Both the position numbers and the translations under genes were made by a program. From contig NZ_NFZS01000003.1 of the NCBI RefSeq assembly GCF_003264855.1, positions 124,001 through 188,000 on the forward strand: 64,000 nucleotides of DNA, given 5' to 3'. Numbering within the stretch: position 1 is the first letter of the stretch; every line of letters begins with the position of its first letter. Origin of the DNA: Dyella jiangningensis (GTDB taxonomy: Bacteria; Pseudomonadota; Gammaproteobacteria; Xanthomonadales; Rhodanobacteraceae). This document shows positions 1-64,000 of this stretch, in pieces. A model generated the notes under the pieces. The model did not search any database and was not told the origin of the DNA. It was given only the letters and a program-made list of their open reading frames with translations.

Positions 1-436
1 GCTGGCGGGCCACGACCGCTTCGGTGAGATTGGCGTCGCGCTCCGCCAACGTCTCGCCCACGCAGAGGATCGGGGTGAGCCCGCCGGCGCGTGCCGCGGC
101 AAACTTGTGCGCGACCTTCTTGTCGGTCTCGTGATGGTATTGGCGGCGCTCGGAATGGCCCACGATGGCCCATTGCGCGCCCACGTCGGCCAGCATCGCG
201 GCCGACACTTCGCCGGTATAGGCGCCCTGCCCGTCGTGTTCGCTCACATCCTGCGCGCCGAAGCCCAGGCCGGAACCGGCATGCTGGATGGCCAGTTCGC
301 CCAGGTACGGGAATGGCGGAAACACGGCCACGTCGATGGCGGACGGCAGCGCAGCAACGATATCGCCGACCAGGGCGGTGGCCATGCTGCGGCTACCATG
401 CATCTTCCAGTTGCCCGCCACGAGCTTCTTGCGCAT
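1..436 (-). CDS. tpiA: Triosephosphate isomerase, N-terminal part (cut by window edge)
   Basis: Interconverts dihydroxyacetone phosphate and glyceraldehyde 3-phosphate in cytoplasmic glycolysis and gluconeogenesis. Reading leftward from ATG at 436 the frame stays open to the window edge, giving about 145 of roughly 250 residues. The N-terminus reads RKKLVAGNWKMHGS, with the substrate-contacting Asn and Lys, and IVGHSERR further on carries the family's electrophilic His. The catalytic Glu and phosphate loop would lie outside the window, so the gene is cut, not broken. In related genomes it usually follows glmM; here three other genes stand between them. Family identity is certain from the motifs. 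Confidence 0.96.
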   Translation of the reverse strand, partial: MRKKLVAGNWKMHGSRSMATALVGDIVAALPSAIDVAVFPPFPYLGELAIQHAGSGLGFGAQDVSEHDGQGAYTGEVSAAMLADVGAQWAIVGHSERRQYHHETDKKVAHKFAAARAGGLTPILCVGETLAERDANLTEAVVARQ

Positions 437-558
437 ATCGCTATTCCGTTGCGTGTAAACCCGAAAGCATAGCGATCGACCTTGCCATCGGCAATGCCAG
501 CATCGACAACCCATTGCCTGCAGGGCAAAAATCCACCAAACCACAAGGAGACCAGTTG

Positions 559-1371
559 ATGCCGCCAGCCCGCCCACTCACGCTAGTCACTGGCGCTTCC
601 GCCGGCATCGGCGCCGCCTTTGCCCGCGACCTGGCGGCGCGTGGCCACGATCTCATACTGACGGCCCGGCGTGCGGACCGCCTGGAATCGCTGGCCGATG
701 AGCTGCGGACCCGGCACGGCTCGACGGTGACCGTGCTTCCCGCCGACCTGGCGGACCCGCAGGCGGTCAAGGCGCTATGCGAAGCGATCGCGCAACGTGG
801 TCTGGCGGTGGACTGGCTGATCAACAACGCCGGCTACGGCGTGCCGGGGACCTTCGAGGCGAACGACTGGGCCACCCACGAGGCCTTCATCCGCGTGCTG
901 ATGACGGCGCCGGCCGAATTGGCCTGGCGCCTGTTGCCCGGCATGCGGCAACGCGGTTATGGCCGCATCATCAACGTGGCCTCGCTGGCTGGCCATGTAC
1001 CGGGATCCGCCGGACACACGCTTTACGCGGCAAGCAAGGCCTACCTGATCAAGTTCTCGCAATCGCTCGCGTTGGAGAACCGGCACGTGGGTGTGCATGT
1101 CAGTGCGCTGTGCCCGGGCTTCACATGGTCGGAATTCCACGACGTGACCGGTACGCGCGAACTGATGAACAAACTGCCGAGGTTCATGTGGCAGACCGCC
1201 GAGGCCGTGGTGCGCGAAGGCTACGATGCCGTCGAGCGCGGCGAGATCGTGCACGTGACGGGCGGCGTCAATCGCTTCATCAAGGCGCTGACCAAGTTGC
1301 TGCCCGATCGACTGGCGCTCTGGCTGTCAGCACGCGAGTCGAAGCGATACCGCGCGCTGGAAGCGAATTAA
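559..1371 (+). CDS. SDR-family NAD(P)-dependent oxidoreductase
   Basis: A 270-residue classical short-chain dehydrogenase/reductase, expected to be cytoplasmic and to use NAD(P)H on an unknown carbonyl or alcohol. Visible motifs are the Rossmann TGASAGIG (residues 11-18), NNAG (89-92), the catalytic Ser 142, and YAASK (Tyr 156, Lys 160). The basic RR pair after the second strand (residues 37-38) suggests NADP preference, which is inference. The frame is open upstream to position 91, but that extension is antisense to tpiA. ATG at 559 has AAGGAG at 545-550 and starts right at the Rossmann fold. It converges with the next gene, the two stops overlapping by 4 bases. Confidence 0.9.
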   Translation: MPPARPLTLVTGASAGIGAAFARDLAARGHDLILTARRADRLESLADELRTRHGSTVTVLPADLADPQAVKALCEAIAQRGLAVDWLINNAGYGVPGTFEANDWATHEAFIRVLMTAPAELAWRLLPGMRQRGYGRIINVASLAGHVPGSAGHTLYAASKAYLIKFSQSLALENRHVGVHVSALCPGFTWSEFHDVTGTRELMNKLPRFMWQTAEAVVREGYDAVERGEIVHVTGGVNRFIKALTKLLPDRLALWLSARESKRYRALEAN

Positions 1372-1871
1372 TTGGCCGCGCCGTGGCGCGAGCAATGCAA
1401 CGTATCGCCGATGACGAAGGCTCCTTGCTTCTCCACTTCCCAATCAATGCGGAGGCCGTCATGGCCTTCGCGTACATAGGTGAAGCGCTGGGCCGGCTTG
1501 ACGTCCGCCGCTGAGCTCCAGACCAGTCGTTCGTCCTTCCAGCCTGCCGAGGAGAACAGGCGCGCACCGCCGAAGCTGTCGAGGATGGTTGCGTTGTAGC
1601 GCTGGTTCTTGGCGTCGAAACCCCAGGCTTCGAGTGCGTGATAGAGCGCGGGCGCCGACGTGTCGTCGTGGTGTTTGACGAGGGCCTTGCCATCGAGGTC
1701 GAGTGCGAAGCGCACGTTGGAATCGATCGTCTTGCCGCTGGCGGGGAATACGCCGTGGCATGTCCACGTTCCCTGCAGGTCGGCGAAGTCGCGGAAGGCG
1801 GCGTCGATGGGCGAGGCCATGGCGCTGCCGCTGAGTAGGCCGACTAGACACGCGAAAGGCGCGAGACGCAT
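1368..1871 (-). CDS. Secreted lipocalin-like protein of unknown function
   Basis: A 167-residue protein with an N-terminal signal peptide (basic MRLAPF start, hydrophobic stretch, cleavage likely after AMA near residue 19). The mature part begins DAAFRDFADLQGTWTCHG. The G-x-W pattern followed by alternating beta-type segments recalls DUF1579-like or lipocalin-like barrels. Two Cys residues (in WTCHG and LHCSRHG) near the two ends of the mature chain could form a disulfide in the periplasm. No catalytic motif is evident. It converges with the SDR gene on the opposite strand and has its own promoter region in the repeat-rich gap. Function not assigned. Confidence 0.7.
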   Translation of the reverse strand: MRLAPFACLVGLLSGSAMASPIDAAFRDFADLQGTWTCHGVFPASGKTIDSNVRFALDLDGKALVKHHDDTSAPALYHALEAWGFDAKNQRYNATILDSFGGARLFSSAGWKDERLVWSSAADVKPAQRFTYVREGHDGLRIDWEVEKQGAFVIGDTLHCSRHGAAN

Positions 1872-2199
1872 GGGGGAGCTCTCCTTGGCGGAGAGTTGAG
1901 GGTAATGGCGAGTTCAGCGCTGCGGATCGACCACAAGTCATGCGTGGTCGAGGTACAGCGAAGCGTTGAGGCTAGATTGGCCCCTCACCCTGACCCTCTC
2001 CCCCGGAAGGGGAAAGGGAGAAGGCGGCGGTATCCCAAAGGCTCCCTCATTACACGACGAAGTTGCCTTAAGTCCTCTTCGCTAGGACGCGTTTTGCGGT
2101 GTAGCCGCTCCGCTCGAGGTAGTAACGAGCGCACCAAGACTGGCCTCAGTCTTCCGACGCTTCTATCCCACGTACTGCTACGAGCCTTGGCTCTGAAGG

Positions 2200-2345
2200 C
2201 CGTTTTCTTTGGGTTACTTTTCTTTGACTCCGGGCGTTCCGCCCTCCGCCCTTCGGGCCGGCTTCGCCGTTCGCACGCAAAAAGCGCGTGCGTGGGCCAG
2301 CAAAAGAAAAGTGACTCGGCGGCCGGCAGGCCGTCGAAACGCCCG
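2200..2345. repeat. Palindromic interspersed repeat
   Basis: The left part contains GTTACTTTTCTTTG (2213-2226) and the right part AAAGAAAAGTGAC (2303-2315), which are near inverted complements. They enclose a GC-rich core of alternating CCG/CGG runs. In reverse translation it gives the SLFFCWPTHALFACE-type frame that is often mis-annotated as a small protein in Xanthomonadaceae and relatives. I recognise it as a dispersed non-coding repeat of this group; copy number in this genome cannot be seen here. Confidence 0.6.
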
Positions 2346-2417
2346 CTGCGTAAGCGGCAATCTAGCGAAAGCACGGCAACCGAAGGCGACACCTGCTCTC
2401 AACACAACAACAACCAT

Positions 2418-2585
2418 CCAGACCGGGGCGAAAGGCTGTCGCGCACAGGGTGCACTCCTACAGACAGAGCGGTGGGGCGTTGAACTGAGGCGGGGTCAAT
2501 CGCGCACTGGGTGCGCTCCTACAGGTAGAGCGGTGGGGGCGTTGAACTGAGGCGGGGCCAATCGCGCACTGGGTGCGCTCCTACA
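2418..2585. repeat. Three REP copies, two in a 61-62 bp tandem unit
   Basis: CGCGCACTGGGTGCGCTCCTACA or a close variant occurs three times, ending at 2462, 2523 and 2584. The last two sit in a tandem unit containing AGCGGTGGGGCGTTGAACTG. The first is preceded by GACCGGGGCGAAAGGCTGT, which is also the right end of the inverted-repeat element at 31669-31882, so this looks like one surviving half of that element followed by a small expansion. Confidence 0.7.
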
Positions 2586-2698
2586 AAAGGGCAGGAAAGC
2601 GAAGCGGCTAGGGAATATGCGAAGCGCAAAAGCAACTTGCCCTCTCCGTGAAGCACAGAGAGGGCAAGGAAACACAGAGAGGCAAGCGAGCGATCGGA

Positions 2699-3634
2699 TC
2701 AGATCAGCTTGATTTCGCGCAGGCGCTGCAGCAGGTACTCGTGCGACGTGATGCTGGTGTCGTAACGGCTCGGGTTGTCGGCCGTGATCGTCTGCGGCAG
2801 CGGATCAAGCACTACGTCCGGGTTCGGATGCAGGAAGTACGGCACCGAGTAACGCGGCTTGCGGGCGTTGTCGTTCTGCGGGTTCACCACGCGGTGCGAG
2901 GTGGACGGGTACACGTGGTTGGTCAGGCGCTGCAGCATGTCGCCGATGTTCACCACGATGGCGTCGCCCTCGGTGGTGATGGGCAGCCACTCGCCTTCGC
3001 GCGTGAGCACTTCCAGGCCTTCCGCGCTGGCGCCGACCAGCAGCGTGATGAAGTTGATGTCTTCATGCGCGCCGGCGCGGACGTTGGGGATGTTGTCTTC
3101 GGTGATCGGCGGGTAGTGGATCGGGCGCAGGATGGAGTTGCCCTGGTCGATCTTGTCGTCGAAGAAGTGCTCGGGCAGGTCGATGTGCAGGGCCAGCGCG
3201 CGCAGCACGCGCGAGCCGAGCTGGTCCAATGCCTCGAACAGGCCGTAGCCATTCTGCTTGAAGTTCGAGATTTCTTCCGGCCAGATGTTCGGCGGCATGA
3301 CATCCGCGAACTTCGAGTCGCGGGAAATCTCGCGACCGATATGCCAGAACTCCTTGAGGTCGGCGTGCTTGCTGTCCTTCGCCGTTTCCACCTTGTACGG
3401 CGTGTAGCCGCGCGCGCCACCGGAGCCGGCGATGTGGTACTTCATCTTGGTTTCGGTCGGCAGCGCGAAGAAACGCTGGAAGGCGTCGTAGGCGCCGTCG
3501 ATCAGTTCGCGCGGAATGCCGTGGCCGCTGATGCAGCAGAAGCCGAACTCGCGATAGGCGTTGCCCAGTTCGGAGACGAAAGCGGCGCGGTCGGTGTCGT
3601 ATCGACGGATGTCGAGGGTTGGAACTTTCTTCAT
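2699..3634 (-). CDS. 2-oxoglutarate/Fe(II)-dependent oxygenase, isopenicillin N synthase family
   Basis: A 311-residue cytoplasmic non-heme iron oxygenase of the IPNS-like family. The N-terminal DIOX_N-type part has GFCCISGHGIP (31-41). The jelly-roll core has the iron ligands His 190 and Asp 192 (HED) and His 247 (TSHRVV), and the 2OG-binding RYS (Arg 261, Ser 263). Substrate is unknown; bacterial members oxidise small acids, amino-acid derivatives or pterin-like compounds. It lies on the same strand as glmM but is separated by about 200 bases with a large hairpin, so it is probably transcribed on its own. No partner gene that would reveal a pathway is adjacent. Confidence 0.9.
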   Translation of the reverse strand: MKKVPTLDIRRYDTDRAAFVSELGNAYREFGFCCISGHGIPRELIDGAYDAFQRFFALPTETKMKYHIAGSGGARGYTPYKVETAKDSKHADLKEFWHIGREISRDSKFADVMPPNIWPEEISNFKQNGYGLFEALDQLGSRVLRALALHIDLPEHFFDDKIDQGNSILRPIHYPPITEDNIPNVRAGAHEDINFITLLVGASAEGLEVLTREGEWLPITTEGDAIVVNIGDMLQRLTNHVYPSTSHRVVNPQNDNARKPRYSVPYFLHPNPDVVLDPLPQTITADNPSRYDTSITSHEYLLQRLREIKLI

Positions 3635-3680
3635 GGCTAGTCCACAGGGAGTGCGTGCGGTCCATTTGGAGGCTGCTCAA

Positions 3681-3747
3681 CATCTCCGTGTAGCCTGCGC
3701 TGGGCCAGAAGCCCAACCCGCAAGCCGGCGCGGGCTGCATGGAGATG
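3681..3747 (+). ncRNA. Candidate structured RNA hairpin
   Basis: Arms 3681-3700 and 3728-3747 can pair over 20 positions. The three deviations are all G.U wobbles if the plus strand is transcribed, but A.C mismatches on the minus strand. Inside sits a second helix, TGGGC (3701-3705) with GCCCA (3711-3715). The gap lies between the 3' end of glmM and the start of the oxygenase gene, both leftward, so a plus-strand RNA would be a separate transcript. No U-tract follows. This is a structural candidate only. Confidence 0.35.
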
Positions 3748-3837
3748 TCGAACAGACTCTTTAATCCGCCACCGCAGGGGCGGGGCACGTCGGGCCAATC
3801 CTTGGCGACCTGGGTGTAGAGCTCAGCTCTTACAGGC

Positions 3838-5190
3838 TCACGAGCGTTCAGCCGCGGATTTTACGACATCGGCCAGCCTTTCGGCCAACTGTCGGACTTC
3901 GCCCTCGTCCGCGGCTTCGACCGTGACACGGACCACCGGCTCGGTGCCCGAGGCGCGCAGCACGACGCGGCCCCGACCGGCCAGGGCCAGCTCGATCTCG
4001 GCCAGCGCCTCGCGCACCGCGTTGCCGTCCAACGCCTCGCGGGCGCCGTCGGCGCGGACGTTGATCATGGTCTGCGGCATCTTCTGCATGCCCTGGCGCG
4101 CCTCGGTCAGGCTCTGGCCGGTCTGCTTCAACGCCTCCAGCACGGCCAGCGCGGCCACGATGCCGTCGCCCGTGGTGGCGCGATCCAGGCAAAGGATGTG
4201 GCCGGAGGTCTCGCCGCCGAGGTTGCCGTTGTGCTGCTTGAGCTGCTGCAGCACGTAGCGGTCGCCGACGTTCGCGCGGATCAGCGGCACATCCAGCTTC
4301 GACAGCGCCAGCTGCAGGCCGTAGTTGCTCATCAGGGTGCCGACCACCGGGCCTTCGAGCTGGCCGTTGGCATGCCAGGCGTTGGCCAGCACGTAGAGGA
4401 TGTCGTCGCCGTCCGCCAGCTCGCCGTTGCGGTCGACCAATTGCACGCGATCGCCATCGCCATCGAAGGCGATGCCGATGTCCGCGCCCTGCTCCAGCAC
4501 CGCGAGCTGCAGGGCCTGCGGATGGGTGGAGCCGACGTCACGATTGATGTTGAAGCCGTCCGGCTTGTCGCCGATCGTGGCCACTTGTGCGCCCAGTTCG
4601 GTGAACACCTTCGGCGCCACCTGGTAGGTCGCGCCGTTGGCGCAATCGAGCGCGATCTTCATGCCACGCAGGCTGAAATTCTCGTCGACGGTGGATTTGC
4701 AGAATTCGGCATAGCGCGTCACCGCATCGGCCACGCGAATGGCCTTGCCCAGCCGCTCGGACGGCACCGTGGTGAACTCGAGTTCCAGTTCCTGCTCGAT
4801 GGCCAGCTCGATCTCGTCGGAGAGCTTCTCGCCGTCGGCCGAAAAGAACTTGATGCCGTTGTCGTGGTGAGGATTGTGCGAAGCGCTGATGACGATGCCG
4901 GCATCCGCGCGCAGCGAACGCGTCAGGAAGGCAACGGCGGGCGTGGGCATCGGGCCGAGCAGGCCCACGTCCGTTCCTGCGGCGACCAGCCCGGCTTCGA
5001 GCGCCGCTTCGAACATGTAGCCCGACACGCGGGTGTCCTTGCCGATCAGCACCTTCGGCCGCGGATGGCCCTGGCGCGACAGCACCACGCCCACGGCGCG
5101 CCCAAGCCTCAGCATGAAGTCCGCGCTGATGGGCCATTCACCGACCAGGCCGCGAATACCGTCGGTTCCAAAATACTTGCGTTGCGTCAT
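3838..5190 (-). CDS. glmM: Phosphoglucosamine mutase
   Basis: Converts glucosamine-6-phosphate to glucosamine-1-phosphate on the way to UDP-GlcNAc for peptidoglycan and LPS. The protein is 450 residues, the usual length. It starts [10 protein letters not shown], has the phosphoserine loop [12 protein letters not shown] with Ser 104, the metal-binding DGDGDR in the middle and the sugar-phosphate loop [11 protein letters not shown] near the C-terminus. ATG at 5190 is the natural start. It is 58 bases downstream of folP on the same strand, the order found in many proteobacteria, so the two are probably cotranscribed. Confidence 0.97.
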
Positions 5191-5248
5191 GGCTGCACTC
5201 CAAAGGCTCGCGCAGTCGCCGCGCGTTCCTTGCCTTTATCCAGTCGTG

Positions 5249-6157
5249 TTATTCGTCGTCCGGCCAACGTGGCGCGGACGGCTTGGTATCCCGGCGGACC
5301 GGGGTATCCCCAGCCTGTACTGCATGCCACACGGCCAGCGCGTCGACGGTGGCCGCCACGTCATGAACGCGAACCATGCGCGCACCACGCTGAACCGCAA
5401 CAAGCGCCGCGGCCACCGAACCGGCTGCCCGTTCAGCGGGCACTTGGCGTCCGGTGATCGCACCGATCATCGACTTGCGCGACAGGCCCACGTACACGCC
5501 GCTGCCAAGGTTGGCGAATCGTTCCAACGCGCGCAGCAGCGCCAGGTTGTGGTCCAGCGTCTTGCCGAAGCCGAAGCCCGGATCGACCATCACTTTCCGG
5601 CGATCGATGCCGGCCAGCTCGCAGGCGAACAGGCGGTCCGTCAAGAAACGGTGTACGTCGCCGACGACGTCGTCGTAATGCGGATCGTCCTGCATGCTGC
5701 GCGGCTCGCCGAGCATGTGCATCAGGCACACCGGCACGCCCAGCTCGGCCACCGCATCCAGGGCGCCATCGCGGCGCAGCGCGTAGACGTCATTGATCAT
5801 GCCAGCGCCAGCCGCCACCGCGGCGCGCATCACTTCCGGCTTGGAGGTGTCGATGGCCAGCGGCACGCTGGTCTTCGCCGCCAGCCGTTCCAGCACGGGC
5901 ACGACACGGCTCAGCTCGTCTTCCACCGACACGTCGTCGGCACCGGGGCGGGTGGACTCACCGCCGATGTCCAGCATGTCCGCGCCCTCTTCCACCATGC
6001 GCAAGCCATGCGCGACGGCCTCGTCGACGCTGCCATGGCTGCCGCCGTCGGAGAAGGAATCGGGAGTGACGTTGAGAATGCCGACCACGCGTGGCCGATC
6101 GAGCTTGAGCGGCCGCCCGGCGCAGTCGAGCACGGGAGCAAACAGATCAAGGGACAT
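5249..6157 (-). CDS. folP: Dihydropteroate synthase
   Basis: Condenses p-aminobenzoate with dihydropterin pyrophosphate in folate synthesis; target of sulfonamides. A 302-residue TIM barrel. GILNVTPDSFSDGG (26-39) carries the Mg/pyrophosphate-binding Asn, GADMLDIGGESTRPGA is the second signature, and DPGFGFGKTLDHN and RAAGSVAAAL follow. It lies 24 bases downstream of orn and 58 bases upstream of glmM, all leftward, which suggests an orn-folP-glmM transcription unit. The last 10-15 residues are polar and not part of the barrel. Confidence 0.96.
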   Translation of the reverse strand: MSLDLFAPVLDCAGRPLKLDRPRVVGILNVTPDSFSDGGSHGSVDEAVAHGLRMVEEGADMLDIGGESTRPGADDVSVEDELSRVVPVLERLAAKTSVPLAIDTSKPEVMRAAVAAGAGMINDVYALRRDGALDAVAELGVPVCLMHMLGEPRSMQDDPHYDDVVGDVHRFLTDRLFACELAGIDRRKVMVDPGFGFGKTLDHNLALLRALERFANLGSGVYVGLSRKSMIGAITGRQVPAERAAGSVAAALVAVQRGARMVRVHDVAATVDALAVWHAVQAGDTPVRRDTKPSAPRWPDDE

Positions 6158-6181
6158 GATGACTCCCGTGGATGCAGCGGA

Positions 6182-6742
6182 TCAGGATTCGCCGCCCAGC
6201 GGCCCCATGAACTGGCGGTAATAGCGCAGCTCGTCGATCGAATCGCGGATGTCCGACAGCGCGGTATGCGCCGATTCCTTGGCGAAGCCCTTGCCGATGG
6301 AGGGCGCCCAGCGGCGCGCGAGTTCCTTCAGCGTGGACACGTCGAGGTTGCGGTAATGGAAGTAGCGCTCCAGCCGCGGCATCTGGCGATGCAGGAAGCG
6401 GCGATCCTGGCAGATGGAGTTGCCGCACATCGGCGACTTGCCCGGCGGCACCCATTCCTTGAGGAAGTCGAGGGTCGCCTGCTCCGCGGCCGCGTGATCG
6501 TCGGCGGAAGCGATCACCTGCTCCCACAACCCCGACCGGCGATGCTGGTTGCGATTCCACGCATCCATGCCTTCGAGGCGGTCAAGCGGATGATGGATCG
6601 CAAACACCGGACCCTCGGCGAGTATGCGAAGGTCCTTGTCGGTGACGATGGTGGCGATCTCCAGGATGGAGTCATTGTCCGTATCGAGGCCGGTCATCTC
6701 CAGATCGATCCAGATCAGATTGTCGTCGTTCGCTTGGCTCAT
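6182..6742 (-). CDS. orn: Oligoribonuclease
   Basis: 3'-5' exoribonuclease that degrades 2-5 nt RNA and pGpG, finishing mRNA decay and c-di-GMP turnover in the cytoplasm. 186 residues, standard length. DEDDh motifs are visible: [11 protein letters not shown] (Asp 13, Glu 15), the second Asp in [10 protein letters not shown], and [16 protein letters not shown] with the catalytic His and last Asp. It is divergent from sbcB, sharing a gap of about 90 bases, and leads into folP. A PilZ protein elsewhere in the window is a reminder that c-di-GMP signalling operates in this organism. Confidence 0.97.
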
Positions 6743-6834
6743 GCGCCCTCCTGACCGCGAAGTCTAGCAGCAGGCCCGGGATCCGGCCGCTTTTTGGGCG
6801 ATCGCCTATGGGGACCGTATGCGATGATCACGTC

Positions 6835-8283
6835 ATGCAGACCTTCTTCTGGCACGACTACGAGACTTTCGGCGCCGATCCCTGGCGCGACCGTCCGGTG
6901 CAGTTCGCCGGCATTCGCACCAACCTGGACCTGGAGATCGTCGACGAGCCGGTGATGTTCTTCGGCAAGCCGCCCCGGGAGATGCCCCCGCATCCGGACG
7001 CCTGCCTGATCACGGGCATCACGCCCCAGCAGGCCGAGCGTGAAGGCGTGATCGAGGCGGAATTCGCGGCCCGCGTGCACGAGCAACTGGCCCTGCCCGG
7101 CACCTGCGGCGTGGGCTACAACTCGCTGCGCTTCGACGACGAAGTCACCCGCCAGCTGCTGTACCGCAACATGTACGAGCCCTATGGACGCGAGTGGGAA
7201 AACGGCAACTCGCGCTGGGACCTGATCGATCTGGTACGCATGTGCCAGGCGCTGCGTCCCGAAGGCATCGTGTGGCCGACGCGCGAAGACGGCACGCCGA
7301 GCTTCAAGCTCGAACATCTCGCCGCCGCCAATCACCTGCAACAGGAACGCGCGCACGACGCCCTGTCCGACGTGCACGCACTGATCGATCTTGCCCGCCT
7401 GATCCGCGTGCGCCAGCCGCGCCTGTGGGACTGGTACTTCGGATTGCGCCGCAAGCAGCGCGTGTTCGAACTGCTCGACGTGACCGCCATGACGCCGGTG
7501 GTGCATGTGTCTTCGCGCTACCCATCCAGCCGGCACTGCCTTGCCCTTGTCGCCCCGCTCGCCGCGCATCCGAGCCGGCCGGCGGAGGTCATCGTGTATG
7601 ACCTGGCCCACGATCCTTCCGAGCTGTTGGCGCTGGACGAAGAAGAAATCGCCGATCGCGTGTTCACCGCCCGCACGGACCTGCCCGAAGGCGTGACGCG
7701 CATTCCGCTGCGCACGGTGCGCGCCAATCGCACGCCGGCGCTGGCGCCGTTGTCCGTGCTCAAGGGAGTGGACCTGGAACGCCTGCAGATCGACCTGGAG
7801 CAGGCGCAAGCCCATCGCGACATGCTGGCCAGCGCCGAGGGCCTGGCGGCCAAGTTGCGTCGCGTCTTCCAGCGCGCGGCGGACCTGCCGCCGCCCGAGG
7901 ATCCCGAGCTCGCACTGTATGGCGGCTTCCTGCCCGATGCGGACAAGCGCCTGCTGACCGAGGTGCGCGGCACGCCGCCCGCAGCACTCGGACAGCGCGC
8001 TTTTCCCTTCCGCGACCCTCGTTACGCGGAACTGCTGTTCCGCTATCGCGCACGCAACTGGCCCGATACCTTGAGCGATGAAGAACAGGCGCGCTGGCTG
8101 GCGTTTCGCCGCGATCGCCTGCTGAAATCCACGCCGCTGACCAACCTCACCCTGGACGAATACTTCGCTCGCATCGACGCCTTGCGCACCGACCCGGCCC
8201 ATCACGGCAAGCTGCAGCTGCTCGACCAGCTGCAGCTGTGGGGCGAGCAGCTTGCCGACGACGTCGCCATCCTCACCACTTGA
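6835..8283 (+). CDS. sbcB: Exodeoxyribonuclease I
   Basis: Processive 3'-5' single-strand DNA exonuclease used in recombination and mismatch repair. The protein starts MQTFFWHDYETFG, where D8 and E10 are the first metal ligands of the DEDDh fold. AHDALSDVHALIDLAR holds the later His and Asp, and the C-terminal half covers the SH3-like and helical extensions. From ATG 6835 it is 482 residues, close to the E. coli enzyme. An in-frame ATG at 6808 would add nine residues (MGTVCDDHV); neither start has a strong ribosome site. The next gene starts 9 bases after its stop. Confidence 0.93.
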   Translation: MQTFFWHDYETFGADPWRDRPVQFAGIRTNLDLEIVDEPVMFFGKPPREMPPHPDACLITGITPQQAEREGVIEAEFAARVHEQLALPGTCGVGYNSLRFDDEVTRQLLYRNMYEPYGREWENGNSRWDLIDLVRMCQALRPEGIVWPTREDGTPSFKLEHLAAANHLQQERAHDALSDVHALIDLARLIRVRQPRLWDWYFGLRRKQRVFELLDVTAMTPVVHVSSRYPSSRHCLALVAPLAAHPSRPAEVIVYDLAHDPSELLALDEEEIADRVFTARTDLPEGVTRIPLRTVRANRTPALAPLSVLKGVDLERLQIDLEQAQAHRDMLASAEGLAAKLRRVFQRAADLPPPEDPELALYGGFLPDADKRLLTEVRGTPPAALGQRAFPFRDPRYAELLFRYRARNWPDTLSDEEQARWLAFRRDRLLKSTPLTNLTLDEYFARIDALRTDPAHHGKLQLLDQLQLWGEQLADDVAILTT

Positions 8284-8292
8284 TCATCCACC

Positions 8293-8979
8293 ATGCCGAC
8301 CGCCTACTTCACGCCCGCCACGTTCCGCTTCCTGCGCTCGCTGGAGCGCAACAACAACCGCGAATGGTTCCAGGCCCATAAGGACAACTACGAGCGCGAC
8401 GTGCGCGAGCCGTTCCTTGCGCTCATTACCGACCTGCAGGCGCCGCTGAAGAAGATCAGTGCGCACTATCGGGCCGATCCACGCAAGAACGGCGGTTCGT
8501 TGTTCCGCATCTATCGCGATACGCGATTCTCCAACGACAAGCAGCCGTACAAGCCGTGGCAAGGCGCGCGTTTCTTTCACGAGCGGCGCAACGAGGTGCA
8601 TGCACCGTCGTTCTACATGCATCTGCAACCCGGCGACAGCTTCGCGGGTGGCGGCATGTGGCATCCGGAGTCCGATGCACTCAAGCGCATCCGCGAATTC
8701 CTCGCCGACAATCCGGAAGCCTGGAAGCGTGCCACGCGGAGCAAGACGTTCCGTGATCACTTCGAGTTCTGGGGCGAGTCGCTGAGCCGACCGCCGCGAG
8801 GATTCGATCTGAACCACGAGCTGATCGACGACATCAAGCGCAAGGATTTTGCGTGCGGTGAAGGCTTCGACGAGAAGCTGGCGTGCTCGTCGGAACTGTT
8901 GCCGTGGCTGGTGGAGACCTACAAGCGCGTGGCGCCGATGATTGATTACCTGTGTGCGTCGCAGGAGCTGGATTTTTAA
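8293..8979 (+). CDS. DUF2461 (TIGR02453) family protein
   Basis: A 228-residue soluble protein recognisable by FTPATFRFLRSLERNNNREWFQAHKDNYE at its start (positions 6-34) and by IYRDTRFSNDKQPYKPWQG and FYMHLQPGDSFAGGGMW in the middle, which are hallmarks of the DUF2461 family. The biochemical role of the family is not established. Being 9 bases behind sbcB suggests cotranscription. Repeat DNA begins about 25 bases after its stop. Confidence 0.9.
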   Translation: MPTAYFTPATFRFLRSLERNNNREWFQAHKDNYERDVREPFLALITDLQAPLKKISAHYRADPRKNGGSLFRIYRDTRFSNDKQPYKPWQGARFFHERRNEVHAPSFYMHLQPGDSFAGGGMWHPESDALKRIREFLADNPEAWKRATRSKTFRDHFEFWGESLSRPPRGFDLNHELIDDIKRKDFACGEGFDEKLACSSELLPWLVETYKRVAPMIDYLCASQELDF

Positions 8980-9004
8980 GGCGGACGTGCCGACAGCTGC
9001 ATGC

Positions 9005-9537
9005 GTGAATCCTTCTCCCTCTGGGAGAAGGTGGCGGCAGCCGGATGAGGGTTCGGCCGGAGCGAATCATGAAAGCTTGCGCAAGCCCCGCACCCTCTCC
9101 CCAACCCCTCTCTCGATGGGAGAGGGGCTAAGAGACGAGCCACGCACAGAGGGATTGGTCTCCGCGCCAGATCCAAGTGAATCCTTCTCCCTTCGGCGAC
9201 CCGAAGGCAGTCCCCGTGGAAGAGAAGGCTGCGTCAGCCGGATGAGGGTTCGGCCGAAGCGAATGATGAAAGCTTGCGCAAGCCCCGCACCCTCTCCCCA
9301 ACCCCTCTCTCGATGGGAGAGGGGCTAAGAGACGAGCCACGCACAGAGGGATTGGTCTCCGCGCCAGATCCAAGTGAATCCTTCTCCCTTCGGCGACCCG
9401 AAGGCAGTCCCCGTGGAAGAGAAGGCTGCGTCAGCCGGATGAGGGTTCGGCCGAAGCGAATGATGAAAGCTTGCGCAAGCCCCCCACCCTCTCCCCAACC
9501 CCTCTCCCGAGGGGAGAGGGGCTAAGAGACGAGCCGG
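9005..9537 (+). repeat. Three direct copies of a 170-197 bp repeat
   Basis: Copies begin with GTGAATCCTTCTCCCT at 9005, 9177 and 9374. Each contains GGATGAGGGTTCGGCCG, GAAAGCTTGCGCAAGCCCC (AGCTTGCGCAAGC-type palindrome) and an inverted pair CCCTCTCCCCAACCCCTCTC / GAGAGGGG. Copy 1 lacks a 30-base segment (CGACCCGAAGGCAGTCCCCG and flanks) present in copies 2 and 3. Copies 2 and 3 are nearly identical, which implies recent tandem duplication. It fills the gap between the DUF2461 gene and the convergent LysR gene. No gene is credible in it. Confidence 0.85.
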
Positions 9538-9538
9538 A

Positions 9539-10453
9539 CTAAGACGCAGCCTCGTCGGCCAGCTTCAGGCCAGGGCGCTGCTTGGCCAATTTGCGCAGCA
9601 GCAACGCGAAGTTCTGCAGGTCTGCATGCCAAGGTGACGCCTCTCGCCAATACAGGGCGATCTCACGCCCCGGCTGTTGTCCCTTCAGCTTGGCAAGCAC
9701 CACATTGGGCATTGACGCCAGGCGGTCATGTGCGAGGGCCGGCACCAGCGCGTAGCCACCGCGCAGCTCGACCAGTGCGGCGAGGCTTTCCAGGCTGACG
9801 TCCTGCACGTGGCCACCGCCGAGGATGTCCTCGCAGTGGCTCTCGGTCATCAGCGTGGCGTCGCCTGCTTCCAACTGATCGAGCGACACGCTGCGCTTGC
9901 CGGCAAGTGCATGGTCGGCGCGGAACATCACTTCCCACGGCTCGAAGAACAACGGCCGCATCGCCACGCCGCTGACCGGCGTCACGCGAGGCGCCAGCAC
10001 GGCATCGAGTTCGCCTTCGTTGAGGCGACGCAGCAGTCCACGCGGCTTGCCTTCGGAAAGGCTGAGGCGCGTGCCCGGAAAATGCTGGGGAAATGGAGCA
10101 ATCAGATGTGGCAGAAGATACGGGCCGAGCGATGCGGGCACGCCGAGCCGCAGTTCGCCGCCAAAGGCCACTTCGCCCGCACGCGCCACCTGCTGCAGAT
10201 GTTCGGCAGCGGCGAGTACCGCATCGATCTGCTCCAACAGCCGTTGACCGCCAGCCGTGGGAACCACGCGGCGACCGCCACGCTCGAACAACGGCGCGCC
10301 CAATGCCTGCTCCACCTTCTGTACCTGGTGCGAGAGACCGGAGGGACTGATATGCATCGCCCGCGCCGCGCTGTTGAAACTGCCGTGGCGATGGACAGCC
10401 TGCACCAGCATGAGGTCGCGCAACGAAACTACCGAGAGATGACTGGAGATCAT
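9539..10453 (-). CDS. LysR-family transcriptional regulator
   Basis: A 304-residue LysR-type regulator. The winged HTH occupies about residues 11-70 (VQAVHRHGSFNSAARAMHISPSGLSHQVQ region, LFERGG wing), followed by a linker helix and an effector domain with RLGVPASLGPYLLPHLI and GYALVPALA. The general shape of the effector domain resembles OxyR-like members, but I cannot place a redox Cys pair with confidence. Its stop is two bases from the triple repeat, and upstream lies the REP array, so no divergent target gene is present to reveal its ligand. Confidence 0.9.
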   Translation of the reverse strand: MISSHLSVVSLRDLMLVQAVHRHGSFNSAARAMHISPSGLSHQVQKVEQALGAPLFERGGRRVVPTAGGQRLLEQIDAVLAAAEHLQQVARAGEVAFGGELRLGVPASLGPYLLPHLIAPFPQHFPGTRLSLSEGKPRGLLRRLNEGELDAVLAPRVTPVSGVAMRPLFFEPWEVMFRADHALAGKRSVSLDQLEAGDATLMTESHCEDILGGGHVQDVSLESLAALVELRGGYALVPALAHDRLASMPNVVLAKLKGQQPGREIALYWREASPWHADLQNFALLLRKLAKQRPGLKLADEAAS

Positions 10454-10520
10454 GCGCCGCCTGCAAGTCGTGGGACGGGCGAAAGCATAAACGACCGAGC
10501 GCAGCGCGGGTTGGTTTACC

Positions 10521-10961
10521 TGTAGGAGCGCACCCAGTGCGCGAAAAGCCTACGGAGCGGTGAAACCGACGCGCCGCGGTCGCCCACTGGGTGGGCTCCT
10601 ACAAAAAAGCAGGCAACGCTCATTCGAACGAAGTCTCCCCTGTAGGAGCGCACCCAGTGCGCGAAAAGCCTACGGAGCAGTGAAGCCGACGCGCCGCGGT
10701 CGCCCACTGGGTGGGCTCCTACAAAAAAGCAGGCAACGCTCATTCGAACGAAGTCTCCCTGTAGGAGCGCACCCAGTGCGCGAAAAGCCTACGGAGCAGT
10801 GAAGCCGACGCGCCGCGGTCGCCCACTGGGTGGGCTCCTACAAAAAAGCAGGCAACGCTCATTCGAACGATGTCTCCCTGTAGGAGCGCGCCCAGTGCGC
10901 GAAAAACCTACGGAGCGGTGACGCCGACGCGCCGCGGTCGCCCACTGGGTGGGCTCCTACA
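10521..10961. repeat. Tandem array of four REP doublets (119-120 bp unit)
   Basis: TGTAGGAGCGCACCCAGTGC starts at 10521, 10641, 10760 and 10879. In each unit this REP is followed by CCTACGGAGCGGTG, then an inverted mate CGCCCACTGGGTGGGCTCC ending in TACA. Units are joined by a 35-base spacer with AGCAGGCAACGCTCATTCG. The fourth unit diverges most. Each unit can form a long stem-loop (BIME-like). The array lies between the LysR promoter side and the acnB terminator. It is the mirror relative of the array at 17072-17540. Confidence 0.9.
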
Positions 10962-11014
10962 GGTCGCAATTACACAATCTCCCGATCGTCCGCTGCAGAA
11001 GCGATCCCTGCAGC

Positions 11015-11043
11015 AAAAAAGAAGGGCGGCTTGCGCCGCCCTT
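11015..11043 (-). terminator. Rho-independent terminator of acnB
   Basis: On the minus strand a 9-bp perfect stem (11022-11030 with 11035-11043, AAGGGCGGC/GCCGCCCTT) with a 4-base loop is followed by a T-run (A-run on plus, 11015-11020). It lies 28 bases after the acnB stop. Confidence 0.92.
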
Positions 11044-11071
11044 CCCTGCTTCTTTCAACAGTCCAACCAGC

Positions 11072-13663
11072 TTACGCCGTGACCGTATCGGCCACGACCT
11101 GATAGTCGGCGATCTGGTTGAAGTTCATGTACTTGTAGATCTTGTCGCCGTTCGCGTTGATCACGCCGATGTCCGCCATGTATTCCTGCTTGGTCGGGAT
11201 GCGGCCCAGGCGCGAGCAGATCGCGGCCAGCTCGGCCGAACCCAGGTACACGTTGGAGTTCTTGCCCAGGCGGTTCGGGAAGTTGCGGGTGGAGGTCGAC
11301 ATGACCGTCGCGCCTTCGCGCACCTGCGCCTGGTTACCCATGCACAGCGAGCAGCCCGGCATTTCGGTACGCGCGCCGGCCGTGCCGAACACGCCGTAGT
11401 GGCCTTCCTCGGTCAGCTGCTTCTGGTCCATCTTGGTCGGCGGGGCGACCCACAGCTTGACGGGAATGTCGCGCTTGCCTTCGAGCAGCTTCGACGCCGC
11501 ACGGAAGTGACCGATGTTGGTCATGCACGAGCCGATGAACACTTCGTCGATCTTCGCGCCGGCGACGTCGGACAGCGTCTTCACGTCGTCCGGATCGTTC
11601 GGGCAGGCCACGATCGGCTCGTGCACGTCGGCCAGGTCGATTTCGATGACGGCGGCGTATTCGGCGTCGGCATCGCGCTCCAGCAGCTGCGGGTTGGCGA
11701 GCCAGGCTTCCATCGCCTTGATGCGGCGCTGCAGGCTGCGCGGATCCTGGTAGCCCTGCGCGATCATCCACTTCAGCAGCGTGATGTTGCTGTTCAGGTA
11801 CTCGATGATCGGTTCCTTGTTCAGGTGCACCGTGCAACCGGCGGCCGAGCGCTCCGCCGAGGCGTCGGAGAGCTCGAACGCCTGCTCCACCTTCAGGTCC
11901 GGCAGGCCTTCGATCTCGAGGATGCGGCCCGAGAAGATGTTCTTCTTGCCCTGCTTGGCGACCGTCAGCATGCCCTGCTTGATCGCGTACAGCGGAATCG
12001 CGTTGACCAGGTCGCGCAGCGTCACGCCCGGCTGCATCTTGCCCTTGAAGCGCACCAGCACCGATTCCGGCATGTCCAGCGGCATCACGCCGGTGGCGGC
12101 CGCGAAGGCCACCAGGCCCGAGCCGGCCGGGAAGCTGATGCCGATCGGGAAGCGCGTGTGCGAGTCGCCGCCGGTGCCGACGGTGTCGGGCAGCAGCATG
12201 CGGTTCAGCCACGAGTGGATCACGCCGTCGCCCGGGCGCAGCGAGATGCCGCCGCGGGTGCTGATGAAGTTCGGCAGCGTCTGGTGCGTCTTCACGTCCA
12301 CCGGCTTCGGATACGCGGCCGTGTGGCAGAACGACTGCATCACGAGGTCGGCCGAGAAGCCGAGGCACGCCAGGTCCTTCAGTTCGTCGCGGGTCATCGG
12401 GCCGGTGGTGTCCTGCGAGCCGACCGAGGTCATCTTCGGTTCGCAGTACGTGCCCGGGCGCACGCCCTGGCCTTCCGGCAGACCGCATGCGCGGCCGACC
12501 ATCTTCTGCGCGAGCGTGAAGCCCTTGCCGCTGTCGGCCGGCTGCTGCGGCAGACGGAACAGCGTCGACGGCGGCAGGCCCAGCGCTTCGCGCGCCTTGG
12601 CGGTGAGGCCGCGGCCGATGATCAGCGGAATGCGGCCGCCGGCGCGCACTTCGTCGAACAGCACGTCGGACTTGACCTGGAATTCGGCGATCACTTCGCC
12701 GTTCTTCAGCGCCTTGCCTTCGTACGGACGCAGTTCGACCACGTCGCCCATTTCCATCCTGGACACGTCGAGTTCGATCGGCAGCGCGCCGGCGTCTTCC
12801 ATCGTGTTGTAGAAGATCGGGGCGATCTTGCCGCCGAGGCACACGCCGCCGAAGCGCTTGTTCGGGATGAAGGGGATGTCTTCGCCGGTGAACCACAGCA
12901 CGGAGTTGGTGGCGGACTTGCGGCTGGAACCGGTACCGACCACGTCGCCCACGTAGGCCACGAGATGGCCCTGCTTGGCGCGATCCTCGATGAACTTGAC
13001 CGGGCCGCGCTTGCCGTCTTCTTCCGGCTGGAACGGCGCGCCGTCGCGCTTGTTCTTCAGCATGGCGAGCGCGTGCAGCGGGATGTCCGGGCGCGTGGTG
13101 GCATCCGGCGCCGGCGACAGATCGTCGGTGTTGGTTTCGCCCGGCACCTTGAACACGGTGATGGTCAGGCTTTCCGGCACTTCCGGACGGCTCGTGAACC
13201 ATTCGGCGTCGGCCCAGCTCTGCAGCACGGCCTTGGCGTTGGCGTTGCCCTTGTCGGCCAGTTCCTTGACGTCATGGAACGCGTCGAACATCAGCAGCGT
13301 GTGCTTGAGCGCATTGGCGGCGACGGTGCCGACCTGTGCGTCGTCGAGCAGCTCGATCAGCGGATGGATGTTGTAGCCACCCAGCATGGTGCCAAGCAGT
13401 TCGGTGGCCTTCTCGCGCGAGATCAGCGCGCTCTTCTCGGTGCCGAACGCCACGGCCGCCAGGTACGAAGCCTTGACCTTGGCCGCGTCGTCCACGCCCG
13501 CCGGCACGCGGTTGGTGATCAGGTCGACCAGGAAGGCTTCCTCGCCCGCGGGCGGGTTCTTCAGCAGCTCGATCAGGTCGGCGGTCTGCTGGGCCGATAG
13601 CGGCAGCGGCGGGATACCCAGCGCGGCGCGCTCGGCAACGTGTTGGCGGTAGGCGGTAAGCAT
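11072..13663 (-). CDS. acnB: Bifunctional aconitate hydratase 2 / 2-methylisocitrate dehydratase
   Basis: The main TCA-cycle aconitase, isomerising citrate and isocitrate via a [4Fe-4S] cluster; it also handles 2-methylisocitrate, and the apo-form can bind mRNA. From ATG 13663 it has 863 residues, matching the AcnB family (about 865). It starts [20 protein letters not shown], the AcnB HEAT-like domain. Cluster cysteines appear in [14 protein letters not shown]-type sequence, SCMTNIGHF and [10 protein letters not shown]. The frame runs open to 14143, but the extra 160 residues cover intergenic repeat and are not credible. Divergent from acnA, with a strong terminator behind. Confidence 0.97.
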
Positions 13664-13765
13664 GTGGTCTCGTCCGGTGAACAACGTAAGGGGCAGCGAG
13701 CAGCGGCTTGCGCCACTGCGGCGGAGATCGCCCAAGGGAAGCTCCGCGTGGCCGCTACCGGCGCT

Positions 13766-13787
13766 CGACAAGGCGCAAACCTTGTCG
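13766..13787 (-). promoter_or_regulatory. Perfect inverted repeat in the acnB leader
   Basis: CGACAAGG (13766-13773), six loop bases, then CCTTGTCG (13780-13787). If acnB transcription begins upstream of it, the mRNA leader would carry this hairpin about 100 nt before the start codon; otherwise it could be an operator. No U-tract directly follows, so it is not an obvious terminator. Confidence 0.4.
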
Positions 13788-13997
13788 CCAAGCCGTTTTT
13801 GGCGGCATGACAGCCGCTTATTTTGCCAGCCGCGGCACGAGCGCCGCAACGCAAGACAACGCTTCCGCCAGCGTTCGAAATCTTGCAATGCGAACGGGGC
13901 GCAATCCCCGATCGGGTCTCTTGCACCACCCCGGTTTTGGCCCAAACTGGTTGGTGTACTCGGTTCGGGAGAATTCGTGCCTTTCCATCCGACAGGC

Positions 13998-14122
13998 GTC
14001 ATTCCGGCGAAGGCCGTAACCCGGTGGCATCGCAGGCCGGCTTTCGCAACGCCATCCACGGTCGTTGCTGGATGACCAGCCTGCGGCTGTTGTAGAGCGC
14101 CTCCGGCCTTCGCCGGAATGAC
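13998..14122. mobile_element. MITE-like element with 18-bp terminal inverted repeats (copy 1)
   Basis: Starts GTCATTCCGGCGAAGGCC and ends GGCCTTCGCCGGAATGAC, exact inverted complements 125 bp apart. The interior has GGATGACCAGCCTGCGGCTG followed by TTGTAGAGCGC. A second member with the same ends and interior is at 53925-54073. No transposase is encoded; it would depend on an enzyme elsewhere. Confidence 0.75.
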
Positions 14123-14229
14123 GGCCATGAAGAACGAGGCCAACCTTGCATTCCCCTCACGTTCCGTGCCGTAGGATCAACTAGCTGCGCCACGCGCGTT
14201 CTCCAGATTCAAGCAACAGGAGTTAGCCC

Positions 14230-16983
<2,754 letters not shown>

Positions 16984-17004
16984 GTCACCGCCTGTTTTGG
17001 GTAA

Positions 17005-17037
17005 GAAGAAAATGCCGCCTACGGGCGGCATTTTCTT
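17005..17037 (+). terminator. Rho-independent terminator of acnA
   Basis: Stem 17009-17019 with 17024-17034 (AAAATGCCGCC / GGCGGCATTTT), 4-base loop, T-rich 3' side. It begins 20 bases after the acnA stop. Confidence 0.92.
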
Positions 17038-17071
17038 TGGATGGGATACCGCGCATTTCCTTTCTCTATTT

Positions 17072-17540
17072 TGTAGGAGCGCACCCAGTGCGCGACCACA
17101 GCCTCACAGCGTCACCGCTCCGTAGGTTTTTCGCGCACTGGGTGCGCTCCTACAGGAGGGCTGGCGCACACGGTTTCGACGCTCCTCTCAAATGTGGGAG
17201 CGCACCCTGTGCGCGACCGCAGCCTCACAGCATCACCGCTCCGTAGGCTTTTTGCGCACTGGGTGCGCTCCTACAGGAGGGCTGGTGCACGCAGTTCCAC
17301 TCTCTTCTCAAATGTAGGAGCGCACCCAGTGCGCGACCACAGCCTCACAGCGTCACCGCTCCATAGGCTTTTCGCGCACTGGGTGCGCTCCTACAGGAGG
17401 GCTGGTGCACACGGTTTCGACGCTCCTCCCAAATGTAGGAGCGCACCCTGTGCGCGACCGCAGCCTCACGGCATCACTGCTCCGTAGGTTTTTCGCGCAC
17501 TGGGTGCGCTCCTACAGGAGGGCTGCTGCGCACAGTTCGG
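17072..17540. repeat. Tandem array of four REP doublets (120-121 bp unit)
   Basis: TGTAGGAGCGCACCCAGTGC or the variant TGTGGGAGCGCACCCTGTGC starts at 17072, 17193, 17313 and 17434. Each is followed by GACCACAGCCTCACAGCGTC, CACCGCTCCGTAGG and the inverted mate CGCGCACTGGGTGCGCTCC. The inner CACCGCTCCGTAGG is the reverse complement of the segment in the array at 10521, so the two arrays are the same family in opposite orientation, one beyond each aconitase gene. Confidence 0.9.
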
Positions 17541-17577
17541 CTGCTTCCAAAAAAAAAAGGCCGGGCTTGATCGCGGT

Positions 17578-18012
17578 CTAGGCGGACTTCCAGGTGGCCG
17601 AATAGCAGCGCCACGCGCGCCCTTCCTTTCGCCACGCTGTTTCCACCTCGTAGACACCGATCTGCGCGGGAAGCAGTTTGCCGCCGCTGGTCAGCGTGAC
17701 GGTGAAGCGCGCGACGTAGCGGTCGCCTCGCGCCTCGACGCTCACCGGTCCTGTCAACGCGTGGATCGTTTCACCACGGAATGCCGCCGCACGCAGCATG
17801 CCGAGCAATTGGCGTCGCTCCAGCTCGCCGTTGTTGCCGGAGAAATCGTCGGTGATGACATCGCCGAGCGCCGACGCGTCCACCTGTTCGGCCGCGTGCT
17901 GGGCGGTTTCGATGCCCTGGCGCACCCGACTTTCGTCGGGCGTGCGATGACAGGCTGCGAGACCCAACGCCAGCACTGCGCAAAGCAGTGGATTCATAAG
18001 CAGTTTTCGCAC
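17578..18012 (-). CDS. Small lipoprotein, NTF2/SnoaL-like, function unknown
   Basis: A 144-residue protein with a lipobox LGLAAC (Cys 21), so it is probably exported and lipid-anchored. The mature part ([31 protein letters not shown] region) followed by four beta-type segments resembles the NTF2/SnoaL cone fold. The start is GTG at 18012, supported by AAGGGGG about 6 bases upstream; ATG at 17997 would also leave a signal peptide. A run of A residues on the plus strand downstream (about 17550-17560) gives a T-run behind the gene but without a clear stem. Divergent from fadD. Confidence 0.75.
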
Positions 18013-18149
18013 GATCGTCCCCCTTGAAGCTCGCTGCGGCGCGGCTTGCCGCTATACGCGAGCGTATGCTCCAATGCCGCGTCGCCATCTTGCCCCAGCC
18101 GTGCCACCATCACCAACGGGCCGAACAACGAAGGAGCTTTGGATTCCAC

Positions 18150-19838
18150 ATGAGCAATGAGCGTCCGTGGCTGGCCCACTATCCGGAAGGCGTCCCCGCG
18201 CAGATCGACACCAACCAGTACGCCTCCGTGGCCGCCGTCGTGGAAGAAGCCTTCGAGCGCTTCCGCCAGCGCCCCGCCTTCGCCAGCTTCGGCAAGCAGC
18301 TCAGCTACGGTCAGATCGATGAGTTGAGCCGCCAGTTCGCCGGCTACCTCACCGGGGTGCTCAAGCTCAGCAAGGGCGATCGCATCGCGATCATGATGCC
18401 CAACGTATTGCAGTACCCCATCGCCCTGTTCGGCGCCTTGCGCGCAGGCATGGTGGTGGTCAACACCAACCCGATGTACACCGCGCGCGAACTCAAGCAC
18501 CAGCTCGAGGACGCCGGCGCCAAGGCCATCGTGGTGCTGGACAACTTCGCCGCCACGCTTCAGCAGGTAGTGGCCGAGACCGAAGTGAAGCACGTCATCA
18601 CCACGGGCATCGGCGACCTGCTCGGCCTCAAGGGCGTCGCCATCAACTTCGTGCTCAAGAACGTCAAGAAGATGGTGCCGCCGTACAGCATTCCGCATGC
18701 GGTGCGCTTCCGCGATGCGCTGTCGCAAGGCGCCTCACACCCGCTTCCGAAGGTGCAGCTGGGCCACGACGACATCGCCTTCCTGCAGTACACCGGCGGC
18801 ACCACCGGCGTGGCCAAGGGCGCCATGCTCACGCACGGCAACATGGTCGCGAACATGATGCAGGCCGGTGCCTGGATCGGTGCCAATGCCAAGCCCGGCG
18901 AGGAAGTGATCATCACCGCCCTGCCGCTGTATCACATCTTTTCGCTCACCGCGAACGGCCTGGTGTTCATGCGCCTGGGTGGCCTCAACTGGCTGATCAC
19001 CAATCCGCGCGACATGCCCGGCTTCGTCAAGGAACTGAAGAAGTCCAACTTCACCGCGCTCACCGGCGTCAACACGCTGTTCAACGGCCTGCTCAACACG
19101 CCAGGTTTCGCCGAGCTCGATTTCTCGCGCCTGCACCTGAGCCTGGGCGGCGGCATGGCCGTGCAGCGCGCGGTGGCCGAGCGCTGGAAGAAAGTGACCG
19201 GTTGCACCCTGGTCGAAGCCTACGGCCTGACCGAGACCTCGCCGGCCGCCTGCATCAATCCGCTGGATCTCAAGGACTACAACAGCTCGATCGGCCTGCC
19301 GATCCCTTCCACCGACATCGCCATCTGGTCCGAAGAAAACCAGCCGCTGCCGATCGGCGAAGTGGGCGAGCTGATGGTGCGCGGCCCGCAGGTGATGAAG
19401 GGCTATTGGCAGCGTCCGGAGGAAACCGCCAAGGTGCTCGGCTCCGATGGTTGGCTGCATACGGGCGACATTGCCCGCATGGACGAAAACGGCTACGTCT
19501 ACATCGTCGACCGCAAGAAGGACATGATCCTCGTCTCGGGCTTCAACGTGTATCCGAACGAGGTCGAGGACGTCGTCATGCAGCATCCGGGCGTGGCCGA
19601 AGTGGCCGCGGTCGGTGTGCCCGACGAGCATTCCGGCGAAGTGGTGAAGCTGTTCGTGGTGCGCAAGGATCCGAATCTCACCGTGGAAGAACTCAAGAAG
19701 TTCTGCCACGACAATCTCACCGGCTACAAACGCCCGAAGCTGATCGAGTTCCGCGACAGCCTGCCCAAGAGCAACGTGGGCAAGATCCTTCGCCGCGAAC
19801 TGCGCGACGAGAAGAAGCCCGCCGCCGCGCACGGCTGA
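18150..19838 (+). CDS. fadD: Long-chain fatty acid-CoA ligase
   Basis: Activates fatty acids with ATP and CoA at the inner membrane face, for beta-oxidation or lipid recycling. 562 residues from ATG 18150 ([15 protein letters not shown]). The AMP-binding loop is [16 protein letters not shown], then [26 protein letters not shown] and the C-terminal lysine in GKILRREL. The FadD linker [17 protein letters not shown] is well conserved. The frame is open to 18024 but the extension overlaps the divergent lipoprotein promoter. AAGGAG at 18131-18136 sits 13 bases before the ATG, a little far. Confidence 0.95.
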
Positions 19839-19861
19839 ACGCGGCATACGGCGCACCAACG

Positions 19862-19892
19862 AAAACGCCCGCCGAAAGGCGGGCGTTTTTTC
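19862..19892. terminator. Bidirectional terminator between fadD and PilZ gene
   Basis: AACGCCCGCC, loop GAAA, GGCGGGCGTT, then TTTTT on the plus strand and a shorter T-run on the minus strand. It serves the convergent fadD and PilZ genes. Confidence 0.93.
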
Positions 19893-19912
19893 TGCGTTGC
19901 GGTGACCGGCGG

Positions 19913-20281
19913 TCAGTCGTGCCACAGCTCCAGGATGTCGGCATAGCCGCCGAGCAGGTTCCACAGCGGGACCTGCTTGTCTTCCGGAATACGCGTATAG
20001 GCAAAGCCCAGATGGCGATCGGAGATGCGCATGACCTGCGCCTCCAGATGGATATGCAGGTCGTGGCCGAAGATCATGTCGAGGATCCAGCTCTGCCCCT
20101 GCTCGCCCTCCCAGCCCAGCGGACGGCGCAGCAACACGCCCGTCGCGGAAATATCCACCAGTTCGGTGGGATGCGATTCATCGCCACGGCTCATCAACAC
20201 CGTGGTCTCGATCCGCATGCGCGCCGGACGCAATTGCTCCTGGTCGGAGCCGTGCCGGGCATTGTCTTCCGCCTTGCTCAT
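19913..20281 (-). CDS. PilZ-domain protein
   Basis: A 122-residue single-domain PilZ protein, a probable c-di-GMP receptor. Its second ligand motif DISATG (43-48) is canonical D-x-S-x-x-G. The first motif is an Arg-rich RPARMR (18-23) but not an exact RxxxR, so nucleotide binding needs proof. ATG 20281 is preceded by GGGGAG. An upstream extension to 20575 exists but overlaps the dinB end and lacks domain character. It may be cotranscribed with dinB (gap of about 95 bases), although a functional link is not obvious. Confidence 0.85.
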   Translation of the reverse strand: MSKAEDNARHGSDQEQLRPARMRIETTVLMSRGDESHPTELVDISATGVLLRRPLGWEGEQGQSWILDMIFGHDLHIHLEAQVMRISDRHLGFAYTRIPEDKQVPLWNLLGGYADILELWHD

Positions 20282-20376
20282 CCTGCCGATTCTCCCCGAA
20301 CCAGGCGCACCGCGCCGACTGCTCTTCCTGAAAGTGCCGCCCCATCGCAACGATGATGGCGTACTCCGGTGATACG

Positions 20377-21552
20377 TCAATCCCGCTCGCGAGTGCGCAA
20401 CACGCCCGCACGCACGAGACTCCCCGAACCGAACCGCGAATTGATCCTGTCCTGCACGTCGTCTGATGCAGGCGTCGAGGATGTCGCCTCGAACAAATCC
20501 TGCTGCCTGCGTCCTTCGAAACCCGACAGGCTGGCACCGAGCAGGCGCAGTCGCGGCTTTCGCTGGCTCCTCCACCAGCCCTGAAGCAAGCGTCGTGCCA
20601 CATCATAGATGTCGCTGGCCGACGCGCTGGGGACCTGCAATCGGGCCTGGCGTGTATAGGTGACAAAGGGCGGCTCGCGCAGTTTCACCGTAACGGTCCT
20701 GCCGGTCAGGCCGCGTTGGCGAGCGCGTGCGGCAATGCGCTCGCAATGCCGCAGCAGCCACGATTCGGCCATGGCGAGCTCGGCCAGGTCGGTATCGAAC
20801 GTGTGCTCCGCGCCGATGGACTGCTCGGCCTGGTCCGGCTCGACCTCGCGGTTGTCCTCGCCGCGCGCCAGCGCCTGGATGACGCTGGCCTGACGCCCCA
20901 GCGCACGGGTCAGACGCACCGTGTCACATGCTGCCAATTCGCCGATGGTGCGTACGCCGATCCGATGCAGCGCCTCCTCGGTCACCTTGCCCACCGTCCA
21001 CAGCCGCCCCACCGGCAGCGGCGCCAGTTCCCGCGCCGCGTGCGCCGCCGTGATGCGGCGAAACCCGTCCGGCTTGGACAGTTCGCCGGCCAGCTTGGCC
21101 AGCAGCTTGTTGGGCCCCATGCCGACTGAAGCGACCAGCTGCGTGCGTTCCAGGATCGCGTCCTTGATGCGCCGGCCGATGGCCTCGATGGAGCCGAGCA
21201 GGCGCAGGCTGGCGGTCACATCCAGGAAGGCCTCGTCCAGCGACAGGCCCTCGACCATCGGCGTCACTTCGTGGAACACCTCGAATACCTGGGCCGACGC
21301 GTCCTCATAACGCGCCATGCGCGGCCACAGGTAAATGCCGTCAGGACACAATCGCCGCGCCTGCGCCGTCGGCATGGCCGAACGCACGCCGAACGGGCGT
21401 GCCTCGTAGCTGCAGGTGGATACCACGCCGCGCGGCCCCAGCCCGCCGACGATCACCGGCAGGCCGCGCAGCTCCGGATGGTCGAGCTGCTCCACGGACG
21501 CGTAGAAGGCGTCCATGTCGACATGGATGATCGAGCGTTCGTCGGGCGGCAT
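20377..21552 (-). CDS. dinB: DNA polymerase IV (Y family)
   Basis: Error-prone translesion polymerase, 391 residues. The palm has IIHVDMDAFYASVEQ (Asp 12) and SLDEAFLDVT with the second acidic pair. The thumb HhH region (LAPLPVGRLWTVGKVTEE) and the little-finger domain follow. The C-terminus (DVQDRINSRFGSGSLVRAG) does not show a classic beta-clamp QLxLF box; LFEAT near the end is the nearest candidate. I did not identify a LexA box in the upstream gap. Confidence 0.95.
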   Translation of the reverse strand: MPPDERSIIHVDMDAFYASVEQLDHPELRGLPVIVGGLGPRGVVSTCSYEARPFGVRSAMPTAQARRLCPDGIYLWPRMARYEDASAQVFEVFHEVTPMVEGLSLDEAFLDVTASLRLLGSIEAIGRRIKDAILERTQLVASVGMGPNKLLAKLAGELSKPDGFRRITAAHAARELAPLPVGRLWTVGKVTEEALHRIGVRTIGELAACDTVRLTRALGRQASVIQALARGEDNREVEPDQAEQSIGAEHTFDTDLAELAMAESWLLRHCERIAARARQRGLTGRTVTVKLREPPFVTYTRQARLQVPSASASDIYDVARRLLQGWWRSQRKPRLRLLGASLSGFEGRRQQDLFEATSSTPASDDVQDRINSRFGSGSLVRAGVLRTRERD

Positions 21553-22022
21553 GCCCGGCTATTTTGCCGTCAGTCCGGGCCTCCGGTGTACTGGACTTGA
21601 CGGCTTGCAGCCGCTAATCTTGGTCTCGCGTGGGTCATAAGGGTGCGCGCACGATCGGCCAGGATCGACCGCTACGGCACCCCATCCCGATGCACTCAGC
21701 CGACCGATTGAGAAGCCAGTGACGCAGGTTTCGTCACGTTATGGCTTGCGTCTTCGCTGTGGCCCATGGCCATCCGGAGATGCTCAAGGGTCGCTCACGG
21801 CCAGCCTGATCGAAACGCCAGACGCGCGATTTCATCATGCATGCCCGCGACGGTGACGCGAGACGCACTGGCTGGGCATCGCGCAACAAAGGTTCAACGG
21901 ATTGCCAGCCAAGGGCCGCGATCCGGGCGGGGGCATTCGCCAGGCGAATGCGGCGGAACGAACGTTTCCTAACGTGTTGAATGCAACGCAAGCCGTCGTG
22001 GACGGCCCAACGACATGTATTG
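21553..22022. promoter_or_regulatory. dinB/scpA divergent region with perfect palindrome
   Basis: 470 bases without a supported gene. The leftward frame 21734-22030 overlaps the scpA start and has no ribosome site. At 21933-21951 GCATTCGCC, one A, GGCGAATGC forms a perfect 9-bp inverted repeat about 70 bases upstream of the scpA start, a plausible operator. Promoter elements are not clear by eye. Confidence 0.45.
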
Positions 22023-22931
22023 ATGAGCACTGAGCCAGTCGAGCCTCAGCCGGTCACAGCACCGCAGGACGCGTTTGCGTCGGTACCGCAACAGCAGGAA
22101 ATGCCGCTGGCCATCGTGCGCGGCGAACCGATGTTGCAGATGCCGCAGGACCTGTACATCCCGCCGGATGCGCTCGAGGTCATCCTCGAAGCATTCGAAG
22201 GCCCGCTCGACCTGCTGCTGTACCTAATCCGTCGGCAGAACCTGGACATCCTGGACATCCCTGTCGCCGAGATCACCCGGCAGTACATGGATTACATCGA
22301 GATGATGCGCGATGTGATGCGCCTGGAGCTGGCGGCCGAGTACCTGCTGATGGCCGCGATCCTCGGCGAGATCAAGTCGCGACTGCTGTTGCCGCGGCCG
22401 CCGGCCGAGGAAGGTCTCGAAGAAGACCCCCGCGCCGAGCTGGTCCGTCGCCTGCAGGAGTACGAGCGGTTCAAGAAGGCGGCGGAAGACATCGACACCC
22501 TGCCCCGCATGGAACGCGACTTCGCGCCGGCCCATGCGGACACGGGCGAGAGGACGGTGATCAAGCTGCCGCCGCCGCTGGAACTGAAGGAGCTGTTGCT
22601 GGCGCTCAAGGACGTGCTGCACCGCGCCGAGCTGTTCGGGCATCACGCCATCAAGCGCGAGGCGCTCAGCGTGCGCCAGCGCATGGGCGAACTGCTCAGC
22701 CGCCTGAGCGACACCAGCTTCCACCGCTTCGAGACGCTGTTCGACGTGAGCGAAGGACGCCTGGGCGTGGTGGTGACCTTCCTGGCCATGCTGGAACTGG
22801 CCAAGGAGATGCTGGTGGAGATCGTGCAGGAAGAACCGCTGGCGGCGATCTACGTGCGTTCGAAGACGGCGCAGGCCGAGGAACACGGCGATCTGTTCGC
22901 CGATGACGAGCCGGCCGCGGCTGCCGAGTAG
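22023..22931 (+). CDS. scpA: Segregation and condensation protein A
   Basis: Kleisin subunit of the SMC-ScpAB condensin that organises and segregates the chromosome. 302 residues from ATG 22023; an in-frame ATG at 21981 would add 14 residues, and neither start has a clear ribosome site. The N-terminal SMC-neck domain is recognisable in FEGPLDLLLYLIRRQNLDILDIPVAEITRQY and the C-terminal winged helix in GVVVTFLAMLELAKEMLVEI. It leads a rightward operon scpA-scpB-rluB-arsC. The presence of ScpAB suggests that SMC, not MukBEF, is the condensin here. Confidence 0.94.
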   Translation: MSTEPVEPQPVTAPQDAFASVPQQQEMPLAIVRGEPMLQMPQDLYIPPDALEVILEAFEGPLDLLLYLIRRQNLDILDIPVAEITRQYMDYIEMMRDVMRLELAAEYLLMAAILGEIKSRLLLPRPPAEEGLEEDPRAELVRRLQEYERFKKAAEDIDTLPRMERDFAPAHADTGERTVIKLPPPLELKELLLALKDVLHRAELFGHHAIKREALSVRQRMGELLSRLSDTSFHRFETLFDVSEGRLGVVVTFLAMLELAKEMLVEIVQEEPLAAIYVRSKTAQAEEHGDLFADDEPAAAAE

Positions 22932-22981
22932 CGCGGTTCGCCGCACAAGCCCATTCATTCATCCTCACCTGAACTGAGGCC

Positions 22982-23860
22982 ATGCAGATCGAACAACTCA
23001 AACCCATCATCGAGGCGGCATTGCTGGCGTCCAGCCAGCCGATGACGATCCCTCAATTGCTGGAACTGTTCGGCGAAGAGGACGAAGTCGGTCGCGAGGA
23101 GGTGTCCAGGGCCCTGGAACAGCTCGGCGAAGACTGCGCCCACCGCGGCGTGGAGCTGCGCGAAGTCGCTTCGGGCTTCCGCTACCAGGTGAAGCAGGAC
23201 GTGCATCCGTGGATTTCGCGGATGTGGACGGAAAAACCTAGCCGCTACTCGCGCGCCCTGCTGGAAACCCTCGCGCTGATCGCTTACCGCCAGCCGATCA
23301 CGCGTCCGGAGATCGAACAAATCCGCGGCGTCGTGGTCTCATCCAACATCATCAAGACGATGGAAGAACGCGAGTGGATCCGCGTGGTGGGCTATCGCGA
23401 CGTGCCCGGCAAGCCGGCGCTGTTCGGCACCACCCGCGCCTTCCTCGATTACTTCAACCTCAAGTCGCTGGATGAACTGCCGCCGCTGTCGGAAATCCGC
23501 GACATGGAGGATCCGCAGATGAGCATCGCGCCCGAGCCGCTTCGGGTTCCCGTGGCGCGCGACCTGCCGATCGATCCGGACGAAGAGAACGAAACCCTGG
23601 TGGTGGCCGGCGTAGTAACCGACGTCACCGTGGAAGACACCCACGACGAGGCGCCCGCGCCCGCCGACGACGAAACCACCGGCGCCGCCGTCACCGACGC
23701 GCCCGTCGACGAACAACCCGAGGCGATGGAAGTCGCCTCTTCCGAACCCGGCGCTGCCCCGCACGCCGATGCCCCGACTGACACTGCCGACGAGGCAGCG
23801 ACCCACGCGGACGCCGATGAAGGCGACGCCACGCAAGACACCGAGGAGTACCGCGCATGA
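22982..23860 (+). CDS. scpB: Segregation and condensation protein B
   Basis: Winged-helix partner of ScpA in the SMC complex. The first 190 residues hold the two wHTH domains (IEAALLASSQPMTIPQLLELF; LLETLALIAYRQPITRPEIEQIRGV). After about residue 195 comes a roughly 95-residue Asp/Glu/Ala-rich tail not present in short ScpB proteins. ATG 22982 begins 50 bases after scpA, and its stop overlaps the rluB start (ATGA). Confidence 0.95.
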   Translation: MQIEQLKPIIEAALLASSQPMTIPQLLELFGEEDEVGREEVSRALEQLGEDCAHRGVELREVASGFRYQVKQDVHPWISRMWTEKPSRYSRALLETLALIAYRQPITRPEIEQIRGVVVSSNIIKTMEEREWIRVVGYRDVPGKPALFGTTRAFLDYFNLKSLDELPPLSEIRDMEDPQMSIAPEPLRVPVARDLPIDPDEENETLVVAGVVTDVTVEDTHDEAPAPADDETTGAAVTDAPVDEQPEAMEVASSEPGAAPHADAPTDTADEAATHADADEGDATQDTEEYRA

Positions 23861-25347
23861 CTGCGCCCCAGAAATCCGTTTTGACACTCAAGCGCACCCC
23901 GCGCGACGAAACCACCCCCGCCATCGAGGAGCGCCTGCACAAGGTGCTGGCCAACGCCGGCCTCGGCTCGCGTCGCATGCTCGAGCAGCGCATCCAGGCG
24001 GGTGAAGTCGAACTCAACGGCACGCCGGCCACCATTGGCGCCAGCGTGCATGCCGGCGATCGCGTGGTGCTCGACGGCAAGCAGTTCGTCGTCGCCACCG
24101 ACAACCGCGACGAAACCGAAGTGCTGGTCTACCACAAGCCCGAAGGCGTGGTGACCACGCGCGAAGACCCCGAAGGCCGTCCCACCGTGTTCGAACAGCT
24201 GCCGCGCCTGAAGGGCGCGCGCTGGGTCGCCGTGGGCCGCCTCGACATCAATACCACCGGCCTGCTGCTGCTCACCACTGACGGTGAACTCGCCAACGCG
24301 CTGATGCACCCCAAGAGCGGGCTCGAGCGCGAGTACCTGTGCCGCGTGCACGGTGAAGTGCCCGACGAGATCATCGAGAAGCTCAAGGCAGGCGTGGAGC
24401 TGGAAGACGGCCCTGCCCGCTTCGACGAAATCGGCGTGATCAGCCGCGGCGGCAGCCACAGCTGGTTCCGCGTTGTGATCCGCGAAGGCCGCAACCGCGA
24501 AGTCCGCCGCCTGTGGGATTCGCAGGGCTTCCTGGTCAGCCGCCTGAAGCGCATCCGCTACGGCAGCGTGGAACTGCCGCGCAACCTGCGCCGCGGCGAC
24601 TGCGAGGCGCTCGGCGAGGAAGCCGTGAAGGATCTGCGCAAGACCACCGGCCTCGGCGCGCCGCAGCCGGTGCTCACGCTGAGCCCGGTGCTGCACCAGC
24701 GCCGCGCCCCGCGCAACGTCACCGAGTACCGCCCCGAACGTGGCGCGAGCGGCGGCTACAGCTCCGCTTACCAGGACGAGGCCCGCGAGCTGCGCGCCTA
24801 TGACCGCATCCGCGAGGAACCGGCGCGCGGCAAGCAGCAGCGCCGCAAGCCCGGCCGCGAAGTCAATGGCAACGTCGCCCGTCCGGATCGTCCGGCCGGT
24901 GGCATGCAGCGCAAGAACAAGCGCGGCGTGGCGCCGGGCCAGGAGCTGCCGTCGGTGCGCACCTGGTTTGCCGGTGAAAGCCGCGAAGGCGGTGGTGCCC
25001 GTGGCGGCGCAACCGGTGGCGGCAATCGTCGCGGCCCTGGCGGCGGCAAGCCGTTCGGTGCGCGTTCGGCCGAAGGTGGCCGCTCGTTCGGCGGCGGCGG
25101 TCGTTCCGGTGAAAGCCGTGGCGGCAGCCCCTACGGTGGTTTCGGTGGCGGTGCGGGCGGCAATCGCAGCGGCGGTGCGGGTGGCGGCCGTGGCGGCAAG
25201 CCCGGCGGTCGTCCGGGCCAGGGCCAGGGCGGCCGTCCGCAGGGTCGCGGCGGCAACCGTCCGCAGGGCCACGGCGGTGGCGGTACGGGCGGTGGACGTC
25301 CCCACGGTGGTGGCGGTCGCGGCGGCAATCGCCACGGCAACCACTGA
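23857..25347 (+). CDS. rluB: 23S rRNA pseudouridine 2605 synthase with long Gly/Arg tail
   Basis: Isomerises U2605 in 23S rRNA. 496 residues. S4 domain at about 24-75 (RLHKVLANAGLGSRRMLEQRI), then the RsuA-family core with GRLDINTTGLLLLT and catalytic Asp 130, and REGRNREVRRLWDSQGFLVS. From about residue 365 the chain is almost only Gly, Arg, Gln, Pro and Ser in GGGRGG-like repeats, an RNA-binding-type disordered tail. ATGA overlap with scpB and TGATG overlap with arsC mark tight translational coupling. The 1.9-kb open frame on the other strand is a shadow of this tail. Confidence 0.95.
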   Translation: MTAPQKSVLTLKRTPRDETTPAIEERLHKVLANAGLGSRRMLEQRIQAGEVELNGTPATIGASVHAGDRVVLDGKQFVVATDNRDETEVLVYHKPEGVVTTREDPEGRPTVFEQLPRLKGARWVAVGRLDINTTGLLLLTTDGELANALMHPKSGLEREYLCRVHGEVPDEIIEKLKAGVELEDGPARFDEIGVISRGGSHSWFRVVIREGRNREVRRLWDSQGFLVSRLKRIRYGSVELPRNLRRGDCEALGEEAVKDLRKTTGLGAPQPVLTLSPVLHQRRAPRNVTEYRPERGASGGYSSAYQDEARELRAYDRIREEPARGKQQRRKPGREVNGNVARPDRPAGGMQRKNKRGVAPGQELPSVRTWFAGESREGGGARGGATGGGNRRGPGGGKPFGARSAEGGRSFGGGGRSGESRGGSPYGGFGGGAGGNRSGGAGGGRGGKPGGRPGQGQGGRPQGRGGNRPQGHGGGGTGGGRPHGGGGRGGNRHGNH

Positions 25348-25694
25348 TGACGGTCCGCATCTACCACAACAGCCGTTGTTCGAAGTCGCGCGCGACGCTC
25401 GAACTGCTCGAGTCGCGCGGTGAAGTCTGCCAGGTGGTCAACTATCTGGAGACGCCGCCGAGCACGACCGAGCTGGTGCAGTTGCTGGACATGCTCCGCA
25501 TGACGCCGCGCGACCTGATGCGCAAGAACGAACCCGAATACGCCGAGCTGGGATTGGACGATCCCACGCTCGACGACACCACGCTGGTGGCTGCGATGGC
25601 GAGCCACCCTCGCCTGATCGAACGTCCCATCGTCGTCGCCCATGGCAAGGCGGCGATCGGACGTCCGCCGGAAGCGGTGCTCTCCATCCTGTGA
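25347..25694 (+). CDS. arsC: ArsC-family arsenate reductase (glutaredoxin type)
   Basis: A 115-residue thioredoxin-fold protein of the ArsC family. The active site is HNSRCSKSRATLELLE with Cys 11, and the C-terminus has LIERPIVVAHGKAAIGRPPE with the family Arg. It is the last gene of the scpA operon, not part of an ars operon, so its role may be a housekeeping thiol reaction as much as arsenate reduction. Start ATG overlaps the rluB stop; a strong terminator follows. Confidence 0.88.
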   Translation: MTVRIYHNSRCSKSRATLELLESRGEVCQVVNYLETPPSTTELVQLLDMLRMTPRDLMRKNEPEYAELGLDDPTLDDTTLVAAMASHPRLIERPIVVAHGKAAIGRPPEAVLSIL

Positions 25695-25700
25695 TCGAAG

Positions 25701-25727
25701 CGCCCTGTCACCGACAGGGCGTTTTTC
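25701..25727 (+). terminator. Rho-independent terminator of the scpA-arsC operon
   Basis: CGCCCTGTC (25701-25709), loop ACC, GACAGGGCG (25713-25721), then TTTTT. Its T-run touches the stop codon of the convergent HTH gene. Confidence 0.93.
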
Positions 25728-25962
25728 ATTCGGCGCCTGACGCGCCTTCTTCCTCGTCGCCAGGCTCGTAGGCCAACAGGTCGCCCGGCTGGCACTGCAG
25801 GAACTCGCAGATCTTGCTCAGCGTTTCGAAACGCACGCCGCGCACGCGGCCGGACTTGAGCAGCGAGAGATTGGATTCGGTAATGCCCACGAATTGCGCG
25901 AGTTCGCGCGAGCGCGCCTTGCGCAGGGCCAGCATCACATCAAGTCGTACCACGATGGCCAT
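25726..25962 (-). CDS. Small XRE-family (YozG-like) HTH regulator
   Basis: A 78-residue Cro/CI-type DNA-binding protein: MLALRKARSRELAQFVGITESNLSLLKSGR contains the HTH (about 10-42), then LSKICEFLQCQPGDLLAYEPG. This is the short regulator typically encoded beside DUF2975 membrane proteins, as here, 7 bases downstream of one on the same strand. The pair probably forms a membrane protein/regulator switch; the signal and targets are not known. An upstream extension of the frame overlaps the DUF2975 gene and is not used. Confidence 0.88.
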   Translation of the reverse strand: MAIVVRLDVMLALRKARSRELAQFVGITESNLSLLKSGRVRGVRFETLSKICEFLQCQPGDLLAYEPGDEEEGASGAE

Positions 25963-25969
25963 GCGCGCC

Positions 25970-26524
25970 TCACACGATGGAGCGCTGGTCGTCTTCGAGG
26001 CGTGCCGCCTCGTCGAACAGACGCGCAACGAAGAAGAACACTGCCGCCAGCAGCACGGCGAACACATCGTCGCCAGAGAACACCAATTGCACGGACACAT
26101 GGCCGCCTGGCCGCCACGCGCTGAGCAGCGTCGCCACGGGTGGCAGCACCAGGCGCAACACGGCGGCGATCGTCAGCAGGCAGGCGAAGCGACGGAAGTG
26201 GCGCGTCACCGCCGTGGAGAACAGCGCATCCGCCTGCACATGGCCAAGCATGCGCGCCAGTTCCACCAAGGCGGCACCTGTCACCAGGGCAAGCACGCCA
26301 GCGATGCCGGCAGCCCAGCTGCGAGGCAACCCATCGGTGAACAGCGTGGCCGCGACCATGCCACCCGAACCCTCGGCGGGGCCGCAGATACCCCAGGCCG
26401 TCACCAGCACCCAAGCCACCGCGCCGAGCCAGGCCACCCAGCGCAGCGCAGCCGCCGCAGTCGTCAGTCGACGGGCTGTTGCATGATAATTTTTTTCTGT
26501 ATTACGATAATTTTTATTCGTCAT
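25970..26524 (-). CDS. DUF2975 inner-membrane protein
   Basis: 184 residues with four predicted membrane segments: about 22-46 (AAALRWVAWLGAVAWVLVTAW), 68-90, 115-135 and 150-170. The C-terminal DDVFAVLLAAVFFFVARLFDEAARLEDDQRSIV-type end (150-184) is the DUF2975 signature. The first 15 codons are strikingly AT-rich (Asn, Lys, Tyr), unlike the rest. It forms an operon with the small HTH gene behind it and is head-to-head with the aspartic protease gene, only 14 bases between the start codons. Confidence 0.87.
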   Translation of the reverse strand: MTNKNYRNTEKNYHATARRLTTAAAALRWVAWLGAVAWVLVTAWGICGPAEGSGGMVAATLFTDGLPRSWAAGIAGVLALVTGAALVELARMLGHVQADALFSTAVTRHFRRFACLLTIAAVLRLVLPPVATLLSAWRPGGHVSVQLVFSGDDVFAVLLAAVFFFVARLFDEAARLEDDQRSIV

Positions 26525-26538
26525 ACGGACACCATACC

Positions 26539-27882
26539 ATGGAATATCGGCACCTGGCCCGGTTCGGATACTTCTCGCTGTTGGGCTTCATGCTCACCCT
26601 CCATCCCGGCGATGGCCGCACCGTCGAGCTGAAGCCCGACGGCGACATGCCGTCAGCCCTTGCGGACGCCGCCGCGGGCGAGGTGTTTCGCCTGGAAGCC
26701 CAGCTGCCCGCGATCAGGGACCCGGGCTTCGCCCTGCTCGCCCGCGCCCGGATCGCCGCTGGACGCATGGATGCACCAGAAGCCCGTCGTCTGGTGGACC
26801 GCTATCTCGCCAGTGCGCAACGCAGCCCTGCCGAATGCGCGCTGGCGTGGCCCATCACGGCGGACGCCAGCTTTGCAGCAGGCGATTACGCCCGCGCGGC
26901 GCAGGCGGCCCATGCCTGGCAGAAGGCATTGGCCGATGACGACATCAGTGACGAACAGCAGGCCGACGCACTGCAGATGGCGACGCTTTCGGATCAGTTG
27001 AGCCGTGCGCCGTCGCAACAGGTCACCGCCTACGAGCCACACGCGGTGACGATCACCCGCGACAAGGTCGGCCTGCCGCGAACCCGCGTAACCATCAACG
27101 GCGCATCCCAGGAGTCGGTGCTCGACACCGGCGCCAATCTCTCGGTCGTTTCCCTGAGCACGGCCCGCAAACTCAAGCTGCGCATCATGGATGGCGCCGT
27201 GAGCGTGGGCAGTTCGAGCCGCCAGGCCGTGGCGACACGCATCGGCGTGGCGGACCACCTGGCTCTTGCCGGACTCGAACTCGAACACGTCGCCTTCCTC
27301 GTGCTCGACGACGACCAGCTGAGCATGCCCGTGCCGGGTGGTTATCGCATCGACGCCATCGTGGGTTTTCCGGTGCTGCGCGAACTCGAACGGATACAGT
27401 TCACCTCGGACGGACATCTCGTGCCTTCGCGCAGCACGGCAGGCAAGCACGAAGCCGGCAATCTCCGCCTGGCCGGCAGCGATCTCTATGTCGATGTGCG
27501 CTTGAACGATCTTCCGGTGGCGATGCACCTCGACAGTGGCGGCTCGCATTCGGCGCTGTCGTCGCGATTCGCGCGCGAGCACGCGGACCTGCTCGAAGGC
27601 CTCGCGGCGCAGAAGGACCACGTCGCAGGCGCCGGTGGTGCGCGCGACAGGACCTCGGTGACGTGGCCGCAGGTGCGCGTCCACATTGCCGATCAGCAAG
27701 CATTGATGAGCGGCATCAGCGTGTCGCTGAGCGACGCCGGCAACGTCAAGGAACCGAATGTGCTCGGCGGCGACATCCTTCGCGCGTTCGACGGATGGAC
27801 GATCGATTTCCGCCGCATGCAGCTCGATGTCGGTGCACCGATGATGCAGGCGGCATCCGCCAAGGCAGCGCCTGCCCGTTGA
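26539..27882 (+). CDS. Exported retropepsin-like aspartic protease, two-domain
   Basis: A 447-residue protein from ATG 26539. An N-terminal hydrophobic segment (FGYFSLLGFMLTLHPG) looks like a signal or anchor. A helical region at 35-150 resembles tetratricopeptide-type packing. Two retropepsin-like lobes follow: VLDTGANLSVVS (Asp 197) and HLDSGGSHSALS (Asp 332), the second with DSG. Bacterial proteins with this tandem layout are periplasmic and mostly uncharacterised. An in-frame ATG at 26479 would overlap the divergent DUF2975 coding region. Substrate unknown. Confidence 0.82.
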   Translation: MEYRHLARFGYFSLLGFMLTLHPGDGRTVELKPDGDMPSALADAAAGEVFRLEAQLPAIRDPGFALLARARIAAGRMDAPEARRLVDRYLASAQRSPAECALAWPITADASFAAGDYARAAQAAHAWQKALADDDISDEQQADALQMATLSDQLSRAPSQQVTAYEPHAVTITRDKVGLPRTRVTINGASQESVLDTGANLSVVSLSTARKLKLRIMDGAVSVGSSSRQAVATRIGVADHLALAGLELEHVAFLVLDDDQLSMPVPGGYRIDAIVGFPVLRELERIQFTSDGHLVPSRSTAGKHEAGNLRLAGSDLYVDVRLNDLPVAMHLDSGGSHSALSSRFAREHADLLEGLAAQKDHVAGAGGARDRTSVTWPQVRVHIADQQALMSGISVSLSDAGNVKEPNVLGGDILRAFDGWTIDFRRMQLDVGAPMMQAASAKAAPAR

Positions 27883-27888
27883 CCGCGG

Positions 27889-27917
27889 ACGCGACCCACG
27901 CTTCACGTGGGTCGCGT
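27889..27917. terminator. Hairpin between convergent protease and omega-amidase genes
   Basis: ACGCGACCCACG, loop CTTCA, CGTGGGTCGCGT: a perfect 12-bp stem just after the protease stop and just before the omega-amidase stop. No T-run, so termination strength is uncertain. Confidence 0.55.
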
Positions 27918-27921
27918 TGGC

Positions 27922-28725
27922 TCAGGTCGGATCCAGCGTGAAGCGATCGGCGTCCATCCATGCAGGGAAGCGCTCGCGATGGGCGAGCAGCGGTGCCGGA
28001 TCGACCGTCACCGTCACCACCTGTTCCTGCGGACCCAGCTCGACCAGCGGTTCACCGACAGGATCGAGCACGGCGCTATCACCGGCGTACGGCAGGTCGT
28101 TGCCGTCCACGCCCACGCGGTTGACCCCGATCACATAGCTCAGGTTTTCGATGGCACGCGCTCGCAGCAGCGTGCGCCACGGCTGGCGACGAGGCGCGGG
28201 CCAGTTGGCCACGAAGATCGCCAGGTCGTAATCCATGCCGCCGGCCGCTTCTTCGCGACGACCATTGCGTAGCCATACCGGGAAGCGCAGGTCGTAGCAG
28301 ACCTGCGGAAGAATGCGCCAACCCTTGAGCTCGACGATCAGGCGTTCGTTGCCGCCGCCGTAGCGCGTGTGCTCGCCGGCCATGCGGAACAGATGGCGCT
28401 TGTCGTATTGCGCAAAGCTGCCATCGGGGCGCGCCCAGATCAGGCGGTTGAACACCTTGTCGCCTTCGCGGATCGCGAGGCTGCCGCACAACACCGCGCC
28501 CACTTCCTGCGCGAGCGCGCGCATCCATGCCACGCCCTCGCCGTCCATCGTATCGGCGCTGGCGCGCGTGTCGTTGCTGAAGCCGGAAAGGAAGGTCTCC
28601 GGCAGCACGACGAGATCGGTCTGGCCGCTGACGCGACGCACCAGTTCACCGTAATACTCGCGATTGGCCACTGCGTCGTGCCAACGCGTGGCGCCCTGCA
28701 CGAGGGAAATTCTCAGAGCTTGCAT
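27922..28725 (-). CDS. Omega-amidase (nitrilase family, YafV-like)
   Basis: Hydrolyses alpha-ketoglutaramate or similar omega-amides in the cytoplasm. 267 residues from ATG 28725 (MQALRISLVQGATRW). Catalytic triad residues are visible: Glu 43 in LPETFLSGFS, Lys 109 in YDKRHLF and Cys 143 in PQVCYDLRFPVW. The frame extends to 28857 but that lies inside the upstream aminotransferase. It overlaps the aminotransferase by 13 bases, so the two are translationally coupled, matching the glutamine transaminase/omega-amidase pathway. Confidence 0.9.
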   Translation of the reverse strand: MQALRISLVQGATRWHDAVANREYYGELVRRVSGQTDLVVLPETFLSGFSNDTRASADTMDGEGVAWMRALAQEVGAVLCGSLAIREGDKVFNRLIWARPDGSFAQYDKRHLFRMAGEHTRYGGGNERLIVELKGWRILPQVCYDLRFPVWLRNGRREEAAGGMDYDLAIFVANWPAPRRQPWRTLLRARAIENLSYVIGVNRVGVDGNDLPYAGDSAVLDPVGEPLVELGPQEQVVTVTVDPAPLLAHRERFPAWMDADRFTLDPT

Positions 28726-29858
28726 AGGCGCTCCGCGGCGGCTTCCATGGTGGCGTCGCTCTTGGCGAAGCAGAGACGCAGCAGGTGCGTGCCCGGCGCC
28801 GTCTCGTAGAACGGCGTGAGCGGAATCGCGGCGACGCCACCTTCCTTCACCATCCATTCGCAGAACGCCACATCGTCCTTGTTGCTGATGGCGGAATAAT
28901 CCACCAGCTGGAAATAACCGCCCGGCACGTCCAGCAGCTTGAAGCGCGACGGCTTGATCAGTTCGCGGAAGCGATCGCGCTTGGCCTGGTAGAACGCAGG
29001 CAGTTCCAGGTAATGCTCCGGCGTGCTCGCCATGAATTCGGCGAAGGCCACCTGCGCCGGATGAAAGGTGCAGAACGTGAGGTACTGATGCACCTTGCGG
29101 AATTCCGCCGACAACGCCTTCGGCGCCACGGCGTAACCGACCTTCCAGCCGGTGCAGTGATAGGTCTTGCCGAACGAGGACACCACGAAGCTGCGCGCAG
29201 CGAGTTCCGCATGGCGCAGCACGCTCTGGTGATGCGCGCCGTCGTACACGATGTGTTCGTACACCTCATCCGACAGCACCACGATCTCGGTATCGCGCAC
29301 GATGGCGGCGAGTTCGTCGAGATCCGCGGAGGACAGCACGGCACCGGTGGGATTGTGCGGGCTGTTGATGAGGATCATGCGCGTCTTCGGCGTAACCGCA
29401 TCGCGCACGCGCTGCCAGTCGACCGAGAACGTCGGCGCCTGCAGCGGTATATGCACGGCGCGCGCGCCTTGCAGCTCGATCGCCGGCTCGTAGCTGTCGT
29501 AGGCCGGATCGAACACGATCACTTCGTCGCCTGCGCGCACCACGGCGGCGATGGCGGCGAACAGTGCCTCGGTCGCGCCCGAGGTCACCGTCACCTCGGT
29601 GTCCGCGCTCAGCTTATGGCCGTACATGCGCTCCGTCTTGAGCGCAATCTGCTCGCGCAGCGGCTGCAGGCCGATGCCGGGCGCGTATTGGTTGCGCCCT
29701 TCGGCCATCGCGCGCGTCACCGCTTCGCGCAAGGCTTCGGGCGGCTCGAAATCGGGAAAGCCCTGCCCCAGGTTCACGGCCTTGTGCTCGACCGCCAGCT
29801 GGCTCATGACGCTGAAGATGGTGGTACCGACTTTCGGCAGCTTGGTGTCGATGTACAT
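28713..29858 (-). CDS. Methionine/glutamine-type aminotransferase (YbdL-like, PLP class I)
   Basis: Transfers the amino group between methionine or glutamine and 2-oxo acids, including the methionine-salvage ketoacid. 381 residues from ATG 29858 (MYIDTKLPKVGTTIFSVMS). Family marks are NLGQGFPDFEPP, INSPHNPTGAVL, SDEVYEHIVYDG and the PLP lysine in SSFGKTYHCTGWKVGYA. Sixteen extra residues are open upstream (29906) but have no ribosome site. The downstream omega-amidase would remove ketoglutaramate formed when glutamine is the donor, making the transamination irreversible. Confidence 0.92.
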   Translation of the reverse strand: MYIDTKLPKVGTTIFSVMSQLAVEHKAVNLGQGFPDFEPPEALREAVTRAMAEGRNQYAPGIGLQPLREQIALKTERMYGHKLSADTEVTVTSGATEALFAAIAAVVRAGDEVIVFDPAYDSYEPAIELQGARAVHIPLQAPTFSVDWQRVRDAVTPKTRMILINSPHNPTGAVLSSADLDELAAIVRDTEIVVLSDEVYEHIVYDGAHHQSVLRHAELAARSFVVSSFGKTYHCTGWKVGYAVAPKALSAEFRKVHQYLTFCTFHPAQVAFAEFMASTPEHYLELPAFYQAKRDRFRELIKPSRFKLLDVPGGYFQLVDYSAISNKDDVAFCEWMVKEGGVAAIPLTPFYETAPGTHLLRLCFAKSDATMEAAAERLCKL

Positions 29859-29918
29859 GGTCCGGATGTCTGGAAGGCTAAACGAAGATGCTAGCACGCG
29901 CTCCATGTCGTGCAGAGG

Positions 29919-30872
29919 TCAGACGTATCTGTTGCACTGGGCATGCTTTTCACGCACCGTGTCGGGCAGACGTTCGGCGAGGAAATCCACGAAGGCCCGC
30001 ACGCCGGGCAGGAGGCCGCGACGGCTCGGATAGACGAAATGCATGGTGCCCTGCGGCACGCTCCACTCCGGCAGCACGACCTCGAGCTCGCCACGCTCGA
30101 TGCCCGGGCCGCAGACGAATTCGGGCAGCAGCGCCACGCCGATGCCACGCTTGCAGCTCTGCAGCAAGGCAGCGAAATCGCCGCAGATCAGGCGCGGGTG
30201 GATGTCCACGATCACGCGCTCGCCCTGCGCATCCAGCAGCTCCCAGCTTTGCGCACCCTCGTGCTCGAAGTTGCTAAGTGCAGGCAGCTGCGAAACGTCG
30301 GCGGGTTCCTGCGGACGCCCATAGCGCTTGAGGAGTTCCGGGCTGGCCACCAGCAGCACGCGCGATTGCCCGAACGTGCGCATGACGAGAGTGGCGTCGG
30401 TATCGAGCTTGCTGCGCACACGGATGGCGACGTCGAAACCCTCGCCGATGACATCGACGCGGCGGTCCGTCGCGTGGAGGCGTACCTGCATCTTCGGATG
30501 CTGGGCGAGGAAATCCGGAAGAATGTGGCCCACGACCGTTTGCACGAGCGAGACCGGGCAGCTCACCCTCACCACGCCGCGCGGCTCGGAACGCACCTCT
30601 TCCACCGCTTCCTGTGCGGCGCGCGCTTCTTCCAGTACGGCGCGGCAATGGCCGTAGAACCGCTCGCCGACTTCGGTGACCACGAAGCGGCGGGTGGTCC
30701 GCTGCAGGAGGCGAACGCCCAGGCGTTCCTCCAACTGAGCGATGCGCTTGCTGAGCCGCGACTTGGGGATGCCCAGCGCCCGTCCCGCGGATGAAAAGCC
30801 ACCGTGCTCCACCACCGCCGCAAAGAAGTACAGGTCGTTCAGATCCTGCAGGGCGCCGTCCAAGACTGTCAT
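29919..30872 (-). CDS. LysR-family regulator divergent from azoR
   Basis: 317 residues. HTH in about 10-70 (FFAAVVEHGGFSSAGRALGIPKSRLSKRIAQLE; LLQRTTRRF wing), then an effector domain with RGVVRVSCPVSLVQTVVGHILPDFL and GIGVALLPEFV. This is the CrgA/AaeR-like subtype common next to single oxidoreductase genes. It is transcribed away from azoR with 114 bases between starts containing a T-N-A dyad (30900-30921), so azoR is its most likely target, activated by quinones or electrophiles (inference). Confidence 0.92.
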   Translation of the reverse strand: MTVLDGALQDLNDLYFFAAVVEHGGFSSAGRALGIPKSRLSKRIAQLEERLGVRLLQRTTRRFVVTEVGERFYGHCRAVLEEARAAQEAVEEVRSEPRGVVRVSCPVSLVQTVVGHILPDFLAQHPKMQVRLHATDRRVDVIGEGFDVAIRVRSKLDTDATLVMRTFGQSRVLLVASPELLKRYGRPQEPADVSQLPALSNFEHEGAQSWELLDAQGERVIVDIHPRLICGDFAALLQSCKRGIGVALLPEFVCGPGIERGELEVVLPEWSVPQGTMHFVYPSRRGLLPGVRAFVDFLAERLPDTVREKHAQCNRYV

Positions 30873-30899
30873 CGTCGTTTCCTTGATGGAACAATACGT

Positions 30900-30921
30900 T
30901 CGATTTTACCCGTCTTATCGA
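30900..30921. promoter_or_regulatory. Candidate LysR box between regulator and azoR
   Basis: TCGAT (30900-30904) and ATCGA (30917-30921) form a 5-bp dyad spaced by 12 bases, of the LysR T-N11-A kind. The gap is visibly AT-richer than its neighbours, with TTGTAT at 30925-30930 as possible promoter sequence for azoR. Confidence 0.45.
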
Positions 30922-30986
30922 CAGATTGTATCCTGAGTATCTTTATTCCGTCGCCGGATGGTCCGGCCCGATACTGAGGAATTGCC

Positions 30987-31571
30987 ATGAAACTGCTGCA
31001 TCTTGACGCCAGCGCGCTGGGTAGCCACTCCGTCTCGCGTACGTTGACCGCCGCCATCGTAGCCGAACTGACCAGAAACACCCCCGCCGCGGAAGTGATC
31101 TACCACGATCTGGTGGCCAACCCGCTGCCGCACTGGACCCCGGTGTCCGACGCCAGCGACCCGGCCGCCGTACTGAGCAGCCAGATGCTGGAAGAGTTCC
31201 TGGCGGCGGACGTGGTGGTCATCGGTGCCCCGATGTACAACTTCTCGATCCCCAGCCAGCTGAAGGCATGGATCGATCGGGTGGCCGTCGCCGGCAAGAC
31301 CTTCCGCTACACCGCCAATGGCCCCGAGGGCCTCGCCGGTGGCAAGCGCATCATCATCGCCTCCTCCCGCGGTGGCGTGTACAGCGAAGGCAGTGCCGCG
31401 GCTCCGATGGACTTCCAGGAGACCTACCTGCGTGCGGTGTTCGGCTTCCTTGGCGTCACCGATCTCGAGTTCATCCGCGCCGAGGGTGTGAATCTCGGCG
31501 AGGACAACAAGGTGGAATCGCTGAAGACGGCGCATGCGTCGATTGGCGTGGTCACGCGCAAGGCTGCATGA
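30987..31571 (+). CDS. azoR: FMN-dependent NADH-azoreductase
   Basis: Flavodoxin-fold quinone/azo reductase, two-electron NADH oxidation that protects from quinones. 194 residues. MKLLHLDASALGSHSVSRTL is the FMN phosphate loop, GAPMYNFSIPSQLKAWIDRV the isoalloxazine-binding signature, SSRGGVY the third flavin loop. ATG 30987 has GAGGA at 30977-30981. Single-gene unit with its own terminator and a divergent LysR regulator. Confidence 0.94.
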   Translation: MKLLHLDASALGSHSVSRTLTAAIVAELTRNTPAAEVIYHDLVANPLPHWTPVSDASDPAAVLSSQMLEEFLAADVVVIGAPMYNFSIPSQLKAWIDRVAVAGKTFRYTANGPEGLAGGKRIIIASSRGGVYSEGSAAAPMDFQETYLRAVFGFLGVTDLEFIRAEGVNLGEDNKVESLKTAHASIGVVTRKAA

Positions 31572-31611
31572 GCATCCCTTGACCTCTGACGGAGGGAAGG
31601 ATGTTGATGGA

Positions 31612-31639
31612 GGGCGCTGCCGTTGGCAGCGCCCTTTTT
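31612..31639 (+). terminator. Rho-independent terminator of azoR
   Basis: GGGCGCTGCC (31612-31621), loop GTT, GGCAGCGCCC (31625-31634), then TTTTT. Confidence 0.94.
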
Positions 31640-31668
31640 GCATATTGACCCGTTGCGCACGGCTTCTT

Positions 31669-31882
31669 TGTAGGAGCGCACCCAGTGCGCGATAGCCTTT
31701 CGCCTCGGTCTTCGGTTCCGTTGCCCCAGCGCAGGCTGGGCCCAGCAGCGCCAGACACCGGCTGTTGCGATATCGCCAGCTTGTGCCCTCGCAGCGAAGC
31801 TACCGGAGGCAATAACCGTTCTCACAGAGCGAGACCATGCAGACCGGGCGAAAGGCTGTCGCGCACTGGGTGCGCTCCTACA
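31669..31882. mobile_element. 214-bp element with about 37-bp terminal inverted repeats made of REP sequence
   Basis: The left end reads TGTAGGAGCGCACCCAGTGC then GCGATAGCCTTTCGCC; the right end GGCGAAAGGCTGTCGCGC then ACTGGGTGCGCTCCTACA. The ends are inverted copies except for one base. The interior has GCGCAGGCTGGGCCCAGCAG and no coding potential. A right half only (CCAGACCGGGGCGAAAGGCT onward) occurs at 2418-2462. It fits a non-autonomous element mobilised by a REP-associated transposase encoded elsewhere (inference). Confidence 0.65.
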
Positions 31883-31951
31883 GGTGTTTCGCAGTGGTCA
31901 AGGGGCGTCATCACCCCTCGACCTGCCCTGGCAGATACACCCAATGCCGCG

Positions 31952-33628
31952 CTAGTGCGCGGCATTCGCCTTATCGGCGCGATACACCGCCTTCCCGTCC
32001 ACCCACGTGCTCAACGGCTTGAGATCGGCAATCTGTCGCGGCGGGACGGTCATCAGGTCGCCGTCGAGGATCACGAAGTCCGCCCGCATGCCCGTCTTCA
32101 GCGTACCGACCTCGTTTTCCATGAAGGCGGCGTAGGCCGCGCCGCGGGTGAAGCCGGCGAGTGCCTGGATGCGGCTCACGCGCTGGTCGGGGAGCCAGCC
32201 GCCCGGCGGCTGGCCGTTGAGATCCTGGCGGGTGACGGCGGCGTAGAGGCCGAGCATCGGGTTGACGTGCTCGACCGGGAAATCCGAGCCGAAGGCGAGC
32301 GGCACCTTTTCATGGATGAAGCGCTGCCACGCGTAGGCGCCCTTTAGCCGCTCCGCGCCCAGACGCTGCTCGGCCCACGGCATGTCCGAGGTCGCGTGGG
32401 TGGGCTGCATCGAGGCGATCAATCGCAGCTTGGCGAAACGCGGGATGTCATCGAGCGCGAGGATCTGCGCATGCTCCACGCGCCAGCGGTGATCGCTGTC
32501 GGCGTGATCGCCCAGCACCGACTGGTAGGTGTCGAGCACCATGCGGTTGCCGCGGTCGCCGATGGCGTGCGTGGCGACCTGCACGTGGCAGCGATAGGCC
32601 TTTTCCACGGCGCTGCGATACGCGTCCGGCGACGTCACGAGGATGCCGCGATTGCCGTGGTCGTCATTGTAATCGGTGAGCAACGCCGCGCCGCGGCTGC
32701 CCAGCGCACCGTCCATATAGAGCTTTACCGTGCGCATCTGCAGGCGGCCGCTGGCGTCGGCCCAGTGTCCGCCCTGCGTGCACAGCCAATCCAATGCGGC
32801 GTGGTTGCCGTCGGCCATCTCGTAGAGACGCAGCGGGATCTCGCCCGCCGCCGCCATTTCCTGCAGCACCTTGAAGTCATCGAGGCTCACGCCGGGGTCG
32901 TGGACGCCGGTGAGTCCCACGGCAACGGCGTCGGCGAAAGCGGCCTTGTAGGCGTCTCGCGTCTGCTCGTGGCTCAACGGCGGGATGGCATCGGCAACCA
33001 GGCCGACCGCGCCGTCCACCAGCACACCGGTGGCCTTCTTGCCCTCGCGCACGATGCGGCCGCCCTGCGGTTGCCAGTCGCCGTCCAGCGCCTTGGTGGC
33101 GTGATTCATCGCCGCGGTGTTGACCCACACCGCGTGGCCGTCGATGCGCTCGAGATAGACCGGCCGATCGGGAAAGGCCGCATCCAGGTCCGCAGCGGTC
33201 GGGAACTGCTTGCCCGCCCAGCGATTCTGGTCCCAGCCGCGACCGATGAGCCAGGCACCCTTCGGCAGCTTGGCGACGCCCGCCTTCAACCGCTCGACGA
33301 TTTCCTGCTTGGACGAGGCGCCCACCAGATCGACCTGGATATGGGTCATGCCCAGGCCGAGCATATGGCCGTGCGCATCGATCAGGCCGGGAATGACCGT
33401 GGCCCCTTGGGCGTCCACCTTGGTGGCATCCGGATAGCGCTTCTGCAGGTCGGCCGTGTCACCTACGTCGAGCAGGCGACCATCTTCTTTCCATGCCAGT
33501 GCCGTGGCTTCCGGGCGCGAGGGGTCCATGGTGTGGATGTGGGCGTTGACCAGCAGCGTGGTGGCCTGCAATGGCAGGGCAGCCAGCGCGAGCAAGGCGA
33601 TGGACGAACAGCGGAGCGACAGACGCAT
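31952..33628 (-). CDS. Exported amidohydrolase (YtcJ-like, family 3)
   Basis: 558 residues with a signal peptide (RLSLRCSSIALLALAALPLQA), so periplasmic. Metal-dependent TIM-barrel hydrolase. DAHGHMLGLG (His 86, His 88) gives the first metal ligands, HDPGVSLDDF follows, THAIGDRGN and RVEHAQIL carry later His ligands, and AFGSDFPVEHVNP the catalytic Asp. YtcJ-type enzymes cleave amide or related bonds in xenobiotics or natural products; the substrate cannot be read from context. Monocistronic, next to the 214-bp element. Confidence 0.9.
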   Translation of the reverse strand: MRLSLRCSSIALLALAALPLQATTLLVNAHIHTMDPSRPEATALAWKEDGRLLDVGDTADLQKRYPDATKVDAQGATVIPGLIDAHGHMLGLGMTHIQVDLVGASSKQEIVERLKAGVAKLPKGAWLIGRGWDQNRWAGKQFPTAADLDAAFPDRPVYLERIDGHAVWVNTAAMNHATKALDGDWQPQGGRIVREGKKATGVLVDGAVGLVADAIPPLSHEQTRDAYKAAFADAVAVGLTGVHDPGVSLDDFKVLQEMAAAGEIPLRLYEMADGNHAALDWLCTQGGHWADASGRLQMRTVKLYMDGALGSRGAALLTDYNDDHGNRGILVTSPDAYRSAVEKAYRCHVQVATHAIGDRGNRMVLDTYQSVLGDHADSDHRWRVEHAQILALDDIPRFAKLRLIASMQPTHATSDMPWAEQRLGAERLKGAYAWQRFIHEKVPLAFGSDFPVEHVNPMLGLYAAVTRQDLNGQPPGGWLPDQRVSRIQALAGFTRGAAYAAFMENEVGTLKTGMRADFVILDGDLMTVPPRQIADLKPLSTWVDGKAVYRADKANAAH

Positions 33629-33726
33629 GATGGGGTCCTGGCCATGAGACCCTGCGACTTTGCCCAGCCGGCGTCATTCAGACAAGCGGCCCTGCAGCAT
33701 GCGGGGCCCGTCCGCTTCGTTGCCCG

Positions 33727-33963
33727 TCAGGCCGCCCGTCCGAGAAAAGGGGCGGAAGATGCGAACTGCGCGAGGCGGATGGTCGACTCGGTGCCTGGCA
33801 TTTCGACGCATACGGAGCGCCCCGAACGCAGGTGCTCGTCACGCGCGACTTCACGTGCGAGCCGGATGGCCGCAGGCAATTGCAGGTGACTGAACAGCGA
33901 GGCACCGGAGCGGCATACGTTCCATTGGCCTTCGGCGGACTGCTTGAGCGAATAGGTGACCAT
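33727..33963 (-). CDS. Small conserved-looking hypothetical protein, DUF2188-like pattern
   Basis: A 78-residue frame from ATG 33963: MVTYSLKQSAEGQWNVCRSG, then an amphipathic helix LPAAIRLAREVARDEHLRSG and a last strand SVCVEMPG. The order strand-strand (with Trp and Gly), helix with AR pairs, then strand resembles the short DUF2188-type fold, but I am not sure. The frame continues upstream to 34062 without support. The gap in front carries a GTA-N4-TAC dyad at 34105, so it may belong to the 34-45 kb regulon. Confidence 0.5.
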   Translation of the reverse strand: MVTYSLKQSAEGQWNVCRSGASLFSHLQLPAAIRLAREVARDEHLRSGRSVCVEMPGTESTIRLAQFASSAPFLGRAA

Positions 33964-34104
33964 GTGTTCCGAACCCAGTAGCAAGAGGGAGAGCCCCGTC
34001 ACTTCGATCGCGTGAGCGCGAAGCTCACCAACATGTCCGTTCTGGACCGACCAAGAGTGCACTCGATCTACGGAGGAACCTATCGGCTCCTCACTGAGTA
34101 TTGC

Positions 34105-34128
34105 GTAGGAATACGACTACATTCGTAG
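34105..34128. promoter_or_regulatory. GTA-N4-TAC dyad A with additional half-sites
   Basis: GTAGGAATAC at 34105-34114, followed by CTACATTCGTAG at 34117-34128, which is the same half-sites turned outward. It lies between the small leftward gene (start 33963) and ligD-like gene (start 34280). Confidence 0.5.
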
Positions 34129-34279
34129 GACGGATACAGTGGGCCTGTTTTCCCGCCAAGGCAACTGTTTCACACCTGATACACGCCGGCTTGTCCCGTC
34201 GTCCGGCAGGGTGTTGTCTTGTAGCCACAGGCACATGGCAAGCGGCGTCCCATGCCGTGCATTTTCCGGAGGCACTCCG

Positions 34280-35179
34280 ATGGGCAGGCAAGCCACTGAG
34301 GACATCGTTGTCACACATCCCGAGCGGGTGCTCTATCCCGAGCTTGGCATCACCAAGGGGGATGTCGCCGAGTATTACCGCGCCGTCATGGAGTGGTTCC
34401 TGCCCGGCGTCGTCGATCGCCCGACATCGGTGCTGCGTTTTCCCGACGGCATCGGTGAGCAAGGTTTTTTCCAGAAGCACCCGATGCGCGGACTGAGCCA
34501 TGCGGGCCACGTGCGGCTGCGCGAGGAAAGCGGCAAGTGGGCCGAGTATCTGTGCCCGAACGATGCCTCTTCGGTGATCGGCCTGGTGCAGTTCGGCACG
34601 ATCGAATTTCACCCATGGGGCGCTCGCGCGAATTCGCTCGAGGAGCCGGACTATCTCGTCTTCGACCTGGACCCGGGCCAAGGCGTGAGCTGGCGCGACA
34701 TCGTCGACGCGGCGCGCCAGATGAAGCGGCGTCTTGGCAAGGTCGGCCTGGATAGCTTCGTGCGCACCACCGGCGGCAAAGGTTTGCACGTCGTGCTGCC
34801 ATTGCATGCCGCGTGCACCTGGGACGACGCCAAGCATTTCGTGCAAGGTTTCGCCCGCACGCTGGCCAACGAACAACCGGATCGTTTCATCGCGAAAGCC
34901 GCGATGGACGAGCGTGGCGGCAAGATCTTCATCGACTACCTGCGCAACAGCCGCGGAGCCACCAGCGTGGCGTCCTATTCGCTGCGTGCGCGTGCCGGCG
35001 CCACGGTGGCGACGCCGCTGCGGTGGCAGGATCTGGCCAAGTGCAAGGGACCAGGTGATTTCACGATAGACACGGTACCGCGACGACTGGCAAGGCTGCG
35101 CGGCGATCCGTGGGAAGGCTTCACCACGCTGCGGCAGGACCTGAAGCAGGCGTTGCACGCCTACGCCGAAGCGGACTAG
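34280..35179 (+). CDS. Stand-alone LigD-type polymerase/primase domain protein
   Basis: 299 residues from ATG 34280, with GGAGG at 34268-34272. It is the archaeo-eukaryotic primase-type PolDom normally fused to the NHEJ ligase LigD. Visible: ITKGDVAEYYRAVMEWFLPGV (N-terminal), VFDLDPG with Asp 129 and Asp 131, RTTGGKGLHVVLP (about 162-174) and IDYLRN with Asp 219. No ligase, nuclease or ku gene is in the window. Such proteins extend or prime DNA or RNA ends at breaks. Its last codon shares the tetranucleotide CTAG with the stop of the convergent response-regulator gene. Confidence 0.9.
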   Translation: MGRQATEDIVVTHPERVLYPELGITKGDVAEYYRAVMEWFLPGVVDRPTSVLRFPDGIGEQGFFQKHPMRGLSHAGHVRLREESGKWAEYLCPNDASSVIGLVQFGTIEFHPWGARANSLEEPDYLVFDLDPGQGVSWRDIVDAARQMKRRLGKVGLDSFVRTTGGKGLHVVLPLHAACTWDDAKHFVQGFARTLANEQPDRFIAKAAMDERGGKIFIDYLRNSRGATSVASYSLRARAGATVATPLRWQDLAKCKGPGDFTIDTVPRRLARLRGDPWEGFTTLRQDLKQALHAYAEAD

Positions 35180-35658
35180 TGAAGCGTTCCGACCAGCGCC
35201 TCGATGCGCCCCAGCGCTGCCGAAACGAAATAGCGGTTGTCGAGCACGCAGCGCACGGCATCGGCCAGATCCTCACCCGCTGAGGCCTTCAGCACATACC
35301 CCTTGCCGATGGTCAGCGCGGCGCGCGCCAGTGTCGGATCGTCATGCACGGTGATGAACACCACCGGCAGCCCGGGCAGCTCCGTCAACAGCTCGCGGGC
35401 TGCCTGCATGCCATCCATGCCGGGCATGCTGATGTCGGTGACCACCGCATCCGGTCGAAGACGGCGAACCGCCTTCACCAGCGCCTCGCCGTGCCCGACT
35501 ACCGCGAGCACATCGAAATCTCCGCCAAGCACTTCGCGGATCTGTTCGGCGACGGGAGGATGGTCTTCGGCCAGAACGACCGTCGGTCGAGTCACGCTCG
35601 CCCCCAGAACGGATAAGGCTACCGACGCAGCATTATCCATCGCGGAAACTTCCGCCAC
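35176..35658 (-). CDS. Single-domain response regulator (REC only), truncated NarL paralogue
   Basis: 160 residues. The REC domain has the acidic pair ED (VVLAEDHPPVAEQI), phospho-Asp in VVTDISMPGMDG, Thr in FITVHDD and Lys in GYVLKASAGEDL. After the REC domain only about 25 residues remain, and no LuxR helix-turn-helix. It is clearly a paralogue of the next gene upstream (GYILKCSAGEDL there). It could act as phosphate sink or dimer partner (inference). A later ATG (MDNAASVAL) is an alternative start. A GTA-N4-TAC dyad lies 26 bases upstream. Confidence 0.85.
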   Translation of the reverse strand: MAEVSAMDNAASVALSVLGASVTRPTVVLAEDHPPVAEQIREVLGGDFDVLAVVGHGEALVKAVRRLRPDAVVTDISMPGMDGMQAARELLTELPGLPVVFITVHDDPTLARAALTIGKGYVLKASAGEDLADAVRCVLDNRYFVSAALGRIEALVGTLH

Positions 35659-35683
35659 CGAAAGAGAACCGAGTTTCCGCTAC

Positions 35684-35693
35684 GTAAAATTAC
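35684..35693. promoter_or_regulatory. GTA-N4-TAC dyad B
   Basis: GTAAAATTAC in the context GCTACGTAAAATTACCTTGG. It sits between the stop of the full-length regulator and the start of the REC-only gene, so it gives the REC-only gene its own control site. Context nearly identical to dyads E and F. Confidence 0.6.
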
Positions 35694-35741
35694 CTTGGCT
35701 GGCGCGCGATTTCGCGAAACCGTGAACTTTTCACCGGTTGG

Positions 35742-36392
35742 CTAGAACAACAGGCCGAGATCCTCCGCGCGACGCACCAGCTCGAGCGTGGAGTGCACGC
35801 CCAGCACCTGCATCATCGTGTACTTGTGTGCTTCCACCGTGCGCACCGAAAGACCGAGCTGCAGGGCGATCTGCTTGGAACGCAGCCCCTCCCCTACCAG
35901 CCGCAGCACCTGCAATTGCTTGGTGGTGAGATTGCGCATGTCGGTCAGCTGCCCGCTGATGTAGCGGGCGCCCAGCGCCGGCGTCACGTAGGTGCCGCCC
36001 AGCATCACCTGCTGTGCCGCATTGCGCAGGTCCTCGCCGGCCGAACACTTCAGGATGTAGCCGCTGGCCCCGGCACGCAGCGCCGCCACGGCCAGCGCCG
36101 GCTCCATGTGCATGGTGAGGAAGATGAGCCGGGTTCCCATGCCTACCTGGCGCATGCGCTTGAGCGCGTCCATGCCGTTGCAGCGCGGCATGTTGATGTC
36201 GGCCACCACCAGATCCGGCTGCAGGCGACGCACGGCATCGACGAGTGCCTCGCCATCCGAAACGATCTCCAGCAGTTCGAAATCTTCGTCGAGGATGTGC
36301 TGCACGCCCTCGGCGACCATGCGATGGTCGTCCGCGATGATCAGGCTTGGCCGTGCAGCGGCTTGTACGGTCCTAACGGAATGCATATGCAT
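35742..36392 (-). CDS. NarL/FixJ-family response regulator
   Basis: 216 residues: REC domain with IIADDHRMVAEG, phospho-Asp in VVADINMPRCNG, FLTMHME and GYILKCS, then a LuxR-type HTH (about 150-210) with LTTKQLQVLRLVGEGLRSKQIA and VRTVEAHKYTMMQVLGV. It overlaps the 3' end of the histidine kinase by 52 bases, so kinase and regulator are translationally coupled and surely cognate. It is the best candidate to bind the GTA-N4-TAC dyads spread over 34-44 kb. Confidence 0.92.
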   Translation of the reverse strand: MHMHSVRTVQAAARPSLIIADDHRMVAEGVQHILDEDFELLEIVSDGEALVDAVRRLQPDLVVADINMPRCNGMDALKRMRQVGMGTRLIFLTMHMEPALAVAALRAGASGYILKCSAGEDLRNAAQQVMLGGTYVTPALGARYISGQLTDMRNLTTKQLQVLRLVGEGLRSKQIALQLGLSVRTVEAHKYTMMQVLGVHSTLELVRRAEDLGLLF

Positions 36393-37927
36393 AGTTCGGT
36401 CCCTTTCCCCAGAGTCGATTGCAAGCCATAGCTGCCACCAAGCAGCTTGGTGCGCTCGTCGATGCTCATCAAACCAAGTCCCCGTTGCCCCTCGGTCTCC
36501 GCGGCAAATCCCTTGCCGTCGTCCTTTATGGTGAGATTCACTCGCTCGTCACCGATCTGCAGTGCTACTTCGATTCGCTGCGCCTCGGCATGTCGTACCG
36601 CATTGCCCAGGCCTTCCTGCGTCACCCGGTAAAGACACAGCGCCACATCCTCGGGCAGATCCTTCGCATGTGGCGATACCTTCAATTCGATGTGTGGACC
36701 ACTGCGGTGCCGCTGCGCCTGGCAGAGCGTCGCCAAGGCTGCCGTCAGTCCTGTCTGAGTAAGCATGCTCGGATGAAGGTCGTGTGAAAGATGGCGCACG
36801 TCCTCCGACAAGGCGATCAGCTCGCTCTGCAGCTGGCTCACGTCGCTGCGATTGCTCTCGTCCACCTTCCTGCGGAGAGCACTCAGCCGGATGGACGCGA
36901 CGGCAAGACGCTGGTTGATGTCGTCATGGAGGTCGCGCGCAATGCGTGCCCTTTCCTGCTCCTGCGCCACGATCAGGCGACCGGCCAGTTCGCGGACTTC
37001 GCTGCTGCTGGCGGACAGCGCGCGCTGCGTCGTCCGGCGCTGCTCGACCATGGCTGCGAGGAACAGCGACGCGATCGTCATGCCCAGCATCCACAGCTGC
37101 ACGCCGAGGTTGGTATGGTCCACGCCGCCCTGCACGAAGGGGCCTTCCTGCGAGAGGCTCAACTGGATCGCGATGATGCCGATCACGAGGTTCACCACGC
37201 TGGTTCCGGGAATCTGCGAGCGCAATGCGACGTAGATCGCCAGCGGAACCGGCGCGAGCAACAGCAGCGGACGCACCGCCGCGATGTCTCCCAGCTCGCG
37301 CCACCCCAGCCAGAGAATGACCAGGGCGACCATGGTGATCACCAGCATGTTCCAGCGCGGCAATGCATCCCGGCGCAGCGACGATGCAGGATTGGCCAGG
37401 CTGACGATGGCCGGCGGCAACACGGCGTAACCAAGCGCATCGGCCAGGCCGACGTGCCACCACGGGCCCGACAACCAGGGCGCCAGGGAGATCACGGAAG
37501 CCAGCCAGGCGATGAACGCCGCCGTCGCCAGCGGCAGCAGCGCGACGGCGACCACCAGGAATCCCAGCAGCCGAGTGAAGTCGTCGATGGACTGGTCGGC
37601 ACGAAACCGGCTGATGACCCAGGCGGCGGCATTGATCAGCAGCAGCACGACCACGTGGGCCAGCCACATGCCCTGCAGCGGCAACCCCAGCACCACGGCG
37701 AAGCTTCCCATGCCGACCAGCCAGCCCAGGTCGTAGGCGATCCAAAACCGAAAGGGCTCGCAGAGCAGCGCGGACAGCAGCAACGGGCCGGGCAACCAGA
37801 TCACCTGCGTGTCGCTCTCGTGATTCCACATGGCAATCGACAGCCACTGCAAGGCTGCCGCGGCGACGAACAAGCCGACGCCGCGCGCCAGATGAGACAG
37901 ACCGTCAGTCCATGCCTTTTCGCCCAT
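36341..37927 (-). CDS. Membrane histidine kinase, MASE1-like sensor with HisKA_3
   Basis: 528 residues from ATG 37927 (MGEKAWTDGLSHLARGVGLF). The first 295 residues are eight or so membrane helices in a MASE1-like arrangement, with no large periplasmic loop. Then comes a short coiled segment, the HisKA_3 dimerisation helix with phospho-His 334 (RARIARDLHDDINQRL) and the ATPase domain (TQEGLGNAVRHAEA N box, DDGKGF, GLGLMSIDERTKLLGG). This is the NarX/DegS-type kinase class. The frame is open to 39022 but that stretch is antisense to the divergent regulator and not used. Confidence 0.92.
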   Translation of the reverse strand: MGEKAWTDGLSHLARGVGLFVAAAALQWLSIAMWNHESDTQVIWLPGPLLLSALLCEPFRFWIAYDLGWLVGMGSFAVVLGLPLQGMWLAHVVVLLLINAAAWVISRFRADQSIDDFTRLLGFLVVAVALLPLATAAFIAWLASVISLAPWLSGPWWHVGLADALGYAVLPPAIVSLANPASSLRRDALPRWNMLVITMVALVILWLGWRELGDIAAVRPLLLLAPVPLAIYVALRSQIPGTSVVNLVIGIIAIQLSLSQEGPFVQGGVDHTNLGVQLWMLGMTIASLFLAAMVEQRRTTQRALSASSSEVRELAGRLIVAQEQERARIARDLHDDINQRLAVASIRLSALRRKVDESNRSDVSQLQSELIALSEDVRHLSHDLHPSMLTQTGLTAALATLCQAQRHRSGPHIELKVSPHAKDLPEDVALCLYRVTQEGLGNAVRHAEAQRIEVALQIGDERVNLTIKDDGKGFAAETEGQRGLGLMSIDERTKLLGGSYGLQSTLGKGTELCICIPLGPYKPLHGQA

Positions 37928-38061
37928 GCATCCCCCATCCGGGTCCCCCGCGACGTCCAAGCATGGACGCCCATCCGAAGCGGGTACGACGCATCTCGCG
38001 CTGGTACCCGTCGCGTTCGTAATTTCTCCATGGATCGCGTCACGTCCTCGTGATGACTTGC

Positions 38062-38071
38062 GTAGATCTAC
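38062..38071. promoter_or_regulatory. GTA-N4-TAC dyad C
   Basis: GTAGATCTAC, a perfect 10-base palindrome, in the context TTGCGTAGATCTACGGGG. It is 135 bases upstream of the histidine kinase start and shares TTGCGTAG with dyad A. Confidence 0.55.
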
Positions 38072-38160
38072 GGGGCCGTGGCGGAAGAAAGTGCCGGCCC
38101 ACGCCGTCGAAATGGGGCGGACGATTCTCGGCGCTGGCCGGTCATCGGCATTTCCGCAGC

Positions 38161-38188
38161 ACCGGCCCAGTATTTTTACTGAGCCGGT
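38161..38188. promoter_or_regulatory. Dyad D within a 12-bp inverted repeat
   Basis: ACCGGCCCAGTA, TTTT, TACTGAGCCGGT: 12-base arms with one mismatch. Its centre is GTATTTTTAC (38170-38179), again GTA-N4-TAC. No T-run follows in either direction, so an operator is more likely than a terminator. It lies 172 bases before the rightward regulator gene. Confidence 0.5.
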
Positions 38189-38359
38189 TTGAGTGAAAGT
38201 TCGCTTACCTCCGGACTTCGGACGGCCCAAGCTGATGCAAAGCCATGGGGCCACACATCGAGGAACCGGCAGATGCGGCTTGACTGCGCGCCACCGCTCA
38301 TCGTCGTCCACGCCGGCCCGCCAAGCACGCGCCGCGGCGGGCGACGGCTGCGCTGAGCC

Positions 38360-39046
38360 ATGGCCAGCCGCGGCGGCAAGCAAGGCAAGGTTCGCCGGCT
38401 TCGCGTCCTGCTCGCGGACGAGCATCGCTGCGTTGCCGAAGGGCTGGCGGGCCTGCTCGCCAAACGCACCGACTCCGTGCGCATCGTGCATGACGGCGAG
38501 GCGCTGTTGCTGGCCGCACTCAACGGCGAGGCCGATCTGGTGATCACCGATATCGCGCTCGCACCCTTCAGCGCCCTGCATGCATTGAGGCGATTGCGCA
38601 AGCAAGGCTGCGAGGTGCCCGTGATCGTGCTTTCCACGCATGGCGAACCACTGATCGTGCGCGAAGCCATGCAGGCCGGTGCCAATGGCTACATCCTCAA
38701 GCAATCGACCAGCGATGAGCTCTACAGCGCCATCGAAGCAGTCGCCGCCGGCAACCAGTACGTCTCCCCGGAGCTGATGGCGTCGCTGTTGCAGGCTCCC
38801 GAGGCGGCGCACCGGCTCACGAGACGACAACACGACGTGATCCGCTGCATGGCAAGGGGCCTGCGCACCAGCGAGATCGCCGCCACGCTCGGCATTTCGG
38901 TTCGCACGGTGGAAAGCCACCGGCAGGCGTTGCTCGATCTGCTCGGCGTGCACAGCGGCGTGGCTTTGATCCGCGAAGCCGAGCGCCTGGGGTTGATCCC
39001 GCTCACGCCCTACGACGCCCATGCCAACGGTGGAGAAGAACCATGA
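38360..39046 (+). CDS. NarL/FixJ-family response regulator with atypical phosphorylation loop
   Basis: 228 residues: REC domain (VLLADEHRCVAEGL, phospho-Asp in VITDIALAPFSAL, VLSTHGE, GYILKQS) and LuxR HTH (LTRRQHDVIRCMARGLRTSEIA; VRTVESHRQALLDLLGV). The loop after the phospho-Asp lacks the usual MPxxxG and reads IALAPF, so its phosphorylation behaviour may differ. Third paralogue of the cluster, divergent from the kinase operon and followed 83 bases later by envelope genes on the same strand. Confidence 0.9.
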   Translation: MASRGGKQGKVRRLRVLLADEHRCVAEGLAGLLAKRTDSVRIVHDGEALLLAALNGEADLVITDIALAPFSALHALRRLRKQGCEVPVIVLSTHGEPLIVREAMQAGANGYILKQSTSDELYSAIEAVAAGNQYVSPELMASLLQAPEAAHRLTRRQHDVIRCMARGLRTSEIAATLGISVRTVESHRQALLDLLGVHSGVALIREAERLGLIPLTPYDAHANGGEEP

Positions 39047-39128
39047 TCGTGATCGGCTCGTTCCCGCCCTGCATGCGCGTTGCGCCTGTCATCCACGCTA
39101 TCCGCATCGAAAGAGGAGGATCCACGTC

Positions 39129-39710
39129 ATGAGGCCACTCCGCTACGTCGTACTGCTTGCATCCTCGCTGCTCGTGGCGTGCTCCGCCGTCACCGTCACT
39201 AACCAATGGAAGGACCCGACCTGGGCCGGCCCACCGGTTTCCAACGTGCTCGTGCTCGGCATCGCCAAGAGCGACACCAATCGCCGCCTGTTCGAAGACA
39301 CGCTCGCCGAACAGCTGCATGCCGCGGGCGTCACGGCCGAGGAGAGCTACGCCGTGATCCCGTTGGGTGGCGGGTCCCAGGAAAAACTCGTCGAACTGGT
39401 GAAGAACAGCGGGGCGCAGGCCTTGCTGGCGACGCGTGTCCAGCGCGTCGAGCAGAAGACCAACGAAATGACCTCGGGGCCGGCCTATGGCCGTTTCTAT
39501 TCGTGGTACGGCAACGCCTGGTCGATGTCCCCCGAACTCACGCAATACGATGTGGTCACTTTGGAAACCAGCGTGTGGGATCTGAAAACCGAGAAGGTCA
39601 TCTGGTCCACCACCACCGAAAACGTCAGTTCTACCAACATACCGCAGGCCGTGCGCCAGCTCGCGTCCACGCTTATCCCCAAGCTCAAGAGCGACGGTGT
39701 GATTCGCTGA
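39129..39710 (+). CDS. Lipoprotein of unknown function (DUF4136-like)
   Basis: 193 residues from ATG 39129, with AGGAGG at 39114-39119. Signal peptide with lipobox LLVAC (Cys 18), so a membrane-anchored lipoprotein. The mature domain has TNQWKDPTWAGPPVSNVLVLGI, FEDTLAEQLHAAGVTAEESY and a C-terminal VWDLKTEKVIWSTTTENVSS, a nucleotide-independent alpha/beta pattern seen in DUF4136-like lipoproteins. The earlier ATG at 39021 overlaps the regulator gene and is rejected. Function unknown. Confidence 0.75.
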   Translation: MRPLRYVVLLASSLLVACSAVTVTNQWKDPTWAGPPVSNVLVLGIAKSDTNRRLFEDTLAEQLHAAGVTAEESYAVIPLGGGSQEKLVELVKNSGAQALLATRVQRVEQKTNEMTSGPAYGRFYSWYGNAWSMSPELTQYDVVTLETSVWDLKTEKVIWSTTTENVSSTNIPQAVRQLASTLIPKLKSDGVIR

Positions 39711-39774
39711 GCTGGAACGAGGGCGGCGTGGTCTTCGCCGCCATTGCGCTTTTCCTTTCCCACGGAGCGCCAAC

Positions 39775-40242
39775 ATGAATAACCTCGCCGTCCGTCTCAT
39801 CACCCTGGGCTGTTGCGCCATCGCCACCGCTGCCCTTGCCCAGCAACCACCGCCGATGCCGGTGGCCTATCCGGCCCAAGGCCAGAACGCGGCCCAGCAG
39901 CAGGCGGACAAGAGCGCCTGCATGTCGTGGGCACAGACCAATGCGCCGACGCAACCGGTGCCCGCGCAGCAGACCGGCCCCGCCGTTGGCGGAGGACAGC
40001 GTGTCGCCGGCGCGGCACGAGGCGCGGCGGCCGGCGCCGTGATCGGCGGCGTTGCCAATGACGATGCCGGCCACGGCGCCAAGGTGGGCGCCACCGCCGG
40101 CGTGGTGGCCGGCGGGATGCGTGCGCGACAACAGCGGCGCGAGCAGAACGCGGCAGCGGCCCAGGTGCAAAGCAACAACGCCACGAATGTCGGCCAGGCG
40201 TACAGCGCCTGCATGCAGGGCAAGGGTTATACCGTCAACTGA
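39775..40242 (+). CDS. Exported glycine-zipper protein
   Basis: 155 residues with a signal peptide (NLAVRLITLGCCAIATAALA). The centre (about 75-115) is a glycine zipper: VAGAARGAAAGAVIGGVAND and GAKVGATAGVVAGGM, two membrane-compatible helices with small residues every fourth place. A Cys in each flank (KSACMSW and YSACMQGKGY) could pair. Such proteins insert in or associate with the outer membrane. Fifth base set upstream has no strong ribosome site. Last rightward gene before a convergent hairpin. Confidence 0.8.
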   Translation: MNNLAVRLITLGCCAIATAALAQQPPPMPVAYPAQGQNAAQQQADKSACMSWAQTNAPTQPVPAQQTGPAVGGGQRVAGAARGAAAGAVIGGVANDDAGHGAKVGATAGVVAGGMRARQQRREQNAAAAQVQSNNATNVGQAYSACMQGKGYTVN

Positions 40243-40259
40243 CGAACCTCTGTGGGATG

Positions 40260-40284
40260 GCGTGGCGCGGTGTCAGCGCCACGC
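40260..40284. terminator. Convergent hairpin between glycine-zipper and barrel genes
   Basis: GCGTGGCGC (40260-40268), 7-base loop, GCGCCACGC (40276-40284). The stop codon of the leftward barrel gene lies at the loop. No T-run, so only a probable terminator. Confidence 0.45.
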
Positions 40285-41523
40285 GCTACCCACCTGGATG
40301 TAATACGCGTGGTCGTCCTGGCTGCGTGCCCAGTCGAGGCCTGCGTACAAGCCCAGCGCGCGTGCGATCAGGTAACGAAAACCGACGCCCTCCGTCGCGT
40401 GCGTGCTGGCATCCCCGAAACCAACGCGCCGTCCCCATGCCTTGCCTGCACCACCGAAGCCGATCAGGGCCCAGCGCGGCGTGAGATTCCAGCGCAGCTC
40501 CGCCTCGATCATGCCGACGTTCTCGTCCTGGTAACGACCGTAGGAAATGCCGCGCAGGTCGATCGATGGCAATTGGTAGAACGGCGTCTCGCCCCGGGCG
40601 GCCCGGACATCGGCGCGCAAGCCGAGCACCCAGCTTTGCGCGACGGGTAGATAGCCGTAGACGTGCGTGCGATAGGTCTGGAAGGTGTTGTCGCTGCCGA
40701 ACGCCGGCGCATACGCCGTCCCTTCCAGGCGCCACAGCCAACCCCTCGATGGCGTGAGCGTGTTGTCGCGCGAATCGTAGCTGAGCCCCAAGCCAAGCCC
40801 CGACGCGCGGCTGGCAAAATCCTTGGGCTGGAAGTACGGGCGATCGCTTTGCAGGTTGAGACGGCTATCCAGATCCATGTAGATCCATCGCCCCGACAGG
40901 AACCAGTCGCTGCGCCCCAGGCGCCGTGACACTTGCTGGTAAGCGAAGATGCCATCGAGGTTGTAGCCGATCTTGTGCGATTCCTGCAGCAGTCCCTGCG
41001 TATAGAAGTCCAGGTTCACCGAGGCCTTGCCGGCGAGAGCCGCGTAACGCCAGCTGTCGTCCTTGAAGTGGAAGCTGCCGCCGCCGCCGAACCCCCACGT
41101 GCCATTCTCGGTCTTGAAGGCGCCCACACCGTAGATGTTCGGCGGAATGCGGTCGCCCCGTTCCTTCGATGCTTCCGACTGCGGCGGGCGCTGGAAAAAC
41201 ACGGCCGCCAATCCACCGCCGGTGCCCACGGCCGGTTCGGTGATGATGATCGGCACCAGCAGCGCACCCTTGTGCTGCAGCAGCCATCGCGACATGTCGA
41301 CATCGCCGTCCTTGGGATCCTTGAAGGCGTCCCACCATGAGCCTTTCGGCGCATCGCCTGTGTCAGCCGCAATGGCAGACGGCAAGCCTGGATCGACCGC
41401 GGCATGCGAAGCGACCTCGTTCACCGGGACTTCCCTGGTGTCCTCTCCCGGCATGGCATGAACCTGCTGCACGGCAGCGGCCCATACCATCAGCGACCAA
41501 GCAAGGCTGTGTTTGCGTGCCAT
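40273..41523 (-). CDS. Outer-membrane barrel of the BamA/TamA (bacterial surface antigen) family
   Basis: 416 residues from ATG 41523 (MARKHSLAWSLMVWAAAVQQVHA signal peptide). About 80 residues of linker precede VPIIITEPAVGTGGGLAAVFF, then repeated amphipathic strands with alternating aromatic residues: GLGLSYDSRDNTLTPSRGWL is the Omp85 signature region, and the chain ends AYYIQVGSAWR. POTRA domains are missing, so it is a short, barrel-only member. A 13-residue longer start (41562) is less likely. Dyad E stands 163 bases upstream. Confidence 0.82.
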   Translation of the reverse strand: MARKHSLAWSLMVWAAAVQQVHAMPGEDTREVPVNEVASHAAVDPGLPSAIAADTGDAPKGSWWDAFKDPKDGDVDMSRWLLQHKGALLVPIIITEPAVGTGGGLAAVFFQRPPQSEASKERGDRIPPNIYGVGAFKTENGTWGFGGGGSFHFKDDSWRYAALAGKASVNLDFYTQGLLQESHKIGYNLDGIFAYQQVSRRLGRSDWFLSGRWIYMDLDSRLNLQSDRPYFQPKDFASRASGLGLGLSYDSRDNTLTPSRGWLWRLEGTAYAPAFGSDNTFQTYRTHVYGYLPVAQSWVLGLRADVRAARGETPFYQLPSIDLRGISYGRYQDENVGMIEAELRWNLTPRWALIGFGGAGKAWGRRVGFGDASTHATEGVGFRYLIARALGLYAGLDWARSQDDHAYYIQVGSAWR

Positions 41524-41685
41524 CCCGGCCCTCGCAAGCAGTTCGATGTCGGGTCCGCTCATCCGCAGGCGCCGTCGGCGCGCGGCCTGCCCGTGAGGGC
41601 GGAAGCGTGCGCGTCAACGACGCGCAAGGTCAGCTTGCCGCACGGCACGCAGGCGGCACAGCGCAAATACTCGGTAGTCGGCTAG

Positions 41686-41695
41686 GTAAATCTAC
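41686..41695. promoter_or_regulatory. GTA-N4-TAC dyad E
   Basis: GTAAATCTAC in the context GCTAGGTAAATCTACCCGGT. Located between the DUF2950 stop and the barrel gene start, both leftward, so it probably controls the barrel gene. Confidence 0.6.
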
Positions 41696-41729
41696 CCGGT
41701 CGTCCGTCGCCGTCGCACGGAGCGTCGGC

Positions 41730-42629
41730 TCACTGCTCGGGCTTGACCTCTTGCCAGCTGCTGTCGGGATCGAAGGATTTCATCGCCTCGGCGATGCTCG
41801 CCCCGTTCTTGCCCAGGTCCTTCTCGAAGACCTCGCCATCATGGCTCACCATGAAACTCATCACGCCGGTCTCGCCGTACTGCGAGGGCCATGCAATGAG
41901 CGCGAAGCCACTGGTCATACGCCCGCCCACGACGTAGTTGTAGGCGCCGCCCGGTGCCGACGGCCCTTGCGAGGTGAGGATGCGGTAGCGGTAGCCGTGG
42001 AAATCCGGCCCCGTGGGCTCTTCGCCCACGAACCGTTCGCCCAGTGGACTCTGGGGTCCGTCGCCCGTCGCTGGCCAGTACAGTCCATCGTGCTTGCCGG
42101 GACTGCTCCTGAGCTTCTGTGCGTATTGCAGCACGTGATCGCCATCGCGATCCTCCGCCGCATACTCGCGCTGGGCGTCGTAGTACGCGAGCATCGCCTG
42201 TTCGGCTGCCAGTTCGTTCGCGCCGATGCGGCGAACACGAATTTCTTCGGCACCTTTCTTCAGATCGAAGTGCCAACCGTCCTTGCCCTGCACCATGGGC
42301 AAGGGCAGCACCCAGTTCTCGGAACCGACATTGAGATGCGCCACGCCGTCGGCGGTCTCGATGCGATGGCTTTCGTCATAACGCTTGAGGAACAGATCGA
42401 CGTCATCGCGATCGATACCTTCCGTCGGTATGTAGTCCTTCCAGTCGGCACCCAGCACCTTGGCGAAAGCGACCTTGTCGCTATCGCGCAAGGCTTTGAC
42501 GAAGGCCGTGACTGCGGCATCCGCCGTTGGGTAGCTGGCTTCCTGCGCCATGACGAAGGAAGCGGCGGTGAAGCCCGACCACAGCGTCAGGGCCAGCACG
42601 AAGCGAAGTGTCCATGGATTGCGGTTCAT
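41730..42629 (-). CDS. DUF2950 exported protein
   Basis: 299 residues with signal peptide (RFVLALTLWSGFTAASFVMA). Family marks: YPTADAAVTAFVKALRDSD, GWHFDLKKGAEEIRVRRIG, GANELAAEQAMLAYYDAQREYA, DGLYWPATGDGPQSPLG and FHGYRYRILTSQGPSAPGGA. DUF2950 genes usually sit next to DUF3300 genes, as here: start is only 2 bases after the DUF3300 stop. Function of the family is unknown; it is periplasmic. Confidence 0.9.
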   Translation of the reverse strand: MNRNPWTLRFVLALTLWSGFTAASFVMAQEASYPTADAAVTAFVKALRDSDKVAFAKVLGADWKDYIPTEGIDRDDVDLFLKRYDESHRIETADGVAHLNVGSENWVLPLPMVQGKDGWHFDLKKGAEEIRVRRIGANELAAEQAMLAYYDAQREYAAEDRDGDHVLQYAQKLRSSPGKHDGLYWPATGDGPQSPLGERFVGEEPTGPDFHGYRYRILTSQGPSAPGGAYNYVVGGRMTSGFALIAWPSQYGETGVMSFMVSHDGEVFEKDLGKNGASIAEAMKSFDPDSSWQEVKPEQ

Positions 42630-42631
42630 GG

Positions 42632-44077
42632 TCAGACTCCTAGGCGACGGCGTCCGCCACCACCGCCACGACTGGGCGCTGGGCGTGACATCTGCCGGCC
42701 ACCACCGCCGCCGGCACCACGTGACTGGGACATCGAACGCTGGCTCGCCTGTCCACGATTCATCTGCGAGCGCGACGATCCGGGCGATTGCGAGCCGCTG
42801 AATGCATTGTTGCGAGCGCCACCCGACTGCCGGTTGCCACCGAAATCCTGGCGTGAGCCACCGCGATCTGCTCCACTGAAATTGCCACGGTCGGCCACCT
42901 GGCCACCACCGCGATTTCCCCCGTTGACGTTGCCGCGATCCCCTGCGCCCTGCCCTCCGCGATTGCCGCCGGACGGACGGTTGAGCGCCGCACCGGTCTC
43001 TCCTGCACCACGCCGTGCAGCCATGGAGGAACCATTGTTCGTGGCGCGGTCGAAGCTCTGCAGCGAATTCTGTCGACTGGCATCGCGGGCCGAATCACGA
43101 CCGCGGAACGCTTCGCGCTGTTGCGAACCACCTCGGCCCTGGTCAAAGCGCTGGCGGCTGGCGGAGTCGCGATAAGGCGTGCCTCGTCGATTGTCGGGAT
43201 TGTGGTTCCATCGCTGGTTGCCGTTGCCGGAGATGCGGTTGTTGACGTTGTTGACGCTGTTGTAGCGATTGACGTTGACGTTCACGTCGCCGTGGCCCCA
43301 GTTGAAACCGCCCCACAACGCACCGGTGATCGCGATGCCCACGCCGAAGGCCATGCCCGCGGCCAGGGCCTGGCCCGGGTAGTAGCCATACGGCGGCGGC
43401 CAATACGTCGGCGGATAGGAGGGATACGGCCATGCGCCGTAAACCACCGTCGGGTTGTATTGCGGCACGTACACCACCTGCGGATTCGAGGGTTCGATCT
43501 GGATGATGGTGGTGCCTTCGGTCGATCCCGGTGGCGCCGCCTGCTCGGTCACCTTCTGCTGCTCGTTCGACTTGAGATTGCCCGATGCCTTCGCCTGCGC
43601 ACGCAATCGCTGCACCGACGCCATCACGTCGTCGGGCTGCGCCAGGAACGCATCACCCACGTTCTGCACCCAGTCGGGATGCTCCTTCATCTGTGCGAGC
43701 ACCTGCGGAAACGCCACCAGCGATTGCACGCTGGGATCCCAGGGCTTGGTGTTCACCTGCTTGACCGCGTCGTCGCCCTTCGCCTTCGGGTTGGCCGCCG
43801 ACCAGGCTGCTGCTTCGGCGACGTCGCTCGGATACGTCGTGGCCATGAATATCTGCGAGAGCAGTGCATCCGGATAGAGCGCCACCGGCGCCAGCATCTG
43901 ATCAAGCTGCTGGTTGTTGTAGATCTTCTGGCTCTGGGCCTGGTTCTGGCTCTGGGCCTGGTTCTGGGGTTGCGGCTGGCTCGCCTGCGCATGGACCGCG
44001 CCCGAAAGCACGATCGGCAACAACGCAAAACGCCAGAGGCACGTCCGCAGGAACCCACAACGCATCGTCGTCTTCAT
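42632..44077 (-). CDS. DUF3300 exported protein with Gly/Asn/Arg-rich tail
   Basis: 481 residues with signal peptide (basic start, LWRFALLPIVLSGAVHA). A Gln-rich linker, then the DUF3300 domain (about 50-225): LDQMLAPVALYPDALLSQIFMATTYPSDVAEAA, WDPSVQSLVAFPQVL and IEPSNPQVVYVPQYNPTVVYG. After a short glycine-rich hydrophobic stretch (AAGMAFGVGIAITGALWGG) the last 200 residues are low-complexity (Gly, Asn, Arg, Ser, Gln). First gene of the DUF3300-DUF2950 operon, with dyad F 92 bases upstream. Function unknown. Confidence 0.88.
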   Translation of the reverse strand: MKTTMRCGFLRTCLWRFALLPIVLSGAVHAQASQPQPQNQAQSQNQAQSQKIYNNQQLDQMLAPVALYPDALLSQIFMATTYPSDVAEAAAWSAANPKAKGDDAVKQVNTKPWDPSVQSLVAFPQVLAQMKEHPDWVQNVGDAFLAQPDDVMASVQRLRAQAKASGNLKSNEQQKVTEQAAPPGSTEGTTIIQIEPSNPQVVYVPQYNPTVVYGAWPYPSYPPTYWPPPYGYYPGQALAAGMAFGVGIAITGALWGGFNWGHGDVNVNVNRYNSVNNVNNRISGNGNQRWNHNPDNRRGTPYRDSASRQRFDQGRGGSQQREAFRGRDSARDASRQNSLQSFDRATNNGSSMAARRGAGETGAALNRPSGGNRGGQGAGDRGNVNGGNRGGGQVADRGNFSGADRGGSRQDFGGNRQSGGARNNAFSGSQSPGSSRSQMNRGQASQRSMSQSRGAGGGGGRQMSRPAPSRGGGGGRRRLGV

Positions 44078-44168
44078 GGTGCCGCTCCCATGCCGCCTTT
44101 GGCGCCCGCATCAGCTTGACTCCACCGACGCCCGGTCTGCCACTGCATTTATGCGGTAGCTGCGCTAA

Positions 44169-44178
44169 GTAAAACTAC
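44169..44178. promoter_or_regulatory. GTA-N4-TAC dyad F
   Basis: GTAAAACTAC in the context GCTAAGTAAAACTACCTAGG. It stands in the divergent gap of the DUF3300 operon (start 44077) and the outer-membrane protein gene (start 44314) and could serve both. Confidence 0.6.
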
Positions 44179-44313
44179 CTAGGCGTGGCGCCCGAGGTGT
44201 CCGTGTTCCAGACCTCCGTAGAAATACGCATGGGCGGATACGTAATAGTTCGCTGTGTGCAGGCGGGGAAACGTTCCACCATAAACGCACCATTTCCGTG
44301 GGGAGCATTCGTC

Positions 44314-45162
44314 ATGCGCCGTTTCATCACCCTGCATCACAGGTATTTCGTGCTCTCCCTCGGCCTGGCAATCGCAGCGTCGCTTGCTGCGCCCGCCGCC
44401 AAGGCCGACACATCGGATTTCTGGGACGGCAACTGGCACGGCAACATCCAGCCCTATGTCTGGCTGCCTGGCATCAGCGCAGAGACGCGCTACCAGTTGC
44501 CCAACAACGGTGGCGAGGTGCAGCAGAAGACGGACAACAACATCTTCTCCTACCTCAGTGGCGCTTTCATGCTCGACGGCACCGTGCGCAAGGGCGACTG
44601 GGGCATGTACGGCGACATCGACTGGGTGAAATTCAGCGGTGAAAAGGGACGTTTCACCGATATCGGCGGCGACCGGATCGGCGCCGGCGCGAACCTCGAT
44701 ACGCGATGGGGCTTGAAGGGCGGCATGGTGAACCTGGCCGGCCTTTACACCATCGCCCATACGGGACAGGGCTTCATCGATCTGTTGTTCGGCGTACGCT
44801 ACCTCTGGGTCAAGGGCAACCTCGACTGGAACTTCTCGCTCAACGGCAACGCCGGCAACGTCAACATCGCCCGCAGCGGCCATCTCAACAACCAGATGCA
44901 TGTCACCGATGGCATCATCGGCATACGCGGCAATTGGTCACCGTTCGAGGACAAGCGCTGGTTCTTCCCCTATTACCTGGACTTCGGCGCGGGCAGCTCG
45001 GACACGACGTACAAGTTCAGTTTCGGCGTCGCCTACGGTTTCGATTGGGGCGACATCGGCTTCAGCTACCGCGACATCAATTACAGCCACAGCGGCAACG
45101 ACAAGTTCATCAAGGACCTGACGCTGAGCGGCCCGACGTTCAGCGTCAACTGGAACTTCTGA
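44314..45162 (+). CDS. Outer-membrane beta-barrel protein, function unknown
   Basis: 282 residues from ATG 44314, GGGGAG at 44300-44305. Signal peptide (FVLSLGLAIAASLAAPAAKA), then a chain of about ten amphipathic strands: GNIQPYVWLPGISAETRY, GDWGMYGDIDWVKFSG, DLLFGVRYLWVKGNL, FGVAYGFDWGDIGFSYRDI, ending in SVNWNF with the C-terminal Phe used for outer-membrane assembly. Resembles porin-like or OmpW/OmpX-type single barrels, but no ligand can be named. Divergent from DUF3300 across dyad F. Confidence 0.8.
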   Translation: MRRFITLHHRYFVLSLGLAIAASLAAPAAKADTSDFWDGNWHGNIQPYVWLPGISAETRYQLPNNGGEVQQKTDNNIFSYLSGAFMLDGTVRKGDWGMYGDIDWVKFSGEKGRFTDIGGDRIGAGANLDTRWGLKGGMVNLAGLYTIAHTGQGFIDLLFGVRYLWVKGNLDWNFSLNGNAGNVNIARSGHLNNQMHVTDGIIGIRGNWSPFEDKRWFFPYYLDFGAGSSDTTYKFSFGVAYGFDWGDIGFSYRDINYSHSGNDKFIKDLTLSGPTFSVNWNF

Positions 45163-45186
45163 AGGGCACGGACCACGTCATCCACC

Positions 45187-45227
45187 CTGAGCGGGCCTGG
45201 CAGGCAGGCCCTGCCTGGACCGCTCAG
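45187..45227. terminator. Large hairpin between outer-membrane protein gene and recJ
   Basis: CTGAGCGG (45187-45194) pairs with CCGCTCAG (45220-45227), and inside GCCTGGCAGGC / GCCTGC-type sequence can extend the structure. It overlaps the recJ stop codon. No T-run; probable but weakly supported terminator for both convergent genes. Confidence 0.4.
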
Positions 45228-46939
45228 GCGGGTTCGATGTAACGCAGCAGCAGGCGAGCGCTCTCGCGCCCCTGCCAGTCGTTGATCACCAGCTCGTAGA
45301 CGGCGCGCAGCACCGACGGTGGCGGCGTGCCTTCGTACGCGTTGAACATCACCGCGTCATGGACCGAGCCATCGCGCGGATCGCGCAGATGGAGGCGCAG
45401 GTGCTTGTCACCCATCACGCGCCAGCTCGCACACTCGAACAGGTTGTCGAACAGCGGCTCAGGGAACGCCTGCCCCCACGGCCCTGCCGCACGCAATTGG
45501 CGCGCCAGATCCAGCGTGGCAGCACCCGCCGGAAGTTCGCCATCGGTGAGCTGCACCGCCTGCAGGTGATCCTCGTCGAGCCATTCGCGCGCGATCGCAT
45601 CGAAGGCTTCGGCGAAGCGCGCATAGTCTTCCGTCTTCAGGCTGAGCCCCGCCGCCATCGCGTGTCCGCCGAAGCGCGCAATGAGGCCGGGATGCCGGGC
45701 ATCGATCATTGCCAGCGCATCGCGGATATGAAAGCCCGCGATGGAACGCGCCGAGCCTCGCAACTCCTCGGTCATCTCTTCGCTGGCCGGAGCGAAGGCG
45801 ATCACGGGACGATGCAGGCGTTCCTTCAACTTGGACGCCACCAGCCCCACCACGCCGGCGTGCCATGTGGGTTCGTACAGCGCCACGCCGATCGCATCGG
45901 TCTCGATCGTGTGCGACAGCATCACCTCCGCCTCGGCCACCATGGCGGCCTGCAGTTCGCGGCGTTCCTGGTTGATCGAACTCAGCAGTTCGGCATATCG
46001 GCGCGCTTGCGCGATATCGTCGGTGAGCAGGCATTCCACGCCGATGCGCATGTCTTCCAACCGGCCTGCCGCGTTGAGGCGGGGGCCGACGGCATAGCCC
46101 AGATCGCTCGCGCACAGTGTGGCAAGACTGCGCGAGCTGGCTTCCACCAGTGCCGTGACACCTGCACAACCGTGTCCGCTGCGCAGGCGGCGCAAGCCGG
46201 CTTCGACCAGCACGCGATTGTTGAAATCGAGCGGCACGAGGTCGGCCACCGTGCCTACCGCGACCAGATCGAGCAGCGTGGACAGGTCCGGCTCGCCGCC
46301 ATCCGCAAACGCACCTTGCTCGCGCAGCGCACCGCGCAAGGCGAGCAGCAGGTAGAACATCACGCCGACGCCCGCCAGGGCCTTGCTGGGAAAGGCATCG
46401 TCGGCCAGGTTCGGATTGACCATGGCGTCGGCTTCCGGCAACTGCTCGCCGGGCAGGTGGTGATCTGTGACGATCACGCGGATGCCCTGCGCCTTCGCCG
46501 CCGCGACACCCGCGACACTCGCGACACCGTTGTCCACGGTGACGATCAGTTGCGGCCTGGGCTCCAGCGACTCGACCAGCGCGGGGCTCAGGCCATAACC
46601 ATGGATAAAGCGATTCGGCACCGCGTAATCGACGTGCTTTGCACCCAGCATGCGCAATCCACGCACGGCGACCGCCGTTCCCGTCGCGCCGTCGCAGTCG
46701 TAATCGCCCGCGATCATGATGTGCCAGTCGCCGCGGATGGCCTCAATCAGCAAGGCCACGGCTTCATGCATGCCGCCGAGCTGCTGCGGCGACAGCAGAC
46801 GCGCGAGCCGATACTCGGCCTGCTCGGGAGACAACACGCCACGTGCCGCATACACCTGCTGCACCACTGGATGGACGGCATTGCTCCAGCCACCTGGCAT
46901 GCCCTGCGGCACGCGGCGACGCAGGCTGAGCACCTTCAT
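45224..46939 (-). CDS. recJ: Single-strand-DNA-specific exonuclease RecJ
   Basis: 5'-3' ssDNA exonuclease for recombination and repair. 571 residues from ATG 46939. DHH-family metal motifs: AGDYDCDGATGTA (79-84 core), VTVDNGV (Asp 136), VTDHHLPG (159-164), then DLVAVGTVADLVPL and the DHHA1 GGHAMAAGLSL. The C-terminal OB fold has LRLHLRDPRDGSVHDAVMFN. Its ATG overlaps the stop of the preceding rpfE-type gene (ATGA). The frame continues upstream through that gene and is a shadow there. Confidence 0.96.
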   Translation of the reverse strand: MKVLSLRRRVPQGMPGGWSNAVHPVVQQVYAARGVLSPEQAEYRLARLLSPQQLGGMHEAVALLIEAIRGDWHIMIAGDYDCDGATGTAVAVRGLRMLGAKHVDYAVPNRFIHGYGLSPALVESLEPRPQLIVTVDNGVASVAGVAAAKAQGIRVIVTDHHLPGEQLPEADAMVNPNLADDAFPSKALAGVGVMFYLLLALRGALREQGAFADGGEPDLSTLLDLVAVGTVADLVPLDFNNRVLVEAGLRRLRSGHGCAGVTALVEASSRSLATLCASDLGYAVGPRLNAAGRLEDMRIGVECLLTDDIAQARRYAELLSSINQERRELQAAMVAEAEVMLSHTIETDAIGVALYEPTWHAGVVGLVASKLKERLHRPVIAFAPASEEMTEELRGSARSIAGFHIRDALAMIDARHPGLIARFGGHAMAAGLSLKTEDYARFAEAFDAIAREWLDEDHLQAVQLTDGELPAGAATLDLARQLRAAGPWGQAFPEPLFDNLFECASWRVMGDKHLRLHLRDPRDGSVHDAVMFNAYEGTPPPSVLRAVYELVINDWQGRESARLLLRYIEPA

Positions 46940-47868
46940 CGCTGGCTCCCGCGCCAGAAACGCCAGCGGTGCCACGGCCGATGCAGCCATCGTTCGCCAC
47001 TGGCGAAACTCAACTGCAGGGGTTGTTTCAACGCCAGTGCCTGGATGAGCGGCCACCACTGCGTGGCGATCTCGTCGACCGGCAAGTCCTGCAGATCCAC
47101 CAGCCAGCCAGCCGAAGATGATTCGACGGCTTTCGGTGTCCGTTCGATGACGGCGACGCCGGCACGCCTGGCCAGCGCGCCGAGCAGCACGTCGTCGCCG
47201 ATCACGCCCTTCAGCGTGGTGCGTACCCGGTTCGGCAGCGTGCCGCCGCCCCAGAGCCACAGGCTGTTGATCGGCGGCAGACCGAGTGCGCGACGCTCCG
47301 CGTTGCGGGGATGCTGGTGCAATACCACCTGCACCTCGTTGAGCAATACGCGCCAGCGGCGACCGTCCGCACCATCTGGCAGATGCTCGTAGAGGTCTTC
47401 GCCCAGCGCCTGCTCCGGTGCGGCGAGCGTCGGCGTCGGTGCGCCGGGGGGTAAACGCACGTGCCAATGATCGGGTGAGGACACTTCAAGGATCATCCCG
47501 GCATCGCCGAACACCGGCTTCAGCGGCTTGGCGAACGCCTGCGCTTCGTCCATGTCCAGTTGCATCTGGCCGCAGGCAAGCAATCGCGCACCGTTGAGGT
47601 CGGGCTGCACCCAGGCTGGGTCGGCGCACAACCAGCTCGCGCCGTCGGTATCGCCGGCGATCAGCTCGCGCGTGAGGGCGCCGGCAGGCAGGCCGCCCGG
47701 CACACTGAAATACGCGGCCAGCCCCGCGAGATATCCCTTGGCGCCCGGCGCAAGCGCATCCGCCTTGCGCAGCAGGGTTCGCAACGGATGCGCGGGGTCG
47801 AAACGCGCGAGGTCCGGCAGCCAGATCTCCAGCGGCGCAGCAGGCGATGCATCCATGGTCCGACTCAT
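46936..47868 (-). CDS. rpfE: RpfE-type regulatory/phosphoglycerate mutase-like protein
   Basis: 310 residues from ATG 47868 (MSRTMDASPAAPLEIWLPDLARF). LPDGADGRRWRVLLNEVQ followed by LGLPPINSLWLWGGGTLP is the hallmark of the RpfE group named from the Xanthomonas rpf region, where rpfE also adjoins recJ. The molecular role is not established; some members are described as apoenzyme-like phosphoglycerate mutase relatives. ATGA overlaps at both ends join it to the ABC-F gene and recJ. The symbol is given by family resemblance. No rpfF, rpfC or rpfG gene is in the window. Confidence 0.75.
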   Translation of the reverse strand: MSRTMDASPAAPLEIWLPDLARFDPAHPLRTLLRKADALAPGAKGYLAGLAAYFSVPGGLPAGALTRELIAGDTDGASWLCADPAWVQPDLNGARLLACGQMQLDMDEAQAFAKPLKPVFGDAGMILEVSSPDHWHVRLPPGAPTPTLAAPEQALGEDLYEHLPDGADGRRWRVLLNEVQVVLHQHPRNAERRALGLPPINSLWLWGGGTLPNRVRTTLKGVIGDDVLLGALARRAGVAVIERTPKAVESSSAGWLVDLQDLPVDEIATQWWPLIQALALKQPLQLSFASGERWLHRPWHRWRFWRGSQR

Positions 47869-49832
47869 GCCTCGAGTTGTTCGTACAGTTCCAGCCACTC
47901 GCCTTCCAGGGTTTCCTTCTCCTTGCGCAGCTCCGTCTGGCGCTGGCCCAGGCGCATCATTTCCGCCGTGGGGCCGTTGTAGGTTTCAGGATCGGCCAAT
48001 TTGGCATCGAGCGCGGCGAGTTCGCCTTCGATGCTGGCAACGCGCGTCTCGATCTTCTTCACGCGCTGGCGTGCGGTCTTCTCGTTCTCGCGTTGCGCGG
48101 CGGCGCGGCGGCGGCGTTCCTCCGGCGACTCCTCGCGGACCACCGGTTTTGCGTCCGCCTCTTCCTTGTTCTTGTTCTTCTTGGCTGCTGAACTGCGATT
48201 GCGCAGCCAGCGCGCATAATCGTCAAGATCGCCATCGAACGGCTCCGCCACGCCATCGGCCACGCGCCAGAAGCTGTCGCATACCAGCCCAAGCAGATGG
48301 CGATCATGCGAGACGAGCACCAACGCACCGTCGAACTCCGCCAGCGCGTCGGCCAGCGCTTCGCGCATGTCCAGGTCCAGGTGGTTGGTCGGTTCGTCGA
48401 GCAGCAGCAGGTTCGGCTTGTCCCACGCGATCAGCGCGAGCGCGAGACGCGCGCGTTCGCCACCGGAGAAACCGTCGACCGACTCGAACGCGCGATCGCC
48501 CGCGAAATTCCAGGTGCCGAGGAAATCGCGAATCGCCTGCGCGCCGACACCCGGCGCCTTGTCCTGCAGGTGATCGAACGGCGATGCGCCTTCGCGCAGG
48601 CTCTCGACGGTGTGCTGGGCGAAATAGCCGATCTTCAGGTCCTTGTGTGCCTTGCGCTCACCTGCCAGCGGCGCAAGCTCGCCGACCAGGGTCTTCACCA
48701 GCGTGGATTTACCCGCGCCATTGGGGCCGAGCAGGCCGATGCGCTCACCCGCCTCGAGCCGGAAGCGCACCTGGTGCAGAATCGTGGTGACGCCCTCGCC
48801 TTCCTGCACCGATGCCTCCAATGACGGGGCCACTTCGCGGAACTCGTCGGTGGGCGACGCCGCGCTGTAGCCCGCATCGACTTCTTCGAGCTGCAGCATC
48901 GAATCAGGCAGGCGATCGGGCACGGCGAACTGGAAGCGGAATGGACGATCCGCACGCACGGCTTCAGTGCCCGCGAGCTTTTCCAGTCGCTTCACGCGCG
49001 ACTGCGCCTGCTTGGCCTTGCTCGCCTTCGCCTTGAAGCGATCGACGAACGACTGCAGATGCGCACGCTCGGCCTGCTCGCGCTCGTGCGCGATCTGCTG
49101 CTGGCGCAACTGCTCGGCGCGCTGGCGTTCGAAGGCGCTGTAGTTACCGGTGTAGAGCTTGGCCTTGCCGTCGCTCAAGTGCAGCGTGTGGCTGATCACG
49201 CCGTCGAGGAATTCGCGGTCGTGCGAAATCACCAGCAGCGTGCCCTGGTAGCGGCGCAGCCACTCTTCCAGCCACAGCACGGCATCGAGGTCGAGATGGT
49301 TGGTGGGCTCGTCGAGCAGCAGCAGGTCGGACGGCGCCATCAGCGCGCGCGCCAGGTTCAGTCGAACGCGCCAGCCACCGGAAAACTCCTTTACCGGCGT
49401 GTCGTGGGTATCTGCCGCAAAACCGAGGCCATGCAGCAGGCGGCCGGCGCGCGCACGCGCGTCGTAACCGTGCAGTTCCTCGATGCGGTGATGTGCGCGC
49501 GCCATGGCCTCGGTATCGCCGCGCGCCTGTGCGTCCATTTCGTCGCGCAGCGCGGCGGCGAGTTCTTCATCGCCGCCCATCACGTATTCGATGGCCGGGT
49601 CCGGCAGGGCCGGCGTTTCCTGGGCCACCGAGGCCATGCGCAGCTTGGCCGGAAGGTCCAGGTCGCCGGCATCGGCCTCGACCTTGCCCTGCAACGCGGC
49701 AAACAGGCTGGACTTGCCGCAACCGTTGCGGCCGATCACGCCCAGCCTCCAACCGCTCTGGATCACCAGGTCGATGTCGGAGAGCAGGAGGCGGCTGCCG
49801 CGGCGCAGGGCGAAATGACGAAAGGCGATCAT
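47865..49832 (-). CDS. ABC-F ATPase (YheS/Uup-like)
   Basis: 655 residues, soluble, two ABC domains and no membrane segment, so a ribosome-associated ABC-F factor. Domain 1: GRNGCGKSS, FSGGWRVRLNLARAL, LLLDEPTNHLDL; domain 2: GPNGAGKST, FSGGERARLALAL, LLLDEPTNHLDL. The inter-domain linker is basic and Gln/Lys-rich (LRQQQIAHEREQAERAHL). At about residues 318-345 there is extra sequence (AASPTDEFREVAPSLEASVQ) in the first strand of domain 2. A C-terminal coiled coil follows. Nearest named relative is YheS. First gene of the operon with rpfE and recJ. Confidence 0.93.
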   Translation of the reverse strand: MIAFRHFALRRGSRLLLSDIDLVIQSGWRLGVIGRNGCGKSSLFAALQGKVEADAGDLDLPAKLRMASVAQETPALPDPAIEYVMGGDEELAAALRDEMDAQARGDTEAMARAHHRIEELHGYDARARAGRLLHGLGFAADTHDTPVKEFSGGWRVRLNLARALMAPSDLLLLDEPTNHLDLDAVLWLEEWLRRYQGTLLVISHDREFLDGVISHTLHLSDGKAKLYTGNYSAFERQRAEQLRQQQIAHEREQAERAHLQSFVDRFKAKASKAKQAQSRVKRLEKLAGTEAVRADRPFRFQFAVPDRLPDSMLQLEEVDAGYSAASPTDEFREVAPSLEASVQEGEGVTTILHQVRFRLEAGERIGLLGPNGAGKSTLVKTLVGELAPLAGERKAHKDLKIGYFAQHTVESLREGASPFDHLQDKAPGVGAQAIRDFLGTWNFAGDRAFESVDGFSGGERARLALALIAWDKPNLLLLDEPTNHLDLDMREALADALAEFDGALVLVSHDRHLLGLVCDSFWRVADGVAEPFDGDLDDYARWLRNRSSAAKKNKNKEEADAKPVVREESPEERRRRAAAQRENEKTARQRVKKIETRVASIEGELAALDAKLADPETYNGPTAEMMRLGQRQTELRKEKETLEGEWLELYEQLEA

Positions 49833-50004
49833 AGAAAGAGCTTATCCGGACCGGGCGTCAGGCCGCCCGCAGCCGCCCATGATAGCGAGCCCCGCCCGGC
49901 GAATGCCCACCCCATCGCATTCGCGGCAGATTCACATGGATTGCCCCCGGCAGTTCTGCTACAACAGCGCGGCAACGCCACGCGCGGAGAGGGGACCCGT
50001 GAAC

Positions 50005-50349
50005 ATGTACGGCATCAACAAGTTCGGCATCAGTCTGTCCATGGTCGTGCTGCTGGCCGCGGCCGCCGTGAGCACGCCGGTGCGCGCCGACAACCTGCTC
50101 GTCAACCGCGTGCAGCAGGAACAGGGCATGGACCTGCCCACGCGCGGCATGAGCATGGACCAGGTCGAAAAGAAATACGGCGCCCCGCAGCGCAAGCTCA
50201 GCCCGCGCGGCGGCGACAGTGCCAAGCACCCGACGATCAACCGCTGGGACTACTCCAATTTCATCGTGTACTTCGAAAAGAGCCACGTGATCCACGCCGT
50301 GCTCAACACGCCAGCGGGCAACAACACCAATCCCGCCTCGGTCAACTAA
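50005..50349 (+). CDS. Secreted BamE/SmpA-like small protein
   Basis: 114 residues from ATG 50005; GTG at 49999 with GAGAGGGG just before it is an equally good start. Signal peptide FGISLSMVVLLAAAAVSTPVRA. The mature domain RGMSMDQVEKKYGAPQRKL has the BamE-like pattern (Met-x-x-Val-x-x-x-x-Gly-x-P), followed by HPTINRWDYSNFIVYFEKSHVIHAV, three strands. No lipobox, so it is soluble in the periplasm. Function unknown. Divergent from the ABC-F operon. Confidence 0.75.
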   Translation: MYGINKFGISLSMVVLLAAAAVSTPVRADNLLVNRVQQEQGMDLPTRGMSMDQVEKKYGAPQRKLSPRGGDSAKHPTINRWDYSNFIVYFEKSHVIHAVLNTPAGNNTNPASVN

Positions 50350-50502
50350 CGAATCGAAACACATCTCCTGCAGCGCGGCCCGTGGCGACACGGGCCGCGT
50401 TTTCGTTTCCGTGCCTTCCACACGGCATCGTTTACAATGCGCGCCTCTCGCAGCCTGCCGCCCCGCAAGCGCTGCCCTCCCCTTGCAAGAGACTCGCTCA
50501 CG

Positions 50503-51537
50503 ATGACCGACCATAACCTGCGCCTGCCGGCGGAATGGGAGCCGCAATCGGCCGTACTGATCGCCTGGCCGCACGCCGATACCGATTGGGCCGACCGCCT
50601 AGCCGACGTGGAGACCACCTACGTGGCCCTGGCCGCGGCAGTTACCCGTTTCCAGCCACTGATCATCGTGGTGGCGAGCAACGAGCTGCGCCTGCGCGCG
50701 CAGGCCCTGCTGACTGGCGAAGGCGTGGACCTGTCCAAGATCCGCTTCGTCGAGCTGCCCTACGACGACACCTGGCTGCGCGACTCGGGCCCGATCACCC
50801 TCAAGACCGACGACGGCCACTTCCAGCTCACCGATTTCCGCTTCACCGGCTGGGGCGGCAAGTTCGGCGCCGAGCAGGACGATGCGCTGGTCGCCGGCCT
50901 GGTGGGCGAAGGCGTGTTCGGCAAGGCCGCGCACAAGCGCGTCGACTGGGCGTTGGAAGGCGGCGGCATCGAAAGCGATGGCGTAGGCACCGTGCTGACC
51001 ACCTGGCGTTGCCTTACGCAGCGCCACCCGGAACAGTCGCGCGAGGCCATGAGCGCCATCCTCAGCGACAGCCTGCACGCCCAGCGCGTGCTGTGGCTGG
51101 ATTACGGCTATCTCGAAGGCGACGATACCGACGCGCATATCGATACGCTGGCCCGCTTCGCGCCGGGTGATCGCATCGTCTACCAGGCCTGTGACGACAA
51201 GGACGACCCGCACTACGACGAGCTGCGCCGCATGGGCGAGGAACTGGCTGCGCTGCGCACGCCGGATGGCCGTCCATACCAGCTTTATCCGCTGCCGTGG
51301 GCCAAGCCGATCCTCGACGAAGGCCGCCGTCTCGCCGCGTCCTACGCGAATTACCTGATCGTGAACGGCGCCGTGCTCGTGCCCGCCTATGGCGATACCG
51401 CCGACGACGAAGCCGCGCGCATCATCGCCGAGGCCCATCCCGGCCGCGAGGTCGTGCAGGTGCCCTGCCGGCCGCTGATCTGGCAGAACGGCAGCCTGCA
51501 CTGCATCACCATGCAACTGCCCGCCGGGATCGTCTGA
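50503..51537 (+). CDS. aguA: Agmatine deiminase
   Basis: Converts agmatine to N-carbamoylputrescine and ammonia. 344 residues from ATG 50503 (MTDHNLRLPAEWEPQSAVLI). Guanidine-modifying fold with WPHADTDW, DDTWLRDSGP, ALEGGGIESDGVG, GDDTDAHIDTLARF and the catalytic Cys 334 in NGSLHCITMQLP. AguB follows 136 bases later, completing the two-step route from agmatine to putrescine. Twenty-two codons are open upstream but precede the ribosome site. Confidence 0.95.
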   Translation: MTDHNLRLPAEWEPQSAVLIAWPHADTDWADRLADVETTYVALAAAVTRFQPLIIVVASNELRLRAQALLTGEGVDLSKIRFVELPYDDTWLRDSGPITLKTDDGHFQLTDFRFTGWGGKFGAEQDDALVAGLVGEGVFGKAAHKRVDWALEGGGIESDGVGTVLTTWRCLTQRHPEQSREAMSAILSDSLHAQRVLWLDYGYLEGDDTDAHIDTLARFAPGDRIVYQACDDKDDPHYDELRRMGEELAALRTPDGRPYQLYPLPWAKPILDEGRRLAASYANYLIVNGAVLVPAYGDTADDEAARIIAEAHPGREVVQVPCRPLIWQNGSLHCITMQLPAGIV

Positions 51538-51673
51538 AGCGGCAACGCGCTGGAAACAGGCACGCGACACCCTATATAGCTGTTTCGGCCGCCCGTCCCT
51601 GCACGGGCCGGCGCGCCGTATCCATTAGACTTGGCGGCCAGCCTTCACCGGCAGCCCCACCGAGAAGACGCCG

Positions 51674-52564
51674 ATGACCCGCAAGACCCTCAAAGTCGCC
51701 CTGCTGCAGGAAACCGACCGCGGCAGCCGCGACGCCAACCTCGACGCCATCGAAGCCGGCCTGCGCGAAGCCGCGGCCAAGGGCGCGGAGCTCGTGCTGC
51801 TGCAGGAACTGCACAACGGCCCGTACTTCTGCCAGCACGAGTCGGTGGACGAGTTCGACCTGGCCGAGACCATCCCGGGTCCCAGCACCGAGCGCATCGG
51901 TCGGCTCGCGCATGACCTGAAGCTGGTGGTGGTCGCCTCGATCTTCGAGAAGCGCGCCACCGGCCTGTACCACAACACCGCGGTGGTGTTCGATCGTTCG
52001 GCCGTCATCGCCGGCAAGTACCGCAAGATGCACATCCCCGACGATCCGGCGTTCTATGAGAAGTTCTACTTCACGCCGGGCGACCTGGGCTTCGACCCGA
52101 TCGACACTTCCGTGGGCCGCCTGGGCGTGCTGGTGTGCTGGGACCAGTGGTATCCGGAAGCCGCGCGCCTGATGGCGCTGGCCGGCGCCGAGCTGCTGCT
52201 TTATCCCACCGCCATCGGCTGGGATCCGAAGGACGAACAGGCCGAGAAAGATCGCCAGCGCGAAGCCTGGGTCACCGTGCAACGCGGTCACGCCGTGGCC
52301 AACGGCCTGCCTCTGCTTTCGTGCAACCGCACGGGCTACGAGGCCGACAAGGCCGGCGTGGGCAATGGCATCCAGTTCTGGGGCACCAGCTTCGTGGCCG
52401 GTCCGCAGGGTGAATTCCTGGCGCAGGCAGGCACCGACCAGCGCGAATTGCTCGTGGTCGATGTCGACATGGCGCGCAGCGAGCATGTGCGCCGTATCTG
52501 GCCGTTCCTGCGTGATCGCCGCATCGACGCCTATGGCGACCTGCTCAAGCGCTTCCGCGATTGA
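51674..52564 (+). CDS. aguB: N-carbamoylputrescine amidase
   Basis: Hydrolyses N-carbamoylputrescine to putrescine, CO2 and ammonia, the step after AguA. 296 residues, nitrilase fold: Glu 45 in LLQELHNGPYFCQ, Lys 118 in YRKMHIPDDP, Cys 155 in LVCWDQWYPEA, and YPTAIGWDP, GIQFWGTSFVAGP as family marks. The gap to aguA (136 bases) has no terminator, so an aguA-aguB operon is likely. Confidence 0.95.
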   Translation: MTRKTLKVALLQETDRGSRDANLDAIEAGLREAAAKGAELVLLQELHNGPYFCQHESVDEFDLAETIPGPSTERIGRLAHDLKLVVVASIFEKRATGLYHNTAVVFDRSAVIAGKYRKMHIPDDPAFYEKFYFTPGDLGFDPIDTSVGRLGVLVCWDQWYPEAARLMALAGAELLLYPTAIGWDPKDEQAEKDRQREAWVTVQRGHAVANGLPLLSCNRTGYEADKAGVGNGIQFWGTSFVAGPQGEFLAQAGTDQRELLVVDVDMARSEHVRRIWPFLRDRRIDAYGDLLKRFRD

Positions 52565-52645
52565 TGAACCCGCATCCGGACGCCGGTTGTGCCGCGTCCG
52601 CAGCATCCCCATGCAGGGTATGACCCTGCCACAGCGACGCCAAGC

Positions 52646-53878
52646 ATGAGCCAGACCGACATCGCCGACTCCCTGCCGCCCGTGCTGCGTGATCAGCCCA
52701 TCGAGCGCGTTGTCCGCGACGGCGTGGAATACGTCGTGCTCGGCACGGCCCACGTGTCGCGCACCAGCGTGGAAGCGGTGGAAGCCCTGCTCGCACATGA
52801 GCATTTCGACGCGGTGGCGGTGGAGCTGTGCGACAGCCGTGCCCAGGGCATGCGCGACCCCGATGCGTTCAAGCAGATGGATCTGTTCCAGGTGATCCGC
52901 CAGGGCAAGGCCGGCATGGTGGCCGCCAGCCTCGTGCTGTCTTCGTTCCAGAAGCGCCTCGCGGAGCAATACGGCATCCAGCCCGGCGCCGAAATGAAGG
53001 CCGGCATGGACGGCGCCGACCAGCGTGGCCTGCCCGTGTGGCTGGTCGATCGCGAAGTGGGCATCACGTTGCGCCGTGCCTGGCACAGCGTCGGTTTCTG
53101 GCAGCGCTTCGGACTGATGGGCGGCCTGATCGCCAGCGTGTTCGAGCGCCAGGACATCGCGGAAACCGAAATCGAAAAGCTCAAGCAAGGCGACATGCTG
53201 GAGAGCGCCTTCAGCGAATTCGCCACGCAATCGGCACCGTTGTACCGCAGCCTGATCGCCGAGCGCGACATCTACATGGCCGCCCGCCTGCGCGAGCAGG
53301 CCGCGCAATCGGGCTACTGCGAAGGCCGGCGCGTGCTGGTGGTGATTGGTGCAGGGCACCTCAAGGGCCTGTGCGAACAACTACGCACGCAGCAGGGCGA
53401 TCCGTCCGTCGAGGCATCCACGCTCGCCGCCGCGCCGCCCAAGGCACGCTGGCCGAAATGGGTGGCGATCGGACTGGTGCTCGCGGTGTTCGCGGCGATC
53501 GCCTTCGCCTTCCATCGCAACACGTCGCTGGGTGCAGCGGCCCTGCGCGACTGGGTCGTCTACACCGGCGGCTTTTCGCTGTTGGGCGCCATCATTGCGG
53601 GCGCGCATCCACTCAGCGCGCTGGCGGCCTTCGTGGCCGGCCCGATCAAGCCGTTCCGTCCCGGCATTCCTTCCGGCGGCATTAGCGCCATGACGGAAGC
53701 CTGGATACGGCGCCCGCGTGTGGCCGACTTCGACACGCTGCGTGACGACATCGGCCAGTGGCGCGGCTGGTGGCGCAATCGCGTCGCGCGCACCCTGCTC
53801 AACTTCTTCCTGGTGAGTCTGGGCACGATCATCGGCGAGTACACCGCCGGGATTCATATCTTCAAGAGCTTGTTCTAG
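52646..53878 (+). CDS. TraB/PrgY-family membrane protein
   Basis: 410 residues from ATG 52646. The soluble N-terminal TraB domain has YVVLGTAHVSRTSVE (33-38 core), AVAVELCDSR and, before the membrane part, VLVVIGAGHLKGL; these GTAHVS and GAGHLKG motifs, with conserved His and Glu, mark the TraB/Tiki superfamily of putative metalloproteases. Three or four membrane helices follow from about residue 268. PrgY of enterococci limits peptide pheromone; the role in proteobacteria is unknown. It starts 81 bases after aguB. Confidence 0.9.
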   Translation: MSQTDIADSLPPVLRDQPIERVVRDGVEYVVLGTAHVSRTSVEAVEALLAHEHFDAVAVELCDSRAQGMRDPDAFKQMDLFQVIRQGKAGMVAASLVLSSFQKRLAEQYGIQPGAEMKAGMDGADQRGLPVWLVDREVGITLRRAWHSVGFWQRFGLMGGLIASVFERQDIAETEIEKLKQGDMLESAFSEFATQSAPLYRSLIAERDIYMAARLREQAAQSGYCEGRRVLVVIGAGHLKGLCEQLRTQQGDPSVEASTLAAAPPKARWPKWVAIGLVLAVFAAIAFAFHRNTSLGAAALRDWVVYTGGFSLLGAIIAGAHPLSALAAFVAGPIKPFRPGIPSGGISAMTEAWIRRPRVADFDTLRDDIGQWRGWWRNRVARTLLNFFLVSLGTIIGEYTAGIHIFKSLF

Positions 53879-53924
53879 CGCTTCGCAAAGGCGCAGCACC
53901 TGCCGCCGACCAAAACGTCCATTC

Positions 53925-54073
53925 GTCATTCCGGCGCAGGCCGGAATCCAGTTTCAGTATGCATCGGTTTTCGCGAACAGCTCCCCGGCGCTCTCGCGTC
54001 AGCCAGGCACTGTGGCAACTGCATGACCAGCCTTTGGCTGTTGTAAACCGCTTCCGGCCTGCGCCGGAATGAC
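53925..54073. mobile_element. MITE-like element with terminal inverted repeats (copy 2)
   Basis: Begins GTCATTCCGGCGCAGGCCGG and ends CCGGCCTGCGCCGGAATGAC, exact inverted complements 149 bp apart. The interior has GCATGACCAGCCTTTGGCTG then TTGTAAACCGC, matching copy 1 at 13998-14122. Its arms may also act as terminator for the convergent TraB and GH18 genes. Confidence 0.75.
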
Positions 54074-54082
54074 GGCAAAAGA

Positions 54083-55243
54083 TCAGTGCATCCGCAACGA
54101 CTGGTCCAACACGTCGAGCAACGCTTCGTTGCGATCGAGGCTCTGCTCCCAATACATGACGCCGCCCAATCCCTTCGCCTTGACGAAGGCCGCCTTGGCG
54201 CGAAGCGACTCCGGGTCTTCGTAGCTCACGAAGGTCCGCGTGGCCGCGTTCCACAGATAGGGCGCCTGCGCCTGCGCATCCCAGTGACGCACGTAGCCGT
54301 TCTTGTCGATGTAACTGGCCACCAGTTCGCGCCATGACGGGGCACCCACGTACTTGGCGTACTTCTGCTGCAGGCCGTCGTGTGCCGGATCGACGCCGGT
54401 AAAGGCGCGGCCGTAGAACGCCACGCCGAGATTGAGCTTCTTCGCCGGCACGCCCGCCGCAAGGAACTGCGCCACGGCCTTGTCGCCCGCGCGATCGTCG
54501 GCCGGCGCCAAGGCGGAAAGATGCAGACCGGCATGATGGCCCGTCGTCGGCGTCAGGCTTTGATGGAAGTCGTAGGTCATCAGGTTGAACCAGTCGAGCG
54601 AACGCGAGGCGCGTTCCAGCTCGATGCCCGCGACAAACTCGCTGTCCGCCGCGGCGATGGTCAACAGGTAGTGGCGGCCGCCGTGTTTCGCACCGAACTG
54701 GTCGAGACGCGCGCGCAGCGTTTCCAGCAGCAGGCTGAAATGGCGCCTGTCCTCCGGGCGATGGCTGATGCCCGGGCCTGGCAACGTGGGGTATTCCCAA
54801 TCGAGATCGACGCCATCGACATCGTGCCTCTCCACCAGCGCCACCACGCTGTCGGCCATGTGCTGGCGCGAGGCATCGGTGAGCGCGGCTTCGGAAAAAT
54901 AATCCGCGCCCCAGCCACCGATGGAAACGATCACCTTGAGGTTGGGATTGACCTTGCGCAGCGCGACGAACGCAGCCAGCGTCTTGTCCGCCACCGGGCT
55001 CGGGAACACCACGTTGCTCTCGGGATCGAGCTTGGCGAAGGCGTAGTTGATGACATCGAGCTTCTGTGCATTCACCGGCGGCAGGGGCGATGCATCCACG
55101 ACGTAACCCACGATGCGGTAGCCGGCCGCGGGCGTCGCCGCCATGGCGGACATGGCGGACCACGCAAGCGCCATCGCGAGGCATCGCATCACCACGATCT
55201 TCCACCCGCGCCTGCCTGCGCGCACAGCCGGCCTGTTCGTCAT
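54083..55243 (-). CDS. Exported GH18 glycoside hydrolase (chitinase-like)
   Basis: 386 residues from ATG 55243; N-terminal basic segment then CLAMALAWSAMSAMA as signal peptide (ATG at 55189 is an alternative start). The GH18 barrel has VIVSIGGWGADYF, the catalytic DVDGVDLDWEYP (Asp 146, Asp 148, Glu 150), FNLMTYDFHQSL and GVMYWEQSLDRN. All catalytic residues are present, so it should cleave chitin, chito-oligosaccharides or related GlcNAc glycans outside the cytoplasm. No carbohydrate-binding domain. The frame extends to 55363 but without a signal-like start. Confidence 0.92.
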   Translation of the reverse strand: MTNRPAVRAGRRGWKIVVMRCLAMALAWSAMSAMAATPAAGYRIVGYVVDASPLPPVNAQKLDVINYAFAKLDPESNVVFPSPVADKTLAAFVALRKVNPNLKVIVSIGGWGADYFSEAALTDASRQHMADSVVALVERHDVDGVDLDWEYPTLPGPGISHRPEDRRHFSLLLETLRARLDQFGAKHGGRHYLLTIAAADSEFVAGIELERASRSLDWFNLMTYDFHQSLTPTTGHHAGLHLSALAPADDRAGDKAVAQFLAAGVPAKKLNLGVAFYGRAFTGVDPAHDGLQQKYAKYVGAPSWRELVASYIDKNGYVRHWDAQAQAPYLWNAATRTFVSYEDPESLRAKAAFVKAKGLGGVMYWEQSLDRNEALLDVLDQSLRMH

Positions 55244-55421
55244 GCTGGAATTCCCTGGTTGATTGGCGTCGAAGGGAGGGTCAAAGCCCTCGTCCTCGTA
55301 TCGTGCCGCCGCGCACTGATAAGAATCAGTGGCTTGCGACATGTTGTCCCATCGTGAAGGCAACGACTATACTTCCGGGACTTTTCACCATGTACCAGCC
55401 GGAATCGTGGGGACGTTTCTG

Positions 55422-55745
55422 ATGACTCGACTGCAACTGCTTGGCCTGACCGTGGCCGCAGCTATCTTCGCCACTGCCAGCGTGCATGCCGAGGGTGACA
55501 AGGCTGCCGGACGCAAGTTGATCTACACCTGCAACGGCTGCCATGGCGTGCCTGGCTACGCCAACGCCTACCCGAATTATCCCGTGCCGCGCATCGCGGG
55601 CCAGAACGAGCAGTACATCGTCAACGCGCTGCACGAGTACAAGAGTGGCGACCGCAAGCACCCGACGATGATGGCTCAGGCGCAGAGCCTGTCCGACAAG
55701 GACATCGAAGACATCGCCGCCTATCTTTCCAGCCTCGCCAAGTAA
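55422..55745 (+). CDS. Small c-type cytochrome
   Basis: 107 residues from ATG 55422, signal peptide QLLGLTVAAAIFATASVHA, one haem site CNGCH (residues 37-41) and a distal Met in the MMAQAQ region. The fold is the short cytochrome c5/c4-half class. It is followed 19 bases later by a paralogue with the same architecture (both have LHEYKSG), so it arose by duplication. Likely periplasmic electron carriers to a terminal oxidase or peroxidase. Confidence 0.9.
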   Translation: MTRLQLLGLTVAAAIFATASVHAEGDKAAGRKLIYTCNGCHGVPGYANAYPNYPVPRIAGQNEQYIVNALHEYKSGDRKHPTMMAQAQSLSDKDIEDIAAYLSSLAK

Positions 55746-55764
55746 GCCAAGGACACTGATCCGC

Positions 55765-56118
55765 ATGAAACGTGCACTGACCCTGCTTTCATTCGGCGCC
55801 GTCCTGGCGTTCGCCTCCACCCAGATCTTCGCTGCCGGCAACATCGAGAACGGCAAGCAGAAGGCCGCCACGTGCTTTGCCTGCCACGGCGCCGACGGCA
55901 ATGCGGTCGACCCGCAGTATCCGCGCCTGGCCGGCCAGTACAACATGTACATCCAGCAGGCACTGCACGAGTACAAGAGCGGCCAGCGCGGCAACGCCAT
56001 CATGAAGGGCTTTGTCGCCACGCTGTCCGACCAGGACATCGAGGATGTCGCCGCGTACTTCTCCAGCCTGCCGACCAAGCTGGACACGGTGAAGGGCCAC
56101 ATCCAGGGCGACAAGTAA
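55765..56118 (+). CDS. Small c-type cytochrome, paralogue of the preceding gene
   Basis: 117 residues with signal peptide LTLLSFGAVLAFASTQIFA and haem site CFACH at 37-41. AVDPQYPRLAGQYNMYIQQA and LHEYKSGQRGNAIMKG match the previous protein. The two together resemble a cytochrome c4 split in two single-haem chains. Same operon; a strong terminator follows. Confidence 0.92.
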   Translation: MKRALTLLSFGAVLAFASTQIFAAGNIENGKQKAATCFACHGADGNAVDPQYPRLAGQYNMYIQQALHEYKSGQRGNAIMKGFVATLSDQDIEDVAAYFSSLPTKLDTVKGHIQGDK

Positions 56119-56137
56119 GCGCCACGCGACACGCGAG

Positions 56138-56166
56138 AAAAGGCCCGCTTGATGCGGGCCTTTTTT
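56138..56166 (+). terminator. Rho-independent terminator of the cytochrome operon
   Basis: AAGGCCCGC (56140-56148), loop TTGAT, GCGGGCCTT (56154-56162), then T-run to 56166. Confidence 0.94.
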
Positions 56167-56183
56167 ATGGACCGCAGTCGAGC

Positions 56184-56798
56184 TCAACCCATCGCCGACT
56201 GGCCTTCCGTCTTGCGGTAATACGGGTTGCTGCCGCCACTATGGTCGGTGGCGTCGCGCACCGCGGTGATTTCAGGCACGCGTTCGCGCAGCGTCTTCTC
56301 CACGCCATGCTTGAGCGTGACGTCCACCGAGGCGCAACCGTGGCAGCCACCGCCAAACTGCAGCACCACCACGCCATCGGCATCCACTTCCAGCAGGGTC
56401 ACGCGACCACCGTGCGAGGCGATCCTGGGATTGATCTCGGCCTCCAGCACGAAGCGCACGCGCTCGATCAGCCCGGCGTTCTCACCCGGTATCTCGCCCT
56501 TGATACGCGGCGCACGGATATTCAACTGGCCGCCGGTCGCGTTCGGTTCGAAGTCGATGCTCGCGCCTTCCAGCCAGGCCGCGCTGTCCCCTTCCACGTT
56601 GAAATCGAAGCCATCGCAGACGATGGTCCACTCCTGCCCGTTGAGATCCTCGGGTTCGGCAAACTCCAGCTCGCAATTGGCCGCCGGCGTGCCCGGCGAC
56701 GTCACGCGCAGGCGGATGCTCAACCCGTCGATGCCCTGCTGGGAAAGCAGCCGCAGGAAGTGCTTCTGCGCGCGTTCGGAAATCTCGATCATGTCCAC
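56184..56798 (-). CDS. nfuA: Fe-S cluster biogenesis/carrier protein NfuA
   Basis: Delivers [4Fe-4S] clusters to target enzymes, which would include the two aconitases in this window (family knowledge). 204 residues: degenerate A-type domain (1-100) with CELEFAEPEDLNGQEW, then the Nfu domain with GGGCHGCASVDVTLK, Cys 152 and Cys 155. ATG 56798 or the ATG two codons on (MIEISERAQ) can start it. Convergent with the cytochrome operon and divergent from phhB. Confidence 0.96.
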   Translation of the reverse strand: MDMIEISERAQKHFLRLLSQQGIDGLSIRLRVTSPGTPAANCELEFAEPEDLNGQEWTIVCDGFDFNVEGDSAAWLEGASIDFEPNATGGQLNIRAPRIKGEIPGENAGLIERVRFVLEAEINPRIASHGGRVTLLEVDADGVVVLQFGGGCHGCASVDVTLKHGVEKTLRERVPEITAVRDATDHSGGSNPYYRKTEGQSAMG

Positions 56799-56931
56799 TC
56801 CAGCTGAAACTCCGGCGCTGCCGGAAAATACAGCACCATTTTAGTCCTATTTCGATATCGCTGCCGACTTTTGACTTTTGCCCGGCGAGCTTCGACGCTT
56901 CGCATCCTTCCTCTGCAACGGACCTATCGCC

Positions 56932-57273
56932 ATGAGCCTCAGCCCACTCGCCAGCCAGCACTGCACGCCGCGCAAGGGCAAGGAGCACGCGCTGGACGCA
57001 GCCAAGGTCACCGAACTGCTCGCCACGCTGCCCGGCTGGCAGGTCACCAAGGACGGTAAGGCCATCGTGAAGGACTTCAAGTTCCGCGATTTCCACCACA
57101 CGCTCGGCTTCATCAACGCGGTCGGCTTCATGGCCAACCAGGAAGACCACCACCCCGACCTCGAAGCCGGCTACGGCCATTGCCAGGTGCTGTGGTCGAC
57201 ACATGACGTCGGCGGCCTGTCGCTCAACGATGTCATCTGCGCCGCACGCGTCGAAGCCCTGCTCGAACATTGA
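56932..57273 (+). CDS. phhB: Pterin-4a-carbinolamine dehydratase
   Basis: Dehydrates the 4a-hydroxy-tetrahydropterin made by phenylalanine hydroxylase. 113 residues from ATG 56932. The active-site motif EDHHPDLE (His 73, His 74, Pro 75, Asp 76) and THDVGGLSLND are complete. No phenylalanine hydroxylase gene is within the window. Its stop overlaps the TTG start of the next gene. Confidence 0.94.
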   Translation: MSLSPLASQHCTPRKGKEHALDAAKVTELLATLPGWQVTKDGKAIVKDFKFRDFHHTLGFINAVGFMANQEDHHPDLEAGYGHCQVLWSTHDVGGLSLNDVICAARVEALLEH

Positions 57274-58784
57274 GCGATACGGCCGCCATTCGGCGCCTCG
57301 CCAGCATCGCCGGCCTCGCGCTGGCGATGCTGGCGCTCCTTTGGCTGATGTCCCTGCTGTCCGCCTGGATCACGCGCGCCCGGCTGGTGCAGGACGCCCG
57401 GCAGGAACTCACTGCCTTGCGCGATGGCCAGCCACTATGGAAATGGCGCCTGCGCGGCCCGACCGACCTCGTAGCCAGCCGCGTTTTCGGCAGCGCGACC
57501 GTGACCCACGGCGCCGATGCGCTGCGCATCAGCAGCCATGACGGCACACCGTTCGAACTGGGCTTGCCGCTGGAAACCCCGATCGATGCCGCGCACTGGC
57601 CGCTTCTCGAACTCCAGCTTCACAGCACCGCCGCGGGCATGCTCAGTCTGGTCTATCAGGCCAGCGAATCCACCGCTGCCTGTACGGCCAATGAGGTTGC
57701 GCCGATCAGGAGTGGCCAGGCGCGGTTGTCGGTCGACCTGAAGGCTGCCATCTGGCGCACCAGCGCGGGGCAAGTCTGCAGCGCGCCCGGCGTAGTAGCG
57801 TATATGCTGCGCGTGCGGATGCAGGTTCCGGCCGATACCCAACTGCGAATAGGCGACGTTGCGCTCGCTTCGTCGAAGCTGCCGATGCTCCCCGCCACCA
57901 TCGCCGCCGATACCGCCGATGTCCAACTTCCCCAGCCGCAGGGTGGCCTTGCCCTTCCCGACCTGGCCGCCCCGCTGGTCCGACTGCCAGCGGGAGCATC
58001 GGCCGAGTCCATGGTGGCCCTGCGCGAATCCATTCGCGCGCAGCGCCCTGCCGCCTTGGTGTTGCCCGCGGGCGTAGCGCTCGCGGCTGGCCGTTACGGG
58101 CCCGCTCCCGCATGGTGGGACTGGGCCGCATGTGGCCTCTATCTGCTATGGCTGACCGCGCTGACCTGGCGGCAAACACCAGGCGTCGCGCGACCATGGA
58201 TCGAGGCCATCGCGATCGCCGCGGGCCCGCTCTGGCTGATTGCCGGCCTGCGCTGGGGTCCGCATGTTTCCATTCCCGGCGTGGCCGCCTTTCTCGCCGC
58301 CATTGTGTTCGCCGGTGTAAGCGAATGGCGCCGCCGTCCCGTCTCCTGGTCCTGGCTGGGCCGAAGCTGGCAGGACTGGCTGTGGCCCTTGCTGCCACTG
58401 CCGGTCGCGTTCGTCCTCATGCTTGCGGATGGACATGGGCTGATCCATCTCGACCCCAAGCACATCGCCGCTTATTTCGGCTGGGCCCTGCTCCAGCAAT
58501 GGGCGATGCTGGCGATCGTGATGGGGCGCCTGCGGCTCACCGCCCTGCCGACGCCGGTCGTCATCCTCGTCACCGCGGGCCTGTTCGGCCTGCTCCATAC
58601 GCCCAATGGCTCGCTGATGCAGCTGTGCATGCTGGCCGAGCTGTGGTGGGCCTGGTGCTTCGTGCGCTCACCACGCCTGATACCGATCGCCATCGCGCAT
58701 GCGACGTCCGCCCTGCTCGTCGAAAGCGGCCTCACCGGCCACCTTCTCCGGTCACTTGAGGTCAGTGCGCGATTTTTCCTGTAG
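57270..58784 (+). CDS. CPBP-like (CAAX protease type) membrane protein with altered active site
   Basis: 504 residues, start TTG overlapping the phhB stop (TTGA). An N-terminal membrane helix (IAGLALAMLALLWLMSLL), a large periplasmic beta domain (40-270), then about eight membrane helices. The C-terminal helices keep two CPBP motifs, GLFGLLHTPN (FxxxH) and IAIAHATSALL, but the EE of motif 1 is replaced by QQ (WALLQQWAMLAIVMGRL). It is therefore probably not a standard metalloprotease. Family assignment is tentative. Its end overlaps the rluC end by 33 bases, convergent. Confidence 0.6.
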   Translation: MSDTAAIRRLASIAGLALAMLALLWLMSLLSAWITRARLVQDARQELTALRDGQPLWKWRLRGPTDLVASRVFGSATVTHGADALRISSHDGTPFELGLPLETPIDAAHWPLLELQLHSTAAGMLSLVYQASESTAACTANEVAPIRSGQARLSVDLKAAIWRTSAGQVCSAPGVVAYMLRVRMQVPADTQLRIGDVALASSKLPMLPATIAADTADVQLPQPQGGLALPDLAAPLVRLPAGASAESMVALRESIRAQRPAALVLPAGVALAAGRYGPAPAWWDWAACGLYLLWLTALTWRQTPGVARPWIEAIAIAAGPLWLIAGLRWGPHVSIPGVAAFLAAIVFAGVSEWRRRPVSWSWLGRSWQDWLWPLLPLPVAFVLMLADGHGLIHLDPKHIAAYFGWALLQQWAMLAIVMGRLRLTALPTPVVILVTAGLFGLLHTPNGSLMQLCMLAELWWAWCFVRSPRLIPIAIAHATSALLVESGLTGHLLRSLEVSARFFL

Positions 58785-59765
58785 GTGTTCCTGCAGGCGA
58801 CGAATCCTTTTTCCTTTCACCGCAAGCACATCCAGGAATTCCTTCAAGTCATCGGGCAGAGGGGCAGAAAAGCTGTAAGCCCTTCCGTCCAGCTCGAAGC
58901 TCATATGGGAGGCATGCAGGAACATCCGCTGCAGCCCCAGGTCCTTGAATTTCTTGTTCATTTCCTTGTCGCCGTACTTCGGATCGCCCGCTAGCGGGTG
59001 ATCGATGTGGGCGGCATGGACACGGATCTGATGGGTACGACCGGTACCGAGCGTCGCCTGCATCAGGCGGGCAGCCGGGTATTGCTCCATTTCCTGGAAA
59101 AAAGTGAGCGATGGCTTGCCGTTATCGGACACTCTTACCATGCGCTCACCGCCCTGCAGCACCGACTTCAGGAGTGGCGCGTTGACGCTGAACTTGGCTT
59201 TCGAGGGGTGGCCGACCATCAGGCAGAGGTACTGCTTGGTCACCGTGCCCTCGCGGATCGCCGCCTGCAGGCCGGTCAGCCCCGCCCGGGTCTTGGCGAA
59301 CACCAGCACGCCGCTGGTATCCCGATCGAGGCGATGAACCAGCTCGATGTGCTCGTTCGGCCTGGCGGCCCGCAGCAGTTCGATCGCACCGTGGCTGACA
59401 CCGGAGCCGCCGTGCGCGGCGATGCCGGCCGGCTTGTCGATCGCCAAGAAATGCTTGTCCTCGAAAATGATCGACTCAGTAATGGCTGAGACCATGGTCG
59501 CGGACGGACCCCTGGTGACCTCCTTTTCGGCCACCCGGACCGGCGGGATTCGCAGCATATCGCCGGCCGCGAGACGCGTATCCGGCTTCGCGCGCTTGCC
59601 GTTCACACGTACCTGCCCCGTCCGCAGAATGCGGTAGATCATGCTCTTGGGCACACCCTTGAGCAGGGTCATGAGCGCATTGTCGATGCGCTGACCGTCC
59701 CGCTCGGGGCCGATCTCGACTTGACGCACACCGTGAGGTGCGTCTGGGGAAGTTGCCGTCTGCAT
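58752..59765 (-). CDS. rluC: 23S rRNA pseudouridine 955/2504/2580 synthase
   Basis: 337 residues. S4 domain (RIDNALMTLLKGVPKSMIYRILRTGQVRVNG), then the RluA-type core with IELVHRLDRDTSGVLVF (catalytic Asp) and TGRTHQIRVHAAHIDHPLAGDPKYGD. Divergent from rne, the arrangement seen in many gammaproteobacteria. Start ATG 59765. A six- to eight-base T run lies just before the start on its own strand. Confidence 0.96.
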   Translation of the reverse strand: MQTATSPDAPHGVRQVEIGPERDGQRIDNALMTLLKGVPKSMIYRILRTGQVRVNGKRAKPDTRLAAGDMLRIPPVRVAEKEVTRGPSATMVSAITESIIFEDKHFLAIDKPAGIAAHGGSGVSHGAIELLRAARPNEHIELVHRLDRDTSGVLVFAKTRAGLTGLQAAIREGTVTKQYLCLMVGHPSKAKFSVNAPLLKSVLQGGERMVRVSDNGKPSLTFFQEMEQYPAARLMQATLGTGRTHQIRVHAAHIDHPLAGDPKYGDKEMNKKFKDLGLQRMFLHASHMSFELDGRAYSFSAPLPDDLKEFLDVLAVKGKRIRRLQEHLQEKSRTDLK

Positions 59766-60107
59766 TGAAAAAAACCTGGCGAAATAGGATACTCGGCCGG
59801 CGCTACGTCCCGCCCTGCCGATGTTCGGAGTGGAGTCGGGACGCCCGCCCCGTGACGTCGGCGAGGATAGCGCCGGTCGCCTTCTTCGGCAGCCGGTCGC
59901 TGCTCCCTTTCATCGTAACGGTTCGGGTGCTCGTTGTCCGGTTCCCCAGGGGTTCCGGGGCGAAAGGCGCATTGCCACGAATCATCCCGGCACCGGAAAC
60001 GATGCCGTCATGTTGCCGCTTAACCGCAGCGGCGCGATCCCCGGCAGGCCGCCGAAACACGGCGCCACCGCGGCACGCGACGCGCGGCAAGCCGAGGAAA
60101 AATTACA
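59766..60107 (+). promoter_or_regulatory. rluC/rne divergent region with long rne leader
   Basis: 342 bases without a supported gene. In enterobacteria the rne mRNA has a long leader whose hairpins recruit RNase E for autoregulation. The size and position fit, and several GC-rich inverted segments (for example CCCCAGGGGTTCCGGGGCG) can pair. GAGGAAA at 60094-60100 is the rne ribosome site. Leader function is inference. Confidence 0.5.
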
Positions 60108-63100
60108 ATGAAACGTATGTTGATCAACGCAACTCAGCGTGAAGAGTTGCGTGTGGCCATTGTCGATGGCCAGACCCTTTACGATCTCGACATCGAAATC
60201 CCTTCCCGCGAACAGAAAAAGGCCAATATCTACAAAGGCCGCATCACTCGTGTCGAACCCTCCCTCGAAGCCTGTTTCGTCGACTACGGCGCCGAACGCC
60301 ATGGCTTCCTTCCGCTGAAGGAAATCGCCCGGGAATATTTCACCCCCGGCCTCGATCCCAACAAGGCGAACATCCGTGACCTGATCAAGGAAGGTCACGA
60401 AGTGGTCGTGCAGGTCGAGAAGGAAGAACGCGGCAACAAGGGCGCCGCGCTAACCTCCTTCATCAGTCTCGCCGGCCGCTACATGGTGCTGATGCCGAAC
60501 AACCCGAAGGCGGGTGGCGTGTCGCGTCGCATCGAGGGCGAAGACCGCCAGGCGCTGAAGGAAGCGCTCGACCATCTCACCGTGCCTGACGACGTCGGCC
60601 TCATCGTGCGCACCGCCGGCCTCGGCCGGGACGCCGAAGAGCTCCAGTGGGACCTCGACTACCTGCTGCAGCTGTGGAAGGCGATCTCCGGCGCCGCCCA
60701 GGCGCAGAAGGCGCCGTTCCTGATCTACCAGGAATCGAAGCTGTTCATCCGCGCCCTGCGCGACTACCTGCGCAGCGACATCGGCGAGATCCTCATCGAC
60801 GAGGAATCGCTCTACAACGACGCGCGCGAGTTCATGCAGCAGGTCATGCCCACGGCCCTGCGCAAGCTCAAGCTGTACCGCGACGACACCCCGCTGTTCT
60901 CGCGCTACCAGATCGAAACGCAGATCGAGAGCGCGTTCGACCGCCAGGTCCGCCTGCCCTCCGGCGGCTCGATCGTGATCGACCAGACCGAAGCCCTCAC
61001 CGCCATCGACATCAACTCGTCGAAGGCCACCAAGGGCAGCGACATCGAAGAGACGGCGTTCAACACCAACCTCGAAGCCGCCGTCGAGATCGCCCGCCAG
61101 CTGCGCATCCGCGATGCCGGCGGCCTGATCGTGATCGACTTCATCGACATGGACAGCCCCAAGCACCAGCGTGAGGTGGAAGAGCGTCTCAAGGACGCCC
61201 TGAAGCTGGATCGCGCCCGCGTGCAGATCGGCCGCATCAGCCGCTTCGGCCTGCTGGAGATGTCGCGCCAGCGCCTGCGCCCGAGCCTGGGCGAAGCCAC
61301 CCAGATCGTCTGCCCGCGCTGCGAAGGCCATGGCCATGTCCGCGGCGTGGAATCGCTGGCGCTGTCGACGCTGCGCCTGATCGAAGAACACGCCATGAAG
61401 GACAACACCGGCCAGGTGCTGGTGCAGGCCCCGCCGAGCGTGGCCAACTTCATGCTCAACGAGAAGCGTGCCAGCGTGGTCGAGATCGAACTGCGCAACA
61501 AGGTGCACGTGGTGATTGTGGCCGACGACAAGCTCGAGACGCCGCACATCGAGATCCAGCGCATCCGCGAAGCCGACATGGGCGAGCACAGCAAGCCCAG
61601 CTACGAGCGTCTCACCGCGGTCGAGGCCTCGCCGTTGCCGAAGATGGGCCAGACCCTGGGCAGCAGCGAGCAGCCCGCCGTGAGCGGCATCGTTCCGGCC
61701 ACGCCTGCTCCCGTGCGCGAAGAAGCGGCCGCCCCTGCCCCGCAGGCGCAGCCCGCCCGCCAGCCTGCGGCCGCCACGCCCGCCCCGAGCGGCGGCGTGA
61801 TCTCCCGTCTGCTCGGCTGGTTCCGCGGCAGCGCAGCCCCGGCCACGCCAGTGCCCGCGGCAAAGACCGAAGCAGCCCCCACCAACGCCCGCGGCAACCG
61901 TCGCGATGACCGCGGCCGCCAGACGCAGCAGCAGGCGGGCCGCCAGCAACAGCAGCAGCGCCGCGAACCGTCCCAGCAGCAGGGCCAGAAGGGTCAGCAG
62001 CAGGGCAAGGGCAACCGCCAGCGTGGCAACGAGCAGCAGGCCCAGCAGCGCCAGCCGCAGGCCCAGGGCGGTCGCCAGGAGCAGAAGCAGCCGCAGCAGG
62101 CCAAGGCTGAAGCCGGCCAGGGCCAGAACGAACGCAAGCAACAGCAGCGCCAGGACCAGCAGCGCCAGCCGCGCCCCGCTCCGGCGCCCGCACAGGCAGC
62201 GCCTGTTGCCCCGACCCAACCCACCGAGCGCCCCGCAGCTGCTCCTTCCGCAGTTGCCGAACCCGGCAAGGACAAGGAAGCGCTGACGGAAACCGTCATG
62301 CTTCCCGTCATCCAGTCCGGTGCAGAAGCCGCAGGAACGGCCGAAGGCACGCAGGCGGAAGGCAGCCAGTCGCGTCGCCGCCGCGGTCGCCGTGGCGGCC
62401 GTCGCCGTCGTCGTCATGAGGACGGAGCACCGGCCGGTGCCCAGGACACGGCCGGTGGCGACGAGCACCTCGACCTGGACGATGAAGATCGTGCCGAGGA
62501 AGCCGCATCGCTTGAGCCCGTGGCTCCGCCGGTGGCCGCAGGCGTTATCGCAGCGACTGCCAGCGTCGCCGTGCAAGCCGTGACGATCGAGCACGCGGCT
62601 GAAGCCCATGTGCCGGAATTCGTGGCCCCGTCGCCGGTTCCCGCTCAGATCGAAGCCGCGCCGGAACAGGTACTGAGCGCGGTTGCGCCCGCATCGTTCA
62701 ACCTGCCCGCGCTTCCGCCGATTCCGGAGAAGCCGGTGGAGCCGATCACGGCGGAAGACATCAAGGTGGAGGCCCCCGTCGAACCGATCGCGCATCTCGA
62801 ATCGGTGACGACCCATGAGGTCATCGTCGCAGCCGAAGAAACCGCGGCGTCGCTGACGGCCGACATCACGGCTTCCGCCACGCACGCGCCGGAACCGACC
62901 GTGATCACTGCCGAGGCGGAGCCGGTCGAGCCGATCGTCGCCACCTCGACCATCGACTTCCGCTCGCATCTTGATATCGCCCCGCATGCCGAGCACGTGC
63001 AGACATCCACGGCCGAGGCAGTGAATACGCCGGAGCCGCCGCTGGCTGCCGAACCGGCTGTGACGCCGCCGACGCCTGCCCAGGGCGATCTGCTAGCCCA

Positions 63101-63194
63101 TGCAGGCGTGGCCACGCCCGTCCCGCACGACGAGTCCCCGAGCGAGGAACCGGCGGATGCGGAAGGCCACAAGAAGGACGCCTCGCACGGCTGA
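60108..63194 (+). CDS. rne: Ribonuclease E
   Basis: Main endoribonuclease of mRNA decay and RNA processing, membrane-associated degradosome scaffold. 1028 residues. S1 domain (about 35-125), catalytic Asp 301 ([10 protein letters not shown]) and Asp 344 (IVIDFIDMD), zinc-link CPRCEGHG (Cys 402, Cys 405), 5' sensor region. VISRLLGWF (564-572) fits the membrane-targeting amphipathic helix. The tail is disordered: Gln/Arg-rich to about 720, [16 protein letters not shown] near 750, then acidic and Pro/Val/Ala-rich to the end. ATG 60108 follows GAGGAAA. Confidence 0.97.
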
Positions 63195-63213
63195 CGTCGA
63201 GGCTTGCCCACAG

Positions 63214-63242
63214 AAAAAGCCGGACCAGGTCCGGCTTTTTTT
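63214..63242 (+). terminator. Rho-independent terminator of rne
   Basis: AAAAAGCCGGA, CCAGG loop, TCCGGCTTTTTTT, 20 bases after the rne stop. On the other strand it also has a T-run, so it serves the convergent regulator gene. Confidence 0.94.
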
Positions 63243-63267
63243 GTGTCCCTGCTTGGGCGGTCGACGG

Positions 63268-63921
63268 TTAGTTGCCGACCTGGTTGTTGTGCGTATCGAG
63301 CAGGCCGTGGATGGTCATCAGATGCGCCAGGCTGATCACGTGATCGACCTGAAGCTTTTCCATCAAACGCTGCTTGTACGTGGAAACCGTCTTCGGGCTC
63401 AGGTTGAGCTGCTCGCCAATGGTGGTGAGCGCCTTGCCGCGTACCAGCATCATCGCCACTTCGAGCTCACGGCTCGACAGCACGTCGAACGGCGAGCCTT
63501 CGCCGTCGAGCGTGGCAAGCGCCAGCTGCTGCGCCACGGCCGGCGCCAGATAACGTCGGCCGAAGGCCACCTGCCGCACCGCTTCCATCAATTCGTCCGC
63601 CGTGCATCCTTTGGTGAGGTAGCCCAGCGCACCCGCATCGAGCAGGCGCTTCGGAAAACGCGCGTCGTCCACCACCGTCACGATGATGACGTGCGTCGGC
63701 AACTTGGAGCGCGATACGCGCTCGGTCAATTCAATGCCGCTCATGCCAGGCATGTGTACGTCGACCAGCGCGATATTGGGCGTCTTCGCACGAATGAGCC
63801 GCAGCCCTTCCTCCGCGGACCCTGCCTCGCCCAAAATTTGAACATCAGGCTGTTGCTGCAGGATCATCCTGAATCCCGTGCGCACCAGCTCGTGGTCGTC
63901 AATCAAGACTACCTTGATCAC
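63268..63921 (-). CDS. uvrY: Response regulator of the GacA/UvrY type
   Basis: 217 residues from GTG 63921, chosen because AAGGAGGG stands 7 bases upstream and the protein then begins MIKVVLIDDHELVRTGFRMI, matching UvrY/GacA (218). The frame extends to 63978 without support. Phospho-Asp 54 in ALVDVHMPGMSG, Lys in LGYLTKGC, and the LuxR HTH LSSRELEVAMMLVRGKALTTIGEQLNLSPKTVSTYKQRLMEKL (about 150-190). In the family this regulator, with a BarA/GacS kinase, drives small RNAs that sequester CsrA. The kinase gene is not in the window. Confidence 0.92.
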   Translation of the reverse strand: MIKVVLIDDHELVRTGFRMILQQQPDVQILGEAGSAEEGLRLIRAKTPNIALVDVHMPGMSGIELTERVSRSKLPTHVIIVTVVDDARFPKRLLDAGALGYLTKGCTADELMEAVRQVAFGRRYLAPAVAQQLALATLDGEGSPFDVLSSRELEVAMMLVRGKALTTIGEQLNLSPKTVSTYKQRLMEKLQVDHVISLAHLMTIHGLLDTHNNQVGN

Positions 63922-64000
63922 CAGACACCCTCCTTGGGTTGATGGGGCGAACATAGGCTGCGATATCGCTTTATGCAAGCGCTTACGCTCCTTCGGAAAC

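Follow-up and report, generated by a model that had tools for sequence, protein, structure and literature searches.

The window analysed here is a stretch of 64,000 nt (124001-188000 of the contig) from a 4.76-Mb genome. It contains a cluster of two-component and envelope genes, which we annotated with Pfam and NCBIfam. A NarL/FixJ-type response regulator, referred to here as RR1 (35742..36392, minus strand; Pfam REC and GerE), overlaps the gene of a sensor kinase (36341..37927, minus), which combines a multi-pass N-terminal part (MASE1-like, UhpB-like) with HisKA_3 and HATPase_c domains. Beside RR1 lies a gene for a REC-only response regulator (35176..35640, minus; Pfam Response_reg). A second NarL/FixJ-type regulator with REC-GerE architecture, RR2, is encoded divergently (38360..39046, plus). 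In both RR1 and RR2, the Response_reg and GerE matches (a receiver, then the GerE helix-turn-helix) exceed the cut-off. The acceptor Asp is present in RR1 (ADINMP), RR2 (TDIALA) and the REC-only protein (TDISMP). The first-pass annotation counted three NarL/FixJ-family regulators in the cluster, but the product of 35176-35640 consists of a receiver domain and lacks a DNA-binding domain.

The remaining genes were assigned by family search. They encode a lipoprotein with a weak DUF4136 match (39129..39710, plus), a glycine-zipper protein (39775..40242, plus), an Omp85-family outer-membrane barrel (40273..41523, minus), a DUF2950 protein (41730..42629, minus) and a DUF3300 protein (42632..44077, minus). 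The divergent gene at 44314..45162 (plus) probably encodes an outer-membrane protein; its product has no family match in Pfam or NCBIfam. Adjoining the cluster is a stand-alone LigD primase-polymerase domain protein (34280-35179), with no ligase domain in the same ORF, whose gene is gone from some relatives.

Dyads in the gaps of the cluster

The first-pass annotation had also listed six GTA-N4-TAC dyads in the gaps of this cluster. All six are present at the positions given, but the list was incomplete, as a seventh gap site at 44218 had been overlooked. The accompanying expectation that chance would give very few was borne out. The gaps between 33629 and 44313 (1,801 bp) hold seven such dyads. 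When the gap sequences were dinucleotide-shuffled 5,000 times, the mean number was 0.11 and no shuffle gave more than 2. For the AT-type core, GTADWWHTAC, the same gaps have six matches versus 0.009 by shuffle. Across the window there are ten GTAN4TAC matches, with 0.86 expected from shuffles. GTA ranks first as a half-site in the gaps among all 64 trinucleotides, and a spacing of 4 stands out, each other spacing from 0 to 15 yielding at most one match. The previously noticed shared context GCTAnGTAAAnyTACC is real and belongs to a longer palindrome, TAnGTA-N4-TACnTA. A match within the DUF3300 coding region, GTAGCCATAC (43382-43391), has a GC core and no counterpart there in the examined relatives; we take it as a chance occurrence.

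Six of the gap sites are primary dyads in front of cluster genes. GTAATTTTAC (35684..35693, minus), in a CTAC/CTTGG context, lies 5′ of the REC-only gene. The kinase-RR1 operon is preceded by GTAGATCTAC (38062..38071, minus), RR2 by GTATTTTTAC (38170..38179, plus) and the barrel gene by GTAGATTTAC (41686..41695, minus). The DUF3300-DUF2950 pair follows GTAGTTTTAC (44169..44178, minus), and 49 bp from this dyad is GTAGAAATAC (44218..44227, plus), 5′ of the outer-membrane gene.

The remaining dyad, GTAGGAATAC (34105..34114, plus), has the core GGAA. Unlike at the other sites, both its core and its flanks are frozen in five sequences, within a longer conserved block. Given this and the lack of an AT core, we set it aside, and it probably lies outside the regulon to which it had been assigned. 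The block itself (33900-34120) is strongly conserved, lies 5′ of a small ORF (33727-34062, minus) and contains, in addition to the 34105 dyad, a hairpin-like dyad whose form in locus L029 is GAGGAACC-GATA-GGTTCCTC. It appears to be a distinct element, either regulatory or an RNA.

Conservation and genome-wide distribution

Relatives' loci were found via RR1, whose nearest named relative is that of Dyella jiangningensis SBZ 3-12 (98% identity); they come from ten Dyella species and more distant organisms. Their gaps have two sites before the kinase and RR2, one between RR1 and the REC-only gene, two (49-50 bp apart) between the DUF3300 and outer-membrane genes, and a further one that often precedes the barrel gene. 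Sites near orthologues, whose conservation had been proposed as a check, thus keep the same gaps across about ten Dyella loci. In alignments of these gaps, GTA and TAC are invariant, while the core drifts yet remains a dyad (GATC, GAAC, AAAC, GATA). The 35684 dyad, for example, keeps its position, with a variable core, in Rhodanobacter as well as in 10 Dyella loci. The position of the 38062 dyad is occupied in Pseudoxanthomonas too, where each of two loci has one site 5′ of a kinase-RR pair. RR1 relatives with 40-48% identity, from Desulfobulbaceae, Variovorax and other groups, have no AT-core site beside the regulator; the exceptions are Sandaracinobacteroides, with two, and an Ectothiorhodospiraceae MAG, with one.

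We scanned the source genome by pattern searches plus retrieved stretches. GTADWWHTAC has 33 matches, of which approximately 22 are intergenic (p about 1e-12, relative to the window's 13% non-coding share). The motif is mostly intergenic across the genome. The intergenic tally was lowered from 23 because C1:462507 lies in purH; a simple gene caller had placed it between genes since the reading frame is broken there. This purH (locus L001; G000 C1:461007-464016) has two reading frames overlapping near 1618-1667 of the locus, and appears to contain a frameshift or an assembly error. The raw genome counts of the pattern (33) and the reversed pattern (47) make an uninformative comparison, as CAT..ATG is common in coding DNA.

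Most sites sit elsewhere in the genome, so the first-pass description of the regulon as local does not hold. Gene clusters downstream of sites recur in up to nine genomes. Site-fronted genes encode DUF1254/DUF1214 and DUF3300/DUF2950 proteins, Phenol_MetA_deg outer-membrane proteins, the outer-membrane barrel, SulP, MscS, an OmpA lipoprotein, an AI-2E transporter with an OEP protein, a bestrophin-like protein, a sulfatase, an OprB porin and the regulators themselves. The sites mark the predicted promoters of about fifteen to twenty gene groups, mostly envelope or transport genes of unknown function. In genome G008, a near-identical sequence, GTACTTCTACGTACACTCCGGTTCCTGCGCT, occurs at five places; it is probably a repeat family that is not related to the dyad motif.

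Predicted operator and promoter grammar

Alignment of site-gene pairs yields the primary site TAnGTA-RWWY-TACnTA. A second, degenerate copy, GTRGWTTTKCGCT, is located 23-24 bp closer to the gene. Motif discovery on the gene side gave this second element as TRGWTTTKCGCT. In 23 of 54 sequences it lies at an offset of 15 or 16 from the dyad end; no positional peak arose in a shuffled control. When each unrelated gene cluster is represented by one sequence, the best match falls at offset 15-16 in 14 of 48 (p 3e-10). Many sites, among them the one at the predicted kinase promoter, lack the element or have it in weak form. A -10-like hexamer, mostly CAWGCT (CANGCT), peaks 22-23 nt past the second element. 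This peak is present in about 11 of 18 clusters, and the hexamer coincides with conserved columns in the gap alignments. No -35 box is evident at these predicted promoters. If the hexamer is assumed to occupy -12 to -7, the second site would be centred at about -42.5 and the primary site at about -66 relative to the start.

Within the cluster, the REC-only gene has a degenerate second element, TTCTCTTTCGGT (35657..35668, minus), at offset 16 from the 35684 dyad, and the -10-like AATGCT (35629..35634, minus), which was identified by gap alignment and element analysis. The location of AATGCT implies that the gene starts downstream of it; the probable start is a GTG (35595) that lies 89 bp from the dyad. 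RR2 has TGAAAGTTCGCT (38194..38205, plus) followed by CAAGCT (38228..38233, plus), and the barrel gene has AGTATTTGCGCT (41660..41671, minus) followed by CAAGCT (41632..41637, minus). In front of DUF3300, a weak form of the element, CATAAATGCAGT (44142..44153, minus), is almost invariant in Dyella and scores below the threshold of the per-cluster element test; the CAAGCT there (44113..44118, minus) is invariant in nine aligned sequences. The outer-membrane gene has TAATAGTTCGCT (44243..44254, plus) and the -10-like CATAAA (44280..44285, plus), which occurs 25 nt after CGCT and not 22-23.

The composite pattern with the right spacing has 54 matches in 13 genomes with RR1 and nine in 104 genomes without it. 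When the spacing is shortened by 5, the corresponding numbers are one and nine. Genomes and loci outside the discovery set (G078, G089 and G112) behave in the same way.

The candidate regulator and its proposed regulon

The sample for co-occurrence consisted of 117 family genomes, 13 with RR1 and 104 without. At least five matches of TANGTARWWYTAC (TAnGTARWWYTAC) are present in 12 of the 13 and in none of the 104. The association has a Fisher p of 2e-15 with kinship ignored, and nine of the 13 genomes come from one genus, so they are non-independent. Within two genera the contrast persists. In genus g19, only G019 carries RR1, and it has 18 matches. In genus g11, RR1 is found in G089 (8 matches) and G112 (5 matches). 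G033 is the exception: it has a 58% identical RR1 homologue and no strict match, but one loose site adjoins RR1. Given that sites are numerous only in genomes with RR1, this regulator is likely the master switch, and RR1 (35742-36392) is the leading candidate for binding the dyads. RR1's own operon is fronted by an operator-like site that is kept in relatives. The predicted autoregulated envelope regulon under a NarL/FixJ-type regulator of the cluster is thus supported by position conservation, intergenic location and co-occurrence with RR1.

The sites and their positions, conservation, two-site grammar and co-occurrence are established by computation. Building on them, we consider it probable that the dyads are RR1 operators, and that the MASE1-like kinase and RR1 drive a lineage-wide, autoregulated envelope regulon. 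When phosphorylated, RR1 would bind TAnGTA-N4-TACnTA, the symmetric primary site, whose predicted centre is near -66. It would also occupy the degenerate site near -42.5, probably cooperatively, and recruit RNA polymerase as a class II activator at promoters with the -10-like CANGCT. Its targets would be the operon that encodes it, RR2 and the REC-only gene, together with envelope and transport operons across the genome. We infer RR1 as the binder, activation instead of repression, phosphorylation dependence and the start sites.

A third FixJ-type regulator, RR3, is encoded elsewhere in the source genome (L023:3137-3763; G000 C5, about 203,436-204,062). Glu replaces its acceptor Asp. Downstream of RR3 are two dyads 29 bp apart, and then the AI-2E/OEP operon. 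Among the alignable GerE proteins of the source genome, RR1, RR2 and RR3 have in common the Glu-bearing recognition helix (S)xRTVE[AS]H[KR], whereas most others have TVK helices.

This likeness of recognition helices makes it a real possibility that all three regulators act on the same operators, in shared, competing or heterodimeric regulation. The second site, which is asymmetric and has a right half unlike the primary site, is consistent with such sharing, but the motif persists in the absence of RR2. A specific version, which we put forward tentatively, is that RR1, RR2 and the Glu-bearing RR3 read one two-site operator while the REC-only protein is a phosphate sink. If so, the DUF3300, DUF2950 and DUF1254 proteins would act jointly in one envelope response.

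The second element, TTKCGCT, is asymmetric, with conservation confined to the gene side, and could instead be a -35 box recognised by an alternative sigma factor. This is unlikely, since its distance from the -10-like hexamer, about 23 bp, exceeds a sigma70-type spacer and the primary half-site recurs in its left half (GTGG/GTAG, often TAGGTGG). Also unlikely is a reading in which the chief binder is RR2, or RR3 beside the AI-2E operon, and RR1 is no more than its companion. The common recognition helix and the dyads before RR2 and just 3′ of RR3 would fit such a role. However, no RR2 orthologue was found in G019, which has five composite sites besides its 18 matches, so RR2 is not needed for the motif. 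Moreover, the 20 kb examined in Pseudoxanthomonas contain the kinase-RR pair and a site but show no RR2, and Glu at the acceptor position argues against RR3. Finally, although intergenic DNA is slightly richer in AT, an origin of the dyads in chance or gap composition is ruled out by the gap shuffles, the conserved positions and the co-occurrence with RR1.

With RR1 as the probable binder, the proposed regulon can be compared to known systems. FixLJ of rhizobia also has a NarL/FixJ-type regulator and a TAMGTA half-site, which is contained in the FixJ SELEX class GTAMGTAG and in the fixK site TAAGTAATTTCCCTTA (PMC4999443). This site and TAAGTAATTTTACTTA here are both 16-bp imperfect palindromes, and the sites of the regulon generally are built from TAMGTA half-sites arranged as a palindrome of about 16-18 bp. 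At fixK, FixJ gives two upstream footprints, -69 to -44 and -57 to -31 (PMC4999443). Unlike in FixLJ, the kinase here is multi-pass and MASE1-like (29.3 bits, just below the cut-off of 29.8), and a domain search matched no haem-PAS or other PAS domain in it. The targets are envelope genes and not fixK or nifA, and RR1 scores 82.7 bits on the NCBIfam FixJ equivalog model, below its cut-off of 255.

DevR/DosR of Mycobacterium similarly combines a strong distal primary site with a weaker adjacent proximal one. In DevR promoters, the gene-proximal secondary site overlaps the -35 region and binding is cooperative (PMC3029386). The positions here, computed from hexamer-inferred starts, are compatible with this class II geometry, but sequence, spacing, phylum and signal differ. 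UhpBA resembles the present pair in joining a MASE1-like kinase to a NarL-type regulator. The kinase matches the UhpB model over its full length (130.9 bits, below the equivalog cut-off of 408), and neither the cluster nor the examined target genes include a hexose-phosphate transporter.

In root-nodule bacteria, DUF3300 and DUF2950 genes are co-localised and strongly induced in transcriptomes, without a functional clue (PMC4653623); as here, DUF3300 is upstream of DUF2950. E. coli yacH (DUF3300) is CpxR-regulated and tied to protamine tolerance (PMC9600279). DUF3300 loci sampled in other clades have no upstream GTA-N4-TAC, apart from one non-matching dyad at -598, and we rejected DUF3300 as a carrier of the motif outside this lineage. 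The regulon thus appears to be a lineage-specific wiring of widespread genes.

Neither the motif nor the regulon turned up in the literature searched. The analysis supplies an exact operator and promoter grammar that can be tested, and names a likely regulator. It would tie DUF3300, DUF2950 and DUF1254/DUF1214, which are widespread envelope families of unknown function, to one signal. The role of the DUF3300-DUF2950 pair would become directly testable through a kinase or RR1 knockout in Dyella.
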